This document shows positions 1 through 64,000 of a stretch of DNA of 64,000 nucleotides, piece by piece. How positions within the stretch are numbered: position 1 is the first letter of the stretch; each line of letters begins with the position of its first letter. The notes beneath the pieces are model-generated. The model saw only the letters and a list, made by a program, of their open reading frames with translations, ran no database searches and had not been told where the DNA came from. The DNA comes from Venatoribacter cucullus (GTDB lineage Bacteria > Pseudomonadota > Gammaproteobacteria > Pseudomonadales > Oceanobacteraceae), in assembly GCF_016132445.1 (NCBI RefSeq), contig NZ_CP046056.1:1674001-1738000 (forward strand). Direction: 5' to 3'. Made by a program: the position numbers and the translations under genes.

Positions 1-815
1 CCGGTGCCCTGCTGATTGAAATTGATGACACCCAACAACAGGCTCAGCTGCAACAAGCCCGCGCCAATCTGGCGCAGGCGCAGGCGCAGAATGAAGACGC
101 TCAGGTCCTGCTGCAACGCAACACCCGCCTGTACGAACAGCGCACCCTGTCCAAGGGCGAATTCGACAGCTCCAATGCCCGCGCCAAAAGTGCCGCAGCG
201 GCAGTAAAAGCGGCCGAAGCGGCACTGAAACAAGCACAGGAACAACTGGCCTACACCAAGGTAAAAGCCCCTTACGGTGGTATTGTGCGCGCCCGCCATG
301 TGCAGCTCGGTGAACTGGTCAGCCCCGGCCAGCCGCTGATGACCGGGCTGGCGCTGGAACCGCTGCGCGCGGTGGCCGATCTGCCGCAACAGGTTGCCCG
401 CCAGTATCAAGCCGCCGACCAGATCAGCATTCAGCTGCAGCACAGCCAGCTGCAACCCACCGACGTGGTGCTGTTTCCATTCGCCGATGAGCGTCATCAC
501 AGCGTGCGCCTGCGTGCCGAGTTACCGGCCGGCAGTCTGGATGGCGACCAGCGTCTGTTTCCTGGCCAATGGGCCAAAATCCGCGTCCGCACGGGTGAAC
601 GCAACGGCATACTGGTGCCCAGCGTCGCCATTCTGCAGCGCGCTGAACTGAACTCCGTGTACGTCATCCACAACGGCGAACCGCATCTGCGTCAGGTACG
701 CACCGGTGAACGCTTCGATGGCCAGACCGAAATTCTGGCCGGCCTGCAGGCCGGTGATGTGATTGTGACCGACGCACTGGCGCAACTGGCCGCCATCAGC
801 CGCAAGGAGCAATAA
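1..815 (+). CDS. RND efflux periplasmic adaptor (HlyD/MFP family), 5' end cut by window
   Basis: Membrane fusion protein that links an inner-membrane RND pump to an outer-membrane channel. The reading frame is open from base 3, so the start lies outside the window. The visible part begins in the first lipoyl half, continues with an Ala/Gln/Glu-rich coiled-coil hairpin (about codons 10-85), then the second lipoyl half around VKAPYGGIV, and a beta-barrel and membrane-proximal end. It stops two bases before the permease ATG at 818, so the two genes form one operon. The substrate cannot be told from the sequence. Confidence 0.9.
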   Translation, partial: GALLIEIDDTQQQAQLQQARANLAQAQAQNEDAQVLLQRNTRLYEQRTLSKGEFDSSNARAKSAAAAVKAAEAALKQAQEQLAYTKVKAPYGGIVRARHVQLGELVSPGQPLMTGLALEPLRAVADLPQQVARQYQAADQISIQLQHSQLQPTDVVLFPFADERHHSVRLRAELPAGSLDGDQRLFPGQWAKIRVRTGERNGILVPSVAILQRAELNSVYVIHNGEPHLRQVRTGERFDGQTEILAGLQAGDVIVTDALAQLAAISRKEQ

Positions 816-817
816 TT

Positions 818-3800
818 ATGGCGCTGGGCATTTCCGGAAAAACCGCACAGGCCTTCCAGAACTCGGCCATTACCCCGCTGCTGGCACTGGTCGGCTTACT
901 GCTGGGTTTCTTTGCCATTATGGTGACGCCGAAGGAAGAAGAGCCGCAGATTGATGTGACCTTTGCCAACGTCTTTATCGGCTTTCCCGGCGCCAGTGCG
1001 CGCCAGGTTGAACAGCTGGTGTCCATCCCCGCCCAGCAGGTGCTGGCCGAAATCAAAGGCGTGGACGATATTTTCTCCATCAGCATGCCCGGCCAGTCGG
1101 TGCTGACCGTGGCCTTTGAAGTGGGCATTCCGCGCGAAGAAGCCATTCTGAACCTGTACAACCAGATTCACAGCCACAACGACTGGTTTCCGCAGAATTT
1201 AGGCGTGATGGCGCCGGTGGTGAAACCCATGGGCATCGACGATGTGCCCATCATGGCCATTACCCTGTCCTCACAACGCCCGGATATCAGCGCCGCCGAC
1301 CTGACCCAGGTGGCCAACGCGCTGGAAACCGAACTCAAGCGCATTCCCGGCACCCGTGATATTTACACCATCGGTGCGCAACAAGCGGTGCTGGAAGTTC
1401 GCCTCGACCCGGCGCGCATGAACGGCCACGGTCTGGCCTTTGACGATGTCCGCAACGCATTGCTCAGCGCCAATGCCGGTGGTTACCTGCAGCCGCTGGT
1501 TCAGGACAACAGCGTGATCCAGATTCAGGCCGGCAATTTTCTTAAAACCCCCGCCGAAGCAGGCCAACTAGTGGTCGGCCGCCACAGCGACGGTATTGTT
1601 TACCTGACCGATGTCGCCGATATCCGCCTGCAGGCCGATACCCCGGAACAGTCCGTCTACACCCGTGCGCTGGGTCAGGATGCCTCGCTACCGGCCGTCA
1701 CGCTGGCCATTGCCAAACAACCAGGCATGAACGCTATTGATATCACCAGCGCCATCAGTGAACGGCTGGAATTGCTGAAAAACCGCCTGCTGCCGGCGGA
1801 TATTGATGCGGAAATTACCCGCGACTATGGCACCACCGCCAAACAGAAATCCGACCAGTTAATTGCCAAACTGCTGTTTGCCACCGCCGCCGTGGTGGTG
1901 CTGGTGCTGGCCACCATGAGCTGGCGCGAAGCCATTATTGTGGGTGCCGCCATTATTATTACGCTGGCCATTACCCTGTTTGCCAGCTGGGCCTGGGGCT
2001 TTACCCTCAACCGCGTATCGTTGTTCGCGCTGATTTTCTCCATCGGCATTCTGGTCGACGACGCCATTGTGGTGGTGGAAAACATCCATAGACACATGCA
2101 CCTGGGTAAGAAAAAACTGCTGGAAATTATTCCGGTGGCGGTCGATGAAGTGGGCGGCCCAACGATTCTGGCCACCTTCACCGTCATTGCGGCCCTGATG
2201 CCCATGGCGTTCGTCACCGGCCTGATGGGCCCCTATATGAGCCCGATTCCGATCAACGCCTCCACCGGCATGCTGATTTCGCTGGTGGTCGCCTTCGTGG
2301 TAACGCCCTGGCTGTCGTACAAACTGCTGCACCGCCAGAACGACGCCATGGAACATGGCGATCATGGCGGTGAAGACAACCCGCAACAGGGCAAGCTGTA
2401 CGATTTCTTTAACCGCCTGATGCGTCCATTTATTGAAGGCGCCCAGGCCGGTAAAAAGCGCGTGCTGCTGTTCGCCGGCGTCACCGGTTTGATCGTGCTG
2501 GCCGTGGCCTTGCCGGTGTTCAAGCTGGTGGTGCTGAAAATGCTGCCGTTCGACAACAAATCGGAATTCCAGATTATTGTTGATATGCCGGAAGGCACGC
2601 CGGTAGAGCAAACCCTGACGGTACTGGAAGCACTGTCCGACGAGTTAATGAACGTACCGGAAATCAAAGACGTCCAGCTGTACGCCGGCACAGCCGCACC
2701 CATCAACTTCAACGGTCTGGTGCGTCAGTATTACCTGCGCAACATGCCCCATCAGGGCGATATTCAGGTGAATCTGGTGGACAAAGCCGAGCGTAAGCGC
2801 CAGAGCCACGACATTGCTTTTTCCGTACGCGAGCCGCTGCAGGCCATTGGCCGCACCATGAATGCCAACGTCAAAGTGGTGGAAGTGCCGCCCGGCCCGC
2901 CGGTGATGGCCCCCATTGTGGCGGAAGTGTATGGCCCGGATTACGAGCGCCAGATTGCCGCCGCCAAACAACTGCGCGCGCTGTTTGAACGCACCCCGGA
3001 CATTGTCGATGTCGATGATTACATCGAAGACAACCAGGAAAAATGGCTGATCGATATCGACCGTCAGCGTGCCTCTATGCTGGGCGTGGCCCAGGCCAGC
3101 ATCGTGCAGGCTATTAATACCGCGCTGGGTGGTGAGGATGTCAGCTACCTGCACACCGGCAATAACAAATACCCGCTGCCCATTCGTCTCGAACTGCCGG
3201 AAGGCCAGAAAACCGGCTTACAGCAGGTGCTGGCCATGAAAGTACGGGCGGCCGATGGCCAGCTGATTGCGTTGGGTGATCTGGTGCAGGTACGCACCAC
3301 CAGCACCGAGAAAAACATCTACCACAAAAATCTGCAGCCGGTGGTGTTTGTTACCGCCGATATGGCCGGGGATCTCGACAGCCCGCTGTATGGCTTGTTC
3401 AGCATTGCCTTTGGTATGGAAGATGCCGGCATGCCCTGGACCCAGATGATGATTCAGCAACCGCCGTTAACCGACGATATTGTGATGAAGTGGGATGGCG
3501 AATGGCAGATTACCTATGAAACCTTCCGCGACATGGGCATCGCCTATGGCGTCGGCATGATTCTGATTTATCTGCTGGTGGTCGGTCAGTTCCGCTCGTA
3601 CCTGGTACCGCTGATTATTATGGCACCGATTCCGCTGACAATTATTGGCGTCATGCCCGGCCATGCCTTGTTCGGCGCGCAGTTTACCGCCACCTCCATG
3701 ATCGGCATGATCGCGCTGGCCGGTATTATTGTGCGTAACTCCATTCTGCTGGTGGACTTTATCAACCAGAAATCCGCCGAAGGCATGCGCTTTGCCGATG

Positions 3801-4006
3801 CCGTGATTGTGGCGGCAGCGGTGCGCTCACGCCCCATTGTGCTGACCGCCGTGGCGGCCATGATCGGTGCGTTCTTTATTCTCGACGACCCGATTTTTAA
3901 CGGCCTGGCCATTGCGCTGATCTTCGGTATTCTGGTTTCTACGCTGCTGACGCTGGTGATTATCCCACTGCTGTATTTTGCCGCGTTCCATAAACAACAC
4001 GCCTGA
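818..4006 (+). CDS. RND efflux permease (AcrB/HAE1 superfamily)
   Basis: Inner-membrane proton-driven exporter of 1062 residues, the usual RND length. It has the duplicated plan: TM1 near residues 20-37, a large periplasmic loop, a TM bundle near 340-500, then a repeat of loop and bundle. The TM4 motif GILVDDAIVVVENIHRH carries the paired Asp of the proton relay. An AAGGAG ribosome site lies 8 bases before the ATG, overlapping the 3' end of the adaptor gene. No outer-membrane factor follows. A terminator at 4018-4054 closes the operon. It is distinct from the second permease at 5697-8819. Confidence 0.93.
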   Translation: MALGISGKTAQAFQNSAITPLLALVGLLLGFFAIMVTPKEEEPQIDVTFANVFIGFPGASARQVEQLVSIPAQQVLAEIKGVDDIFSISMPGQSVLTVAFEVGIPREEAILNLYNQIHSHNDWFPQNLGVMAPVVKPMGIDDVPIMAITLSSQRPDISAADLTQVANALETELKRIPGTRDIYTIGAQQAVLEVRLDPARMNGHGLAFDDVRNALLSANAGGYLQPLVQDNSVIQIQAGNFLKTPAEAGQLVVGRHSDGIVYLTDVADIRLQADTPEQSVYTRALGQDASLPAVTLAIAKQPGMNAIDITSAISERLELLKNRLLPADIDAEITRDYGTTAKQKSDQLIAKLLFATAAVVVLVLATMSWREAIIVGAAIIITLAITLFASWAWGFTLNRVSLFALIFSIGILVDDAIVVVENIHRHMHLGKKKLLEIIPVAVDEVGGPTILATFTVIAALMPMAFVTGLMGPYMSPIPINASTGMLISLVVAFVVTPWLSYKLLHRQNDAMEHGDHGGEDNPQQGKLYDFFNRLMRPFIEGAQAGKKRVLLFAGVTGLIVLAVALPVFKLVVLKMLPFDNKSEFQIIVDMPEGTPVEQTLTVLEALSDELMNVPEIKDVQLYAGTAAPINFNGLVRQYYLRNMPHQGDIQVNLVDKAERKRQSHDIAFSVREPLQAIGRTMNANVKVVEVPPGPPVMAPIVAEVYGPDYERQIAAAKQLRALFERTPDIVDVDDYIEDNQEKWLIDIDRQRASMLGVAQASIVQAINTALGGEDVSYLHTGNNKYPLPIRLELPEGQKTGLQQVLAMKVRAADGQLIALGDLVQVRTTSTEKNIYHKNLQPVVFVTADMAGDLDSPLYGLFSIAFGMEDAGMPWTQMMIQQPPLTDDIVMKWDGEWQITYETFRDMGIAYGVGMILIYLLVVGQFRSYLVPLIIMAPIPLTIIGVMPGHALFGAQFTATSMIGMIALAGIIVRNSILLVDFINQKSAEGMRFADAVIVAAAVRSRPIVLTAVAAMIGAFFILDDPIFNGLAIALIFGILVSTLLTLVIIPLLYFAAFHKQHA

Positions 4007-4017
4007 GTCTGCACCAG

Positions 4018-4054
4018 ACGCCCGCCCCGGTAACCCCGCGGCGGGCTTTTTTTT
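4018..4054 (+). terminator. Rho-independent terminator after RND operon
   Basis: GC-rich inverted repeat (CGCCCGCC ... GGCGGGC) followed by a run of eight T, 12 bases after the permease stop. Confidence 0.8.
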
Positions 4055-4161
4055 AGCCCGGCCGTGGTGCGGTTCGCCCGGCTGCCACTTTTAACGTGGC
4101 AGACACAGTGCTTCTGCTAGACTGCTGACATTCCCGGCAGCACGGTACGCAGATTTTTTCC

Positions 4162-5712
4162 ATGAATTACAACCGGCATTCGATCCTGTGGCGGGTCATT
4201 CTGTATTTTTCGCTGGCTTCCATCGCCATGTCCGTACTGGGTTCCGGCGCTATCCTGGCCTGGAATTACCACAAACAGATTCAGAGCTACGAGCAAAAGC
4301 TCAGCCAGATCCGCAGCGGCTATGCCGACTCGCTCGGTTCCAGTCTGTGGTTCTATGACGAAGTACAGCTGCACAGCCAGATCAAAGGCATTCTGAACCT
4401 CAGCGGCGTGCGCTATGTGCGTGTCAGCGACAACCTGAACATGAACATCGAAAACGGCGAGCGTCCGCACAGCGGCGACATCAACCGTTTACCGCTGGCG
4501 TTTAATGGCAAAGACATTGGCGTGCTGGAAATCGCTTTCGACCACGAACTGCTGCTGCAGCAGGCAATGGATACTGCCGCCTCCAGCATGACCGCGCAGC
4601 TGCTCAGCCTGCTGTTTCTGACCCTGCTGCTGGGCTATATCGTGTACAACCTGCTGAACCGGCGCATCAGCCTGCTGGCCCGCGAAGTACAACAACGTCT
4701 GCACAGCCATACCTTCGCGCCGTTGTCGGTTACGGAAACCGGCCAGCAGGACGAAATCGACACGCTGGTACGGGCCTTTAATGCCCTCAGCGCCCAGATG
4801 AACGATGAGTTACAGCAGAAAACCCAGGCCCAGCAACAACTGAAAGTGATTAACCAGGAACTGGAACACCGTGTCGCTGACCGCACCCGCAACCTGCAGC
4901 AAACCGTGGATGAACTGAACCAGACCCTGCACCAGCTGCACACCACCCAAAGCAAACTGATTGAGGCGGAAAAGCTATCGTCACTGGGCGGTATGGTGGC
5001 GGGCATTGCCCACGAAATTAATACGCCGCTGGGACTGTGCATTACCATTCATTCTTATATCGATGACCACTTCCGCGAGCTGCAGCAACGCTTTAACAGC
5101 GGTGCAATGCGCAAACAGGATTTCACCGAATTTCTCGCCATGCTGGAAGAAAGCCTGGCCATTCTGGATAAAAACCAGCAACGCGCGGCGCAGCTGATTA
5201 AAAGTTTTAAACAGGTATCCGAAGACCAGACCGGCGAACAGCTGCGGCAGTTTCAGTTACGCGAATACCTGGAAGAAATTCTGGAAACCCTGTCGCCACG
5301 CTTCAAACAAACGCACCACCGGGTAGAAATAGACTGCGCCGCCGATCTGTGGCTGGAAACCTACCCCGGCGCCATCAGCCAGGTGATCACCAACCTCATC
5401 ATGAACTCATTACTGCACGGGTTTGAGCATATTGATGAGGGGGTTATCCGTATTCAGGCCGCCCCCGACCGCGGCAAGCTGGTGATGCACTACCGCGATA
5501 ACGGTTGTGGCCTCAGCGCGGAAGCACGACTCAAGATTTTTGATCCCTTCTACACCACCAAACGTGGCAAAGGCGGCACCGGGCTGGGCATGCACCTGGT
5601 CTATAACCTGGTGCATCAGCGCCTGCAGGGCAGTATTGAAATCATCGACAGCCCGCAAGGGGCGGCCTTCCGGCTGGAATTACCGCAGCAGCTGCATCAG
5701 CCCTTTAGCTGA
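4162..5712 (+). CDS. Membrane sensor histidine kinase (orphan)
   Basis: Two-component sensor kinase of 516 residues. TM1 is near residues 10-33, followed by a short periplasmic sensor of about 105 residues, TM2 near 143-163, a HAMP-like linker, a long coiled coil (about 205-270), and a HisKA-type dimerisation helix with the phospho-acceptor His284 in GIAHEINTPLG. The ATPase domain has N box (NLIMNSLLHG), G1 (DNGCGLS), F box (FDPFYTTK) and G2 (GTGLGMHLVYNLV). No response regulator lies nearby. The 3' end overlaps by 16 bases the convergent RND permease gene. Its position between two efflux systems suggests, but does not prove, a role in sensing envelope stress. Confidence 0.9.
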   Translation: MNYNRHSILWRVILYFSLASIAMSVLGSGAILAWNYHKQIQSYEQKLSQIRSGYADSLGSSLWFYDEVQLHSQIKGILNLSGVRYVRVSDNLNMNIENGERPHSGDINRLPLAFNGKDIGVLEIAFDHELLLQQAMDTAASSMTAQLLSLLFLTLLLGYIVYNLLNRRISLLAREVQQRLHSHTFAPLSVTETGQQDEIDTLVRAFNALSAQMNDELQQKTQAQQQLKVINQELEHRVADRTRNLQQTVDELNQTLHQLHTTQSKLIEAEKLSSLGGMVAGIAHEINTPLGLCITIHSYIDDHFRELQQRFNSGAMRKQDFTEFLAMLEESLAILDKNQQRAAQLIKSFKQVSEDQTGEQLRQFQLREYLEEILETLSPRFKQTHHRVEIDCAADLWLETYPGAISQVITNLIMNSLLHGFEHIDEGVIRIQAAPDRGKLVMHYRDNGCGLSAEARLKIFDPFYTTKRGKGGTGLGMHLVYNLVHQRLQGSIEIIDSPQGAAFRLELPQQLHQPFS

Positions 5713-8700
5713 GTGGCCGCATCCTGCGGTTGCCCCAGCTGCTGCACTTTATCGCGGGCGCGGTCCAGCAGCAGATAAGTGGCCGGCAACATCAGCAGAC
5801 AGATAAAGGTGGTAAATAAAATCCCGAACCCCAATGACACCGCCATGGGGGTAATCATCTGCGCCTGGCGTGAGGTTTCAAACACCATCGGCGCCAGCCC
5901 GCCAAAGGTGGTCAGCGTGGTCAGCAGAATGGGCCGGAAACGGCGGATACCGGCTTCACTGATGGCTTCGCGCGCGGTTAAATCCGATTCCAGCCGGCGC
6001 CGGTTGGCGTAATCAATCAGAATCAGGCTGTCGTTCACCACCACCCCGGCCAGCGCCACAATGCCCATCACCGACATTACCGACATGCTGAACCCCAGCA
6101 GCATATGGCCGATCACCGCGCCCACCGCCCCAAAGGGAATCACCGCCATAATCAGCAGCGGCTGGCTGTAGCTGCGGAACGGAATGGCCAGCAGTACATA
6201 AATCAGCAGCATGGCAAAAAAGCCATACAGCTGCAGGTTGCTCATGCTGTCGGCGGTATCCGCCTGGCGGCCCCGGAATTCAATGTTCAGGCTGGGGTAT
6301 TTGGCGCGCAAATCGGCAAAGGCTTCCTGCTGCAACACCGCCATCACCGCCGGAATCTGCTCGCGCGGTTCCACTTCGGCGGTCACGTTCACCACCTGGC
6401 GGCCATCCCGGCGGGAAATACTGGACGGGGCAATTTCCCGCTCCAGCACGGCAATTTCGCTGAGCGGAATATAGCCACCGGCCGGGGTACGGATCAGCAA
6501 CCGTTCAATATCAGCACTGTATAAACGCTCGGCCGCCGGCAGCCGCACCAGCACCGTCACCTCGTTGCTTTCCCGTTGCTGACGGATCGCCCGCGCGCCG
6601 TACAACGCAGCACGGATCTGCTGCGCCACCATGCCATCGTCCAGCCCCAGACTGCGGCCGAATTCGGTTAATTGCACATCCCACTGCGGCTTACCGCTGG
6701 TAAAGCTGGAAGCCACGTCTTTTACACCGCCAATGCGCTGCATATAACCCGCCAGTTCTTCACTGGCCGCTTCCAGCAGGCGCGTATTGCTGCCGTTCAT
6801 TTCCACCGTTAGTCCGGCCCCGCCGGACGGGCCACCGCCGCGTTCGGCGTCGAAGGTGAGGCTGCGGATGCCTGGAATTTCACCAATAGCGACGCGCCAC
6901 TCTTTCACAATGTCGTTGGCCGACAGGCTGCGCTGTTCGGCCAGCCGGCCCTGCACCTCGACCTTGGTGCCGTCAATGTTGCCCTGCACGCTGGTCACCA
7001 GCGGTTGCCCTTGTTGTTCGTAAGGGTCGGTCACTAGCCGCAGCTTTTGCTCAACGAACTGGCGTACATCCCGGGCCTGGCTCAGCGGCGCATTCGATGG
7101 TAATTCCACCGTCGCCACCACAAATTCACCCTCCAAACGCGGGAATAAACTGAAGCCCATGCGGCCGCTCATCGGCCAGGCCATGACCAGCAGCCCCAGG
7201 GTAATGGCAACCGCCAGGGTTAAACCGGGATTATCCAGGGTACGTTCCAGCACCGGCCGGTAAATCTGCTGAATAAAATGCTGCAGGCCACGGTCTACCC
7301 GCTGCTGAATTTTTTCGGCAATGTTCAGCGGTGCTCCGGCCGCTTTTTTCTGCATCCGCCCCAGGTGCGTTGGCAGAATCAGCAGCACTTCCAGCCAGGA
7401 CATCAGGAAACAACAAATCACCACAATGGGAATGGCGAGGAACATTTTGCCCATCATGCCGGGCAGCGCCAGCAGCGGTAAAAACGCCACCACGTTGGTC
7501 ATAATGGCGAAGGCCAGCGGCACCGTTACTTCACGCGCGCCAAAAATGGCGGCGTCCATAAAGGGCATACCTTTCTGCATGTGTTCGTAAATGTTTTCGC
7601 CGGCAATAATGGCGTCATCGACCACAATGCCGAGGGCAATAATAAAGGCGAACATCGAGAACATATTGATCGACAGATCAAACTGCGGCAGCAGCAACAT
7701 GGCGCCCATAAAGGCGGTGGGAATACCCATGGTGACCCAGAACGCCAGCCGGTATTCCAGAAACAGGCTGAGCAGAATCATCACCAGCAATAAGCCGATG
7801 ACCGCATTTTTCATCAGCAGGCCAACGCGGTCTTTATAGGTCTGACCATCGTCATCGGTAATCACCACCTGCATGCCCGGCGGCAGCTGCGGAATGATTT
7901 CATCCAGTTTTTTATAGGCCGCTTCCACCACGGTAAGCGGCGTCTGATTTTCAGTACGGTAAATGCGGAAACTAATGGCTTCCTGGCCGTTAAAGGTGGT
8001 TTCGCGGTTGCTGTCGCTGAAGCCTTCGCGGATGCGGGCCACATCGCCCAGCGTGACCAGTACCCCGCTGGCGTCGGTGAGCAGCGGAATGGCCTGAAAT
8101 TCCTGCGCCCAGTAGGCACGGTTATTCAGGGTTACCTGAATATCACCGCCTTCGGTTCGCACTGTGCCGGCGCTTTGCTCAATGGCACTGTCGGCAATTT
8201 TGGCGGCCACATCCTGCAGCTGCAGGCCATAACGCCAGAGCACCTGCTGGGAAATTTCGACGTGAATTTCTTCCGCCAGACTGCTGCGGTATTCCACTTT
8301 ATTAATTTGCGGCAGGCTGAGTAAATCATCGCGGATTTCATCGGCCAGACGTTTTAACGCAAAGGCGTCCAGCGGGCCGAATAAGGCAAATTCCAGTACG
8401 TCGGGCTGGCGGCTGGCAATGCTGACCACCGGCCGTTCAATCTGCGCCGGGAAGGTGGAAATACGGTTAACCGATTGCTGAATATCCTGATAGGCCTGCT
8501 GTTTATCCCAGCCGTTTTCCAGCTCGGCCATAATCTGCGCACTGCCCTGCGTGGCGGTGGAGGTAATTTCGATAATGCCTTCAATGTTGCGGATTTCGTT
8601 TTCAATCGGCAGCACCACCCCCTGCTCCATTTCTTCCGGCGTGGCACCGGGATAAGCCACCGTCACCATGACGATATCGGCTTCGTAAGGGGGAATGTAT

Positions 8701-8819
8701 TCTTTGCGGATGGTCAGCGACACCAGCAAACCACCGACCAGTAAAAACACCATCAGCAGGTTAGGGGCGACGCCATGCCGGGCCATCCACGCCAATGGGC
8801 CGGAATAATGCAGGCTCAT
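5697..8819 (-). CDS. RND efflux permease, second system
   Basis: Proton-driven RND exporter of 1040 residues, last gene of a three-gene operon (outer-membrane factor, adaptor, permease). It has the family's duplicated 12-TM layout and the TM4 motif GIVVDDAIIAGENIYEHM with the proton-relay Asp pair; the TM10 side shows GIVALAGVVVNDSLILIDY. Its ATG overlaps the stop of the adaptor by four bases (ATGA), so the two are translationally coupled. It resembles the AcrB/HAE1 group more than metal exporters, but the substrate is unknown. It overlaps the end of the sensor kinase tail to tail. Confidence 0.93.
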   Translation of the reverse strand: MSLHYSGPLAWMARHGVAPNLLMVFLLVGGLLVSLTIRKEYIPPYEADIVMVTVAYPGATPEEMEQGVVLPIENEIRNIEGIIEITSTATQGSAQIMAELENGWDKQQAYQDIQQSVNRISTFPAQIERPVVSIASRQPDVLEFALFGPLDAFALKRLADEIRDDLLSLPQINKVEYRSSLAEEIHVEISQQVLWRYGLQLQDVAAKIADSAIEQSAGTVRTEGGDIQVTLNNRAYWAQEFQAIPLLTDASGVLVTLGDVARIREGFSDSNRETTFNGQEAISFRIYRTENQTPLTVVEAAYKKLDEIIPQLPPGMQVVITDDDGQTYKDRVGLLMKNAVIGLLLVMILLSLFLEYRLAFWVTMGIPTAFMGAMLLLPQFDLSINMFSMFAFIIALGIVVDDAIIAGENIYEHMQKGMPFMDAAIFGAREVTVPLAFAIMTNVVAFLPLLALPGMMGKMFLAIPIVVICCFLMSWLEVLLILPTHLGRMQKKAAGAPLNIAEKIQQRVDRGLQHFIQQIYRPVLERTLDNPGLTLAVAITLGLLVMAWPMSGRMGFSLFPRLEGEFVVATVELPSNAPLSQARDVRQFVEQKLRLVTDPYEQQGQPLVTSVQGNIDGTKVEVQGRLAEQRSLSANDIVKEWRVAIGEIPGIRSLTFDAERGGGPSGGAGLTVEMNGSNTRLLEAASEELAGYMQRIGGVKDVASSFTSGKPQWDVQLTEFGRSLGLDDGMVAQQIRAALYGARAIRQQRESNEVTVLVRLPAAERLYSADIERLLIRTPAGGYIPLSEIAVLEREIAPSSISRRDGRQVVNVTAEVEPREQIPAVMAVLQQEAFADLRAKYPSLNIEFRGRQADTADSMSNLQLYGFFAMLLIYVLLAIPFRSYSQPLLIMAVIPFGAVGAVIGHMLLGFSMSVMSVMGIVALAGVVVNDSLILIDYANRRRLESDLTAREAISEAGIRRFRPILLTTLTTFGGLAPMVFETSRQAQMITPMAVSLGFGILFTTFICLLMLPATYLLLDRARDKVQQLGQPQDAATQLKG

Positions 8820-9976
8820 GGGCGCGGCTCCTGCAGGCGCACGCTCATTCCCGCCACCGCCGCATCAACGCGGCTGCTTAATATGCGGTCTTCCGGACTG
8901 AATCCCTTACCCAGCCATACCTGCTCACGACCCCGGAACAACACCTCGGGCTGGCGGCGCTGCAGCTGATTCTGATGCACCACCCAAACCGTGCCATCGT
9001 CCTGCAAATAACGACTGTCGATCACCACCGCCTGCTCAAAGACACGGCCCGGTAGCTGCACGCTGACGTAATCGCCGGCCAATACCGGCAAATCTCCGCC
9101 TAAAGGATTATTAATCTGTAACAGCACCACCGCCTGCCGGTCGCTGTCACTGACACCGGGCAGTACGTGCAGAATGCTGGCTTCACGGCCATGCCCATGC
9201 GGATCGGCCCCCGCCGGCATTACCAGGGCACTGGCGGTGGTATCCAGCAGCGGCAGGAACGTGCGCGGTACTTTTACCTCAACCCAGAAATGATCGGTAC
9301 GTACCACCTCAAACAACGGCGTGCTGCTGCCCACCTGGCTGCCGGTGCTGATATGCCGGGCCAGAATCTGGCCATCGAAAGGCATGCGTATTTCGGTACG
9401 GGCCAGATTCAGCCGCGCCTGCTGCACATTGGCGCGGGCGGTCGCCACCGCCGCCCGGGCGCTGGCTATTTGTGGTTCACGCAATACCAGCGCCCGTTCC
9501 TGCTCGCTTAATGGCTGCGCGGCAATGGCGTATTCTTCCTGCGCCAGCGCCGCCTGTCCCTGCTCAATCTGCAACTGGGCTTCGGCCTGGGCCAACGCGG
9601 CCTGTTGCTGCTGCAGGGCCAATTCAAAATCGGCTTTCTCCAGCTGCGCCAGCAAGGTGCCTTTGGCCAGCCGTGCCCCCGGCAGTGCCTGCCCGGATAA
9701 CTGCACCACCCGCGCACTGACCTGCGCCGCCAGCGCCACCTGTTCAGCCGCCCGCACTTCCCCGCCGGACAACCAATAGGGCCGTGAGCTGGCCAGGGTG
9801 ACGGGCACCGCCTCTACCAGCCGTGCCACCGGCTGCGGTTTTACCCGTTGTGGCTTGGGCGCGGAGGCGGTGATGTAGTTAAACCCCACCACCCCGATGG
9901 CCAGCACCACAACCACCAGCACAGTGCTTTTGCTGCGCTGCCACAGGCTAAGGGAAGATCCGTTGGCAGAACTCAT
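8816..9976 (-). CDS. RND efflux periplasmic adaptor, second system
   Basis: HlyD/AcrA-type membrane fusion protein of 386 residues. A single N-terminal hydrophobic anchor (about residues 16-34, no lipobox) is followed by a lipoyl half, a long Gln/Ala-rich coiled-coil hairpin (about 105-185), the second lipoyl half (IRMPFDGQIL) and a beta-barrel. It overlaps the outer-membrane factor gene upstream and the permease gene downstream by four bases each, so the three products are made together and very likely form one tripartite pump. Confidence 0.92.
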   Translation of the reverse strand: MSSANGSSLSLWQRSKSTVLVVVVLAIGVVGFNYITASAPKPQRVKPQPVARLVEAVPVTLASSRPYWLSGGEVRAAEQVALAAQVSARVVQLSGQALPGARLAKGTLLAQLEKADFELALQQQQAALAQAEAQLQIEQGQAALAQEEYAIAAQPLSEQERALVLREPQIASARAAVATARANVQQARLNLARTEIRMPFDGQILARHISTGSQVGSSTPLFEVVRTDHFWVEVKVPRTFLPLLDTTASALVMPAGADPHGHGREASILHVLPGVSDSDRQAVVLLQINNPLGGDLPVLAGDYVSVQLPGRVFEQAVVIDSRYLQDDGTVWVVHQNQLQRRQPEVLFRGREQVWLGKGFSPEDRILSSRVDAAVAGMSVRLQEPRP

Positions 9977-11364
9977 ACAGGCTCGTCCTTCTGGGCAAAG
10001 TCGCCGTGACTGACGGCGCGGAATAGCTGAATACGGTATTGCAGCTGTTGCCAGCGGGCGCTGAGCAGCTGCTGTTCCAGGCTGAGCACCTCACGCTGGG
10101 CGGTCAGCAGGCTGAGAAAATCGCCACTGCCTTTGCGGTAACGGTTGCTCTGATAGGCTTCGGTATCGCGTGCCAGTTGCAGCTGCCGTTCCAGGCTGGT
10201 CACCCGGCCGGCCATTTGCTGGTTGCCGGTTAAGGCATCCTGCACTTCCTGCGCGGCGCTGAGCAGCGTGTTCTGATAATCGGCCAGCCCTTCTTCCAGC
10301 GCCGCCCGCTGGCGGGCGACTTCGGCGCGGCGGTTGGCGCCATCAATTAAGGGCAACACCAAGCCAGCGGCCAGATTGCCGATCCAGTCATCAAAGACAT
10401 TGCTGAGGTTGGCGTCTTCACCCCGGTACGAGGCGGTTAAGGTAAAGCGCGGAAAACGGTTGGCCACGGCCGCCGCCACCGCCGCATTAGACGCCTGTAA
10501 TTCAAACCAGGCTTGCTGCACATCCGGGCGCTGCTGCAAGGCGGTTAACGCCACGCCCTGATCAGCAGCGGTCAGCACCGGTAAAGCGGCCGCGTCTGCG
10601 GAAATATTGCCTGCTTCGGGCTGCAGCCAGCCCGGATCACCCAGCCACAACGCCAGCTGGTGCCGGTAACGCTGATACTCAGCGGTGGCGGTAATGCGTT
10701 CGGCCTGATTGGCTTCCAGCAATTGTTGTTGCTGCCAGACATCGCTGATTAAAGCCTGCCCGCGCTGAAACCGCGCCTGGGTAACCTGCAACGCCTCCTG
10801 CAGCCGCTGCTGCTGCTGCGTCAGCAGCTGCAGATTCAGCTGCTGCATGCGCAGGCCATAGGCGTTTAAGGCAATGTTGGCGGCCACGGTATTGGCCTGC
10901 ACCCGAGTGGCCTGCAGGCTGGCAAGCGCATTCAGGCGACCCTGTTCCTGCAGCGCGCTGACGCGGCCCCAGAAATCCAGTTCGTATTCGGTGGTTATGC
11001 CGGCTGACCATAAATCGGTGCTGACATCGTTGCGCCACTGGCGTGAGCGGCTGAGGGATACGGAAAGATCGGGATAACGCTCACTGCCGGCCTGGCGCGC
11101 CACCGCTTCGCTTTGCGCCAGCCGCGCCCAGGCAGCCTGCAGGCTGTAATTCTGCTGCAGCCCCTGCTCTATCCAGCGGTTCAGCTGCGGGTCATTAAAG
11201 GCTGTCCACCAGTGTGACGGCTGAGTTACTGCGGCAGCACCACCCAACACCTCTGGCCAGGGTTGCATATCGGGCTGCGGCGCCGGTTGTACACGGGCAC
11301 AACCAGCCAGTCCCAGGGTTAAGGCAGCCAGCAGCAGAATGTTAAAACGGCGTTTTCCGCGCAA
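9973..11364 (-). CDS. Outer-membrane efflux lipoprotein (TolC/NodT family)
   Basis: Outer-membrane channel of the second RND system, 463 residues. The N-terminus is a lipoprotein signal with lipobox LAGC (Cys at about residue 22). The body has the internally duplicated alpha-helical repeats of the family with long coiled coils rich in Gln and Ala. It is the first gene of the operon; its stop overlaps the adaptor ATG by four bases. No regulator gene adjoins the operon. Confidence 0.92.
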   Translation of the reverse strand: MRGKRRFNILLLAALTLGLAGCARVQPAPQPDMQPWPEVLGGAAAVTQPSHWWTAFNDPQLNRWIEQGLQQNYSLQAAWARLAQSEAVARQAGSERYPDLSVSLSRSRQWRNDVSTDLWSAGITTEYELDFWGRVSALQEQGRLNALASLQATRVQANTVAANIALNAYGLRMQQLNLQLLTQQQQRLQEALQVTQARFQRGQALISDVWQQQQLLEANQAERITATAEYQRYRHQLALWLGDPGWLQPEAGNISADAAALPVLTAADQGVALTALQQRPDVQQAWFELQASNAAVAAAVANRFPRFTLTASYRGEDANLSNVFDDWIGNLAAGLVLPLIDGANRRAEVARQRAALEEGLADYQNTLLSAAQEVQDALTGNQQMAGRVTSLERQLQLARDTEAYQSNRYRKGSGDFLSLLTAQREVLSLEQQLLSARWQQLQYRIQLFRAVSHGDFAQKDEPV

Positions 11365-11486
11365 CGAGCCACTCCTGGTTTCAGTAAAAAGTAAGGGGCA
11401 GAATCATAGTGGCCGGCCCAAATGAGAACAAATCATATTTACCCATCTTTACCGCCTGCCACTGCCGCAACCGACAAACGCAAGAC

Positions 11487-11515
11487 AATAAAAAAGCGCC
11501 CGCAGGCGCTTTTTA
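11487..11515. terminator. Bidirectional hairpin terminator between hpt and efflux operon
   Basis: AAAAAAGCGCC ... GGCGCTTTTT inverted repeat with A-run on one side and T-run on the other. On the - strand it would end hpt transcription before the efflux operon. Confidence 0.7.
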
Positions 11516-11520
11516 TATCA

Positions 11521-11567
11521 TTGGGAGCCCCTGAATAACTCTGCACGAGTTATTCAGAGGCTCCCAA
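11521..11567. repeat. 47-bp near-perfect palindrome sharing ends with the MITE-like element at 62939
   Basis: Two 21-base arms (TTGGGAGCCCCTGAATAACTC and its complement, one mismatch) around a 5-base centre, two bases after the hpt stop. The arm sequence GGAGCC(C/T)CTGAATAACTCTGCAC is shared with the left end of the 270-bp element at 62939-63208. It looks like a minimal, interior-deleted member of the same repeat family, and may also serve as a hairpin at the 3' end of hpt. Confidence 0.75.
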
Positions 11568-11569
11568 GG

Positions 11570-12133
11570 TTACATGCCTTTGACGGCGTAGATACCCGGC
11601 GCGTTGCGCCAGTAACCGCGGTAATCCATACCGCAGCCGAACACATAACGGTCTTCCACATCCATGCCGATGAAGTCGATTTGCAGATCGGTATTTTTGC
11701 GGTCGTGCAGCTTGTTCACCAGCACCGCGGTAAATACCTCTTTGGCGCCCTGGGCATGACAGGCTTTTACCACTTCGGCCAGGGTATTACCCTCGTCGAA
11801 AATATCATCCAGGATTAACACGGTGCGACCGTCCATCGGAATGGACGGCGGCGCCTGCCATTGCAGATCGGTATGACCGGTGGTTTCACCACGGTAGCGG
11901 GTGGCGTGCATATAGCCCTGCTCCAGCGGGAAATTCAGTTTGGTCAGCAGCTGGCCGGCCATCACCAGGCCACCGTTCATAATGCCGTACACCACCGGCA
12001 GGCTGGTGCTTAAACGGCCGGTAATCTCCACCGCCAGTTTATTCAGGGCGGCATCCACTTCGGCGGCGGATTTCAGCAGATCGGCCTCGGCCATCACGCG
12101 GTTCAGTTCTTCCAGAGTCAGGGACTGGCTCAT
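11570..12133 (-). CDS. hpt: Hypoxanthine-guanine phosphoribosyltransferase
   Basis: Purine salvage enzyme that joins hypoxanthine or guanine to PRPP. At 187 residues it has the usual HGPRT length. The PRPP-binding loop is VLILDDIFDEGNTL (about residues 105-118); a flexible-loop region and a C-terminal base-pocket segment (DVEDRYVFGCGMDYRGYWRN) follow. It stands alone on the - strand, divergent from dapE; a promoter for each must lie in 12134-12273. A hairpin repeat lies directly at its 3' end. Confidence 0.93.
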   Translation of the reverse strand: MSQSLTLEELNRVMAEADLLKSAAEVDAALNKLAVEITGRLSTSLPVVYGIMNGGLVMAGQLLTKLNFPLEQGYMHATRYRGETTGHTDLQWQAPPSIPMDGRTVLILDDIFDEGNTLAEVVKACHAQGAKEVFTAVLVNKLHDRKNTDLQIDFIGMDVEDRYVFGCGMDYRGYWRNAPGIYAVKGM

Positions 12134-12228
12134 GCACTATTACCTTTCAGGGCTTGGGTAAAAGCCGGCCATGTTACCAGCATGGCCGCGCCTCAGCCAG
12201 CAGCACTGCGGCGCGGACTTTGTTATGA

Positions 12229-13400
<1,172 letters not shown>

Positions 13401-13401
<1 letters not shown>

Positions 13402-14264
13402 TGATGACTTTGCCCCGCGTAATTGCCTGCCCGGTGTGCGGTCTGGTGCTGCAGGACGAGGCGCAGCGCTGGAGCTGCGCCAATGGCCACAGCTTTGACC
13501 GCGCCCGCCAGGGTTACCTTAACCTGCTGGTCGCGCAGCACAAAAAATCCAAAGCCCCCGGCGACAACATGGATATGGTCGACGCCCGCCAGCGCCTGCT
13601 CGACAGCCAGCTGTACCGGCCCATTTCCGATCTGCTGAACCAGTGGGTGCTGGAGCTGTCGCTGAACCAGACCGCGCCGCTGCATATCGCCGACGTGGGC
13701 TGCGGCGAAGGCTATTACACTCAGCGGCTGCAGGAAGTGCTGGAAGACCACCAGCTGGCACACCGTTTATACGGCGTGGATATTTCCAAAGACGCCCTGA
13801 AACGTGCGGCGCGGCGCAGCAACCGCATCGACTGGCTGGTCGCCTCCGGTGGCCAGTTACCGTTTCTGCCGCACAGCCTGGATATGATCACCTGCCTGTT
13901 CACCAACCTGATGCCGCAGGGTTTTGCCCGTGTACTTAAGCCCGGCGCGCCGGTGATTCTGCTGAATACCGGCAGTGATCATCTGCTGGAATTGCGCCAG
14001 CAGATTTACGGCGAAGTGAACCGCCAGGCCTTCGACCCGGTGCCGGCCATGCAACAGCACGGTTATCAGCTGAGCGGCGATCAGCCCTTAACCTATCAGA
14101 CCCAGCTGACCAGCCAGCAGGCCATTATGGACCTGTTGCTGATGACCCCGCATCGTTGGAAAATACGCGACGAAGCGCTGCAGCGTTTGCAGCAACTGGA
14201 CGAATTACCCATCACCATCGACGTGCGTTTACAGCAGTTCACCTACTCGGGAGCCACCGCATGA
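13401..14264 (+). CDS. rlmA: 23S rRNA (guanine-745-N1)-methyltransferase
   Basis: SAM-dependent methyltransferase of 287 residues. An N-terminal zinc finger (CPVCG ... CANGHSFD) binds RNA; the Rossmann motif I is IADVGCGEGYYTQ (about residues 96-108). The region after it matches the RlmA/RrmA family, including NLLVAQHKKSKAPGD. It overlaps dapE upstream by one base and holC downstream by four bases (ATGA), so it sits in a tight operon. Confidence 0.93.
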
Positions 14265-14701
14265 CCCAGGTTGATTTCTATGTGCTGGCCGGCCAGACCC
14301 GGCGCGAACAATGGCTGTTTGCCTGTCGCCTGCTGGAAAAAGCGCTGGAAAAAAACAACCAGGTACTGCTGCTGACCGACAACGAAGAACACGCGCAGAA
14401 ACTGGACGAGATGATCTGGACGTACCGCCCGGATGCCTTTATTCCGCACGCTTTATTAGGTGCAGCCGATGCGCCGGCCAACTGCGCGGTGAGCATTGGC
14501 TGGCAGCAGGACAATCCCGGCCACCATCACGACCTGATCATCAACCTGAGCCAGCACCTGCCGCCGTTTTTCAGCCGCTTCGAGCGTTATGTGAGCGTGG
14601 TGGTGCAGCACGACCATGTGCTGGACTACACTCGTAACCATTACAAATTTCTGAAAGACCGGGGCTACCCGGTAAACACTGTCGACATGAGATTGCGTTA
14701 A
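14261..14701 (+). CDS. holC: DNA polymerase III chi subunit
   Basis: Clamp-loader accessory protein of 146 residues that bridges the replisome to single-strand-binding protein. The start is the ATG at 14261 inside the ATGA overlap with rlmA, giving the family N-terminus MTQVDFYVLAG; longer upstream extensions of the frame run inside rlmA and are not real. The conserved tail contains YRFLKDRGY-like sequence (HYKFLKDRGYPV). It is followed at once by the proline-rich gene and valS, the usual gammaproteobacterial holC-valS arrangement. Confidence 0.93.
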   Translation: MTQVDFYVLAGQTRREQWLFACRLLEKALEKNNQVLLLTDNEEHAQKLDEMIWTYRPDAFIPHALLGAADAPANCAVSIGWQQDNPGHHHDLIINLSQHLPPFFSRFERYVSVVVQHDHVLDYTRNHYKFLKDRGYPVNTVDMRLR

Positions 14702-15372
14702 TGAAACCGCACGACGATCACTCAGGCAAAGACAGCCCGGCCAATTTGCTGCGCGAACTGGAAACCCTGCAACGGGTTCTGGATGGCGCCGCCGACGACC
14801 AGATTGAACTGGAAAAACGCATTCCGGTACTCGACCCGCTGGACGATATTCCGCTGCTCGACGATCTGATTAAGCACCCGGATATGCCGGCGCTGAGAGC
14901 CGTGCGCAGCGAACCAGCGGCACGACCGCCAGCACCAGCAGCACAACCCACAGCCGCCGGCACAACGCCTATCAGTGCCGCCAACATCAGCCGTGTGCTG
15001 CAACAGGCGCAGCCGCTGTCACAGCAACCCGTACAGCAACCGCAACCGGTACCGCAACCGCCGGCACCCAAACCCCTGGCCGCAGCCACCGCCCCGCGCA
15101 CGTCCGGCAACCCCTTTCTGCCGCAGTCGGTGCTCGACCGCTTAACCCAGGAACGCGAAGCCGCCCAGCACAGCGCTGAAGAAGCCCAGCGCACCATGCA
15201 GAAAGTGATGGAGCAAAAGCAGCAACGCGCCCACGCCGCCCTCAGCGGTATGGACAGCAGCCGCCTGAGCGCCGAACAAAAAGAAGCCTTAGTGGAACAG
15301 CTGGTGCAGGAAATGCTGCCGCAAATTACCCAACGCCTGCGCGATAAACTGCACCTGCTGCTGAATCGCTGA
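14701..15372 (+). CDS. Proline/glutamine-rich hypothetical protein in holC-valS operon
   Basis: A 223-residue protein of unknown function whose ATG shares one base with the holC stop. The N-terminal third is acidic and helical (LLRELETLQRVLDG, LDPLDDIPLLDDLI). The middle (about 75-135) is low-complexity and rich in Pro, Gln and Ala. The C-terminal third is a coiled coil that ends in a conserved-looking amphipathic helix (LVQEMLPQITQRLRDKL). Similar genes occur between holC and valS in pseudomonads and relatives (recollection). No enzymatic motif is visible; a scaffold or adaptor is a guess. Confidence 0.8.
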   Translation: MKPHDDHSGKDSPANLLRELETLQRVLDGAADDQIELEKRIPVLDPLDDIPLLDDLIKHPDMPALRAVRSEPAARPPAPAAQPTAAGTTPISAANISRVLQQAQPLSQQPVQQPQPVPQPPAPKPLAAATAPRTSGNPFLPQSVLDRLTQEREAAQHSAEEAQRTMQKVMEQKQQRAHAALSGMDSSRLSAEQKEALVEQLVQEMLPQITQRLRDKLHLLLNR

Positions 15373-15478
15373 CCCGCCCCGCACTTTCCGTTATAATCGC
15401 CGCCATTTTTCTGAATACCCACCCGCACCCGGCCAACAGCCGGGCTGCGTGGTCACGACGAGATGAGCAGCCGCGAAT

Positions 15479-18421
15479 ATGGATAAGACGTACAAACCCA
15501 GCGCCCTTGAACAAACCTGGTACCAACAGTGGGAAGCCAAAGGCTACTTCAAGCCGTATCAGGACGGCTTAACCGGCGAAGGTTATTCCATCATGATCCC
15601 GCCGCCGAACGTCACCGGTTCGCTGCACATGGGCCACGCCTTCCAGCACACCATTCAGGACGCCCTGATCCGTTATAACCGCATGCTGGGCAAAAAAGCC
15701 CTGTGGCAAGTGGGTACCGACCACGCCGGCATCGCCACCCAGATGGTGGTGGAGCGTAAACTGGCGGCCGAAGGCCAGCCCAACCGTCACACCCTGGGCC
15801 GGGAAAAATTCCTCGAAAAAGTCTGGGAATGGAAAGAACACTCCGGTGGCACCATCACCGGCCAGATGCGTCGTTTGGGTAACTCCGTTGACTGGGACAC
15901 CGAACGCTTCACCATGGACGACGGCTTCTACAAAGCCGTGCAGGAAGTGTTTATCCGCCTGCACAAAGACGGCCTGATTTACCGTGGCAAACGCCTGGTG
16001 AACTGGGACCCGAAACTGCACACCGCCATTTCCGACCTGGAAGTGGAAAACAAAGAATCCAAAGGCTTCATGTGGCACCTGCGTTATCCGCTGGCCGATG
16101 GCCTGAAAACCGCGGAAGGCAAAGACTACATTGTGGTTGCCACCACCCGTCCGGAAACCATGCTGGGTGATACCGGCGTGGCCGTAAACCCGGAAGACCC
16201 GCGTTATAAAGATTTGATCGGCAAGCACGTTATTCTGCCGCTGGTGAATCGCCGTATTCCGATTGTGGGCGACGACCACGCCGATATGGAAAAAGGCACC
16301 GGCGCGGTAAAAGTGACCCCGGCGCACGACTTCAACGACTATGAAGTGGGCAAGCGTGCCGGCCTGCCGATGATCAATATTTTCACCTTTAATGCCGACG
16401 TGCGTGACGTGCCGCAGGTGTTCAACAGCGACGGCAGCGTTAATAACGACGTTGAAGCCAGCATTCCGGAAAAATACCGGGGCATGGAACGTTTTGCCGC
16501 GCGTAAAGCCATTGTGGCGGATTTCGAAGCCGCAGGCCTGCTCGACGGCATTAAAGACCACGATTTAACCGTACCCTACGGCGACCGTGGCGGCGTAGTG
16601 ATCGAGCCCATGCTCACCGACCAATGGTATGTCGACGCCAAAACTCTGGCCAAGCCCGCCATTGCAGCGGTGGAAAACGGCGATATTCAGTTCGTACCGA
16701 AATCCTACGAAAACATGTACTTCAGCTGGATGCGCGACATTCAGGACTGGTGTATTTCCCGGCAATTATGGTGGGGCCACCGCATTCCGGCCTGGTACGA
16801 CATCGAGGGCAACGTCTACGTTGGCCACGACGAAGCCGAAGTACGTGCGCAGAATAATCTGGCCGCCGACGTCGAACTGCGTCAGGACGAAGACGTACTC
16901 GACACCTGGTTCTCCTCTGCCCTGTGGACCTTCGGCACACTGGGCTGGCCGAACCTTGACGACCCGGAAGTGGCCAAGCGCATGGCGGATTTCCATCCGA
17001 CCGACGTGCTGGTAACCGGCTTCGACATTATTTTCTTCTGGGTGGCGCGCATGATCATGATGACCATGCATTTCTGCAAAGATGAAAGCGGTAAGCCGCA
17101 AGTGCCGTTTAAAACCGTGTACGTTACCGGCTTAATCCGTGACGAAGTTGGCCAGAAAATGTCGAAATCCAAGGGCAACGTTCTCGACCCGCTGGATATG
17201 ATCGACGGTATTTCGCTGGACGACCTGCTGGAAAAACGCACCGGCAATATGATGCAGCCGCAACTGGCGGAAAAAATTGCCAAGCGCACGCAAAAAGAAT
17301 TCCCCGAAGGTATTACCCCGCACGGCACCGATGCCCTGCGCTTTACCCTGGCAGCCATGGCCAGCACCGGCCGTGACATTAACTGGGATATGAAGCGTTT
17401 AGAAGGCTACCGTAATTTCTGCAATAAATTATGGAACGCCTCACGCTATGTAATGCTGAGCGTGGCCGGCGAAGAAGCCGTAGAACAAGCCGCAGCCGCT
17501 GGCACCAACATTGCCATTACCGACGCCATGAAAGCCGCCTGTGGTGCCAATGGTGAGCCGGCTGTTCTGTCGCTGGCCGACCGCTGGATTATTTCGCGCC
17601 TGCAGAACGCCGAAAAAGAAGTACGCCGCCACATGGATCAGTATCGTTTCGATATGGCCGCTGCATCGCTGTACGAATTTATCTGGAACGAATACTGCGA
17701 CTGGTATCTGGAATTGTCCAAGCCGGTACTGTGGGACGCCAACGCCCCGGTGGAAGTAAAACGCGGCACCCTGGGCACACTGGTGCGCGTACTGGAAGCC
17801 ACCCTGCGCTTAGCGCACCCGATTATTCCGTTTATTACCGAATCCATCTGGCATCAGGTGAAAGATCTGGCTGGCAAAACCGGCGACACCATCATGCTGG
17901 CGCAATACCCGCAACCGCACGAAGCCTTTGTGGATGCACAGGCTGAAGCCGATATCGAATGGCTGAAAGGCGTGATTACCGCCGTGCGTAATATCCGTGC
18001 CGAAATGAACATCGCCCCGGGCAAAGAACTGGAATTACTGTTCAAAAACGGCAACGACGAAGACTTCCGCCGCGCCGAAGAAAACCAGACCTTCCTGATG
18101 AAACTGGCCAAGCTAAGCAAACTCACCTGGCTGAACGACGGCGACGAAGAACCCATGTCCGTTACTCAGTTAGTAGGGGATATGGAAGTGCTGATTCCGA
18201 TGGCCGGCTTTATTGATAAAGACGCCGAAGTAGTCCGCTTAGGCAAATCCATCGAGAAGCTGGAAAAGGAACTGGAGCGCGTAGCCAATAAACTTTCCAA
18301 CCCAGGCTTTACCGAAAAAGCCCCGGCCGTCGTGCTGGAGAAAGAAAAGGAAAAAGCCGCTGGTTTCGAGCGGGATATTGCCAAGCTGAAAGACCAGATT
18401 GAGAAAATTAAGGCGCTGTAA
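15479..18421 (+). CDS. valS: Valyl-tRNA synthetase
   Basis: Class I aminoacyl-tRNA synthetase of 980 residues. The HIGH signature is [14 protein letters not shown] (about residues 41-54), the editing (CP1) domain includes the TTRPET segment, and the KMSKS loop is QKMSKSKGN (about 558-566). The end is the tRNA-binding coiled-coil arm (about 915-980, with [22 protein letters not shown]). A diverged free-standing version of this arm lies at 35645-35863, on the other side of the integron. A terminator follows at 18458-18490. Confidence 0.96.
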
Positions 18422-18457
18422 GCGCCTTCTGCTCGGCCAGTAACACCCGGCCAGAAA

Positions 18458-18490
18458 CAAAAAGCCCGGCATGTTAGCCGGGCTTTTTAT
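18458..18490 (+). terminator. Rho-independent terminator after valS
   Basis: AAAAAGCCCGGC ... GCCGGGCTTTTT hairpin with a T-run; the A-run on the other side also allows it to end the convergent DUF3297 gene. Confidence 0.85.
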
Positions 18491-18524
18491 TGGTTGCTGG
18501 TAAGCAAGCCAGATTCAGCAACGC

Positions 18525-18773
18525 TTACTTATAGAACGCTTCTACCGTGCCTTTCAGCTTCACCAGCATCGGACGGCCAAAACGGTCTTTAGCCACCGGC
18601 GACGCAATTTTCACCCAGCCTTCGCTGATGCAGTATTCCTCAACGTCGTTACGCTCTTTGCTGTTCAGACGGATACCGATTTCGTGCTGAAAGTACTCTT
18701 CTGCGTAGAACTTGCTCTTGGGGTTAACCGACAGCTGGTTCGGCAGTTCGGGTTTGGTGTTGGAATCACTCAT
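18525..18773 (-). CDS. DUF3297 family small protein
   Basis: An 82-residue protein that matches the DUF3297 pattern: N-terminal LPNQLSVNPKS, then GIRLNSKERNDVEEYCISEGWVK and a C-terminal LKGTVEAFY. The function is unknown; the family is common in gamma- and betaproteobacteria (recollection). It is convergent to valS and marks the last ordinary core gene before the integron array. Confidence 0.85.
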   Translation of the reverse strand: MSDSNTKPELPNQLSVNPKSKFYAEEYFQHEIGIRLNSKERNDVEEYCISEGWVKIASPVAKDRFGRPMLVKLKGTVEAFYK

Positions 18774-18925
18774 ATTCAGGCCCTGAAACGGTAAAAAAGA
18801 GCGCCATTGTAGAGAATGCCGGCGGGCGGCTCAACCAGAGAGCGGAAGGCACTCTGTGTATGCAGTAACAACATGCTGAACATATCAGATTGAAGTTGGT
18901 GTCTGCTTTTCATTGGTAATTCGGA

Positions 18926-19004
18926 TAAATAAGGCCCGGCTCACGCGCCGGTTTGGAGCCGCGGAGCAGTGGAAAACTGGTCGCCGTGCAGCCGTTGGTT
19001 ATGT
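18926..19004 (-). other. attC of cassette C20 (terminal, degenerate)
   Basis: Strongly similar along its length to the attC of C4 (31291-31368), sharing the CGGCTCACGCGCCGGTTTGG core. The right box is GTTATGT. The left box, where crossover takes place, reads CTT instead of GTT on the - strand (AAG instead of AAC on +). The toxin stop codon lies inside the right box. Confidence 0.8.
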
Positions 19005-19301
19005 TTCGTCATCACCGAGCTCGGACATTCTCAGTAATTGGCTACTGCGACGCACAGTCAGGATATCTACCTGATCTTTGGCGCTGTAAATAACCCGATA
19101 CGTTCCGAATATCAGCTCCCTGATGCGTGGCGAGCCCACCTCAGGAACCATTCGTCCACTTTCAGGGAAGTCGGCTAAGTGCTCTACCGTGGTGAATAAA
19201 TCTTCCACCCACCGTACCGCGGCATCCGGGTTATCTTCTGCTATGTACAGAGCTGTATCCTCAACACGCTCCAGCGCAAGCGGGGACCAAACAACCTTCA
19301 T
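18999..19301 (-). CDS. C20: RelE/ParE-family toxin
   Basis: A 100-residue toxin-like protein. It begins MKVVWSPLALERVEDTALYIA, the typical first strand and helices of the RelE/ParE fold, and continues through FPESGRMVPEV and the conserved strand IRELIFGTYRVIYSAKD to a basic end. Its start overlaps the end of the antitoxin gene by four bases, the usual antitoxin-first order. ParE-like members act on DNA gyrase and RelE-like ones on mRNA; the sequence alone does not decide. Such pairs are thought to stabilise long cassette arrays. Confidence 0.88.
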   Translation of the reverse strand: MKVVWSPLALERVEDTALYIAEDNPDAAVRWVEDLFTTVEHLADFPESGRMVPEVGSPRIRELIFGTYRVIYSAKDQVDILTVRRSSQLLRMSELGDDET

Positions 19302-19579
19302 CGGGCCAGACTGCTCAAAATCCGGGTTTTCGCGTCCTCATGCGCAACACCTTCCCCTGAGGCTATCTGTTCTTCCGCTTTATACACTTCTTCGAGGATC
19401 TCAAGACGCTCTTGCATCCTCTCGTACTCGTGAACATCCACCAATACGGCAACGCCCCGGCCTCTCTGCGTTAGTACCATAGGACGACGGGTTTCATGGA
19501 TCTGCCTTACAAACGTGGCAACGGCTGCCCGGAATTCGGACAGAGGGCGGATATCTTCATCAACGCGAACTCTGGACAT
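19298..19579 (-). CDS. C20: Phd/YefM-family antitoxin
   Basis: A 93-residue antitoxin with an N-terminal Phd/YefM DNA-binding and dimer domain: IRPLSEFRAAVATFVRQIHETRRPMVLTQRGRGVAVLV. The C-terminal part is helical and would wrap the toxin. I choose the ATG at 19579, which has AGAGGTG 7 bases before it; a GTG three codons upstream overlaps that ribosome site. An inverted repeat upstream (19592-19609) may be its own operator. Confidence 0.88.
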   Translation of the reverse strand: MSRVRVDEDIRPLSEFRAAVATFVRQIHETRRPMVLTQRGRGVAVLVDVHEYERMQERLEILEEVYKAEEQIASGEGVAHEDAKTRILSSLAR

Positions 19580-19591
19580 GGAAATCACCTC

Positions 19592-19609
19592 TGTACGCTT
19601 TAGTGTACA
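19592..19609 (-). promoter_or_regulatory. Possible operator of the C20 toxin-antitoxin pair
   Basis: TGTAC-N8-GTACA inverted repeat 12-30 bases upstream of the antitoxin ATG, inside the cassette. Phd/YefM antitoxins repress their own promoter through such palindromes; a weak promoter (TTGCCG, 17 bases, TAAAGC on -) overlaps. This is inference from position and symmetry. Confidence 0.4.
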
Positions 19610-19661
19610 TTAAAGAGTACGGCAACTAATGAAGACAGGCAAGGTGCCTGATGTGAGAAAC

Positions 19662-19747
19662 ATAACGCCGCAAATTACCGACGGCAAAAAGCAGAGCGAG
19701 GAACGAGCCGCGCTTTTTGCCGTCCGAGTGCATTTGCCTTGTTATAC
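19662..19747 (-). other. attC of cassette C19
   Basis: ATAACGCC at left and GTTATAC at right enclose an imperfect palindrome with the arms GACGGCAAAAAGC and GCTTTTTGCCGTC. The stop codon of the C19 gene falls in the right box. Confidence 0.88.
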
Positions 19748-20002
19748 CTGTTTATCGGCAAGCTTTTTAATGTTCTCATGGATTTTGAAAAGTACAATCA
19801 ACAACTCACACCAAATCCTTGCTCCCACTGCTCCGCCAACCATTATCCCAATTCCCAACAGGAACTTTCCGAAAGTTATTCCACCATATCCTCCAAACAT
19901 TGAACCAAGCCCTGAAACAACAGCAAACAGCAAGAGCAACCAATAGACAAAAGTGATAATCTTCGGGGTTAGCATTGCATCGAAAAAGAAAACGTCTCTC
20001 AT
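19742..20002 (-). CDS. C19: DUF4282-like small membrane protein
   Basis: An 86-residue protein with two predicted membrane helices (about 16-37 and 44-73). The start MRDVFFFDAMLTPKIITFVYWLLLL resembles DUF4282 proteins, which have a short cytoplasmic lead, the LTPxII motif and two helices. A good AAGGAAG ribosome site lies 8 bases before the ATG. The last codon and stop are built from the attC box. Function unknown. Confidence 0.7.
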   Translation of the reverse strand: MRDVFFFDAMLTPKIITFVYWLLLLFAVVSGLGSMFGGYGGITFGKFLLGIGIMVGGAVGARIWCELLIVLFKIHENIKKLADKQV

Positions 20003-20026
20003 GTGATGACTTCCTTTGTGGTTAGG

Positions 20027-20086
20027 TATAACGCCCGGGTAATAGGCGAGAGCTTGCGAGCGTACTAATTGACGCGTTTGTTAGCA
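20027..20086 (-). other. attC of cassette C18
   Basis: ATAACGCCC at left and GTTAGCA at right, about 60 bp, with inner symmetric arms around AGAGCTTGCGAGCG. It separates the C19 and C18 genes. Confidence 0.82.
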
Positions 20087-20088
20087 TT

Positions 20089-20889
20089 TTATGACCAGAT
20101 GTACATGCTCGATTTTTTATTTAGAATCTTTAGCTCAAACGACTTAGTGCAAACACTATTAGCTATTCCATAGCAAACGTGCAACGGCAATAAATGCTCT
20201 TCTCTTGGGTGACAGTAACGAGCACCGGGGGCTTTTTCCCATTGGATAAATCTTTGTTCTCTTTCTTCTTCGGTAATACTACTGTTAGTGCAAGTCTCTA
20301 GCAGCCACGCTTCAAAAGATTCATTTAAAGTTTTTGATTCACTGGTTTCAGATGAAAAAAATGCTTTCATATTATGAAAGGAGAAACCAGAACCAATTAT
20401 AAGTAAATTTTCATACTCCAAGTCTTGGATTGCTCGCCCTATCCCGACATGAGCTGCTGGACTGAGATTATCGACAAGAGAGAGCTGAATGCACGGAATA
20501 TCTGCCTCCGGGTACATGATTTTCAGAGGAATAAATAGACCGTGGTCAAAACCGCGCTGCTCATCAAGTTTTGCGGAAATACCTGAATGCTCCAGCCGCT
20601 TATAGGTCTGCTCCGCCAGTGATGGCTCTCCCTGACAAGGATAGGTAATACTATAAGACTTTTCTGGAAATCCATAGTAATCGTAAATAAGGGAAGGGTT
20701 GGCGCCCGAAGTAATGGTTGGGATTTTTTCTTCCCAGTGCGCACTTACCACTAAAATGGCTGATGGCTTACGCAAAATAGATGAGATTTTTTGCAAGCAA
20801 TCAATCATTTCTTTATGCCCAACATCACCTAGAAGTGGCATCGGCCCGCCGCCATGAGACAAAAATAATATTTGAGGTTTAGTGTTCAT
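20089..20889 (-). CDS. C18: class III extradiol dioxygenase (DODA-type, YgiD-like)
   Basis: A 266-residue protein of the DODA/LigB-like ring-cleavage dioxygenase superfamily. Metal-ligand and catalytic His residues are in LSHGGGPMP (N-terminus), SAHWEEK, GFDHGLFIPL and GSGFSFHNM, in the family order. The start is the ATG at 20889; AGAGGA lies 5 bases before it. Substrates of the E. coli homologue include DOPA; the substrate here is unknown. The cassette is promoterless as far as can be seen. Confidence 0.87.
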   Translation of the reverse strand: MNTKPQILFLSHGGGPMPLLGDVGHKEMIDCLQKISSILRKPSAILVVSAHWEEKIPTITSGANPSLIYDYYGFPEKSYSITYPCQGEPSLAEQTYKRLEHSGISAKLDEQRGFDHGLFIPLKIMYPEADIPCIQLSLVDNLSPAAHVGIGRAIQDLEYENLLIIGSGFSFHNMKAFFSSETSESKTLNESFEAWLLETCTNSSITEEEREQRFIQWEKAPGARYCHPREEHLLPLHVCYGIANSVCTKSFELKILNKKSSMYIWS

Positions 20890-20912
20890 CACGATCCTCT
20901 TAATAGGAGAAT

Positions 20913-20983
20913 GCTAACGCCGCGCTCTGCGGAAAATTTGAAGCGCAGCGGAAAATTTGTCCGGCAGCAGTGCTTTGTTAGGC
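20913..20983 (-). other. attC of cassette C17
   Basis: GCTAACGCC at left, GTTAGGC at right, 71 bp, inner arms CGCGCTCTGCGG and GCGCAGCGG. Differs in one internal base from the attC of C15 and is close to that of C5. Confidence 0.92.
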
Positions 20984-20984
20984 A

Positions 20985-21446
20985 TCAAATCCATCGGCGG
21001 ACCGCTGCTGCGTATTGACGGTACTCATGTCCGAACTTTTCACGCATGTACCGCTCCTCTGGAGTGATTTGAAACCTGTTCATATACATCACGAACAACG
21101 GCAGTAGTAAAAAACTTGTGAAATTAGAGAGAAAAACACCCCAACCCACCAGTATGAGCAAGAAGCCAACGTACATTGGGTTTCGGCTGATTCGATAGAC
21201 TCCCTTAGTGACAAGGCTTGACGATTGATCCGGTATTCTCGGATCCACGGTGGTTCCCTCAGAACGAAACGCCAAAACCCCAAGTATCGCGAAAACCACA
21301 CCAATTGATGCCAAAACTAACGCAATGAGCGACGAAGCGAAAAACTCGATACTCAGTGCCGGTAACAGAGTTCCCAATATCCACATGAGACCTGCGGAGA
21401 TCGCCATTTGAATAACAGGTGGGACTTTTAGCTCTAATCTATCCAC
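20985..21446 (-). CDS. C17: isoprenylcysteine carboxyl methyltransferase-like membrane protein, copy 1
   Basis: A 153-residue integral membrane protein of the ICMT/PEMT methyltransferase superfamily: hydrophobic helices near 8-30, 34-54 and 95-125, then the family signature VYRISRNPMYVGFLL and TPEERYMREKFGHEYRQY, which bind SAM and substrate. I choose the GTG at 21446 because TCCTTT on + (AAAGGA on -) sits 6 bases upstream; no ATG is available. The gene and attC are repeated at 21872-22404. Bacterial substrates of this family are mostly unknown. Confidence 0.85.
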   Translation of the reverse strand: MDRLELKVPPVIQMAISAGLMWILGTLLPALSIEFFASSLIALVLASIGVVFAILGVLAFRSEGTTVDPRIPDQSSSLVTKGVYRISRNPMYVGFLLILVGWGVFLSNFTSFLLLPLFVMYMNRFQITPEERYMREKFGHEYRQYAAAVRRWI

Positions 21447-21463
21447 GATGATTCCTTTGGTGC

Positions 21464-21539
21464 CTAACGCCCGCCACACGGGCGAGCAACTTGTTGCGAG
21501 TCCAGCGCCGCAGGCGCGATGTGCTGGCGCTTGTTATGG
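21464..21539 (-). other. attC of cassette C16
   Basis: CTAACGCCC at left and GTTATGG at right, about 76 bp, inner arms CCAGCGCC and GGCGCTTG/TGCTGGCGC. Confidence 0.88.
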
Positions 21540-21542
21540 CTT

Positions 21543-21848
21543 TCAAGTATTGCTTGTAAGAGAAGCATGCTCGACAAGCTCAGCATTTATAAAAGCAGAA
21601 ATCATTGCACGATAAACAGCCTCAACCACATCGGGATTAGCATCCAGTTCATGAGCAAGCGTTCGAACTTTAGAGATTACCTGCTCAACTCTCTGCGGCG
21701 CCTTAACGTCATCGGTGGATTTCTTGAAACGCGCTGCCTGCATGACGAAGCCACCGCGCTCAGCGATTAAAGCTACGATCTTGCGATCAATTACGTCGAT
21801 GTTCGAGCGAACTTCCTCAAGAGAACTGCAAGTTACTGCTTTGTTCAA
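21543..21848 (-). CDS. C16: chorismate mutase (AroQ type)
   Basis: A 101-residue protein matching the all-helical AroQ chorismate mutase domain, which turns chorismate into prephenate. Helix 1 has RSNIDVIDRKIVALIAERG followed by FVMQAARFKK, the pattern that supplies active-site Arg and Lys. The length is that of monofunctional enzymes such as PchB. The best start is TTG at 21848 with AAGGAG about 6 bases upstream; there is no suitable ATG. There is no signal peptide. It sits between the two identical methyltransferase cassettes. Confidence 0.85.
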   Translation of the reverse strand: MNKAVTCSSLEEVRSNIDVIDRKIVALIAERGGFVMQAARFKKSTDDVKAPQRVEQVISKVRTLAHELDANPDVVEAVYRAMISAFINAELVEHASLTSNT

Positions 21849-21871
21849 TTTTTACTCCTTGCTTTTGAGCC

Positions 21872-21941
21872 ATAACGCCGCGCTCTGCGGCAAATTTGAA
21901 GCGCAGCGGAAAATTTGTCCGGCAGCAGTGCTTTGTTAGGC
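21872..21941 (-). other. attC of cassette C15
   Basis: ATAACGCC at left and GTTAGGC at right; one base different from the attC of C17 (GCGGC versus GCGGA in the left arm). Confidence 0.92.
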
Positions 21942-21942
21942 A

Positions 21943-22404
21943 TCAAATCCATCGGCGGACCGCTGCTGCGTATTGACGGTACTCATGTCCGAACTTTTCA
22001 CGCATGTACCGCTCCTCTGGAGTGATTTGAAACCTGTTCATATACATCACGAACAACGGCAGTAGTAAAAAACTTGTGAAATTAGAGAGAAAAACACCCC
22101 AACCCACCAGTATGAGCAAGAAGCCAACGTACATTGGGTTTCGGCTGATTCGATAGACTCCCTTAGTGACAAGGCTTGACGATTGATCCGGTATTCTCGG
22201 ATCCACGGTGGTTCCCTCAGAACGAAACGCCAAAACCCCAAGTATCGCGAAAACCACACCAATTGATGCCAAAACTAACGCAATGAGCGACGAAGCGAAA
22301 AACTCGATACTCAGTGCCGGTAACAGAGTTCCCAATATCCACATGAGACCTGCGGAGATCGCCATTTGAATAACAGGTGGGACTTTTAGCTCTAATCTAT
22401 CCAC
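21943..22404 (-). CDS. C15: isoprenylcysteine carboxyl methyltransferase-like membrane protein, copy 2
   Basis: Same 153-residue protein as C17, with no amino-acid change, and the same GTG start with AAAGGA upstream. The identity runs from one cassette edge to the next (offset 958 bases) and stops at the crossover points, so the unit was copied as a cassette. An upstream extension of the open frame to 22515 runs through the neighbouring attC and is not expected to be translated. Confidence 0.85.
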   Translation of the reverse strand: MDRLELKVPPVIQMAISAGLMWILGTLLPALSIEFFASSLIALVLASIGVVFAILGVLAFRSEGTTVDPRIPDQSSSLVTKGVYRISRNPMYVGFLLILVGWGVFLSNFTSFLLLPLFVMYMNRFQITPEERYMREKFGHEYRQYAAAVRRWI

Positions 22405-22420
22405 GATGATTCCTTTGGTG

Positions 22421-22524
22421 CCTAACGCCTGGCTAATAGGTTGGTAATACTTGGCGGCTTTTGTGCGTGTTTTTGCACAAAAGGTGACAAGTGTTGCCAA
22501 TCCTGATTGAGCCACTTGTTAGGT
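22421..22524 (-). other. attC of cassette C14
   Basis: CCTAACGCC at left and GTTAGGT at right, about 104 bp, with a long inner hairpin (CTTTTGTGC ... GCACAAAAG). Confidence 0.85.
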
Positions 22525-22527
22525 GTT

Positions 22528-22848
22528 TTATTCGTTAAATACTGCATGTTTTGTTACTTCCTCGGCTAGCTGATCGATAGTAGAGAAATATACTTTTAAC
22601 TTCTCGTTGGCCGAGTTTATCTCTGTTTCTTTAATTGTATGGCCGTTGATTGGATGTAACACCAAGTCATTAATGCTACCCATACCACCAAAAGCCCCTT
22701 TGTAATGGTCGATACCTGATATTTGGCCTGACCTTAATAAAGATGCACTTTTCTCAAGCCAATAAGCCCATTTAACTTCAGAGCATTCTCGAAGAAACGA
22801 TGCACAACCTTCAAGCTCGTTTACAAGTTCTGTAGTTTTCGGTCCCAT
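22528..22848 (-). CDS. C14: small protein, DUF6966-like
   Basis: A 106-residue soluble, acidic protein. It contains an N-terminal helical stretch (LVNELEGCASFLRE), WAYWLEKSASLL and then FGGMGSINDLVLHP, a pattern I recall from DUF6966-type proteins of polymorphic-toxin and accessory loci; the family name is from memory. The function is unknown. The ribosome site AGGTG is part of the neighbouring attC box (GTTAGGTG), so the recombination site itself provides it. Confidence 0.7.
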   Translation of the reverse strand: MGPKTTELVNELEGCASFLRECSEVKWAYWLEKSASLLRSGQISGIDHYKGAFGGMGSINDLVLHPINGHTIKETEINSANEKLKVYFSTIDQLAEEVTKHAVFNE

Positions 22849-22855
22849 TTATACA

Positions 22856-22914
22856 CCTAACGTCTCAAACACCGGCGCAGCATTGCTGCGTCCGAGTGCT
22901 TTGATTTGTTATGC
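22856..22914 (-). other. attC of cassette C13
   Basis: CCTAACG at left and GTTATGC at right, about 59 bp, inner arms CGGCGCAGC and GCTGCGTCCG. Confidence 0.85.
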
Positions 22915-22922
22915 GCTGACCG

Positions 22923-23663
22923 TCAATACAACTCATAGTTCAGACCTACTTCTTCAATAACGCTTTTAAATTCAGAAGATGATCGAATGTATTTACATGA
23001 TTCATAGTCTGAAAACTGGATACAAATCATGATCAATCTAAGCTGGGCAAAATCTGTAAAATTTATTAATGCCATGAAGTGATCACGCCTGTCATCAAAG
23101 GAAAAGCCATTTGCATCGCTTAGCTTTTCTGTAACCATCAGAACCATAATATAAAAAGATCTAGACAGCCCAAATATCTGATCGTTTTCATCTAGTTCTT
23201 CGAGATATGCGGCCACCTCCTCATCATTTTTCCCTTTGCTTCGCATATCTTCAATCTCATCTTCTATTCTAACTACTGCTTGTACTCCGCCAACTTTCAC
23301 ACTATCTTCACCAGTCTCAAATTTTATTGAAAACGATTCAAAAAGGTTTTTCTGAGAATTAATTAAATTAAAGAAAAGAGATTCAAATGACCTGATCTTC
23401 TCTGTCTTTTCAGAGTTTTTAATTTCGTTTCTTAAGGTTATATTGGCTTCATTTTGCAGAGTTAATGATTTGATTAGAAGAACAATAGAAACAAAGCTCA
23501 ACAAAGGGTTAAGAATGCCACCAGAATAATCTCCAAGCTGACCCCATATAGCAGAATCATTAGAAATTCCATAACCCAAAGACACGTAAAAATGCAAAAA
23601 ATAAGATAAAAAAACGGCAATTATCAGAATTGCAGCCGCTAGTATATATCCATTAATCTTCAT
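22923..23663 (-). CDS. C13: membrane protein, putative phage abortive-infection (putAbiC-like) family
   Basis: A 246-residue protein with TM helices near 7-29 and 48-65. The segment WGQLGDYSGGILNPLLSFVSIVLLIKSLTLQ, here given only in part as GDYSGGILNPLLSFVSI, is the family sign of putative AbiC-type membrane proteins; after it comes a coiled coil and FESLFFNLINSQKNLFESF. The C-terminal domain is soluble and cytoplasmic. The ATG lies inside the end of the upstream gene (11-base overlap), so the two are co-translated. A role in phage defence is inferred from the family only. Confidence 0.75.
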   Translation of the reverse strand: MKINGYILAAAILIIAVFLSYFLHFYVSLGYGISNDSAIWGQLGDYSGGILNPLLSFVSIVLLIKSLTLQNEANITLRNEIKNSEKTEKIRSFESLFFNLINSQKNLFESFSIKFETGEDSVKVGGVQAVVRIEDEIEDMRSKGKNDEEVAAYLEELDENDQIFGLSRSFYIMVLMVTEKLSDANGFSFDDRRDHFMALINFTDFAQLRLIMICIQFSDYESCKYIRSSSEFKSVIEEVGLNYELY

Positions 23664-24477
23664 AGAAACCTTTGACTATATACTTAACTATTTTTCCATC
23701 ACGAAGCTTGATAGGGGAGACAGATATTTTCAGGTATTTCCATTTTTCTCTAGAAATACCATTGTTATAATCGAGATTCTCTGAAAACAGCTTCTTTGCC
23801 TTAATATTTACTTCTCTATACCCTATCCCAAATCCAAAAGCGACCGTTTCATCAGCCCCTTCAATTTGCAGCCTTCCATTTCCTGTATGAATATTTAGTC
23901 TTGTCACAATAATTTTAAGGTCGTAATTTTCATCACTCTGCTTGGCCTGAAGCACCTTAGCTGTATTACGATCAAATTTGGCTATGACCGTTTGTGAATC
24001 TCGACTATTTCTATATCTAACTTTTATATCGTGATTAAACTTAGTGGAAATTTCATGAATATTTTCTAATGAGGATACCCTGAGCTGCTTTACCAGTTCT
24101 TCAGCTTTATCGCCGAGATTATCTACAACCTTTTGCGCCTTAGATGACAACGGATTTGATTCCTTATAGAGCGATTCACTAATGAAGTATGCAATTAATT
24201 CAATAAATGCAGGGCGCCCTATTCGGCTTAGTTTCTTAAGGATGTCGGAGTCATATATATCGATGCTAAAGATATGCCCATATGACCCCTTAAAGCTTTT
24301 TTTTAGTGACGTTCTTACCTTGCTCTTATGTGTTTGTCTTTTCGGGATATTCTCAGTAAGAATCGTTTCTGCCACACACCTGACCGCATCAGATACACCC
24401 TGCATCGAATCTAGACCTGCTTTCATATCCACAGAGTCTTCTTCCGTCTCTATAACTAAATCAAGATTTATCGTCAT
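23653..24477 (-). CDS. C13: unknown protein paired with putAbiC-like protein
   Basis: A 274-residue soluble protein that I do not recognise with confidence. The N-terminal half is helical, with a basic patch (RQTHKSKVRTSLKKSFKG). The middle has an amphipathic region, LGDKAEELVKQLRVSSLENIHEI. The C-terminal half looks beta-rich with short strands (LKIIVTRLNIHTGNGRLQIEG, VAFGFGIGYREV), resembling a small beta barrel or ligand-binding domain. It is the first gene of the cassette and coupled to the membrane protein, which suggests a sensor-effector pair. Confidence 0.75.
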   Translation of the reverse strand: MTINLDLVIETEEDSVDMKAGLDSMQGVSDAVRCVAETILTENIPKRQTHKSKVRTSLKKSFKGSYGHIFSIDIYDSDILKKLSRIGRPAFIELIAYFISESLYKESNPLSSKAQKVVDNLGDKAEELVKQLRVSSLENIHEISTKFNHDIKVRYRNSRDSQTVIAKFDRNTAKVLQAKQSDENYDLKIIVTRLNIHTGNGRLQIEGADETVAFGFGIGYREVNIKAKKLFSENLDYNNGISREKWKYLKISVSPIKLRDGKIVKYIVKGFYED

Positions 24478-24508
24478 ATTCTTCTGGTTATTCCCTGTAT
24501 TGGTATCG

Positions 24509-24597
24509 CATAACGCCCCGCTAAACGGCGAGTGTTAGCGAGTCCGGTGGAGGCCACGCTTTTTGTGGCCGGAACGAATTTAAGCGGTTTGTTAGCA
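24509..24597 (-). other. attC of cassette C12
   Basis: GCATAACGCC at left and GTTAGCA at right, about 89 bp, with a long inner stem (GAGGCCACGC ... GTGGCC) and outer arms CCGCTAAAC/TTTAAGCGG. Confidence 0.88.
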
Positions 24598-24600
24598 GCG

Positions 24601-25146
24601 TTACTCAAAGGTAGCAAGCAAGTCATTGATGAGCCTCCCCGATGCCGAAACTCCAGATTTTTCAAAATGTTCAAAAGATAATCTATTTAATCTTGGCTCA
24701 TACATTCTAAGCTTCTTGATAGCTTCCCGATCAATTTCCAGAAGCTCATGAACTAAAAGCATTGCTCGATAATATTTACTGCTGTGTTGTTTCAGATTGT
24801 CGATTAAGAACTCTTGCGAGCAATAACGGCCTGTAGCCCAAAGCGAAAAATAGGTAGAAACCCCCTCATTAAGGACTGTTATCGGTTCCTTTTCACCACT
24901 CAAGCTCATTGTTGGATATAAAAGATGGCAAACTTCATGGGCTAATTGAAAATGAAGCTGAATCTCGTCATCTTGAGTTTTTTCACTAAGTGAAATAGCC
25001 ACGTGTCCATCTTCCGGGTAATAACGAAGGTGTGGTCCCATATCATTGATTTCTACCCCCACATATTCCCAGTCGGAACACATCGGACCAAAATTTTCTT
25101 GGGCGATATTTATATATTCATCAGCGATGACTTGAATATCTGTCAT
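24601..25146 (-). CDS. C12: HExxH zinc metallopeptidase-like protein
   Basis: A 181-residue soluble protein with the zinc signature HFQLAHEVCHLL (about residues 65-76) and, about 20 residues on, NEGVSTYFSLWA, whose Glu fits the third zinc ligand of gluzincins. The N-terminal part has a beta-rich stretch before the helix, as in minimal peptidase domains. No signal peptide or TM is seen, so it would be cytoplasmic. AAGGTGA precedes the ATG. Target unknown; ImmA-like peptidases that cleave repressors are one comparison, but there is no regulator partner. Confidence 0.75.
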   Translation of the reverse strand: MTDIQVIADEYINIAQENFGPMCSDWEYVGVEINDMGPHLRYYPEDGHVAISLSEKTQDDEIQLHFQLAHEVCHLLYPTMSLSGEKEPITVLNEGVSTYFSLWATGRYCSQEFLIDNLKQHSSKYYRAMLLVHELLEIDREAIKKLRMYEPRLNRLSFEHFEKSGVSASGRLINDLLATFE

Positions 25147-25159
25147 TCTTCACCTTACT

Positions 25160-25236
25160 GCTAACGCCCCGCGCATGCGCGCGAACTTGTGAGCGTCGCA
25201 GGGGCCGCAGGCCCCGAATGACGCGGCTTGTTAAAT
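25160..25236 (-). other. attC of cassette C11
   Basis: CTAACGCCCC at left and GTTAAAT at right, about 77 bp, inner arms GCAGGGGCC and GGCCCCGAATG around GCAG. Confidence 0.88.
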
Positions 25237-25240
25237 TGCA

Positions 25241-25552
25241 TTACTTCCCAACCCTTTTGTACAGATTGTCGAAATGCTCATTTGCTTCTTTGGCATTTAA
25301 AATTTGACGCTCTTCGGTTTTTTGAGTGTTGTATTCCAATAACTTTTGAATAAAAACATCAAAGAAACCAAGCGGCAAAACTAGGGAAATTACGACAGAA
25401 ATAACTATTAACTCCCCCAACCAGTCAGGAAAAAAGAAATACGATAGTACAACCAATAAAGCCAAGACGATTTTAAGAAATTTTACCCAACCACAGAGCT
25501 TCAAAGCTGATTGAATATCACTTTCAAGCTGCATATATTTCAAATCAGGCAC
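25241..25552 (-). CDS. C11: small two-TM hypothetical protein
   Basis: A 103-residue protein with two adjacent membrane helices (about 25-43 and 47-70) between a short amphipathic N-terminus and a charged, helical cytoplasmic tail (LLEYNTQKTEERQILNAKEANEHF). The start is GTG at 25552 with GGAG 6 bases upstream. I recognise no family. Small two-helix proteins with a helical tail are common among cassette products and also among membrane-acting effectors, but nothing more can be said. Confidence 0.65.
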   Translation of the reverse strand: MPDLKYMQLESDIQSALKLCGWVKFLKIVLALLVVLSYFFFPDWLGELIVISVVISLVLPLGFFDVFIQKLLEYNTQKTEERQILNAKEANEHFDNLYKRVGK

Positions 25553-25569
25553 TTGTCACTCCGTTGCAA

Positions 25570-25673
25570 TTTAACGCCCGCATAAGGCGCCCATTACACG
25601 CTTGCTAGTATTTTGAGGCCTTGTGCCGACCCAGCAAGCGTGTAATGGGTCGGATTTAATGCGATTGTTAGGT
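25570..25673 (-). other. attC of cassette C10
   Basis: TTAACGCCC at left and GTTAGGT at right, about 104 bp, with an extended inner stem: CCATTACACGCTTGCT pairs with AGCAAGCGTGTAATGG. One of the longest stems in the array. Confidence 0.9.
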
Positions 25674-25676
25674 GAT

Positions 25677-26237
25677 TCACCCTGTGTAGATAAGGTTGCC
25701 ATTTATGTCGTAAACACTTTCATATGGTATTAGAGAATCTACAAAGTCATCGAAATTGTTTGCAACCACTTTGTATTGGTTAAATTCTGATTCAATGAGT
25801 ATTACTCTTGGCTCTACTTCCGAATTTCGATAATCAAGAGCAAGCCATTCATGACCATCACCCTCGATAAGAACTAGGCGCTCAGGCAAGCCCCACTCAC
25901 GTACAAGCCAGCTGCTATCAAAGATTGATCGGTTTTCGTTATGGTCCAAGCCAAGATAGCTTCCAATCTCATAGAATCCATCACCAAAATACTCGTCTTT
26001 AGTGCAGGGCGTGTTCTTCGGTAGCTTAATCACGTGATCACTATGAGTCCCAGCATAATCTATATATTTCGCTGGAATTTTGAAGCCATGCTCTTTTTCA
26101 AAAGCATTAAGACTCTCTTCAGGAGTGTAAACTCGGTAGCTTTTGACTTCACGAAACTCGCCGCATTCCGGGCACACAAAGTATGCTGTTCCGTCAATAA
26201 TGTCCGGTTTGGGTAGCTCTTTCCTACAGCATTTCAT
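25677..26237 (-). CDS. C10: SMI1/KNR4 (SUKH) family protein with N-terminal zinc ribbon
   Basis: A 186-residue protein. Residues 1-28 have Cys pairs (CC near the start and CPEC at about 22-25) that look like a small zinc ribbon. From about 38 on it follows the SUKH pattern: ESLNAFEKEHGFKIPAKYIDY, then GDGFYEIGSYLGL and WLALDYRNS-type strands. SUKH proteins often act as immunity proteins against nuclease toxins of polymorphic systems; no toxin gene lies beside it. As an orphan it could protect against toxins of other cells. Confidence 0.75.
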   Translation of the reverse strand: MKCCRKELPKPDIIDGTAYFVCPECGEFREVKSYRVYTPEESLNAFEKEHGFKIPAKYIDYAGTHSDHVIKLPKNTPCTKDEYFGDGFYEIGSYLGLDHNENRSIFDSSWLVREWGLPERLVLIEGDGHEWLALDYRNSEVEPRVILIESEFNQYKVVANNFDDFVDSLIPYESVYDINGNLIYTG

Positions 26238-26263
26238 CGATGAATCTCGTTGGCTAATTTACA

Positions 26264-26318
26264 CCTAACGCCTCAATCAGCCGTCGCCGCAGGCGTCGGC
26301 TGCATTGATTTGTTATGC
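26264..26318 (-). other. attC of cassette C9
   Basis: CCTAACG at left and GTTATGC at right, only about 55 bp. Arms AGCCGTCGCC and GGCGTCGGCT; outer arms CTCAATCAG/TGCATTGAT. The C9 gene reads through most of it. Confidence 0.85.
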
Positions 26319-26953
26319 TCATGCTCCAAAAATTCTCTGAGGTTTACCATTACCGGCAAAGTGACCATGCTTATAACAATTGACGCAAATGTAACAAAAA
26401 TCTCTCTCAGCACAAATGGCAGCGGAATATACCAAAATATAAAGCTAATAATGTAATCCGAGATTAATATGGCGGCCCAAATGCAGCAAAGAAGAAGGGT
26501 TACGTGAAGAACCCGCCCTTGCAGTAATGTAGCGCTGGAGGCGACTGATTCTATGGGGCCTTGTCCGTCTTTTAATATGTATACAGGCACGAAGAAGCAA
26601 GCTGCCATAATAACGATACCGGGAACCACCAGAAGAATAAACCCCATAGAGGCAGCGATGCCGATGTATATCATAGCGAACAGATACGTTAGAACTTTCT
26701 TCTGAGATATTGCGATATCAACCTCCCTACGCTTATACAGCACGCGAAGCGCAGAAAATGCTATCAACCCTTGGACTACAAGACCTACTATGGTCATAAG
26801 AAGATAACCAATAGCTCCAGTTAAGCTTTCAGAGAATACGTAGGATAAGATGGCAAGCAGGATAGCTGCACCAATCCAAGGGATCGCTGCCACTACCATC
26901 CCCGGTAAGCTATTTTTAAATTCGGATAGACTTTCTTTTACGACAGGAATCAT
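26273..26953 (-). CDS. C9: multi-TM hypothetical protein ending inside attC
   Basis: A 226-residue integral membrane protein with five to six helices (about 18-40, 45-72, 88-125, 150-172, 178-205). The hydrophobic pattern with LVVPGIVIMAACFFVPVYIL and ESVASSATLL resembles bacterial proteins with a glycerophosphodiesterase-type membrane domain or DUF975-like proteins; this is a weak match. AAGGGA lies 7 bases before the ATG. The last 13 residues (NKSMQPTPAATAD) are coded by the attC. Confidence 0.7.
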   Translation of the reverse strand: MIPVVKESLSEFKNSLPGMVVAAIPWIGAAILLAILSYVFSESLTGAIGYLLMTIVGLVVQGLIAFSALRVLYKRREVDIAISQKKVLTYLFAMIYIGIAASMGFILLVVPGIVIMAACFFVPVYILKDGQGPIESVASSATLLQGRVLHVTLLLCCIWAAILISDYIISFIFWYIPLPFVLREIFVTFASIVISMVTLPVMVNLREFLEHEHNKSMQPTPAATAD

Positions 26954-26980
26954 TCGAATATCCCTTTCCTAGGTGAGAGC

Positions 26981-27033
26981 ATAACGCTCAAAGCAGCTGC
27001 GCGGTACGCGTCGGCTGGCTTTGCTTGTTATAT
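26981..27033 (-). other. attC of cassette C8
   Basis: ATAACGC at left and GTTATAT at right, about 53 bp, arms CAGCTGCGCGG/CGCGTCGGCTGG and outer CAAAG/CTTTG. The C8 gene ends inside it. Confidence 0.8.
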
Positions 27034-27404
27034 TTTTTTGAAATTACAGCTGCAAGTGAATAAAACACACCTGACAACGCCAGCCAAAATAGCACTTGCA
27101 TGGTTAGTGAATCTAAAAGCTCAATCGAAAGCACAAACCAATGTGCTGCTCCGAGTAGCAGTGTTACCAGCACAGCTAGCGCGTTGAGCATGTTTACTTT
27201 GGATACCAACTGAACCGTGATTAATGCAACTAGAGATATAAAGCCGTAGGCTGAGCAAATTAACAAGCTAAGTTCGAAGGTGCCCCAACAGCCAAACTTT
27301 GGATCGCAGCTACCAATAAGCAATATTTTGTATGCCTGATAAGCGGTTATCGGCAACATAAATAAAAGTAGTGACGTTATTACAGTTCTAATTATTGTGC
27401 TCAT
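26988..27404 (-). CDS. C8: four-TM hypothetical protein ending inside attC
   Basis: A 138-residue membrane protein with about four helices (5-29, 42-66, 72-92, 100-122) and two Cys in the first periplasmic loop (CDPKFGCWG). No family is recognised. The C-terminal tail SQPTRTAQLL is coded by the attC. Start ATG at 27404 with a short GAG ribosome site. It might be anything from a small transporter to an envelope modulator. Confidence 0.68.
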   Translation of the reverse strand: MSTIIRTVITSLLLFMLPITAYQAYKILLIGSCDPKFGCWGTFELSLLICSAYGFISLVALITVQLVSKVNMLNALAVLVTLLLGAAHWFVLSIELLDSLTMQVLFWLALSGVFYSLAAVISKKYNKQSQPTRTAQLL

Positions 27405-27420
27405 GACTACTCAAAAAAAT

Positions 27421-27499
27421 ATAACGCCCACATAAAAGGCGGAGCGTCAGCGACGTCCAGCGCAACGAAGTGGAGCGATTTTTAATGTGTTTGTTAAGC
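27421..27499 (-). other. attC of cassette C7
   Basis: ATAACGCCC at left and GTTAAGC at right, about 79 bp. Inner arms GGAGCGTC/GACGTCCAG; outer arms CACATAAAA/TTTAATGTG. Confidence 0.87.
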
Positions 27500-27901
27500 G
27501 TCTTTACCATGATGCTCGTACGTTTCTTTTAGCTGAAATACTTTAGCCAGAATTGGCTGAACTTGTTTTAGCCATTGCAATGACTTTTGTGAATACCTTG
27601 ATGAAGCAATAACAGCCAAACACTCACCGTTCTTTGACTTGATATCTAAACCTACGTACCCACTACCTTTAGCAGGTTCCATTTCATAAAGCTCAACGGC
27701 CTCAGCGGAATCAAACTCAGCAGAGATACTTCTGTTATTTTTGATACAACCGATAAGATTAGTATCATTTGATACCCAAGCAATAAACTTGTTTTTGCTT
27801 GATCTATCATATTCGTCACGCACCTCTTTTGGAGCCTGATCTATTAATGGAATATCAGCTTCGACATCCAGCGGCCTGTCAATTTCAATCCATTCTTTCA
27901 T
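27494..27901 (-). CDS. C7: hypothetical soluble protein
   Basis: A 135-residue acidic protein without TM or signal. Predicted alternating strands (FIAWVSNDTNLIGCI, YVGLDIKSKNGECLAVIASS) with a helical C-terminus (SLQWLKQVQPILAKVFQLKETYE) suggest a small alpha/beta fold. I do not recognise a family. The ribosome site before the ATG at 27901 is weak, and the leader is only the remains of the neighbouring attC. Its stop lies within its own attC box. Confidence 0.65.
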   Translation of the reverse strand: MKEWIEIDRPLDVEADIPLIDQAPKEVRDEYDRSSKNKFIAWVSNDTNLIGCIKNNRSISAEFDSAEAVELYEMEPAKGSGYVGLDIKSKNGECLAVIASSRYSQKSLQWLKQVQPILAKVFQLKETYEHHGKDA

Positions 27902-27910
27902 AGTGCTTAC

Positions 27911-27967
27911 GCTTAACGATTCGGTTCAGGGGCGGCGTAAGCCGTCCATTGCAACCGATTGTTATGT
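27911..27967 (-). other. attC of cassette C6
   Basis: CTTAACG at left and GTTATGT at right, about 57 bp, with arms ATTCGGTT/AACCGAT and GGCGGCGTAAGCCGTCC. The glycosyltransferase stop lies in the right box. Confidence 0.85.
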
Positions 27968-29212
27968 GACACCATTTTGATCAATGGGGTCAGGGTCTTT
28001 GAGAAGGTGTTCGATCTGATCGGCAGCCTCCATAGCTCCACCGCCGTCCCGCAGAGTGGCTGTGAGAGTGCGGGCCGACGCCGTATATGACGAGTCCTCC
28101 AGCAGTGCTTTGACGGTTGCCTGTAGTTCCGCTGCGCCGATCTTCTGCCCACTGAGGTGATGGCGCAGCACAAGACCCGCGCCACGATCTGCGACCGCCT
28201 GGCCAATAAGAAACTGTTCGACCTGCTGGGGAATCACGACCATCGGCACCCCGAAGTGGAGCCCCTCCATCACACTGTTCATTCCGCCGTGCGTCACGAA
28301 CACCGCCGCCTGCCGCAGTGCCGCGAGCAGGGGTACGACTGCCCGAACTACGATATTCGACGACGGCGACTGAAAATCGGCGGGGTCAGTGGCACGGCCG
28401 ACGACCAGCAGCACGTTCGCTGGCAGCGCCGCGAAGGCGTCGATGCAAGATCGGAAGAAGTCATCGCCGCCACTATGCAGTGTCCCTAGGGACACCACCA
28501 CCAAGGGAGTATCGTCCATGAGGAGGCGTTCGAGTTGCCCGTCGATCTCCTCGGTGCGTAGTGCGGTATCAATAGAAGGGCCGACGAAGCGGCTACTCGC
28601 ATCGCACCGGTCATCGGGAGATTGGATCCATGCAGGAATAGGGAAGATGGTTAAATCACCTCGGGTTGGGAACACCGGACTCGATGGCAGGAGGTCACGA
28701 CCGACGCTTTGCAGTAGCCGGCGTCGAGCGCCGAGGGTTCCCGGAAGAGAGGTCGCGGTCTCCCACACTACGGCGAGACGCTCGCGTGCAGTCAAACTGC
28801 GGAACACCGATGCATTGACGAGGATCGTGGTCATTAGAGAGATCGCCGGACGGCGCAGGCTGGTCGCGAGCATTCGGCCCCAAAGGGCGTTCGAGTCGAA
28901 CATGATAGCGTCCGGCGGGTCTTTCCGCAGTTCGGACTCCAGTAGCGGCAACAGCTTCCGTGTTGCCTCAAGCAGTCGCTGCACGACCTTAGCCGATCCG
29001 CCTTGAGCGTTTGCATCGGCAATTACGTTGGAGGAGATCGTGCCGTCCGGATAGGCGCGGAAGGTGGCCCCTATCTGCTCAGCAACTGTACGGAACTCCT
29101 CAGTGACGTAGAAGGTAACGTCGTTGCCGCGTCGGACCAGTTCACGGACCAACGGCACGCTGGGGTTGACGTGGCCGGCTGCTGGCATAGCGATCATAAC
29201 GATGCGGCTCAT
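27962..29212 (-). CDS. C6: MGT-family glycosyltransferase (macrolide glycosyltransferase-like)
   Basis: A 416-residue GT-B glycosyltransferase of the GT1 superfamily. The N-terminal domain opens with MIAMPAAGHVNPSVPLV, the acceptor-site pattern with a catalytic His. The C-terminal nucleotide-sugar site reads FVTHGGMNSVMEGLHFGV followed by PMVVIPQQVEQ. Members of this group glycosylate macrolides, flavonoids or polyketides, and some inactivate macrolides. The gene is visibly GC-richer than the cassettes around it, which points to a different donor. GGAG lies 7 bases before the ATG. It is the cassette next to the fossil attI'. Confidence 0.88.
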   Translation of the reverse strand: MSRIVMIAMPAAGHVNPSVPLVRELVRRGNDVTFYVTEEFRTVAEQIGATFRAYPDGTISSNVIADANAQGGSAKVVQRLLEATRKLLPLLESELRKDPPDAIMFDSNALWGRMLATSLRRPAISLMTTILVNASVFRSLTARERLAVVWETATSLPGTLGARRRLLQSVGRDLLPSSPVFPTRGDLTIFPIPAWIQSPDDRCDASSRFVGPSIDTALRTEEIDGQLERLLMDDTPLVVVSLGTLHSGGDDFFRSCIDAFAALPANVLLVVGRATDPADFQSPSSNIVVRAVVPLLAALRQAAVFVTHGGMNSVMEGLHFGVPMVVIPQQVEQFLIGQAVADRGAGLVLRHHLSGQKIGAAELQATVKALLEDSSYTASARTLTATLRDGGGAMEAADQIEHLLKDPDPIDQNGVT

Positions 29213-29268
29213 CGATATCTCCAGGCTAGGTGTTTTCTGTTTGAGAGTGAGTCAAAGGCTTTCGGTGG

Positions 29269-29306
29269 CATAACAGCTTATTCATAGGCATGCTCATTTT
29301 GTCTTT
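29269..29306 (-). other. Fossil attI' site of a second integron head
   Basis: CATAACAGCTTATTCATAGGCATGCTC matches CCTAACAGTTTATTCGTAGGCGTGCTC at the working attI (33831 onward) with a few changes, and stands at a similar distance from an intI start (302 versus 332 bases). It has no attC-type palindrome. The stretch from 29213 to 29573 holds this site, a repeated GCATGCT(C/A)ATTTTGTCTTT motif and the LexA box; otherwise it is AT-rich and without a gene. Confidence 0.75.
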
Positions 29307-29411
29307 CAGCATCCCTACCCTTTTATTTATTTAAGTGCATGATTCTGCCGCACTTTTTCCTTAACAGCAATAATAATTAACCGTGTAAACGTGCATGCTA
29401 ATTTTGTCTTT
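29288..29411. repeat. Direct repeats in fossil attI' region
   Basis: GCATGCTCATTTTGTCTTT at 29288-29306 and GCATGCTAATTTTGTCTTT at 29393-29411 match at 18 of 19 bases. Related motifs flank the working attI (GCGTGCTCGTTTACAC at 33851 and GCATGTACGTCTTTACAC at 34069). Integrase-binding direct repeats are known in attI sites; that these serve so is inference. Confidence 0.5.
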
Positions 29412-29543
29412 GGTTGTTGCTCATTAATTATTTACCAACCTATTTAACTTATTGTTTTAACTATCTATTTTTATTTTAACGCTGAATATCTAAGCATTCT
29501 TAAATTACAAAACGTGCAATTTTATAAATACGGTCTAAATTAA

Positions 29544-29559
29544 CTGTATAGATAGCCAG
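29544..29559. promoter_or_regulatory. LexA (SOS) box of fossil intI'
   Basis: CTG-N10-CAG (CTGTATAGATAGCCAG), 15 bases before the ATG of the intI' remnant, the same arrangement as at the intact intI. LexA control of integron integrases is established for Vibrio and mobile integrons. Confidence 0.7.
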
Positions 29560-29573
29560 TATTGGTGTGCACT

Positions 29574-29681
29574 ATGACTAAGAGTCCTTTTCTATTAAGT
29601 ATTAGCCAAGATATGCGGCAAAAGGGTTACTCCTTACGCACTGAGAAAACATACATTTTTTGGATTAAGAAAGCCAAATAG
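29574..29681 (+). pseudogene. Truncated integron integrase remnant (intI')
   Basis: A 35-codon frame, too short for usual gene lists, that encodes the N-terminal start of an integron integrase. It reads MTKSPFLLSISQDMRQKG followed by YSLRTEKTYIFWIK; 20 of its first 32 residues equal the intact IntI at 34166. Homology ends at WIK and the frame stops two to three codons later. The core-binding remainder and the whole catalytic domain are absent. It is a different integrase from the working one, not a recent copy. It lies in the same orientation, with its own LexA box and attI'. Confidence 0.85.
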
Positions 29682-29776
29682 AAAAGGATGACAGAGTCTC
29701 AAAAAGAAAATCCACAATACGTGGGAGATCATACTCTTATTGCTGACAGAGGACAGTTTACTTTGAGCTAAATATA
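29682..29776. other. Non-integrase filler between intI' remnant and attC of C5
   Basis: About 95 AT-rich bases with no similarity I can see to the rest of intI. A 27-codon frame at 29689-29772 (+) exists but has no proper ribosome site and no known likeness. The stretch ends exactly at the crossover point of the C5 attC. Confidence 0.5.
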
Positions 29777-29847
29777 CATAACGCCGCGCTCTGCGGCAAA
29801 TTTGGAGCGCAGCGGAAAATTTGTCCGACAGCAGCGCCTTGTTATAA
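29777..29847 (-). other. attC of cassette C5
   Basis: ATAACGCCGCGCTCTGCGG at left and GTTATAA at right; 71 bp, close relative of the C15 and C17 sites. The SLATT gene stops in the right box. Confidence 0.92.
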
Positions 29848-30417
29848 GCCATTAGTCTCCGCCTTCCGTAGTGCTTTTGGTAAAATAGCATCTATTTCTG
29901 CATCACTAAATGTTAGTTCTTCAAGCCTTTTTAGCGCTTTCGTAGCCTCTTTATAGGCTTTGGCAATAGTTCTAGGGGAGCCTCTATATATTTCCAGTAA
30001 GCTCTCCTGAAGATTGTCTCTGTGCTTTCTAATTTCGTCACTTTCTACGCAACCAGATCTTATATCTGTTAAAAGAGAGAGGTAAGATTCTCTCATATTC
30101 CATAAATCCACCGCTGCGTCTGCATGCTTCTGGGCTAAACCACCAAGATCATATTGCTTTACATAAGTGTTCAAAACTGTCAGAAAAAACGAAAGCACTG
30201 CCGAAAGAATACCTAATTCCTTAGATTCTCCAAATACGGCAGCAATAATTCCTGTTGTTGTGATTGCCGATAGGATTATCTGCCAGAGCTTTATACGATT
30301 TAGTCTTGTATTCAGTATGTCGGAGCATTTTTCGTGCGTTTTATGTGACCACGCAACACGACCAAAACATTCTCTTAGCTGCTCTTCTAATACATTAGGA
30401 GGGGAATTTTGTTCCAT
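29842..30417 (-). CDS. C5: SLATT-domain two-TM effector of CBASS-like pair
   Basis: A 191-residue protein with a soluble helical N-terminus, two close membrane helices (about 46-64 and 68-88, IILSAITTTGIIAAVF and ILSAVLSFFLTVLNTYV) and a long helical cytoplasmic tail with YKEATKALKRLEEL. This is the SLATT plan (SMODS and SLOG associating two-TM effector). Such proteins are thought to open pores on sensing cyclic nucleotides and so kill infected cells. I choose the ATG at 30417: it gives the domain start, has GGCGAGAG upstream and overlaps the CD-NTase end by 23 bases. Confidence 0.85.
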   Translation of the reverse strand: MEQNSPPNVLEEQLRECFGRVAWSHKTHEKCSDILNTRLNRIKLWQIILSAITTTGIIAAVFGESKELGILSAVLSFFLTVLNTYVKQYDLGGLAQKHADAAVDLWNMRESYLSLLTDIRSGCVESDEIRKHRDNLQESLLEIYRGSPRTIAKAYKEATKALKRLEELTFSDAEIDAILPKALRKAETNGL

Positions 30418-31276
30418 ATATCTCTCGCCACTTCTGATTTGCTGAGTACGGCATTTCGTCTGCTTCGTACTGAAGCGCTTCTTTAGCAATATTGTAGCAA
30501 CGGAGCGCCTTGTACTCGAATGCGCCTTTTCGCCACACATATTGAGAGCTACCAGGCGCAAGCCAATAATTTTTGTCTGGATCTTGATTCTTCAGGTATT
30601 CGAAGAAGTCCCGCGTCATCCAGTCGTAATAAACAAAGGATTTATCTTTGTACTCCCACTGTTTCAAGAAATTGTATGCAAGAGTATCGATAAGAAGGCC
30701 ACCCATAGGAACATCCCACTTATCTTTCCATGCCCGCGCCATGCGGCACAGACGCTTGAGATTTTTGTTCCACAAATTATTCGCGCTTGTTATCTCTGAA
30801 ATTTCCTCACGTGGCTTAGTTACTTTCCATGAGCCTCCGTTATTACTATCTGGATAGGTATAACTTGAGCCATCCTTATTGATGAAACCCGGAACGATTT
30901 CATAGCATATTCCATCTTGAAAATTTAGCTTTACAACTTGCCCATCACCACTTACATGGGTGGTTGAGTAAGTTTTGGCTATCGAGTTTTTCACTGCTTG
31001 AATAAGTGCTGACTGACCATTTCCATTGTAATTGTTATATTTTTCATACTCAGAGTATGGCAGCTCGACAATCATATCTATGTCACTAACATGAATATCA
31101 GTCCCTCTTCCATAAGAACCGACAAATAGACTGTACCTTGTATCAGAATCGAGACCGCGAAAATCAGAATTAACTCTTTTTGTAATCTGCTTTGCCCTAT
31201 AGCGAACATTCGAGACAGTTGGATCGCTCATCCGTAGCGCTGTACAAAAATTTGAGAACTTGTCACTGATGCTCAA
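30395..31276 (-). CDS. C5: CD-NTase (SMODS nucleotidyltransferase), CBASS-like
   Basis: A 293-residue cGAS/DncV-like nucleotidyltransferase. The nucleotide-binding motif is VGSYGRGTDIH (Gly53-Ser54) followed by the metal-binding DID (Asp65, Asp67); a third acidic site lies in CYEIVPGF (Glu126, where many relatives have Asp). Then follows PDSNNGGSWKVTKP and a helical C-terminal lid with a KRLCRMARAWKD motif. The family makes cyclic oligonucleotides on phage infection. I choose TTG at 31276 with AAGGAG 6 bases upstream; an upstream extension to 31381 would run through an attC. No Cap2/Cap3 or HORMA gene is present, so it is a minimal type I layout. Confidence 0.88.
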   Translation of the reverse strand: MSISDKFSNFCTALRMSDPTVSNVRYRAKQITKRVNSDFRGLDSDTRYSLFVGSYGRGTDIHVSDIDMIVELPYSEYEKYNNYNGNGQSALIQAVKNSIAKTYSTTHVSGDGQVVKLNFQDGICYEIVPGFINKDGSSYTYPDSNNGGSWKVTKPREEISEITSANNLWNKNLKRLCRMARAWKDKWDVPMGGLLIDTLAYNFLKQWEYKDKSFVYYDWMTRDFFEYLKNQDPDKNYWLAPGSSQYVWRKGAFEYKALRCYNIAKEALQYEADEMPYSANQKWREIYGTKFPS

Positions 31277-31290
31277 ATAGAACTCCTTGC

Positions 31291-31368
31291 TTATAACGTC
31301 CGGCTCACGCGCCGGTTTGGAGCCGCGGAGCGGCGGAAAATCGGTCGCTGTGCAGCCGATTGTTATAC
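31291..31368 (-). other. attC of cassette C4
   Basis: TTATAACGTCC at left and GTTATAC at right, 78 bp. Near relative of the terminal site at 18926-19004; here the crossover GTT is intact. Confidence 0.9.
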
Positions 31369-31370
31369 GG

Positions 31371-31817
31371 CTAATGGACACTCTGCCCTTCAGTATTCTT
31401 GATTACCGACAGAGCGAGCTCGCCATTGTCCTTTTCGTTTGTTGCCCAGATTGCAATCTGCTGGTTCGCGATTTCGTAATAGAGTCTCACCAGCGGCTCT
31501 CGCGCACCTTCTAATTTGTAGCCCCGAATTCTTACTTGCCCGATAAAACTTTCAGGAGAAGCCATGGACTCGGAACTTCGGTGAAACTCCAAAGTAATTT
31601 GATCTTGAAAATCTTCGTCGGTGCTGAACGAGTATGAACCCATCGCGGGGTAGCTATCGCCGGCCCGGGCGAAGGGCGCAATCGAACCGTCGTAAATACG
31701 AATGCCGAAGGCTTCAGTCAGTACTCCATTCACTCCAATTGGTGCATTAGCATCAATTACAATTCGGTTCTCTGAAGAGCCCTTTTTCTTTAGCCCTGAT
31801 AGTAGCTTCTTAAGCAT
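31371..31817 (-). CDS. C4: stand-alone Hsp70 substrate-binding-domain-like protein
   Basis: A 148-residue protein. After a basic lead (MLKKLLSGLKKKG) it follows the beta-sandwich of the DnaK substrate-binding domain: VLTEAFGIRIYDGSIAPF, then RAGDSYPAMGSYSFSTDEDFQ, FIGQVRIRGYKLEG and VRLYYEIANQQIAIWATNE. This parallels the DnaK order (SLGIET, pleiR..tiP, fsTa.D.Q, lG.f.l.gi, v.fdiDanGil.VsA). The ATPase domain is absent. It could hold substrates or scaffold other proteins; a function cannot be named. GGTGA precedes the ATG. Confidence 0.75.
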   Translation of the reverse strand: MLKKLLSGLKKKGSSENRIVIDANAPIGVNGVLTEAFGIRIYDGSIAPFARAGDSYPAMGSYSFSTDEDFQDQITLEFHRSSESMASPESFIGQVRIRGYKLEGAREPLVRLYYEIANQQIAIWATNEKDNGELALSVIKNTEGQSVH

Positions 31818-31824
31818 GGTTCAC

Positions 31825-31895
31825 CGTATAACGCCAGTGGTAACGGGCACCAACAGAGCGCAGCGCAGTTGGCGTCCCGTTGACCATTTGGTTAG
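31825..31895 (-). other. attC of cassette C3
   Basis: GTATAACGCC at left and GTTAGGC at right, 71 bp, with arms GGTAACGGGCACCAACAG/GTTGGCGTCCCGTTGACC. Confidence 0.9.
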
Positions 31896-32707
31896 GCATT
31901 TCGACCGGAATCAAAAACCTCAACCCCAACCACATACTGAGCATACTCGTGGTAGCCCTCGAGGAGCTCGTCCATTCCCTTTTTATCTAGAATATAAGTG
32001 CTCAGGTACGGTTCATCCTGGTAAGGGGTTATGGTAGTCACTTTGTACTTTGCTCCCGAGTAAAACTGCTCTTCCTGTTTGCTAATAGGCCTTTTCTCTG
32101 CAGCTTTACCGGGCAAGCCTCTAAATATCCTCCGCAGTTCAGCAATAACTTTTACGCCGAGTTGAGCCAAGCTCTCCGCATCACTGGCCTTGATCGATTC
32201 GCCATGAATGGCTCTATTGGCGAGGGAGAGTACATCACGGATACTGGAAACCAATGCAATTGGGATAACGCGTTTTTCAGCCAAATCGTTCATTAACCTA
32301 GAAAGTGGTACCCGATCAATATCGAAATCAGGCCTTTCAACTTTGAAATAAATGACCTTTATGATTTTCTCTAACTCGATTCGAAGCTTTGCCATACCGA
32401 GCTGAGGATCTGATTCGACGAGCTTCGGAATGTCTGATTGAATCTGGGCCGAAATGCTGGGCTTACCCGCCGCCGAGAAGTCCAAGCTTTCACTTACTTT
32501 CTTGATTTCTCTTGATCCTATCTCAGCTTCAAAATCTCCAAATTTTATCTTTCTTATTAGGTCACTTAGTGGAGCTAGAACAATTAAAACCAGCAGGAAA
32601 ATGCTAGTTGAGTCCACTCGAAGAGCACCCCAACCGAAGGTATGGATTACCAATAGGAGAAGCGCCAGGGCGCTCACCAAAATGGGGAACATCTTACTAG
32701 TCTGCAT
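31892..32707 (-). CDS. C3: membrane-anchored HEPN/DUF4145-like protein
   Basis: A 271-residue protein. Two N-terminal TM helices (about 7-27 and 33-50) anchor a cytoplasmic helical domain. Residues about 100-195 follow a DUF4145/HEPN-like pattern: MAKLRIELEKIIKVIYF, a loop with LMNDL, then VLSLANRAIHGE with an N-x-A-x-H motif, and a last helix KVIAELRRIF. The C-terminal 60 residues form a separate strand-rich part. HEPN folds are common among RNases of phage defence and toxins, but catalytic residues are not assured here. AAGGA precedes the ATG. Confidence 0.7.
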   Translation of the reverse strand: MQTSKMFPILVSALALLLLVIHTFGWGALRVDSTSIFLLVLIVLAPLSDLIRKIKFGDFEAEIGSREIKKVSESLDFSAAGKPSISAQIQSDIPKLVESDPQLGMAKLRIELEKIIKVIYFKVERPDFDIDRVPLSRLMNDLAEKRVIPIALVSSIRDVLSLANRAIHGESIKASDAESLAQLGVKVIAELRRIFRGLPGKAAEKRPISKQEEQFYSGAKYKVTTITPYQDEPYLSTYILDKKGMDELLEGYHEYAQYVVGVEVFDSGRNA

Positions 32708-32720
32708 CTAGCATCCTTGT

Positions 32721-32797
32721 GCCTAACGTTTGGTTAAGGGGCGGGCTTTAGCCCGTCCCGAGTGAGCGAAGCGAACGACTTGAACCATTTGTTAGGC
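32721..32797 (-). other. attC of cassette C2
   Basis: GCCTAACGTTTGGTT at left and GTTAGGC at right, 77 bp, inner arms GGGGCGGGC/GCCCGTCCC. Almost identical to the attC of C1. Confidence 0.93.
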
Positions 32798-32815
32798 TCG
32801 GGCTGCACCGACGAA

Positions 32816-33364
32816 TTAACGTTTGGTGACTTTGCTAGTTAAACCTTCCTCTTGCATTTCAGGGAGATTTTGGATTGCTTCTGTTAGTAGATCTACAATT
32901 GCATATGCTTTTTTGTGGAATTCGGCTAGTTCGGTAACTGTGAAAGAAACAAAGCTTTTTCTATGCTTGCTCCCTTCGGGAATGCCGCCACAGAAATTTG
33001 TGCCAAAAATCTCTTCGTCATTGCTCCGTGACCAGCAGAAATGAGCGAATTTATTTCTGGTGGATCTAAGATGTGTTATCTGGTTATTTATTATTTGGAT
33101 TTGTTTTATCTGCTCTTCGCTTACCAGCTTATACCCATACCGATATCTATGTATTTCGCAAGCTTCTCTGATGGCTTCTTGGCGCTTTGCTCCGGACATA
33201 TGGTCAGTGTAGGTGCGCGCTAAAAAAGCTGGTGTAACCAATAGACGAGAAAGTAACTCTCCAAGTAGAAATTCAATATTCGACCACTCAACTGTGAGCT
33301 TTCCGATAGCTTGGAAATGCTCGTCGGTGAGCTCTGCATACTGAGATGAGTGGTTTAACGGCAT
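32816..33364 (-). CDS. C2: HEPN-like helical protein with R-x4-H motif
   Basis: A 182-residue soluble, all-helical protein. It begins with ELTDEHFQAIGKLTVEWSNIEFLLGELLSRLL, as in HEPN-like or Abi-type helices, and has THLRSTRNKFAHFCW in the middle (about residues 98-112): RNKFAH fits the R-x4-6-H active site of HEPN RNases. A final helix follows (FHKKAYAIVDLLTEAI). AGGAG lies 6 bases before the ATG. No partner nucleotidyltransferase lies beside it. RNase activity is an inference from the motif only. Confidence 0.7.
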   Translation of the reverse strand: MPLNHSSQYAELTDEHFQAIGKLTVEWSNIEFLLGELLSRLLVTPAFLARTYTDHMSGAKRQEAIREACEIHRYRYGYKLVSEEQIKQIQIINNQITHLRSTRNKFAHFCWSRSNDEEIFGTNFCGGIPEGSKHRKSFVSFTVTELAEFHKKAYAIVDLLTEAIQNLPEMQEEGLTSKVTKR

Positions 33365-33376
33365 TCTATCTCCTGG

Positions 33377-33452
33377 GCCTAACGTTTGGTTAAGGGGCGG
33401 GCTTTAGCCCGTCCCAGTGAGCGAAGCGAACGGTTTGAACCAGTTGTTAGGC
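33377..33452 (-). other. attC of cassette C1
   Basis: GCCTAACGTTTGGTT at left and GTTAGGC at right, 76 bp, almost identical to the C2 site. Confidence 0.93.
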
Positions 33453-33824
33453 ATGACGCGGGTATATGTGATGAATGTACACATAGGAGATACCCCAAAC
33501 AATTGGGCTGATGATGGGCGCACCTCCCGAAGAAAATACGAAATGGTATATACCCCAAAGAAAAACAAGCGGCATTAGTATTAATTGAGAGAATGCTGTG
33601 GAAAAAGCGATATCTTGCCACTTCGTTGGCCCGTCGTCCCAGTCATCACCACCAAGTCCACAAATAATCCTCTCGGGCAGAATTAACAAGGTTATAGCTA
33701 TTAAAACTAGAGTTCTGAATGGGAACACCCATCCACGATTTTTGAGCTCTTGAACTGCAAAATCGTCGTCTATTTCTCTTGAATATAAGCGCCTTGTTAT
33801 GAGGTCTAGCGCGGTGTATTCCAT
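33447..33824 (-). CDS. C1: small multi-TM hypothetical protein, first cassette
   Basis: A 125-residue protein with a short charged N-terminus and three membrane helices (about 35-52, 76-96, 100-118). No family recognised. It is the attI-proximal cassette, thus the most recently inserted and the first to be read from Pc. The ATG at 33824 is only nine bases from the attI crossover, so the leader is from the attI junction and no strong ribosome site is seen. The last residues and stop fall in its attC. Confidence 0.7.
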   Translation of the reverse strand: MEYTALDLITRRLYSREIDDDFAVQELKNRGWVFPFRTLVLIAITLLILPERIICGLGGDDWDDGPTKWQDIAFSTAFSQLILMPLVFLWGIYHFVFSSGGAPIISPIVWGISYVYIHHIYPRHA

Positions 33825-33830
33825 TACGGT

Positions 33831-33866
33831 GCCTAACAGTTTATTCGTAGGCGTGCTCGTTTACAC
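33831..33866 (-). other. Working attI site
   Basis: Junction between cassette C1 and the integrase side: GTTAGGC on the - strand (GCCTAAC at 33831-33837) with no attC palindrome to its right. The 33825-34165 stretch has no gene; it carries attI, a repeated GCGTGCTCGTTTACAC / GCATGTACGTCTTTACAC motif, candidate promoters and the LexA box. Confidence 0.85.
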
Positions 33867-34029
33867 ACCTTCATTTAATTTTAAGTTCCGAGCCTAACCG
33901 ACTGTCACTGTTACGAAAAGCGCCGATAATAAGACTCTTATCAGGATAAAAACGCGCAAGCACGCTTTCGCACCACGATCATCTTTACACTTTGCGCACG
34001 ATCACTTCCGACAATTTCGTAACTCATTG

Positions 34030-34063
34030 ATTATATAACCCATATTTTTGGCTTTGGTGTCAA
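34030..34063 (-). promoter_or_regulatory. Candidate cassette promoter (Pc)
   Basis: On the - strand a perfect TTGACA (34063-34058) is followed by TATATAAT (TATAAT at 34035-34030). The spacing of 20-22 bases is longer than ideal, so this would be a weak promoter. It lies about 200 bases upstream of C1, between intI and attI, where Pc is expected. Confidence 0.35.
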
Positions 34064-34127
34064 TTCGAGCATGTACGTCTTTACACTCGCGCCTAAACGC
34101 GCATTGAATTTACGAGAACAACAAATA

Positions 34128-34147
34128 TACTGTTTTTATATACAGCA
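34128..34147. promoter_or_regulatory. LexA (SOS) box upstream of intI
   Basis: TACTGTTTTTATATACAGCA: CTG-N10-CAG, 19 bases before the ATG of intI, close to the gammaproteobacterial LexA consensus. It implies that cassette shuffling is induced by DNA damage, as known for Vibrio and class 1 integrons. Confidence 0.85.
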
Positions 34148-34165
34148 TTTTAAGTAGGTATTGTT

Positions 34166-35134
34166 ATGGGTAAAAGCCCTTTCCTTAATGATGTTCGTAC
34201 GTTCATGCGCCTGCACGGTATGAGCCTCCGTACCGAGCATACTTACATTTACTGGATCAAGGACTTCATCCGCTTTCATCGTCTCAAACATCCCGCCACG
34301 CTGGGCGGCGATGATGTCATGGCCTATTTGGGTTACCTTGCTGCAAAGCGTAACGTCGCGATTAATACGCAGAAAATCGCACTGAATGCTCTGGCATTTT
34401 TATACAACCAGTTTTTGCAACAGCCATTAGGAGACCTGGATTTTACCTTTGCAACCAAGCCGAGACGCTTACCCGAAGTGCTCAGCACGTCAGAGGTTGC
34501 CGCTATTCTGCGCGAGCTTTCAGGGCGCGATAAGCTGATTTTTTCTCTTTTGTTTGGTTCTGGTCTTCGTATTACTGAATGCCTGCGCTTACGCGTGAAA
34601 GACTTTAATTTTTCCCATGGAACGTTGACGGTTCATGATGGCAAAGGTGCTAAAGACCGTGTCACCATTCTGAGCCCATTATTACGCCCAGCCATTGAAG
34701 CAGAGATTCATAACGTACTTCGATTACAGGAATCTGATAACCAACAGGGCATCGGCCCTTCTATTCCGGGGGTACTGGCCAAAAAGTATCCTTCTGCTTA
34801 TCGGCAAGCTGCCTGGATGTTTTTGTTTCCATCGTCCGGTTTTTGTAATCACCCGATCACTGGCACTCTTTGCCGACACCATTTGCATGATTCTGTACCG
34901 CGAAAAGCACTTCGTCAGGCGGTTATTAAATCCGGACTTACCAACAAGCGTATAACCTGTCACACCTTCCGGCACAGTTTCGCTACTGAACTGCTCCGCT
35001 CTGGTCGTGACATTCGCACCGTGCAGGAGTTGCTGGGGCATTTTGATGTGAAAACAACCCAGATTTATACCCATGTTATTGGTCAACACTTTGCTGGCAC
35101 ATCCAGCCCGCTGGATGCCATTACATCACCCTGA
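34166..35134 (+). CDS. intI: Integron integrase (tyrosine recombinase)
   Basis: A 322-residue tyrosine recombinase. The N-terminal core-binding domain starts MGKSPFLNDVRTFMRLHGMS. The catalytic domain has the first Arg in GSGLRITECLRLR, the His-x-x-Arg pair in CHTFRHSFAT, and the nucleophilic Tyr in TTQIYTHV. Between them lies the insertion special to integron integrases (KKYPSAYRQAAWMFLFPSS ... HHLHDS), which separates IntI from XerC/XerD. AAGTAGG precedes the ATG by 7 bases. It faces the cassette array, the classical layout. All catalytic residues are present, so it should be active. Confidence 0.96.
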   Translation: MGKSPFLNDVRTFMRLHGMSLRTEHTYIYWIKDFIRFHRLKHPATLGGDDVMAYLGYLAAKRNVAINTQKIALNALAFLYNQFLQQPLGDLDFTFATKPRRLPEVLSTSEVAAILRELSGRDKLIFSLLFGSGLRITECLRLRVKDFNFSHGTLTVHDGKGAKDRVTILSPLLRPAIEAEIHNVLRLQESDNQQGIGPSIPGVLAKKYPSAYRQAAWMFLFPSSGFCNHPITGTLCRHHLHDSVPRKALRQAVIKSGLTNKRITCHTFRHSFATELLRSGRDIRTVQELLGHFDVKTTQIYTHVIGQHFAGTSSPLDAITSP

Positions 35135-35644
35135 ATCCAGACACGCTGCCGCCCTTCCTTGTTCACGCCATGCAGGACTGGCCGGGTATTGCTCAGGTTA
35201 AGTGTTCTCAGGGAGTCTCTGCGTCCATTCCGGTGCTCAGACGAGCGGATAGGTTCAGCTTTCCCTGCTTTATTTGGAGCCTAACCCACTTTTGATTGAG
35301 GCTCAACTGACATAATACTGATCAATTTATGCCACACGGGCCACCCTTCCTCTGTTGCTTATGGGTAGCGGGTAACGTCCAGCGCAGCCTGGTCGTTACT
35401 CATCATCAGCCACTTCTCGCCGGTCATTTGGGGGAGTTTCTGGCCATGTTTACTCCACACAGGAATTCACTGGAATTACCGTACCGGACATTGTCGGTCA
35501 GCTCAACGGCTACAGCAGGTAGCGGCGTCAGACGGGTAATCCCCTCAATCTGGTCTATAGTGTAAGCAGTTTTTCACTCATCCCAGCCCGTTTGCAGCGC
35601 ACAGCCTGCGTACCCGCCGGCTCGATGTACAAGGAGGTAGGCTC
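35135..35644. other. Gene-poor 510-bp stretch between intI and ValS-arm gene
   Basis: No convincing gene or RNA. A weak hairpin (GAGCCT at 35277-35282 with AGGCTC at 35299-35304, no T-run) may lie at the end of the intI transcript. Base use is between core and cassette style. Open frames here have no ribosome site or likeness. Confidence 0.5.
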
Positions 35645-35863
35645 ATGTCTGTTACCGATCATGCTCAACACATTACTCATCTGCAGGCTGAGCTGGCGCG
35701 GCTGGACGATGAAATCAACCGCATTGCCAATAAGCTGAATAATGCCGGGTTTATTAACCGGGTGCCGGCGGCGTTAATCGAAAAGGAACAGAAGAAAATG
35801 GCCGGGTTTCAGAAACTGCAGGCGCAGATTCAGCAAAAAATCTCACAGGCCAATTCTGACTAA
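35645..35863 (+). CDS. Free-standing ValS C-terminal arm-like protein
   Basis: A 72-residue coiled-coil protein that resembles the C-terminal tRNA-binding arm of valyl-tRNA synthetase. Its stretch NRIANKLNNAGFINRVPAAL aligns with [20 protein letters not shown] of the valS product at 18421, and IEKEQKKMAGF with [11 protein letters not shown]. It is a diverged relative, not a recent copy. It has its own strong AAGGAGG 7 bases before the ATG, so it should be made as a separate protein. Possible roles are tRNA binding or a relic of an island that carried a valS 3' end. It lies on the far side of the integron from valS. Confidence 0.8.
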   Translation: MSVTDHAQHITHLQAELARLDDEINRIANKLNNAGFINRVPAALIEKEQKKMAGFQKLQAQIQQKISQANSD

Positions 35864-35921
35864 CCACGGCCTGATGCATTACGGGTTATTCCTCCCTTCC
35901 CTTTACCGTTATTCTGGCGGC

Positions 35922-36608
35922 TCAGTCTTCCGGCTTATCCAGCTGGTGCAGGGTTTTATCCACCAGCTGATGCACAAAGCCAAGGCTGCGGGTATCCAGC
36001 AGCGGCAGGTGCTCGTGCAGCCAGCCCTGCAGTTTGCTGTGCTCGTCGTAACCCAGCTGCTGTGCCAGCCGCGCAGTTTTGTCACGCAGGGCTTTGTACT
36101 GGTTGGTATCAACGCTGGCTGCCGTTACCGGCGCCGCCAGGCCACTGAGTTCGTAGGCGTACAGCATGACAGCCTGGGACAGGTTCAGGGACGGATAACT
36201 GACGGCCATTGGCACGGCAGTGAGTAAGTCGCACAGGGCAATTTCATGGCCATGCAGGCCGGAATCTTCGCGCCCGAACGCCAGCGCGATATCGGCGCCC
36301 TGCTGCAGCTTGTCCTGCAGGTTGCGGTGCAATTGCGCCGGGCTTAACAGCACTTCGCGCTGATGCCGGGGTTTTGCGCTGGTGCCCACCAGAATATCCA
36401 CTGCGGCTTTTACGTCGGCCAGGGAATTGAAGGTGCGGATATTGTCGAGAATATCGCCGGAACCGTGGGCCAGAATGCGCGCCTGTTTGTGCCGATGCGC
36501 GTCGGAATTCACCACCCACAACTGGTCAAAGCCCATGGTTTTTACGGCGCGACAGGCCGCACCCACGTTTTCCGGCACCGCCGGTTCGGTCAGTACAAAA
36601 TACAGCAT
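35922..36608 (-). CDS. lasT: SpoU/TrmH-family RNA 2'-O-methyltransferase (LasT/YjtD-like)
   Basis: A 228-residue SPOUT methyltransferase. Motif 1 is PAVPENVGAACRAVKTMGF, then AHGSGDILDNI, motif 2 ALAFGREDSGL and motif 3 PSLNLSQAVMLYAYEL, the knot that binds SAM. The closest family I recall is LasT/YjtD, a relative of TrmJ, which methylates tRNA; the target here is not known. It is followed on the - strand upstream by the HDOD gene 18 bases away, possibly one operon. Confidence 0.85.
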   Translation of the reverse strand: MLYFVLTEPAVPENVGAACRAVKTMGFDQLWVVNSDAHRHKQARILAHGSGDILDNIRTFNSLADVKAAVDILVGTSAKPRHQREVLLSPAQLHRNLQDKLQQGADIALAFGREDSGLHGHEIALCDLLTAVPMAVSYPSLNLSQAVMLYAYELSGLAAPVTAASVDTNQYKALRDKTARLAQQLGYDEHSKLQGWLHEHLPLLDTRSLGFVHQLVDKTLHQLDKPED

Positions 36609-36626
36609 TGAATTTCCTGCTTTGGT

Positions 36627-37454
36627 TCAGGCGCTTATCAGTGCCAGCGCCAGTTCCATACGTTCAGCGGTGGAATGCTCATCCAGACTCAGCGCCCCAC
36701 CGGTACATTTTTCCAAGGCCGGAATGGTGATGCCGGCATAACGGGCATAACGGCCACTGCCGGTGCCGTAATGCAGTAAGTTGGCGGCAATCACCACATC
36801 CACATAATCGGCTTTGGGGTTACCGCTATCGCGCTGAATGCGCTCATGGAAGCGGGCCATCTGCACCAGTTCGCCGGTCATCTGCCAGCGTTGCAACATA
36901 ATGGCGCCCACATAGGGGTGCAAAATTTGTTCAAATTGCAGACGCTCGGCCGGCTCAACATCCGCTTGCCGCAGCAGAAAATCGCGCAGCGGCAGCTTGC
37001 CAATGTCGTGCAGTAATCCCCCCAACGCCGCCAGTTCGGCATCCAGATGCGGCTGGCGCGAGGCCAGGGTATGGCACAGCGCACTGATCTGCAGCCCACT
37101 GGCGACAAAACCCCGCAGGCGTTCTTTATCCGCCCCGCTCTGCATGGTTTGCAGAATGGCCAGCTGCGTCACCATCGAGCGCACCAGATCAAAACCTAAG
37201 TGCATTACCGCCTGTTTCAGCGACGTAACCGGCACCCCACGCAGCAATGCGGCACTGTTGGCGACTTTCAGCAGGCGCGCGGCAATGGCGGCATCTTTGG
37301 CAATTTCATGCTCCAGCTTCTGCGCGGTGCAGCCATCGCTGATGGTCAGTTCGCGCACCCGCAGCGCTACTTCCGGCAACGACGGCAGAATCAGACGGTT
37401 GCCGTTGATGTCACGCTCCAACAAACGCAGTAATTGCAGTGCACGTTCCTGCAT
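36627..37454 (-). CDS. HDOD-domain protein
   Basis: A 275-residue signalling protein with an HDOD domain: LPSLPEVALRVRELTISDG, AKDAAIAARLLKVANSAA, then LGGLLHDIGKLPLRDFLL (an HD-like pair is kept here) and QILHPYVGAIML. HDOD proteins act as output or scaffold proteins in cyclic-di-GMP and stress signalling; whether it has phosphohydrolase action is unsure. It lies upstream of lasT and divergent from katG. Confidence 0.87.
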   Translation of the reverse strand: MQERALQLLRLLERDINGNRLILPSLPEVALRVRELTISDGCTAQKLEHEIAKDAAIAARLLKVANSAALLRGVPVTSLKQAVMHLGFDLVRSMVTQLAILQTMQSGADKERLRGFVASGLQISALCHTLASRQPHLDAELAALGGLLHDIGKLPLRDFLLRQADVEPAERLQFEQILHPYVGAIMLQRWQMTGELVQMARFHERIQRDSGNPKADYVDVVIAANLLHYGTGSGRYARYAGITIPALEKCTGGALSLDEHSTAERMELALALISA

Positions 37455-37574
37455 GAATCCATTCCTCTGTTAACCGGCGCATTGTAAACGAGTGCCGCGC
37501 ACATTGCCTGATGCTCAATATGCAGAAACGATCAGTACTATCAATTTTTACAATGGGATAAGGAAAAATAATAG

Positions 37575-39866
<2,292 letters not shown>

Positions 39867-39891
39867 TCGGTAACGGTGCATTATCTGCAAT

Positions 39892-39923
39892 GAAAAACGC
39901 CGGGATTTTCCCGGCGTTTTTTA
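39892..39923 (+). terminator. Rho-independent terminator after katG
   Basis: AAAAACGCCGGGA ... TCCCGGCGTTTTTTA hairpin with T-run, about 25 bases after the katG stop; the A-run side may also serve the convergent gdx gene. Confidence 0.88.
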
Positions 39924-39961
39924 TTGTTTAATTGTTGGCAGACGTTGGTAAAAAGCCTGCT

Positions 39962-40276
39962 TCAGCTGCTGAGTTTCAGCCCGATAATACCCGCAATAAT
40001 GAAGCCCAGGCTTAACAGCCGCGCCGTGCTGGCCGGCTCCTGAAATAAATACATTCCCAGAATGGCGGTACCCACCGCACCGATGCCCACCCACACGGCG
40101 TAAGCGGTGCCCACCGGCAATGTTTTCATCGCCAGACCCAGTAATACCACGCTCAGCACCATGGCCGTCACCGTGGCCACGCTCGGCCAGAAACGGGTAA
40201 AACCTTCGGTGTATTTCAGGCCAATGGCCCAGCTTATTTCAAACACACTGGCTAACAGCAGAATGCCCCAGTTCAT
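39962..40276 (-). CDS. gdx: Guanidinium exporter of the SMR family
   Basis: A 104-residue, four-TM small multidrug resistance protein (SugE/Gdx). The Glu of TM1 is in [17 protein letters not shown], and TM2-TM3 include [20 protein letters not shown], the SugE version of the family motif. The start is the ATG at 40276, 8 bases after AGGAG. A guanidine-II riboswitch lies right before it, which supports export of guanidinium rather than general drugs. Confidence 0.93.
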
Positions 40277-40284
40277 TGTCGTGC

Positions 40285-40337
40285 TCCTGTCCGGGTCGTC
40301 CCGCTGTATAAAAAAATCCCGGGTCGTCCCGGGATTT
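40285..40337 (-). promoter_or_regulatory. Guanidine-II (mini-ykkC) riboswitch upstream of gdx
   Basis: On the - strand two GC-rich hairpins with identical ACGA loops: CCCGGGACGACCCGGG (40333-40318) and CGGGACGACCCG (40303-40292), joined by an A/T-rich linker and followed at once by the AGGAG ribosome site (40289-40285). ACGR loops closing two short stems, next to the ribosome site of an SMR gene, define this class. Guanidinium pairs the loops and frees the ribosome site, turning the gene on. Confidence 0.92.
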
Positions 40338-40414
40338 CTGGTCACCTGGTGGCCAGGCTGGCCATTATAGAAAAAACAGCCTGGCCGTACAGGGTTCTTA
40401 CGCCAGCGCGTTGG

Positions 40415-40957
40415 TCAGGCCAGCGCTTTGCTAAGAGCCGCCTGGAACAGTTCGCTGGTCACGCTCACATCCGGAGCAAACCGGGCAATAACCTCGCCGT
40501 TTTTACCCACCAGGAATTTTTCAAAATTCCACATAATGTCGCTGTCATTGGCCGGCAATAAATCTTTGGCGCCCAGCTTTTCTTTCAGCTGGCCGCCCGG
40601 GTTGGCCGTGGCGAGCGGCTGAGCAGCAATCAGCTGCTGATACAGCGGGTGACGACCGGCACCGTTCACTTCCAGTTTGCTGAACAGAGGGAAGGTAACG
40701 TCGTACGTCAGGCTGCAGAACTGCTGAATTTCGTCTTCGCTGCCGGGCTCCTGGCCCAGAAACTGGTTGCAGGGAAAGCCCAGAATTTCCAGACCGTTAG
40801 CGGCCTGCGCTTTGTACAGTGCTTCCAGTTCGGCGTATTGCGGGGTTAAACCGCATTTGGATGCCACGTTCACAATCAGCAGCACCTTGCCCTGATAAGC
40901 GCCCAGCGTGGTGGTATCCCCTTTAATGGTTTTGATCTGCGTGTTGTACAGGCTCAT
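40415..40957 (-). CDS. Glutathione peroxidase family protein (BtuE-like)
   Basis: A 180-residue thiol peroxidase. The catalytic Cys is in NVASKCGLTPQY (about residue 35), followed by GFPCNQFLGQEPG and the Trp-Asn of the tetrad in MWNFEKFLV. The Cys type (no selenocysteine) reduces lipid and hydrogen peroxides. No signal peptide. With katG nearby it makes up a peroxide-defence neighbourhood, though the genes are not one operon. Confidence 0.93.
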   Translation of the reverse strand: MSLYNTQIKTIKGDTTTLGAYQGKVLLIVNVASKCGLTPQYAELEALYKAQAANGLEILGFPCNQFLGQEPGSEDEIQQFCSLTYDVTFPLFSKLEVNGAGRHPLYQQLIAAQPLATANPGGQLKEKLGAKDLLPANDSDIMWNFEKFLVGKNGEVIARFAPDVSVTSELFQAALSKALA

Positions 40958-40980
40958 GGTGCCTCCGGTGTTCAGATGAA

Positions 40981-41307
40981 TTACTGAATGGTTTGTTTGA
41001 CCGTGCCCAGGCGGTTACGGCCCAGTGGTACTTCCAGCATATTACTGCCTTGGCGCAGCGGCTGGTTGATCATTTCGTCGTAGGCACTCTGGTGGCGTAA
41101 CAGCAGTTTGCCGACCGGCAAATATTCAAATAACGTCTGCATTTCCAGCGTGCTGTGGGCGCGCAGCATTTTGCCTTTGCTGTCAGTCACCATGTGCTCT
41201 GTACCGTCCAGCTCAATGCTGACCTGGTACAGCATCAGATCCAATGAGTGCACAATCACTTTGGGAATGTGCGCCAGTTTGCGTACTTCAGCCATGCTAA
41301 TGCTCAT
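40981..41307 (-). CDS. DUF6482-like small protein
   Basis: A 108-residue soluble protein, beginning MSISMAEVRKLAHIPKVIVHSLDLMLYQVSIEL. The pattern (a strand-rich centre with YQVSIELDG, AHSTLEMQTLFE and LLRHQSAYDEMI) fits DUF6482, a family found in pseudomonads and relatives and of unknown function (recollection). I choose the ATG at 41307; the open frame extends farther upstream without a better start. Confidence 0.75.
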   Translation of the reverse strand: MSISMAEVRKLAHIPKVIVHSLDLMLYQVSIELDGTEHMVTDSKGKMLRAHSTLEMQTLFEYLPVGKLLLRHQSAYDEMINQPLRQGSNMLEVPLGRNRLGTVKQTIQ

Positions 41308-41370
41308 CACAACACCCTCTTGTACAAGATTTGTATCGATTCTTGCACAACCCAGGCAAAAGGCCAAACG

Positions 41371-41655
41371 TCAGTCGCCCTGACGGGTACGCTTAATAAA
41401 CCGGGCGCGGCAGTTTTCATCCACCAGAGTAAAAATGCTGTAGCGTTTGTCGCCGGTCTGCACATAGGCAGCGACTTCTTTATGACGGCTGGGATGATGC
41501 ACTTTCAGCACCCGGCCGGGGTGAAAGACCTCGGCTTTCTGGAAATAACTGCGGGCTTTTTCCTCACCGGCAGCAATGGCGTCGCGGTCACGGCACTCGG
41601 CTGTAGCCGGCAGTGACAACACGAGCAACAAGACAGGAAAGAGATAACGACACAT
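41371..41655 (-). CDS. Small periplasmic hypothetical protein
   Basis: A 94-residue protein with a Sec signal (MCRYLFPVLLLVLSLPATAEC, cleavage near TAEC). The mature part is about 75 residues, basic, with two Cys (CRDRD near the start and ENCRARF near the end) that may form a disulfide. I do not recognise a family. The ATG at 41655 is preferred over one four codons upstream because it begins the hydrophobic signal more directly. Confidence 0.7.
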   Translation of the reverse strand: MCRYLFPVLLLVLSLPATAECRDRDAIAAGEEKARSYFQKAEVFHPGRVLKVHHPSRHKEVAAYVQTGDKRYSIFTLVDENCRARFIKRTRQGD

Positions 41656-41704
41656 GGTGGGTAACAACCCACCGGCAACCGCCGGTGAGTTGTAACAGCA
41701 TGGC

Positions 41705-42436
41705 TTATTCGTCTGAACCCAGCACGCCGAAAATCTGCAGCAGGCTGAGGAACAGGTTGTAGATAGAGACGAACAGCGTCACGGTGGCGGAAATGTAGTT
41801 GGTTTCACCGCCGTGAATAATGGCGCTGGTCTGATAAGCAATCAGGCCGGTCATCAGCATAATGAACATGGCTGATACTGCCAGCGACAGGGCCGGGATC
41901 TGGAAGAACAGGTTACCGATCGACAGTACAAAGGCAATCAGGATACCGGCGGTCAGGGTTTTACCCATACCACTCAGTTCTTTACCGGTGGTTAATACCC
42001 AGGCGGACATGGCAACAAAGATCAGACCGGTAGTGCCCATGGCCATAGCGATCATCTGGTCACCACCCGGCAGCTTGGCGTACATGCTGACGATCGGGCC
42101 CAGGGTTAAGCCCATAAAGCCGGTCAGCGCGAACACCGACACCAGGCCCATGGCGCTGTGTTTGGTTTTTTCCACCAGGAACAACAGGCCAAAGTAACCC
42201 ACCAGCGTGATGATAATGCCAGGATGCGGCCAGTTAAAGGCCATCGACATGGCCGCCACCGCACCGCTGAACAGCAGGGTCAGGGACAGCAGCATATAGG
42301 TATTGCGCAGCACTTTGCTGGCATCGGCGCTGACGCCGGTGCTTTGATAGCCAGCCGGCTGATAAGCATCAGCACGCTCAGCCGGTACCGGCTGGCGGGA
42401 TTCAGCGTTTGAATTCAGATAGTCGGGACGGTTCAT
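41705..42436 (-). CDS. yccA: Bax inhibitor-1/YccA family membrane protein
   Basis: A 243-residue protein with a 45-residue polar N-terminus and seven TM helices from about residue 48 on. Family signs are VLRNTYMLLSLTLLFSGAVA, LTGFMGLTLGPI and, at the end, ISATVTLFVSIYNLFLSLLQI with the acid pair. In E. coli YccA modulates FtsH and the Sec translocon under stress; the same is likely here. Monocistronic on the - strand. Confidence 0.9.
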   Translation of the reverse strand: MNRPDYLNSNAESRQPVPAERADAYQPAGYQSTGVSADASKVLRNTYMLLSLTLLFSGAVAAMSMAFNWPHPGIIITLVGYFGLLFLVEKTKHSAMGLVSVFALTGFMGLTLGPIVSMYAKLPGGDQMIAMAMGTTGLIFVAMSAWVLTTGKELSGMGKTLTAGILIAFVLSIGNLFFQIPALSLAVSAMFIMLMTGLIAYQTSAIIHGGETNYISATVTLFVSIYNLFLSLLQIFGVLGSDE

Positions 42437-42603
42437 GGGATTCCTCCGGGTTGATTTCCTGTTATCCGACAGGGTGTTACAGCTTCAGACGCCACCATAC
42501 GGTAAAAAAATCCCAGTGCCAATCAGGCCTGCCAGCACGATAGCGGTTAGCGGTGCGGTTTTTACAGATTCTGACAAAATCCCACGTTAACCGGCTGCAT
42601 CGG

Positions 42604-43722
42604 CTATTCGCGCTCGTCACTGCATTCGTTGGCAGACGGGTTGATACGGCAGCGAACACGCTTCATCAGACGCAGCATACGGGCATCGTAAACGCCCTGC
42701 TCGCGCAGCTGAATCCGCAGTTCGCGCAGCTGGCTGTCCAGGGCCTGTTGCTGGGCCGCACTCACCGGAAACCAGGTTCCGGCCTGAATATTGGCACGCT
42801 CGGTTTCTACCCGTTTGACATAGCTGTCAAATTTGAACAGAAAATCTTCCCTCAGCATCTGCGCCAGGCCGATGGGAAAGCGCCCGGTACGGCCAATCAG
42901 TTGAATGGTCGATTGCGATAACCGCGCATTCACAATACCGGAACCGGCCTTTACCTTACCGGTACCGGCCACATGAAAACCGATTAACGGTGCCAGCATG
43001 GCATCGGTGCGGCCACTGACAAAATCATCCACCACTGCCAGCAATTCGCCCCGTTGCACCGCCGCACCGGTTTGCGCGGCCAGCGCCAGTAAGGACTGGT
43101 CGTAACGGGGCACTCCCAGGGTTTTGCCGGCCAGCTGGTTCACACTCAGCAGCTGGTCGCTGTGGCTGTACAGATAGCTTTCCCCCAGCGCCGCTGCCCC
43201 TAGTACCACATAGTCGTCATCAGCCAGGTGTTCGGCGCTGCGCGGGCTGGCCAGTACCTGCACCAACAGTTGCAGATGGGTGCTGTCGGGGATGGCGCCC
43301 AGCGCTTCCAGCGTACCGCTGAAACGGTTGAATTCCAGCGCCCGGATGCCGCTGATCAGGCCGGCATCACAACGGCCGGCGCGCAGATCATCAATTAAGG
43401 CCTGCTCGTCCTGATAAGCTTTTAAGGTGAGTTCCAGGCCGTAATGCAGCGAGCGGAAGCGCTGGTCATCTACCGTGGTGTATACCGGCCCGCTGCGGCC
43501 GAGCATATCCCACACGCAGAACAGACGATGAATTTTGCCGTCCGCATCAATAATATCGGCATGCAGCGAACGTAACGCTTCAATGCGCTTTTGTAATGGT
43601 AAGGTCTGGCTCATCACCGTGGCTTCAAGCCTGGCCAGGCGGCGGTCTTCGGCGGGAGCAGCATGGACGGCAGACGTCAGCAGCACGGTCGCCAGCATGG
43701 CAACCCATAGGCATTGGTTCAT
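42604..43722 (-). CDS. Putative solute-binding protein (AdeT-like)
   Basis: A 372-residue periplasmic protein with a Sec signal (residues 1-22, ending VHA). The body reads like a TRAP or type-2 periplasmic-binding fold: FCVWDMLGRSGPVY, LKAYQDEQALIDDLRAGRCDAGLIS, LAGKTLGVPRYDQSL and SGRTDAMLAPLIGF. The pattern matches the AdeT1/AdeT2-type putative solute-binding proteins of Acinetobacter and relatives, once linked with efflux (recollection). The C-terminus has a Cys pair (RVRCRINPSANEC). No transporter gene adjoins it. Confidence 0.78.
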   Translation of the reverse strand: MNQCLWVAMLATVLLTSAVHAAPAEDRRLARLEATVMSQTLPLQKRIEALRSLHADIIDADGKIHRLFCVWDMLGRSGPVYTTVDDQRFRSLHYGLELTLKAYQDEQALIDDLRAGRCDAGLISGIRALEFNRFSGTLEALGAIPDSTHLQLLVQVLASPRSAEHLADDDYVVLGAAALGESYLYSHSDQLLSVNQLAGKTLGVPRYDQSLLALAAQTGAAVQRGELLAVVDDFVSGRTDAMLAPLIGFHVAGTGKVKAGSGIVNARLSQSTIQLIGRTGRFPIGLAQMLREDFLFKFDSYVKRVETERANIQAGTWFPVSAAQQQALDSQLRELRIQLREQGVYDARMLRLMKRVRCRINPSANECSDERE

Positions 43723-43893
43723 GAGGGTATCCTGTCGCGATGTGGCGTTATTCTTTTTATTGTTTTAAACGGGCCATACAGTTGCCAGCCCGCGCCGCAT
43801 TATCGCAAAAGGGGTATAGCCGAACAGGTTATTTCTGGCCGGCTTATACCACTAAATGGGTCAGTTGCAGTGTGGTACTACCAGCCAGCCTGA

Positions 43894-44733
43894 TCAGGCT
43901 TCGCCGGCCAGTTCCACACTGCGCCACACCCCCTGCCCTTGCCCCAGCTGCTTTGCCAACGCCGGCAGCAGTTCATCCAGGGTGGTTTTTAAGGTCCAGG
44001 GCGGGTTAATCACGATCATACCGGCCGAGGTCATGCCACGGCCGTCAGTATCTGCCATTAAGCCCAATTCAAATAGCTGAATCCGCGGAATGCCGCTGTT
44101 GCGCAGCGCCTGTTCCAGTTTGTCGATACGGGTGCGTTCCACCACCGGATACCAGAGCGCGTAAATACCGGTGGCAAAGCGTTTGTGCGCTTTCACCAGC
44201 GTGCTGACCACGGTGTCGTAATCGGACTTTATTTCATACGGCGGATCAATTAGTACCAGTCCGCGCCGTTCGGCCGGTGGCAGGCTGGCAATCAGGCCCT
44301 GGAAACCATCACTTTGTTGCACACGGATACGGCGGTCACGCTGCATCAGTTCGCTTAACAGGGCATAGTCGGATGGGTGCAATTCGTACAGCTGAGCACG
44401 GTCCTGCGGGCGCAATAAGGCCTGCGCAATGGCCGGTGAACCGGGGTACAGATTGCTCTGCCCGTCACGCTCACTCAGCTGCGCCACTACGTTCAGATAG
44501 GGCTGCAAGGCCGGCCAGTCACAACCCTGTAAACGACCGATGCCATCACGGTATTCGGCGGTTTTTTCCGCGGCGGCGGAATCCAGCGCATACAAACCGG
44601 CACCGGCGTGGGTGTCGATGTACACCAGGGGTTTATCTTTCTGCTGCAGATAACGCAGAATTTCTACCTGCACCAGATGCTTCAGAACATCGGCGTAATT
44701 ACCGGCATGAAACGCGTGGCGATAACTGAGCAT
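43894..44733 (-). CDS. rlmJ: 23S rRNA (adenine-2030-N6)-methyltransferase
   Basis: A 279-residue methyltransferase. It begins MLSYRHAFHAGNYADVLKH, the family signature; SAM motif I is YIDTHAGAGLY and the catalytic motif is LIDPPYEIKSDY. Acts on 23S rRNA A2030. Alone on the - strand, downstream of the secF terminator. Confidence 0.95.
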   Translation of the reverse strand: MLSYRHAFHAGNYADVLKHLVQVEILRYLQQKDKPLVYIDTHAGAGLYALDSAAAEKTAEYRDGIGRLQGCDWPALQPYLNVVAQLSERDGQSNLYPGSPAIAQALLRPQDRAQLYELHPSDYALLSELMQRDRRIRVQQSDGFQGLIASLPPAERRGLVLIDPPYEIKSDYDTVVSTLVKAHKRFATGIYALWYPVVERTRIDKLEQALRNSGIPRIQLFELGLMADTDGRGMTSAGMIVINPPWTLKTTLDELLPALAKQLGQGQGVWRSVELAGEA

Positions 44734-44757
44734 CGGTCACTCCCAATAACAGCTGCA

Positions 44758-44787
44758 ATAAAAAACGCACCGCCGAAGCGATGCGTT
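44758..44787 (-). terminator. Rho-independent terminator after secF
   Basis: On -: AACGCATCGC-TTCG-GCGGTGCGTT followed by TTTTT; a stable stem with a UUCG loop, between secF and rlmJ. Confidence 0.85.
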
Positions 44788-44825
44788 CCGTTTTACCGTT
44801 TAATCGTACGGTTTAACCGGCTGAA

Positions 44826-45737
44826 TCAGGGACGGTCGTCCACTTCTTCCACTTCCGGCGGCATCAGATCTTCGCGGCTGATCTTCATCCAGATCAGGAT
44901 ATTGGTGGCAACAAACACGGAAGAATAGGTACCAACCACCACACCAATCATCAACGCCACGGCGAAGTAATAGATCAGGTCGCCGCCCACCACCAGCAAC
45001 GCCAGCAACACCAGTGCGGTGGTAATAGACGTCATCAAGGTACGACCAAGGGTCTGGTTCAGTGACTCGTTTATCACGTCAATTTCGCTGCCCCGACGCA
45101 CAATACGGAAATTTTCCCGGATGCGGTCGGCCACCACAATGGTGTCGTTCAGTGAGTAACCAATAACCGCCAGCAATGCCGCCAGTACGGTGAGGTTAAA
45201 GTCCCACTGGAACAGCGCAAACATACCCAGAATGATGATAACGTCGTGAAACAACGCCAGCACCGCGGCTACCGAGAACTTGTACTGGAAACGGGCGGCG
45301 ACGTAGATCATCACCACCGCCATCGCCAGCAACAAGGCCAGGCCGCCCTGGTCGCGCAGTTCTTCACCGACGCTGGAACCAACAAACTCACTGCGTTTCA
45401 GCACAATGGGATTATCCGCCGACTGCTGCTGCAACAGCGCCAGAATTTCGGCGCCCAGATCATCGCGGAAGGCTTCCGACATACGCACCAGCACATCGGT
45501 TTCCGAACCGAAGTTCTGTACCGCCACATCGCGGTAACCGGCGTCGACCAGAACGGCTTCAATGGTTTTAACCGGTACCGGCTGCTGGTATTCCACTTCC
45601 AGCAAGGTGCCGCCGGTAAAATCGAGGCCATAATCCAGGCCCCGCATGGCCAGTGCAATGATGGAGACCAGAATCAGGGTTACCGACAACACTGTGGCGG
45701 CATGGCGCAGCTTCAGGAAATCAATCTGCTTGTTCAT
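44826..45737 (-). CDS. secF: Protein translocase subunit SecF
   Basis: A 303-residue inner-membrane protein of the Sec translocase accessory complex SecDF-YajC, which uses the proton gradient to pull proteins across the membrane. TM1 is near 16-33, then GLDFTGGTLLEVEYQ and a periplasmic domain; TM2-TM6 lie after about 130, with LLAVIGYSLNDTIVVADRIRE as signature. Its ATG overlaps the secD stop by four bases. Confidence 0.96.
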   Translation of the reverse strand: MNKQIDFLKLRHAATVLSVTLILVSIIALAMRGLDYGLDFTGGTLLEVEYQQPVPVKTIEAVLVDAGYRDVAVQNFGSETDVLVRMSEAFRDDLGAEILALLQQQSADNPIVLKRSEFVGSSVGEELRDQGGLALLLAMAVVMIYVAARFQYKFSVAAVLALFHDVIIILGMFALFQWDFNLTVLAALLAVIGYSLNDTIVVADRIRENFRIVRRGSEIDVINESLNQTLGRTLMTSITTALVLLALLVVGGDLIYYFAVALMIGVVVGTYSSVFVATNILIWMKISREDLMPPEVEEVDDRP

Positions 45738-47593
45738 ACACGACCTCCGATCGATAACGACTCTACACGACGGTTGCCGTAAATCAGGTTAATCATAGCG
45801 CGGGTCAGAGTAATGGCCGTAAACATGGAGGCGATGATGCCGAACGACAGAGTCACGGCGAAGCCTTTCACCGGGCCGGTACCGACGCCAAACAGAATCA
45901 GCGCCACAATTAAGGTGGTGATGTTGGCATCCAGAATGGTCACAAACGCCCGGTCGTAGCCTTCATGAATGGCCTGCTGCGGTGAGCGGCCGGCGCGTAA
46001 TTCTTCGCGGATGCGCGAGAAAATCAGCACGTTGGCGTCCACCGCCATACCTACGGTTAATACGATACCGGCAATACCCGGCAGGGTCAGCGTGGCACCG
46101 ATCATCGACATCATGGCAATCAGAAATACGATGTTGGCCAGCAGGGCGACGTTAGCCACCAGACCAAAGGTACGGTAGTACACCGCCATCAGCACCAGCA
46201 CCAGCGCCAGCCCCAGCACCACGGAATTCACGCCCATTTCGATGTTTTCTTTACCCAGGCTCGGGCCAATGGTGCGTTCTTCCACAAAGTACATGGGTGC
46301 CGCCAGCGCACCGGCGCGCAGCAGCAGCGCCAGTTCCGAGGCTTCACCGGATTGCAGGCCGGTAATACGGAAGCTGTTACCCAGCGTGGTCTGAATGGTG
46401 GCCAGAGAGATAATGGATTTATCCACCACCTGAATGGTTTTCGGTACTTCCACACCGTCGACCACTTCATAGGTGGTTTGCGGGCGGCGTTCGACGAACA
46501 GCACCGCCATACGACGCTGCACGGCTTTGCGGGTGACCTGAGTCATCATGGCGCCGCCACGGGCATCGAGGGAAATATTCACCTGCGGAAAACCGTTTTC
46601 ATCAAAGCCGGGCTGGGCGTTGGTAACGCTGTCGCCGGTGGTGATAAGGGTTTTTTCCAGACGCGCAGAACGGAAAGGTTCATTGCGGAAATTGTACTCG
46701 TCGGTGGCCAGACGGCTGGCACCGGCTTCGGCTTCCAGACGGAATTCCAGGTTAGCGGCCTTGCCCAGAATCTTCTTGGCTTCGGCGGTGTCCTGCACGC
46801 CCGGTAATTCCACCACAATGCGGTTGCGGCCCTGACGCTGTACCAGCGGTTCGGCCACGCCCAGTTCGTTCACCCGGTTGCGGATGGTGGTGAGGTTCTG
46901 CTTAACCGCGTAATCCTCAAATTCACGGACCTTGGCTTCGGTAATGCTTAACAGCAGATCACTGCTGTCATTGCCATCGACCTCAGTCTGGGTAAATTCC
47001 GGGTAATTACGGCTGAAGAAAGCGCGTGCAGTGGTGCGGGTATCAGCATCGACAAAGCTGACGCGCACGGTGCTGCCATCAATCTGAATACGGCGGTAGC
47101 GCAGTTGCTCTTCGCGCAGGCGGTTACGCAATTCTTCGCGGTAATTGGTTACCCGGCTTTTCAGGTAATCGTCCATATCCACTTCCATCAGGAAGTGCAC
47201 ACCACCGCTGAGATCCAGACCCATGGTCATGGGGCCGGCACCCAGGTTAAGCAGCCAGTCGGGGGTGGTCGGTGCCAGGTTCAGCGCCACCACATAGCTG
47301 TCGCCCAGTATTCGTTGCAGGGCATCTTTGGCCGGCAGTTGCTGGTCGTTGCTGGTCAGACGCATCAGCACGGTGCTGCCGCGCACTTCTTCACCGAAGT
47401 ATTCAATGCCGCGTTGTTCGAGGGTCTGACGCACTTTAACCAGTACGTCTTCGCTCATGTCAGTGCCGGCACGGGACGGCATAATCTGAATGGCGGGATC
47501 CGGCGGATACAGGTTGGGTGCGGCATAAATACAGCCCAGCACCAGCACCAGTACCACCAGCAGGTTTTTCCACAGGGGGTATTTGTTGAGCAT
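45734..47593 (-). CDS. secD: Protein translocase subunit SecD
   Basis: A 619-residue partner of SecF. TM1 at about 8-26, a large periplasmic domain with GLDLSGGVHFLMEVDMDDYL and the P1 head, then five TM helices with AIYYRTFGLVANVALL-like sequence and AVDANVLIFSRIREELRAG. The Asp and Arg of the proton path are in the TM4-TM6 block. It follows yajC and precedes secF in one operon. Confidence 0.96.
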   Translation of the reverse strand: MLNKYPLWKNLLVVLVLVLGCIYAAPNLYPPDPAIQIMPSRAGTDMSEDVLVKVRQTLEQRGIEYFGEEVRGSTVLMRLTSNDQQLPAKDALQRILGDSYVVALNLAPTTPDWLLNLGAGPMTMGLDLSGGVHFLMEVDMDDYLKSRVTNYREELRNRLREEQLRYRRIQIDGSTVRVSFVDADTRTTARAFFSRNYPEFTQTEVDGNDSSDLLLSITEAKVREFEDYAVKQNLTTIRNRVNELGVAEPLVQRQGRNRIVVELPGVQDTAEAKKILGKAANLEFRLEAEAGASRLATDEYNFRNEPFRSARLEKTLITTGDSVTNAQPGFDENGFPQVNISLDARGGAMMTQVTRKAVQRRMAVLFVERRPQTTYEVVDGVEVPKTIQVVDKSIISLATIQTTLGNSFRITGLQSGEASELALLLRAGALAAPMYFVEERTIGPSLGKENIEMGVNSVVLGLALVLVLMAVYYRTFGLVANVALLANIVFLIAMMSMIGATLTLPGIAGIVLTVGMAVDANVLIFSRIREELRAGRSPQQAIHEGYDRAFVTILDANITTLIVALILFGVGTGPVKGFAVTLSFGIIASMFTAITLTRAMINLIYGNRRVESLSIGGRV

Positions 47594-47666
47594 AAAACTG
47601 CCCTTATTCCTTATTCTGAAAACAACGACGGTCTCCGCAGAGACCGTCAGGGTTGCCCGCTTATGC

Positions 47667-48029
47667 TCAGGCTTTTACATCTTTAATAGTGCCTTTCGGC
47701 AGGGCCGCGGTAACGGCGATTTTCTGCACCGGCAGTTGCACACCATCGGCCACTTCGATCACGATGAAATCGTCAGTCACTTTGGTGATCTTGCCCAGCA
47801 TGCCACCCGCAGTCACCACTTCATCACCCTTGGCCAGACCAGAGATCAGATTTTTGTGTTCTTTCTGACGCTTGCTCTGCGGACGCCACAGCAGGAAGTA
47901 GAAAATCAGCAGGAAGCCGCCCAGAAACACCAGCTGACCGGTTACGCCCATCGGTTCCGGGGCTGCGCCACCTTCAGCAAAGGCAACACCCGATGCGGTT
48001 AAAGCCAGTGCGGCCAGAATTGCTTTCAT
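47667..48029 (-). CDS. yajC: Preprotein translocase subunit YajC
   Basis: A 120-residue protein with a signal-like N-terminus (MKAILAALALTASGVAFA) and one TM helix (about 30-48, VFLGGFLLIFYFLLWRPQ) followed by RPQSKRQKEHKNLISGLAKGDEVVTAGGM, the YajC signature. A part of the SecDF complex. It sits between tgt and secD as in most gammaproteobacteria. Confidence 0.95.
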   Translation of the reverse strand: MKAILAALALTASGVAFAEGGAAPEPMGVTGQLVFLGGFLLIFYFLLWRPQSKRQKEHKNLISGLAKGDEVVTAGGMLGKITKVTDDFIVIEVADGVQLPVQKIAVTAALPKGTIKDVKA

Positions 48030-48068
48030 TCAGTATCTCCTGATTTTTTTAAAATATTTAACGTTTTA

Positions 48069-50299
<2,231 letters not shown>

Positions 50300-50392
50300 A
50301 TCGGTTCGCTGGCACAACGGCAGGCTTGCTCAAAGGCCGGCAAGATTACCGGATAGCGGCGGGTAAGTTAAGGAAATCATTAGAAAAACCCA

Positions 50393-50420
50393 TTGACAGG
50401 CTAAAAAGACAGAGTATTAT
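50393..50420 (+). promoter_or_regulatory. Sigma-70 promoter of the tRNA-Leu cluster
   Basis: TTGACA (50393-50398), 16-base spacer, TATTAT (50415-50420), then a GC-rich GCGCGCC just after, as in stringently controlled stable-RNA promoters. Confidence 0.75.
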
Positions 50421-50465
50421 GCGCGCCATCTGACGGCTACAACGCCAACCCCTTGGCGGTTATGC

Positions 50466-50552
50466 GCCAGTGTGGCGAAATTGGTAGACGCAGGGGATTC
50501 AAAATCCCCCGCCTTTGCGGGCGTGCCGGTTCGAGTCCGGCCACTGGTACCA
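50466..50552 (+). tRNA. tRNA-Leu(CAA)
   Basis: 87 nt with encoded CCA. Acceptor GCCAGTG/CACTGGT, anticodon stem GGGGA/TCCCC with loop TTCAAAA (anticodon CAA), long variable arm CGCCTTTGCGGGCG, T loop GGTTCGAGTCC. Confidence 0.95.
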
Positions 50553-50603
50553 GCAAATCAGTAGAGTCAGATAATGAGTAGTGGTAGTATGCCGCGCCTC
50601 AAT

Positions 50604-50690
50604 GCCCAGGTGGTGAAATTGGTAGACACGCTGTGTTCAGGTCGCAGTGAGCTTACGCTCGTGAGAGTTCGAGTCTCTCCCTGGGCACCA
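50604..50690 (+). tRNA. tRNA-Leu(CAG), copy 1
   Basis: 87 nt with encoded CCA. Acceptor GCCCAGG/CCTGGGC fully paired, anticodon loop with CAG, class II variable arm. Confidence 0.95.
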
Positions 50691-50740
50691 CTCCCAGGCT
50701 TTTAATAAGCCGGAGCGGTGCAAGAAAAAAGCAAGACCAC

Positions 50741-50827
50741 GCCGTGGTGGTGAAATTGGTAGACACGCTGTGTTCAGGTCGCAGTGGGCTTACGCCCGTG
50801 AGAGTTCGAGTCTCTCCCTCGGCACCA
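50741..50827 (+). tRNA. tRNA-Leu(CAG), variant copy 2
   Basis: Same body as the other CAG genes, but the acceptor reads GCCGTGG/CCTCGGC: pair 4-69 is G-C instead of C-G and position 5-68 is a T-T mismatch. The variable arm has a compensated change (GGGCTTACGCCC for GAGCTTACGCTC). CCA is encoded. Confidence 0.9.
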
Positions 50828-50885
50828 CTTTAAAACTGCTGTTTTAAAGTGATTACAATCTGCAAGGTTAACAGCCTTACCCCCT

Positions 50886-50972
50886 GCCCAGGTGGTGAAA
50901 TTGGTAGACACGCTGTGTTCAGGTCGCAGTGAGCTTACGCTCGTGAGAGTTCGAGTCTCTCCCTGGGCACCA
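50886..50972 (+). tRNA. tRNA-Leu(CAG), copy 3
   Basis: Identical to the gene at 50604-50690, including the paired acceptor GCCCAGG/CCTGGGC and the encoded CCA. Confidence 0.95.
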
Positions 50973-51103
50973 TTCCAACGCTCTGTTGTAATGGTTTTTA
51001 TCCCCTATAGTTTTATCAGTACGCTGTCGCTACGACTAATTCAGCATCGTAAGCTGGTTTATTTGGCCTATTCTGTCTGCAGACTGCACGACGGAAACCG
51101 GTT

Positions 51104-52756
51104 ATGTCACATCATGGAAAACGTATTCTGCTGGCCGCGGCCGGCAGTTCTGCTACAACACTGGCATTGCTACTGCTGCTGCCTGCCACGCTGCCTGGCT
51201 ATCCGGTCCTTATCGCCGGCGCCGGCGTAAGCCTGACCCTGCTGCTGAGCTATCGGCTGGTGATCCGCCCGCTGATCCTGTTCAGCCACCAGATTACCCA
51301 TGCCCTTACTCACAGCGAGCATGACAACAACCGTTATCCCCTGCCCGATTATCTGCAGCAGGAAATGCACCAGCTGCAGCAACAACTGACCGGCTACGCC
51401 CAACTGAAAGCCAAATTGTCGGTACACAGCAGCCGCATCGCCATTGCGGCGGCAGAAATGTCGTTTACCGCCGACCAGATGAAACGGAAAATTCACGAAG
51501 AAGTGAATGACAGCCACAGCCTGATTGAATCGGCCGGCCATATTCAGGCCAGTGTTGACCAGATGGTGCAGCAAACCCAGGCGGCGGAAACGGCTGCCAA
51601 CGATGCCATGCACATCAATACATTGGGCAAACAGGCCATTGATGAAACCTTGCCGAAAATGGAAGGGACGCGCAGTGAAGTGGAAAACAACGCCACTCTG
51701 ATTGCCGAGCTGGAAGCCAAGTCAGAACAGATCAAAGCCATTACCGGGGTGATCAGCGCCATCGCCGAACAAACCAATCTGCTAGCCCTGAACGCGGCGA
51801 TTGAAGCCGCCCGGGCGGGCGAGCAGGGCCGTGGTTTTGCGGTGGTCGCCGATGAAGTGCGGGCGCTGGCGGCCAAGACGTCGGATGCCACGCAGCAAAT
51901 CGGCCAGACCGTGGCCGAAATTAACGAACAGATTAAACAGGCGGTGAATAACAGCCGTCAGTTGCGGCATACCATTACCGAAGGTGTACAGATGACGCAG
52001 AGCATCAGTGAACACCTGCACGGCATTTACCGGCATTCGCAGGCTATAGAACACAGCATCAGCGATATCGCCACCAGCGTCAGCGACAACAGCGACAACA
52101 TCCGCACCATTTCCGCCATTGTTGAGCAAACCGGCAGCCGGCTGGAACATACCGAACAGGAAATCAGCGCCATGTCGGAACGCTCGCTGGCACTGTCAGA
52201 AACGGCTGAAGAAATTTATCAGGCCTTTGGCGACACCGATCTGGGTGGCATGCACGAACAAGCCCGACAGGAAGCGCTGCAAGCAGCGACTGCCATTGCT
52301 ACCTTGCTGGAGCAGGCCATTCGCACCGGCACCCTGACGGAAGCCCAGGTGTTCGATACCGCCTACCAACCCATTGCCGGAACCAACCCGCAGAAATACC
52401 ACACGGCCTACGACCGCCTGGCCGATGACAACTTCCCGGCGGTGCAGGAAGCCATTTTGCAGCGCCACCCGAGCATCGCCTACGCCGGTGCCGTGGACGT
52501 AAACGGCTATTTCCCTACCCACAATAAAAAATTCAGCGAACCCTTAACCGGTGATTACGAATACGATCTGCTGCATAACCGCAGCAAACGTATTTTTAAT
52601 GACCGCACCGGCTCCCGCTGTGGCAACCATACGCAGCCATTCTTGCTGCAAACCTACAAACGCGACACCGGTGAAGTCATGCACGATTTATCGGTGCCGA
52701 TTTATGTGAATGGTAAGCACTGGGGCGGTTTCCGTATTGGTTACCGCAGTGAGTAA
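51104..52756 (+). CDS. Methyl-accepting chemotaxis protein with C-terminal sensor domain
   Basis: A 550-residue chemoreceptor-like protein. Two adjacent TM helices at the N-terminus (about 7-27 and 33-50) leave almost no periplasmic domain. The methyl-accepting coiled coil follows, with the hairpin tip [18 protein letters not shown] and [13 protein letters not shown]. After the signalling part a C-terminal domain of about 165 residues (from about 385) ends with [19 protein letters not shown] and [17 protein letters not shown], a Cache-like ligand domain seen at the C-terminus of some MCPs. It thus senses inside the cell. Its stop adjoins the stop of the convergent cyclase gene. Confidence 0.88.
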
Positions 52757-54682
52757 TCAGCTGTCTTTATAGCGCACAACCTGATTGCGGCCGTTCGCCT
52801 TGGCGTAGTACAGCGCTTCATCGGCATAACGCACCCAGTTTTCGTGACTCTCCTGGTAACCGGGCACCGCACCGTGAATACCAATACTGACTGAAACCCG
52901 CAGGCCGGCCGATATACGGTCAAAATTCAGCCGGCTGATGGTGTTGCGGATGCATTCCGCCACATGCTCAGCGCCATCGGCACTGGTACCCGGCAACACC
53001 ATAATAAATTCTTCACCACCATAACGGGCCAGCAAATCGGTACTGCGGTGTACGGTCTGACGAACAGCCTGCGCCACCACCCGCAGAATTTCATCACCAG
53101 CCTGATGGCCATGCACATCGTTCACCTTTTTGAAGTGATCAACGTCGATCATCAGGACACAGATCGACTCGCGGGTGCGGATGGCGCGGGCCATTTCGCG
53201 CTGCATAATCTGGTCAAAAAAGCGCCGGTTACGCAGATTGGTGAGCGGATCGGTAATGCTCATCAGCTCCAGCTTACGATTGGCATTTTCAAGTTCCAGC
53301 GTGCGCTCTTTAACCCGCTGCTCCAGCGTTTCAGTGGCCTGCTTCTGGATCGCCAGCGCCAACTCCTGAGCCTCACGCGCCTCTCGTTCATGCTGCAGGG
53401 CTTTTTCCTGGGCCAGACGCGCATTACGCTCCTGCTGCAGCGCCGCTTCCTGAGATTTGCGCGCCACTTTTTCATGTTCAAGAGCAATCAACTGAGCCGT
53501 ATAGCGTTTGCGCTTTTCATTATTCAGACGATCGGCCAGCGCAAAAGACAGCAAGATAACTTCGACCACCGAACCCACCTGCACAATGTTTTCGGTAAAA
53601 AAGTTGCGGGGCAAAAGATCGAACTTATTCATTGCCAGAATGACACCGCCCAACAGCAATACCGACCAGGCAATGGTGTAATAACGCGCTGACGAATACC
53701 CCTGACCCCAACGGATAATACCGCTGATAATGGCCAGACTGATGCCCAGCACCGCCGCACCAATCAATAATCGGATCATGCTGCTGTAAGGAAATAAATT
53801 ACTGAATAAAATAATAAAAAAGGCCAGTAAAGCCAGACCATTAAACAGCCGGTTAAGCAGCGGAATTTCTTTCAGCTGCAGAAAATTGCGGGTAAAGACC
53901 AGCACAAACAACACCACCCCACCCAGAAAAATCAGAATGCTGTGGTCATTCCACCAGGTCGCTTCGGGCCACAAAAACTGGAAATTCAGCCCCTGCAGGC
54001 TGGCCAGGAAACCACCCATACAGCCCACATACAAAACGTAGTACAGGTAGTTAGCCTCGCGCACCGACAGGTACACGAACAGGTTGTACAACACCATAAT
54101 AATCATGATGCCGTAATAAAGGCCCATACCCAGAATCTGTTTCTGATCGTTCACAAAAAAATCGCGTTCTTCCCAGATACTCAGGGGAAACTGCATGGAA
54201 CTGGAGGTTTCCACCCGGAACAATAATTCAGTTTGTTCCCCCGGGTTCATGGTTAATGGAATCACAAAAAAGCGGTGATCGACCGGACGTTCAGCAAAGG
54301 GATGCTTATCCCCAAGTTCCAACACCTCCCAGTCACCGCCATGACGGCGGCTGTGCAAGCGGACATGATCCAGCACCGGATACGATAAACTGAGCAGGCG
54401 TGTTACTGCTTCGGTACCGCTGTGCTGCAGATTCAGCCGGAACCAGTACACCGAGGCGGTGTAGCCAAAAGACATGCTGTTTTTATCACCCCAATGCCAC
54501 TCCAGAGTATCTACTGCAGCGACGGGAACGGCGGCACTGGGATCTTCGGCGTACTGCAGCACGGAATCCAGTTCGCTACCGGAAGACAGTGAGGTGATTT
54601 CAACCGCGGCGGCCGATGTGGTTGCCATACAGGAAACAGAGAACAATAATCCCAGTACCATGAGCAGGGAGCGTATGGACAT
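52757..54682 (-). CDS. Diguanylate cyclase with 7TMR-DISM sensor
   Basis: A 641-residue membrane protein. Signal sequence (1-25), an extracellular 7TMR-DISM beta-sandwich domain (about 40-165), seven TM helices (about 185-390), a coiled coil rich in Gln/Glu/Ala (about 395-470), and a GGDEF domain with DPLTNLRNRRFFD, IDVDHFKKVND and the active site RYGGEEF. There is no EAL domain. Makes cyclic-di-GMP in response to an outside signal, probably a carbohydrate-type ligand by analogy. Ends tail to tail with the chemoreceptor. Confidence 0.93.
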   Translation of the reverse strand: MSIRSLLMVLGLLFSVSCMATTSAAAVEITSLSSGSELDSVLQYAEDPSAAVPVAAVDTLEWHWGDKNSMSFGYTASVYWFRLNLQHSGTEAVTRLLSLSYPVLDHVRLHSRRHGGDWEVLELGDKHPFAERPVDHRFFVIPLTMNPGEQTELLFRVETSSSMQFPLSIWEERDFFVNDQKQILGMGLYYGIMIIMVLYNLFVYLSVREANYLYYVLYVGCMGGFLASLQGLNFQFLWPEATWWNDHSILIFLGGVVLFVLVFTRNFLQLKEIPLLNRLFNGLALLAFFIILFSNLFPYSSMIRLLIGAAVLGISLAIISGIIRWGQGYSSARYYTIAWSVLLLGGVILAMNKFDLLPRNFFTENIVQVGSVVEVILLSFALADRLNNEKRKRYTAQLIALEHEKVARKSQEAALQQERNARLAQEKALQHEREAREAQELALAIQKQATETLEQRVKERTLELENANRKLELMSITDPLTNLRNRRFFDQIMQREMARAIRTRESICVLMIDVDHFKKVNDVHGHQAGDEILRVVAQAVRQTVHRSTDLLARYGGEEFIMVLPGTSADGAEHVAECIRNTISRLNFDRISAGLRVSVSIGIHGAVPGYQESHENWVRYADEALYYAKANGRNQVVRYKDS

Positions 54683-54771
54683 TTTTGCCTCATTATTATT
54701 TTTGGCTGATATTCTAGCAGAGGAATATGGTTGTGCCGCTGCTTATTTTTTCAATCTGACCGGAGTTTCCC

Positions 54772-55269
54772 GTGCGTTCATCGGTATCTGCCCTTCTGCT
54801 GCTGTTCCTGTCGTTGCCAATCACCGCTGCCGCGGCAGAGTTGGCACCGGATTTTCGCCTGCCATTACTGGATAACAGCGCCACACTGAGCCTGCAGGAA
54901 CAGCGCGGCAAAGTGATTTATCTCGATTTCTGGGCATCCTGGTGCGGCCCCTGCCGTACCTCCCTGCCCCTGCTGAACACCCTGCGCACTGAGCTGCGCC
55001 AGCAAGGGGTTACCGATTTTGAAATTCTCGCCATCAATCTGGATGATGAAGCGGCCGACGGGCTGGCCTTTCTGCAGGAATTTCCGGTGGCCTATCCGAC
55101 CCTGCACGATGCCAGTGGCAATATCGCCCAGGCCTATGATTTACGCGGTATGCCCACGTCCTACCTGATTGACCGCCAGGGCCGTTTGCGCGGCACGCAT
55201 CAGGGCTTTAAACCCGCCGATATGGATGGTATCCGCAGCGCCATTGAACAACTGCTGCAGGAGCAATAA
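54772..55269 (+). CDS. TlpA/ResA-like thiol-disulfide oxidoreductase
   Basis: A 165-residue periplasmic thioredoxin-fold protein with a Sec signal (1-22, ending AAA). The active site is FWASWCGPCRTSLP, and the cis-Pro loop is RGMPTSYLIDRQG. TlpA-type proteins keep cytochrome or copper-site Cys reduced, or act on redox balance in the periplasm; the partner is unknown. Followed after about 90 bases by the SDR gene in the same direction. Confidence 0.9.
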   Translation: MRSSVSALLLLFLSLPITAAAAELAPDFRLPLLDNSATLSLQEQRGKVIYLDFWASWCGPCRTSLPLLNTLRTELRQQGVTDFEILAINLDDEAADGLAFLQEFPVAYPTLHDASGNIAQAYDLRGMPTSYLIDRQGRLRGTHQGFKPADMDGIRSAIEQLLQEQ

Positions 55270-55362
55270 GCCCCCCGGATACAGACTGTCACAGTGCAAC
55301 AGTTGCCAGCGCCAGCGGCGCCTGCTATTGCTTTCGGTACTTTTGCATTAGCTGAGCTGATT

Positions 55363-56196
55363 ATGACCGTAAAAACTGTGCTGATTACCGGCTGCTCCTC
55401 GGGCATTGGCCGGGCTCTGACCGAAGCCTTTCTGCTGCGCGGCTACCGCGTCTATGCCGCCGTCCGCACGGCCGGCAGCCTGCAGGATCTGCAACATGCG
55501 CAACTGCGGGAGCTGGTGCTGGATGTGAATAATCCGGACGCCATTACCAGTGCCATCGCGCATATTGAGGCCGACAGCGGTTATCTGAATACGCTGGTTA
55601 ACAACGCCGGTTTTGCCGCCATGGGGCCGGTGCTAGAACTGGACGAGCAACGCCTGCAACAACAGTTTGCCACTAATGTGTTTGCGCCGGTGGCACTCAC
55701 CCGCGCTTGTTTATCCTTGTTGCGCCAGGCCGCCAGTGCCGGCCAGCCGGCGCAGGTGGTGAACATCGGCTCTATTTCCGGCATTACCACCACGCCCTTT
55801 TCCGGCGCCTACTGCGCCAGTAAAGCAGCGCTGCACAGCCTCAGTGATGCCCTGCGTATGGAACTGGCACCCTTTAATATTCAGGTGATTACCGTGCAGC
55901 CCGGGGCCATTGAATCAAAATTCGGGGACAACTCGCTGGCCAGCCTCAGCAATCTGATTGCCGACGATTCCCTATACGCACCACTGCGGCCTTTTATTCA
56001 GGCACGCGCCATGGCGTCACAACAAAATCCGACACCGGCGCAGGCGTTTGCCGAAATACTGGTGCAACGTCTGGATACTAACCCGGCCGCGGTGCTGCGC
56101 ATCGGTAATGGCAGCCGCGTGCTGCCTTTGCTGAAATGGCTGCTGCCGACCCGGCTGCTGGACCGGATTCTGCGCAAACGCTTTGGCTTGTTGTGA
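55363..56196 (+). CDS. Short-chain dehydrogenase/reductase (SDR)
   Basis: A 277-residue classical SDR. NAD(P) motif TGCSSGIGRALTEAF, the NNAG strand motif LVNNAGFAAMG, catalytic Ser in GSISGITTTPF and Tyr-x-x-x-Lys in YCASKAALHSL. The Arg at AVRT after the second strand suggests NADP preference. The ATG at 55363 gives the family start; the frame opens 69 bases earlier without a good ribosome site. Substrate unknown. Confidence 0.9.
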   Translation: MTVKTVLITGCSSGIGRALTEAFLLRGYRVYAAVRTAGSLQDLQHAQLRELVLDVNNPDAITSAIAHIEADSGYLNTLVNNAGFAAMGPVLELDEQRLQQQFATNVFAPVALTRACLSLLRQAASAGQPAQVVNIGSISGITTTPFSGAYCASKAALHSLSDALRMELAPFNIQVITVQPGAIESKFGDNSLASLSNLIADDSLYAPLRPFIQARAMASQQNPTPAQAFAEILVQRLDTNPAAVLRIGNGSRVLPLLKWLLPTRLLDRILRKRFGLL

Positions 56197-56223
56197 ATCC
56201 CCGAACGGGGCGGTAGTAAGGGC

Positions 56224-56985
56224 TTAATGCGCGCTGTCACGCCGCCCCAGATAATGCAGAATGCGGTTACGGGCCGAATGCCAGTGGTTTTTCGGTTTGG
56301 CCGGGGCCTGCGCTAACAGACTGGCAAAGTCGATCGCGGCTGCCGGCTGTGGCGGCACATGGGCACAGAACACTTGCTGTACCTGCAGCTCAGCCACCCG
56401 CTGCAGCGACTGCCGGTACTGATTGGGATGACACACCGGATACGGCGGCACCAGCCGGCCGCGCACCTGTACGATCAGATCCGCCACATACAACTGGCCA
56501 TCCGGCCGGTGCAGCAACGAAATATCGTGGTTGGTGTGGCCAGGGGTACAGATCACCTGCCAGTCAGGAAAGCCAGGCAAACTTTGCTCGTCCTGCAGCA
56601 GAATATCGGCGCTTAAAATGGGGTTGTACCAGATATGCCGGCGCGGCTTACCCAATCGCTTGGCAACCCACCAGGTTAAGCCGACATCAATGGCATGAGC
56701 GGTGCGGCCGGCCAGACCACTGTACCAGTGACGCGCGGCCGGATGCGCCGCCAGCGGCGCACCGGTAATGTTTCGCAACAACGCCGCACCACCGGCATGA
56801 TCAGGGTGCATGTGCGTTACCACCACCAGCTTCAGGTCGGCTAACGGCCGGCCTAACGTATTGGTGATGTAATCACACACCATACGCACATCGGCACGGC
56901 TGCAGCCATCCAGCAATAACAAGCCTTCGGTCTGCTCGGCCAGATAGATGTTCTGAATGTAACCCTGCAGCCGGTGAATCTGCAT
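56224..56985 (-). CDS. MBL-fold metallo-hydrolase
   Basis: A 253-residue metallo-beta-lactamase-fold hydrolase. Metal site VVTHMHPDHAGGA (HxHxDH), then TPGHTNHDISLL and VADLIVQVRG. This is the glyoxalase II-like subgroup with a longer C-terminus. Two bases separate its start from the stop of zapE upstream, so they are likely one transcript. Substrate unknown. Confidence 0.9.
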   Translation of the reverse strand: MQIHRLQGYIQNIYLAEQTEGLLLLDGCSRADVRMVCDYITNTLGRPLADLKLVVVTHMHPDHAGGAALLRNITGAPLAAHPAARHWYSGLAGRTAHAIDVGLTWWVAKRLGKPRRHIWYNPILSADILLQDEQSLPGFPDWQVICTPGHTNHDISLLHRPDGQLYVADLIVQVRGRLVPPYPVCHPNQYRQSLQRVAELQVQQVFCAHVPPQPAAAIDFASLLAQAPAKPKNHWHSARNRILHYLGRRDSAH

Positions 56986-56987
56986 GC

Positions 56988-58103
56988 TCAGTCGGCGCGG
57001 TGCTCGCGGGCCAGATAGTCACGCGACTGCATTTCCAGCATGCGCGAGGTGGTGCGCTGGAATTCAAACTCCAGCTTACCCTGTCCGTAAATCGCCGGAA
57101 TGGCAGCTTCGGCCGACATAATGACCTTCACGCCGCGATCGTAAAATTCGTCGATCAGGTTAATAAAACGGCGCGCCACGTCGTCGTTTTTAATGCCCAT
57201 GGTCGGCACATTGGAAATCAGGATGGCGTGAAATTGTTTACCCAGCTCGATGTAGTCGTTCTGTGAGCGCGGGCCATCGCACAGGGCGTAAAAATCAAAC
57301 CAGGCGATGTCGTCACAAAAGGCCTTCACCGGAATTTTGCGGCCCAGAATTTTCACATTACAGTCGGTTTTTACATGGCGAGGGTCAGCAATCAGGCTGT
57401 CGAAACTTTTCTGCAGACTGGCCTCGGCTGTGCTGTCGAGCGGGTAATGATACAGCTCGGCCTGCTCCAGGGTGCGCAGACGGTAATCAATGCCGGAATC
57501 CACGTTCACCACGTCGGTAAACTGATTCAGTAATTTAATCGCCGGCAGAAAACGCGCACGCTGCAGGCCATCTTTATACAGGCCATCCGGCACAATATTG
57601 GAGGTCGCCACCAGCGTTACGCCACGGGCAAACAATTCCTGCATCAGACTGCCCAGAATCATAGCGTCGCCGATATCGGACACAAAAAATTCATCGAAAC
57701 AGATCACCACCGCTTCGTCGGCAATGCGGTCAGCGACGATCTTCAGCGGGTTCTTGGCGCCGGCCAGATCGGTCAGGTCACGGTGCACGCGCTGCATAAA
57801 GCGGTGAAAGTGGGTGCGCATTTTGCGCTTGAACGGCAGCGCATCGTAGAAGGTATCCACCAGATAGGTTTTACCCCGGCCCACCCCACCCCAGAAATAC
57901 AGACCTTTTTCCGGCACCGGTGCTTTTTTGCTGAGTTTACCCAGCAATTTGCTGACCGCTCCCTGCTGCTGGCGGCGCTGTTCGGCGGCAACCAGATCTT
58001 CGTATAACCGCTGCAGATGCTTAACCGCCATTTCCTGAGCGGCATCATAAGAAAAGTCGTCGCGCTGAAGATCAGCCTGATAGAGTTCCCAGGGTGTGGA
58101 CAC
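56988..58103 (-). CDS. zapE: Cell-division ATPase ZapE (AFG1 family)
   Basis: A 371-residue AAA+-like ATPase. Walker A is FWGGVGRGKTYLVD (about residues 70-83), Walker B VICFDEFFV, and the sensor region LVATSNIVPDGLYKDGLQRARFLP. ZapE destabilises FtsZ polymers in late division and under low oxygen in E. coli. Upstream of the MBL gene on the same strand. Confidence 0.94.
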   Translation of the reverse strand: MSTPWELYQADLQRDDFSYDAAQEMAVKHLQRLYEDLVAAEQRRQQQGAVSKLLGKLSKKAPVPEKGLYFWGGVGRGKTYLVDTFYDALPFKRKMRTHFHRFMQRVHRDLTDLAGAKNPLKIVADRIADEAVVICFDEFFVSDIGDAMILGSLMQELFARGVTLVATSNIVPDGLYKDGLQRARFLPAIKLLNQFTDVVNVDSGIDYRLRTLEQAELYHYPLDSTAEASLQKSFDSLIADPRHVKTDCNVKILGRKIPVKAFCDDIAWFDFYALCDGPRSQNDYIELGKQFHAILISNVPTMGIKNDDVARRFINLIDEFYDRGVKVIMSAEAAIPAIYGQGKLEFEFQRTTSRMLEMQSRDYLAREHRAD

Positions 58104-58187
58104 TGCAGTCTCCCGAAAGATGTGGGTAAACCAGAAAGCGGCGCAATGTAACCAAGCAGCCGCTAAAGTGCAAATAGGCAGTCTTTA

Positions 58188-58832
58188 TCAGGGCTGCAGC
58201 GGATTCAGCAACGGCGCCAGATCGTCCAGTAAGCTGGCTTTCAGATCGGTCAGACGACCATGAAAAAAATGGCTGCCGGTACGGAAAACACTGAAATGAG
58301 GGGTTGGCACGACCCGCCCGGCCCAATCCTGTACTTCCTCAAAGGGCACCACCTCATCGGCATCCCCCATATAGACGAAGGTCTCGAACTCATAGGGCAA
58401 TTGGTTGGGTGCATCAAAGTGATGCACCGCCGGTGCCAACAGCACCAGTGCCGCCAGATGTTCTGGCGCCCGGCAGGCACTTAAACAGGCCATGCCGGCG
58501 CCGAAAGAAAAACCCGCCAGAATAATCCGCTCCCAGCCCAGTTCGGTGCGGGCGTAATTGAGTACGGCCAGTACGTCATCCTGCTCGCCCCGGCCATGAT
58601 CGTGTACGCCCTCACTGGTGCCGACGCCACGGAAATTAAAGCGTAAGGTCGGTAGCCCGCGGCCAGCCAGCGTGCGGGTAACGGTGGTCACCACTTTGTT
58701 GTCCATGGTGCCGTGAAACAACGGGTGTGGGTGACACATCAGCACCCCCAGCCGGGTTTGATTAGCCGCTTGCCAGCGGGCTTCCAGCTGACCGGCCGGG
58801 CCGTTAATCAGCAGATTCTGTTCTTGTGCCAT
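58188..58832 (-). CDS. Alpha/beta hydrolase
   Basis: A 214-residue serine hydrolase of the dienelactone/CocE-like short group: [16 protein letters not shown] at the oxyanion end, nucleophile Ser in [11 protein letters not shown], acid in MGDADEVVP, and His in [10 protein letters not shown]. Such proteins are common next to housekeeping genes; their substrate is not known. Divergent from cysD. Confidence 0.9.
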
Positions 58833-58986
58833 GAGGGCTGATTTTTTCCTGTTTAACCGATGTTTGCTTCTCTATATTCATATAACTAAATGTTATCGAA
58901 TACACCTTCTTATATATCAGGCATCTTGGTATATTTCGCGCCATCTATCTTGCCCCCCACCTCTCTTTGGGAGCCATCCGAGCGAC

Positions 58987-59895
58987 ATGACAGACTACAA
59001 CCTGACTCACTTAAAACAGCTGGAAGCGGAGAGTATTCATATCATCCGTGAAGTCGCTGCTGAATTCGACAATCCGGTAATGCTGTATTCCATTGGTAAA
59101 GATTCGGCAGTCATGCTGCATCTGGCCCGTAAAGCGTTTTACCCGGGCAAGCCACCCTTCCCGCTGCTGCACGTGGACACTACCTGGAAATTCCGGGAAA
59201 TGATCGCCTTCCGTGACCAAATGGCCAAAGAAGTCGGTATGGATCTGATTGTACATATCAATCAGGAAGGTGTGGATCAGGGCATCGGCCCCTTCACCCA
59301 CGGTTCATCCAAGCATACCGATATTATGAAAACCGCCGCCCTGAAGCAGGCGTTGGACAAGTACGGTTTTGATGCGGCCTTTGGTGGCGCCCGCCGCGAT
59401 GAAGAAAAATCCCGGGCTAAAGAGCGCGTGTATTCCTTCCGCGACAGCAAGCACCGCTGGGACCCGAAAAACCAGCGGCCGGAACTGTGGAATATCTACA
59501 ACGGCAAGGTCAATAAAGGCGAAAGTATCCGCGTATTCCCGCTGTCCAACTGGACCGAGCTGGATATCTGGCAATACATCTATCTGGAAAGTATCCCGAT
59601 TGTACCGCTCTACTATGCCGCCCCGCGCCCGGTGGTTGAGCGTGATGGCATGCTGATTATGGTCGATGACGACCGCATGCCGTTAAACGATGGTGAAGAG
59701 CCGCAAATGAAATCGGTACGTTTCCGCACCCTGGGTTGTTACCCGCTGACCGGTGCCGTGGAATCGGCCGCCGCCACACTGCCGGAAATTATTCAGGAAA
59801 TGCTGCTGACGACCACCTCGGAACGTCAGGGCCGCGCCATCGACCACGATTCTTCCGGTTCGATGGAGAAGAAGAAGCAAGAGGGTTACTTCTGA
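58987..59895 (+). CDS. cysD: Sulfate adenylyltransferase small subunit
   Basis: 302 residues; ATP sulfurylase catalytic subunit for sulfate assimilation. PP-loop [16 protein letters not shown], then [22 protein letters not shown] and the C-terminal [14 protein letters not shown]. The start is the ATG at 58987, which gives the family N-terminus [19 protein letters not shown]; the open frame reaches upstream into the promoter region but has no family likeness. Next to cysN in one operon. Confidence 0.96.
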
Positions 59896-59896
59896 T

Positions 59897-61504
59897 ATGT
59901 CACACCAATCCGAACTGATTTCTCAGGATATTCTTGAGTATCTGAAACAGCACGAAAACAAGGAACTGCTGCGCTTCCTCACCTGCGGCAACGTGGATGA
60001 TGGCAAATCAACCCTGATCGGCCGCCTGCTGTACGATTCAAAAATGATCTATGAAGATCAGCTGGCCGCCGTTACCAAAGACAGCACCAAAGTGGGCACC
60101 ACCGGTGACCGCCCCGACCTGGCGCTGCTGGTTGACGGCCTGCAGGCGGAACGTGAACAAGGCATTACCATTGACGTGGCGTACCGCTATTTCAGCACCG
60201 CCAAGCGCAAATTTATTATTGCCGACACCCCGGGCCACGAGCAGTACACCCGCAACATGGCGACCGGTGCGTCCACCTGTGATCTGGCCATTATTCTGAT
60301 TGACGCCCGTTACGGCGTGCAGACCCAGACCCGTCGTCACAGCTTTATTGCCTCGTTACTGGGCATTAAGCACATTGTGGTGGCGGTGAACAAAATGGAC
60401 CTGCTGGATTTCAGCGAAGAGCGCTTCAACGAAATTGAAGCCGACTACCTGTCCTTTGCCAAAAAGCTGAACCTGACCGATGTCCGTTTTGTGCCGATGT
60501 CTGCCCTGGATGGCGACAACGTGGTGGAACGCTCGCCGCGCGCCCCCTGGTACAAGGGCAAAACGCTGATGGAAATTCTGGAATCGGTGGAAATTGCCAA
60601 AGATAAAAACCTGGAAAATTTCCGCCTGCCGGTTCAGTACGTCAACCGTCCGAATCTGGATTTCCGTGGTTTCTGCGGCACCATTGCAGCCGGCACTATT
60701 CAACCCGGTGACACCATCATGGCGCTGCCGTCGCAGAAAACCAGCAAGGTAGAACGTCTGGTTACCTGGGATGGTGATCTGCCGGAAGCCTTCGCCGGCC
60801 AGGCCATCACCCTGACCCTGGAAGACGAAATTGATATCAGCCGCGGCGACGTGATCGTCAAAGTTGGTGATCAGCCCATTATCGGTAAAAAACTGAATGC
60901 CGACATTGTCTGGATGAACGAAGCGGCCATGATTCCGGGTAAACCCTATAACCTGAAATTTGCCTCCAGCTCCACCTCCGGCACCATCAGTAACATTCAT
61001 CATCTGGTGGATGTGAACACGCTGGAACAGAGCCATGCCGATCAGGTGAAACTGAACGAAATCGCCCTGGTGGAAGTATCACTGGATAAAGCCATTCCGT
61101 TTGATACCTACAGCCGCATTCCGGGCACCGGGGCTTTTATTATTATTGATCGCCTCACCAACGCGACGCTGGGTGCCGGTATGATCGTTGGCGCCGCCAA
61201 TGATTCGTTCGATAACCGCCCGGTTACCGCCGAGGAAAAAGCCCGTCGTTTCAACCAGAAGCCGGCCATTATTGCTGTTAATGCAGTGAATGCCGACGAA
61301 GTGGTTCAGGGCCTTGACCGCCGTCTGTTTGAAATGGGCCGCGTTGCTGCAGTGGCCAGTAATGAACACGCGCCGGTGCTGAAAGACGCCGGCCTGGTGG
61401 TACTGGTGGCCGGTGGTGCCGATGGCGCTGATATCAGCCTTGCCGCCGACCAGGAAAGCCTCGACAGCCTGATCGCCGACCTGCAGGAAGCCGGCATCAT
61501 CTGA
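59897..61504 (+). CDS. cysN: Sulfate adenylyltransferase large subunit (GTPase)
   Basis: 535 residues. GTPase that drives ATP sulfurylase: G1 [19 protein letters not shown]3 [14 protein letters not shown]4 VNKMDL. The sequence ends after the beta-barrel domains; there is no fused CysC kinase, so APS kinase must be coded elsewhere. One base after the cysD stop; a terminator follows at 61530-61558. Confidence 0.95.
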
Positions 61505-61529
61505 CGGGGTTGCTCCGGTCAGAGAAAAA

Positions 61530-61558
61530 CCCTGTCACCTGTGGCAGGGTTTTTTTAT
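61530..61558 (+). terminator. Rho-independent terminator after cysN
   Basis: AAACCCTGTCACC-TGTGGCAGGGTTTTTTT hairpin with T-run. Confidence 0.85.
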
Positions 61559-61627
61559 CTCTGCACCAACCTGCCGGAGCGCCCAGCCGGCAGAACTAAG
61601 CCTTTGAAAATCATCATAAAAAAATAT

Positions 61628-61657
61628 TTGACAGGCACAAGGATGCTGGCATAATAC
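61628..61657 (+). promoter_or_regulatory. Sigma-70 promoter of tRNA-Met
   Basis: TTGACA (61628-61633), 18-base spacer, TAATAC (61652-61657) and a GCGCC element after it. Confidence 0.75.
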
Positions 61658-61701
61658 GCGCCACTTAAGCAGCGCATCCAAGCGTAAGCTGAGTAATATG
61701 T

Positions 61702-61778
61702 GGCTATGTAGCTCAGTTGGTTAGAGCACAGCATTCATAATGCTGGGGTCGATGGTTCAAGTCCGTCCATAGCTACCA
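61702..61778 (+). tRNA. tRNA-Met(CAT), elongator
   Basis: 77 nt with encoded CCA. Acceptor GGCTATG/CATAGCT, anticodon stem AGCAT/ATGCT with loop containing CAT. The body resembles E. coli elongator tRNA-Met rather than the tRNA-Ile2 type. Confidence 0.92.
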
Positions 61779-61787
61779 CGAATTCCG

Positions 61788-61822
61788 AAAGCCAGCAGGT
61801 TAGCGCCTGCTGGCTTTTTTGT
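61788..61822 (+). terminator. Rho-independent terminator after tRNA-Met
   Basis: AAAGCCAGCAGG ... CCTGCTGGCTTTTTT hairpin, about 10 bases after the tRNA end. Confidence 0.88.
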
Positions 61823-61986
61823 TGCCATTCAGCTCCGCTGATGCTGCATTCCGCACTGTTTTTGTCACCTGTTTGTAACCTGTATACGACCGAACCGGTC
61901 AACGCTGATGAAGTGTTAACTGATTGGCAGCACGGCCCTGCCCCTCTGTTTCAGAATACGCTCATGTTAACCAGCAGGTTCCAACC

Positions 61987-62934
61987 ATGAACTCAGCAAG
62001 CTTACGGCCACAGCGGCCGGCCAGCGAACAACAACAAACCGAACAACTGATTCAGGATATTCTTACCGATGCCGTGGATCGCCGGCAGCTGTTTCCACCG
62101 GCGGCGGTGGTACGTGGTTACAGCCATCACCAGCATAAAACCCAGCAGCAATTCACCGTACAAACCCAGGGCGGTGCATTTTTTATCAAGATTCATGAAT
62201 TGCATGCCCTGCCACGCTTTGCCGCCGAACAGGAAAGCCTGCTGAGTATTCTGGCCAGCCAGACCATTGCCGTTGCAGCGCCACTGACCGCGGGCACGCT
62301 GCAACGGGCGCAGGAACCGGCCATGGCTTATCTGATTCTGCAGCATATTCCGCTGGCGGTGCACGGCGACTGGTTCAGTGCCGGTCAGCAACTGGCACAG
62401 ATGCACAGCCACCACAGCACGCAGGGGTATGGTTTCGGACGCACCACCTGGTGTGGCGAACACGCTCAGGACAACCGCTGGAACCAGCATTGGGGAGATT
62501 TTTTTGTACAGCAGCGGCTGCTGCCGATGCTGCAGAGCTTACAGCAACAGGGGATTGATCTGCCCCATCAGACACCGGCGCTGGACTACGCCCGCCGCTT
62601 ACTGGAAGACCACCAGCCACCGGCATCCCTGCTGCATGGTGATCTGTGGTCAGGCAACATCGGCTTCAATCCGGACCGGCAGCTGTCGTACCCGGTATTA
62701 TTTGATCCCGCCAGCTATTACGGCGATGCCGAGGCCGATATGGCGATGACCGAATTGTTCGGCCGTTTCCCGCAGCGCTTCTATGAGGGTTACCACAGCG
62801 TGGCAGCCCTGCGTCCCGGTTATGAGCAACGCCGGCCGCTGTATCAGCTGTACCATCTGTTAAACCACGCCGGCCAGTTTGGCGGCAGCTTCCTGCTGCA
62901 GGCCGAGCACTTACTGGCACAGATGCACGATTGA
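61987..62934 (+). CDS. Fructosamine kinase family protein
   Basis: A 315-residue small-molecule kinase of the fructosamine-3-kinase/APH fold. Catalytic loop LLHGDLWSGNIGF (about residues 215-227) and the metal Asp in LFDPASYYGDAEADMAMTELFG. The N-terminal lobe has GGAFFIKIH with the ATP-binding Lys. The family repairs glycated proteins or phosphorylates ribulosamines. The start is the ATG at 61987; the open frame upstream is not supported by likeness. Confidence 0.9.
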   Translation: MNSASLRPQRPASEQQQTEQLIQDILTDAVDRRQLFPPAAVVRGYSHHQHKTQQQFTVQTQGGAFFIKIHELHALPRFAAEQESLLSILASQTIAVAAPLTAGTLQRAQEPAMAYLILQHIPLAVHGDWFSAGQQLAQMHSHHSTQGYGFGRTTWCGEHAQDNRWNQHWGDFFVQQRLLPMLQSLQQQGIDLPHQTPALDYARRLLEDHQPPASLLHGDLWSGNIGFNPDRQLSYPVLFDPASYYGDAEADMAMTELFGRFPQRFYEGYHSVAALRPGYEQRRPLYQLYHLLNHAGQFGGSFLLQAEHLLAQMHD

Positions 62935-62938
62935 TCCG

Positions 62939-63208
62939 TTAAGGAGCCTCTGAATAACTCTGCACAGCTCTGCGCGAGTCTTTCCGGGCTGTAGAGCAAG
63001 GCGACGAACGCAGAGAATGGCGAGCCCTTTTCAAGTTCGCCAACGCCGCTATACGGCCCGGAAAGCCGCGCCCTGCGGGGATGGCAGGAAAGCCCTGACT
63101 CGGTGTCGCCGGGTTTTGACAGAACCCGCTATGCCTGCAACCCGGCTTCGTGATTCAGAACTTTCCTGCAATCCAGAGCGGGCACTGAGCTATGCAGAGG
63201 CTCCTTAA
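62939..63208. mobile_element. 270-bp MITE-like element with 14-bp perfect terminal inverted repeats
   Basis: TTAAGGAGCCTCTG at 62939-62952 and its exact complement CAGAGGCTCCTTAA at 63195-63208. The interior codes for nothing convincing. The left end continues AATAACTCTGCAC, shared with the palindrome at 11521. The right end overlaps the last codons and stop (TTA on +) of pdxH. A TTAA at each end may be the target site. Non-autonomous; no transposase nearby. Confidence 0.8.
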
Positions 63209-63846
63209 GGATTCAGACGCTGCTTCAGCCACTCGCCCTGTCCTTGCCGCCGGTATTCCAGCCGGTCGTGCAGGCGGTGCTCGCCCCCCTGCCAGAATTC
63301 CATACGCGCCGGCCGCAGGCGGTAACCACCCCAGTATTCCGGCAACGGCACATCCTGTCCGTCATAACGCGCACTGACTTCAGCAAAACGAGCCTCCAGT
63401 TCAGCACGGTCAGCCAGCGGCCGGCTTTGGGCTGAAGCCCAGGCACCCAGCTGACTTTCCCGTGGGCGGGAATGAAAATAGGCTTCGGCTTCCGCACGGC
63501 TGAGCTTTTCAACCACACCCTGTACCTGCACCTGACGTTCCAGATTGATCCAGAAAAAATGCAGGCTGGCATGCGGATTAGCGGCCAGCTGATAGCCTTT
63601 GTGGCTTTCATAGTTGGTGTAAAAAATAAAGCCTTCGCCATCATAGGCTTTCAGTAACACCACCCGCTGCCAGGGCTGACCGGATTCATCCACGCTGGCC
63701 AGCGTCATAATGGTGGGCTCCAGCGGGCTGGTGCTGCGGTATTGTTCAAACCAGGCGTGGAACTGCGTCATCGGGTCGGAAGCCGCCGTATGCTCATCCA
63801 GCCGGCCCTGAGTGTATTGTTTGCGGATCGCGCCGAGATCAATCAT
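63205..63846 (-). CDS. pdxH: Pyridoxamine 5'-phosphate oxidase
   Basis: 213-residue FMN enzyme of vitamin B6 synthesis. Family signs are RVVLLKAYDGEGFIFYTNYESHKG, HFFWINLERQVQVQG and the C-terminal GYRLRPARMEFWQGGEHRLHDR with end QRLNP. The stop codon lies in the terminal repeat of the MITE-like element, so the element either inserted just at the end or supplied the stop. ATG at 63846. Confidence 0.95.
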   Translation of the reverse strand: MIDLGAIRKQYTQGRLDEHTAASDPMTQFHAWFEQYRSTSPLEPTIMTLASVDESGQPWQRVVLLKAYDGEGFIFYTNYESHKGYQLAANPHASLHFFWINLERQVQVQGVVEKLSRAEAEAYFHSRPRESQLGAWASAQSRPLADRAELEARFAEVSARYDGQDVPLPEYWGGYRLRPARMEFWQGGEHRLHDRLEYRRQGQGEWLKQRLNP

Positions 63847-63986
63847 GTGCAGCTCCTGATCGGGTAAGAAAATACAGAGCGCATTATGGCGGATGTGTCA
63901 GGTACTGTCTTGATCTGCTGCGCGGTTGGGCATGGCTGGCGGGCTTTTGTTATGATGCCGGCACTTTTATTCACGACGGTCTGACC

Positions 63987-64000
63987 ATGAAGTATCAGAA
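63987..64000 (+). CDS. Possible start of a gene cut by the window end
   Basis: ATGAAGTATCAGAA: four codons are visible (MKYQ). A TTTGTTATGATGCC promoter-like stretch (TATGAT at about 63950-63956) lies about 30 bases upstream. Product unknown. Confidence 0.4.

Follow-up and report, generated by a model that had tools for sequence, protein, structure and literature searches.

Clusters of attC sites and single attC sites that lack an integrase (CALINs and SALINs, respectively) are, in the available portions of the literature, described as widespread and as mobilisable in trans by a functional IntI, and the origins proposed there for integrase-free clusters are off-target insertion, loss of intI and rearrangement. 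In Xanthomonas, the accessible text of one report places CALINs at seven chromosomal loci (PMC12444791). The available part of the description of IntegronFinder 2.0 states that attI sites outside class 1 are poorly described and are not detected, such that attI heads standing apart from an intI would be missed by this program; and within the accessible text of the open-access full-text literature we found no description of attI heads on CALINs. Judged against that body of text, CALINs and their mobilisation in trans are known, and the attI heads that we report on such clusters appear to be new.

Large chromosomal integrons are reported to prefer the restrictive orientation, in which the attC bottom strand lies on the leading-strand template, and experimental inversion of the Vibrio cholerae array led to more excision and to the selection of inactive integrases or of re-inversion, as given in the open part of that report (PMC11023631). 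Cassettes of the Delta-attI type, found in class 1 and class 2 integrons, are described in the available sections of another report as a resistance gene followed by 14 to ~238 nt of attI, one of them with a complete attI1 (PMC12901181).

The window, by which we mean the whole 64-kb stretch of DNA that was analysed, carries one intact integron. Its integrase gene (intI, 34166..35134, plus strand, 322 aa) scores 369.4 bits against the NCBIfam integron integrase model TIGR02249, above the curated cut-off of 265 bits, and is the only full-length IntI match in the genome; its attI core was recognised by pattern (33834..33858, plus strand), and a CTG-N10-CAG box read from the sequence lies 5' of the gene (34130..34145, plus strand). 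The array consists of 20 attC sites (C1 to C20, 18927..33452), all on the minus strand, which were located with a home-made arm-profile scorer at a threshold of 26. The profile was trained on attC from the window, and the scores of attC within the window are therefore not independent: at 26 or above, the scorer returned the 20 minus-strand sites of the array, with two of these exceeding 26 on the opposite strand as well, and its highest value in the rest of the window was 24.7. Background at threshold 26 amounted to 5 matches in 188 kb (the platform sides of the 32 orphan loci described below), and shuffled sequence gave 11.3 matches per 64 kb at 21 or above. A fold-based finder had been tried and set aside, its first version recovering only 2 of the array sites and its second finding more. 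Among the cassettes, C15 and C17 (20918-21468 and 21876-22426) are 99.8% identical copies with one cassette between them, and C5 (29842-31381, minus strand) holds two genes, for a CD-NTase whose matches to CBASS cyclase models fall below the cut-offs and for a SLATT_4-domain protein that scores above its cut-off, a gene pair that is predicted to form a CBASS-like defence pair within one cassette. At 2.83 Mb in a single contig, the genome to which the window belongs (G000) falls well short of its eight relatives in the genus (3.9-4.4 Mb).

Between C5 and C6, the earlier note had recognised the fossil head of a second integron on the strength of an attI-like site, a CTG-N10-CAG box and the start of an integrase gene, and all three are present in the sequence. 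An attI' core matched by pattern (29271..29295, plus strand), with the gene of C6 to its left on the minus strand, is followed by a leader (29296..29573, plus strand), by the box (29544..29559, plus strand), whose relative place is that of the box at 34130-34145, and by an intI' remnant of 35 codons and a stop (29574..29681, plus strand), of which residues 1-32 are homologous to IntI. Both boxes are what we take to be LexA-like motifs. When up to 3 mismatches were allowed across the 64 kb, the attI core pattern had exactly two matches, at 29272 and 33835 (chance expectation 0.00), and the core of the remnant differs from that at 33835-33858 at 3 of 24 positions; it also shares 29 nt without a difference with an orphan attI in another genome of the genus (G007:C24). 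The stretch 29271-29573 fits an attI site in that it has a core with a crossover triplet beside cassettes and is homologous to the attI-leaders of other integrons. The peptide encoded at 29574-29678 aligns with residues 1-32 of the window's IntI at 20 of 32 identical positions (63%, E 7e-12) and, besides the intact IntI, nothing else in the 2.83-Mb genome matched IntI when E values as high as 10 were admitted. Against TIGR02249 it reaches 20.5 bits (E 2.5e-4) over positions 1-28 of 315 in the profile, below the curated cut-off of 265 bits, and thus represents a fragment and not a working IntI. The segment 29271-29678 is a real, truncated head of a second integron of another lineage.

The two borders of the segment that contains this head are integrase crossover points in the same orientation. 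Homology to intI stops at WIK, as had been noted before, and some 100 bp then lead to an attC crossover (29682..29781, plus strand); a search of plasmids with them gave no match. The border itself proves to be the R' crossover of the C5 attC (29776..29847, minus strand). No attC was detected between 29272 and 29776 by the scorer that found the 20 array sites; in formal terms, the segment therefore makes up the opening ~0.5 kb of cassette C6 rather than separating two cassettes. Measured between crossovers, C6 (27917..29782, minus strand) therefore comprises the intI'-attI' front and a gene for a macrolide-family glycosyltransferase (CDS 27962-29212; TIGR01426, above cut-off), and its own attC lies at 27911..27967 (minus strand). 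A promoter scan of the remnant gave 1 candidate against a shuffle mean of 2.1, a count no higher than in shuffles, and the intact leader gave 4 candidates against 1.4 in shuffles, two of them pointing towards the cassettes; an argument from promoters is thus not supported, and a cassette promoter can only be presumed.

The nearest relatives of the remnant are found on plasmids. In a translated plasmid search, the closest was an IntI on E. coli plasmids (91% over 33 residues), whose gene is itself split in two pieces. This value, set against the 63% identity with the window's own IntI, led us to reject a duplication of the resident integron and bears out the earlier view of a different lineage. 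At the nucleotide level, 404 nt running from attI' into the start of intI' align at 72.5% with E. coli pRHB16-C13_3; the alignment with Pasteurella multocida pJR1 covers 365 nt (71.5%) and that with the Salmonella IncQ1 plasmid pSAL4567-2 covers 135 nt (79%). No intI is annotated on the latter two, both of which are small mobilisable plasmids: pJR1 retains ~19 codons of intI before unrelated sequence and pSAL4567-2 has part of the leader only, and the first cassette genes behind these heads are catB2 and estX, respectively. Because the closest relatives are on plasmids and the best match to the remnant among 390 genomes of the same order reached only 69%, the head derives from a mobile-type integron. 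A search of complete E. coli genomes with the attI'-leader returned no match. In a DNA search across 44 genomes of the family, the attI core was met at other places, two of them in the window's own genome. Outside that genome, nothing matched beyond this core (29-38 nt), except that two genomes also matched over 34 nt at the start of intI, such that the remnant was not encountered as a normal part of unrelated single cassettes.

Sites resembling attI but standing apart from a full intI are not peculiar to this array. A pattern search found 43 attI-core sites in nine of nine genomes of the genus (Thalassolituus), and none with a reversed-pattern control. Beyond the remnant, the window's own genome has 4 more places with a core but no full intI, and none of the 8 other genomes of the genus lacks such cores. 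Besides the two sites of the window, 37 loci were examined (4 of the 43 sites falling outside this set), and on their platform sides homology to IntI was full in 5, truncated in 2 and absent in 30, the last figure including a locus (L077) with only 607 bp available for inspection. The cassette sides of the 32 orphan loci contain 66 attC sites on the right strand, distributed over 27 loci, as against a single site on the wrong strand; the platform sides, of about equal length, contain 5 attC, on either strand, in 4 loci. Two or more cassette-side attC, the composition of a CALIN, were found at 17 of the 32 loci, a single one (SALIN-like) at 10 and none at 5; at L070 and L080, the sole attC match is borderline and lies 3.7-4.8 kb off.

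The orphan platforms are homologous to the main attI-intI leader for up to ~330 bp, as far as the position at which intI would be expected to start, and over much shorter distances in some. A large group of platforms has the leader running straight into the 3' flank of intI, the gene itself being deleted, and some members of this group have additional deletions in the leader. The crossover triplet is missing from 4 of the 32 orphan attI. A repeat motif, which was picked after the leaders had been viewed, occurs 48 times in 37 leaders as against 0.4 times in shuffles. In one genome (G002), IntI belongs to another lineage (73%) and its own attI falls outside the search pattern, such that the orphans of G002 were not necessarily served by this enzyme. 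Near the far end of many arrays, 0.7-4 kb from attI on the cassette side, the repeat CCCCGCTTTAACGGACACC and its neighbours are found (L065, L069, L070, L072, L074, L076 and others), and in several of these loci the repeat splits the last attC into halves; the window's genome contains no copy of it with up to 1 mismatch. We considered whether such a repeat at the far array ends might delimit a mobile element; in the loci scanned it is mostly cassette-side, and a two-ended element was thus not shown.

A scan of public genomes extended the pattern beyond the genus, with at least 117 attI matches, partly in the same genomes. Among the matches listed that had 1.5 kb available on the platform side (n = 92), a full intI (at least 200 residues) was present in 12, a partial one in 7 and none in 73; and among those listed that had room on both sides (n = 52), attC were found only on the cassette side in 43, only on the other side in 0, on both in 2 and on neither in 7. 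Counts of attI and intI were made for 10 genomes picked from the attI matches listed, which are not a random sample. There were 7 attI and 1 intI in the complete genome of Thaumasiovibrio occultus, 7 attI and 1 intI with one in-frame stop in Shewanella mangrovi, and 5 attI and 1 intI in Marinomonas flavescens; Oceanobacter mangrovi has 9 attI and a truncated intI, Parathalassolituus penaei has 6 attI and a partial intI, and between 1 and 3 attI were counted in Vibrio litoralis and in each of three genomes of the Halomonas group. In Oceanobacter kriegii, 5 attI were counted but IntI had no match at E 1e-12, which means that a share of the ports must lie idle. In other genomes too, truncations of intI (L183, L090, L079 and L118) end early, after 32-54 codons, as though something within the first codons or the leader had been retained.

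We compared 16 pairs of orthologous orphan loci, partly overlapping, from different genomes with common chromosomal surroundings. Wherever one or both crossovers of a pair were intact (15 of 15 pairs), the first 300 bp on the cassette side showed no homology at all; the platform side was homologous over 150-300 bp in 13 of these pairs and over 44 and 32 bp in the remaining two. In the one pair with both crossovers lost (AATTAG for TAACAG; a control with n = 1), 300 of 300 bp were homologous. Homology stops at attI and resumes past the array in 5 of the 15 pairs, and since both outer flanks are conserved in these, the cassettes between them were exchanged. Several of the orthologous pairs with differing cassettes carry the same intI-deleted platform in both genomes, which implies that the cassettes changed after intI was lost, barring a spread of the deletion from copy to copy; homologous exchange among platforms might make it hard to tell which of the two events came first. 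One locus (L069, at G002:1315k) combines the left flank seen at G001:C3/G007:C7 with the right flank seen at G001:C17 and appears to be a recombinant of two platforms, by which the chromosome was rearranged.

The attI core also changes less than half as fast as the leader, with differences at 15 of 250 and 325 of 2356 positions, respectively (Fisher p 0.0002; 10 overlapping pairs, 2 of them not from the same locus). Direct similarity among 98 cassettes was limited to 4 pairs, only 2 of which show clear traffic between ports. One cassette is common to two orphan loci of G001 at 96%, and a stretch adjoining it is 96% identical to a different locus of G004; the other similar pairs are from two G003 loci (84%) and from C15 and C17 inside the window.

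Orphan and intI-bearing arrays differ in their orientation to replication. In G000 and G002, dnaA stands at the very start of the sequence, and GC skew follows it. The attC bottom strand lies on the lagging-strand template (the permissive orientation) in 27 of 31 orphan arrays, a sum of 24 of 28 assigned by flanking skew over 14-40 kb and of 3 of 3 further G002 sites assigned by position and 7-kb local skew; arrays bearing an intI are restrictive in 6 of 7 cases and permissive in 1 (Fisher p 0.0005 for orphan versus intI arrays). Counted by distinct locus, with groups set by hand, 17 of 21 orphans are permissive (p 0.007); merging another two pairs of linked loci turns this into 16 of 19 (p 0.004). 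The restrictive exceptions are thus 4 of the 21 distinct orphan loci; conversely, the main array of G003 is permissive. Two permissive calls are weak (bootstrap 0.65 and 0.89), and in two cases, G004:C19 and the main array of G007, the skew over 7 kb was opposite in sign to that over the longer stretch, which was the one used. The second intI locus of G003, the G005 intI locus and L077 (contig too short) are left out of the count, and five of the seven intI-array positions probably share one ancestral place. The main array of the window has its attC bottom strand on the leading-strand template, the orientation by which a sedentary chromosomal integron (SCI) is characterised. Because the inversion experiment in V. 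cholerae indicates that an intI beside a permissive array is costly, permissive platforms may have lost their own intI for this reason.

How the second head came to lie inside the array can be explained in two ways. The earlier note had proposed that two arrays were joined, an old one (C6 to C20) headed by intI' and a new one (C1 to C5) headed by intI, and had given as an alternative that intI'-attI' was carried in as the front of C6. A joining of arrays would account for a head that stands before C6 in the correct order and orientation and whose intI' is of a different lineage; against it, attC types are common to both sides of the remnant. The best attC partners span the junction (C5-C15 at 0.89 and C4-C20 at 0.83, with C1 and C2 closest to one another), and similarity within minus similarity between the groups on either side is -0.005 (p 0.55). 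Nor does the head match the cassette that it would have headed: its GC content is 0.33 and that of the remainder of C6 is 0.60, whole cassettes of the array ranging from 0.36 to 0.53. Moreover, it seems that the main array has been resident as a single unit. The window's integron lies between valS and a small ORF (35645-35863) that is 36% identical to the C-terminus of ValS, and because a similar ValS-like ORF adjoins the main intI of four relatives (L061, L073, L083 and L075), the place of the integron seems conserved; valS itself follows past the array both in the window and in G001, and was not seen in the examined stretches of the other three relatives. Shared attC types and crossovers of like orientation at both ends favour entry as the front of C6, which fits better than the fusion, and we consider the latter distinctly unlikely.

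With regard to the orphan arrays, they might be inert fossils of full integrons whose cassette differences predate the loss of intI or reflect homologous exchange of whole loci. Truncated N-termini of intI (19-54 codons) recur, genomes with multiple attI exist without a full intI match (none in O. kriegii, a truncated one in O. mangrovi and a partial one in Parathalassolituus), and the triplet losses in 4 of 32 orphan attI are equally in keeping with decay. Inert loci, however, would not readily yield the 5 pairs in which homology halts at attI and returns past the array, nor a core that changes at less than half the rate of its leader, nor leaders that keep a repeat motif (48 versus 0.4 in shuffles, albeit a motif chosen post hoc); and the intI-deleted platform is common to orthologous loci of several species with differing cassettes. 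On balance, we judge a purely fossil origin unlikely. Insertion of the attG type into non-classical targets, with any resemblance to attI incidental, is described in the accessible literature and does yield intI-less cassette clusters, but many orphans are homologous over 270-330 bp from the core to the start of intI, often continuing into its 3' flank, and the reversed pattern found nothing, such that this origin is extremely improbable.

We therefore return to the reading that we consider probable, namely, that the remnant is a truncated plasmid-type integron head carried in as the front of C6 and that orphan attI sites are ports served by a single IntI in trans. A foreign head would have entered the chromosomal array as the front end of C6 through integrase-mediated recombination. 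IntI from the main locus, probably induced by the SOS response to judge from its CTG-N10-CAG box, would act at all attI ports, where attC bottom strands would fold on the lagging-strand template; cassettes would be excised at attC and could re-enter at any attI, and the main array, in the restrictive orientation, would store them. To the observed anatomy, distribution, turnover and orientation of the orphan platforms, this scheme adds the action of IntI in trans and the expression of cassettes from orphan leaders, both of which we infer, and it supposes that orphan attI recombine with attC under IntI, for which the orthologous pairs offer indirect evidence. Its broader form, to which we give somewhat better than even chances, is that of distributed integrons: one intI beside a restrictive storage array serves 1-8 (usually 3-6) intI-less, permissive ports with short, fast-changing arrays, the ports having lost their own intI as costly.

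Should this be true, part of the CALINs now catalogued would be working ports, and a genome could express the first cassettes of several arrays at once with one integrase setting the rate of exchange. If many clusters carry a working attI, integrons would be multi-port systems and not single platforms. The opposite orientations of storage and port arrays provide a testable reason for the loss of intI from ports, and the same logic may extend to mobile integrons, in that orphan heads of the remnant's lineage precede catB2 and estX on plasmids.

Compared with described systems, the orphan loci resemble CALINs and SALINs in being attC cassettes away from any intI, but they differ in having a recognisable attI head with a long leader, usually several per genome, and in occupying conserved places at which the cassettes change. 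The CALINs of Xanthomonas likewise lack intI, occupy places that are fairly well conserved and stand away from the one resident intI; in the accessible text, however, an attI head is not mentioned for them (PMC12444791). The segment 29271-29782 is akin to Delta-attI-type cassettes in that a cassette-like unit ends in an attI-derived site instead of an attC, and its crossover borders fit such a unit; unlike them, it consists of a whole attI', a leader and the start of intI placed before a cassette, and its two crossovers enclose no known gene in complete form. And the main array of the window, with one intI, an attI, 20 cassettes and the replication orientation that the available descriptions give as preferred by SCIs, is like an SCI, whereas the orphan arrays have no intI and are mostly in the opposite, permissive orientation.
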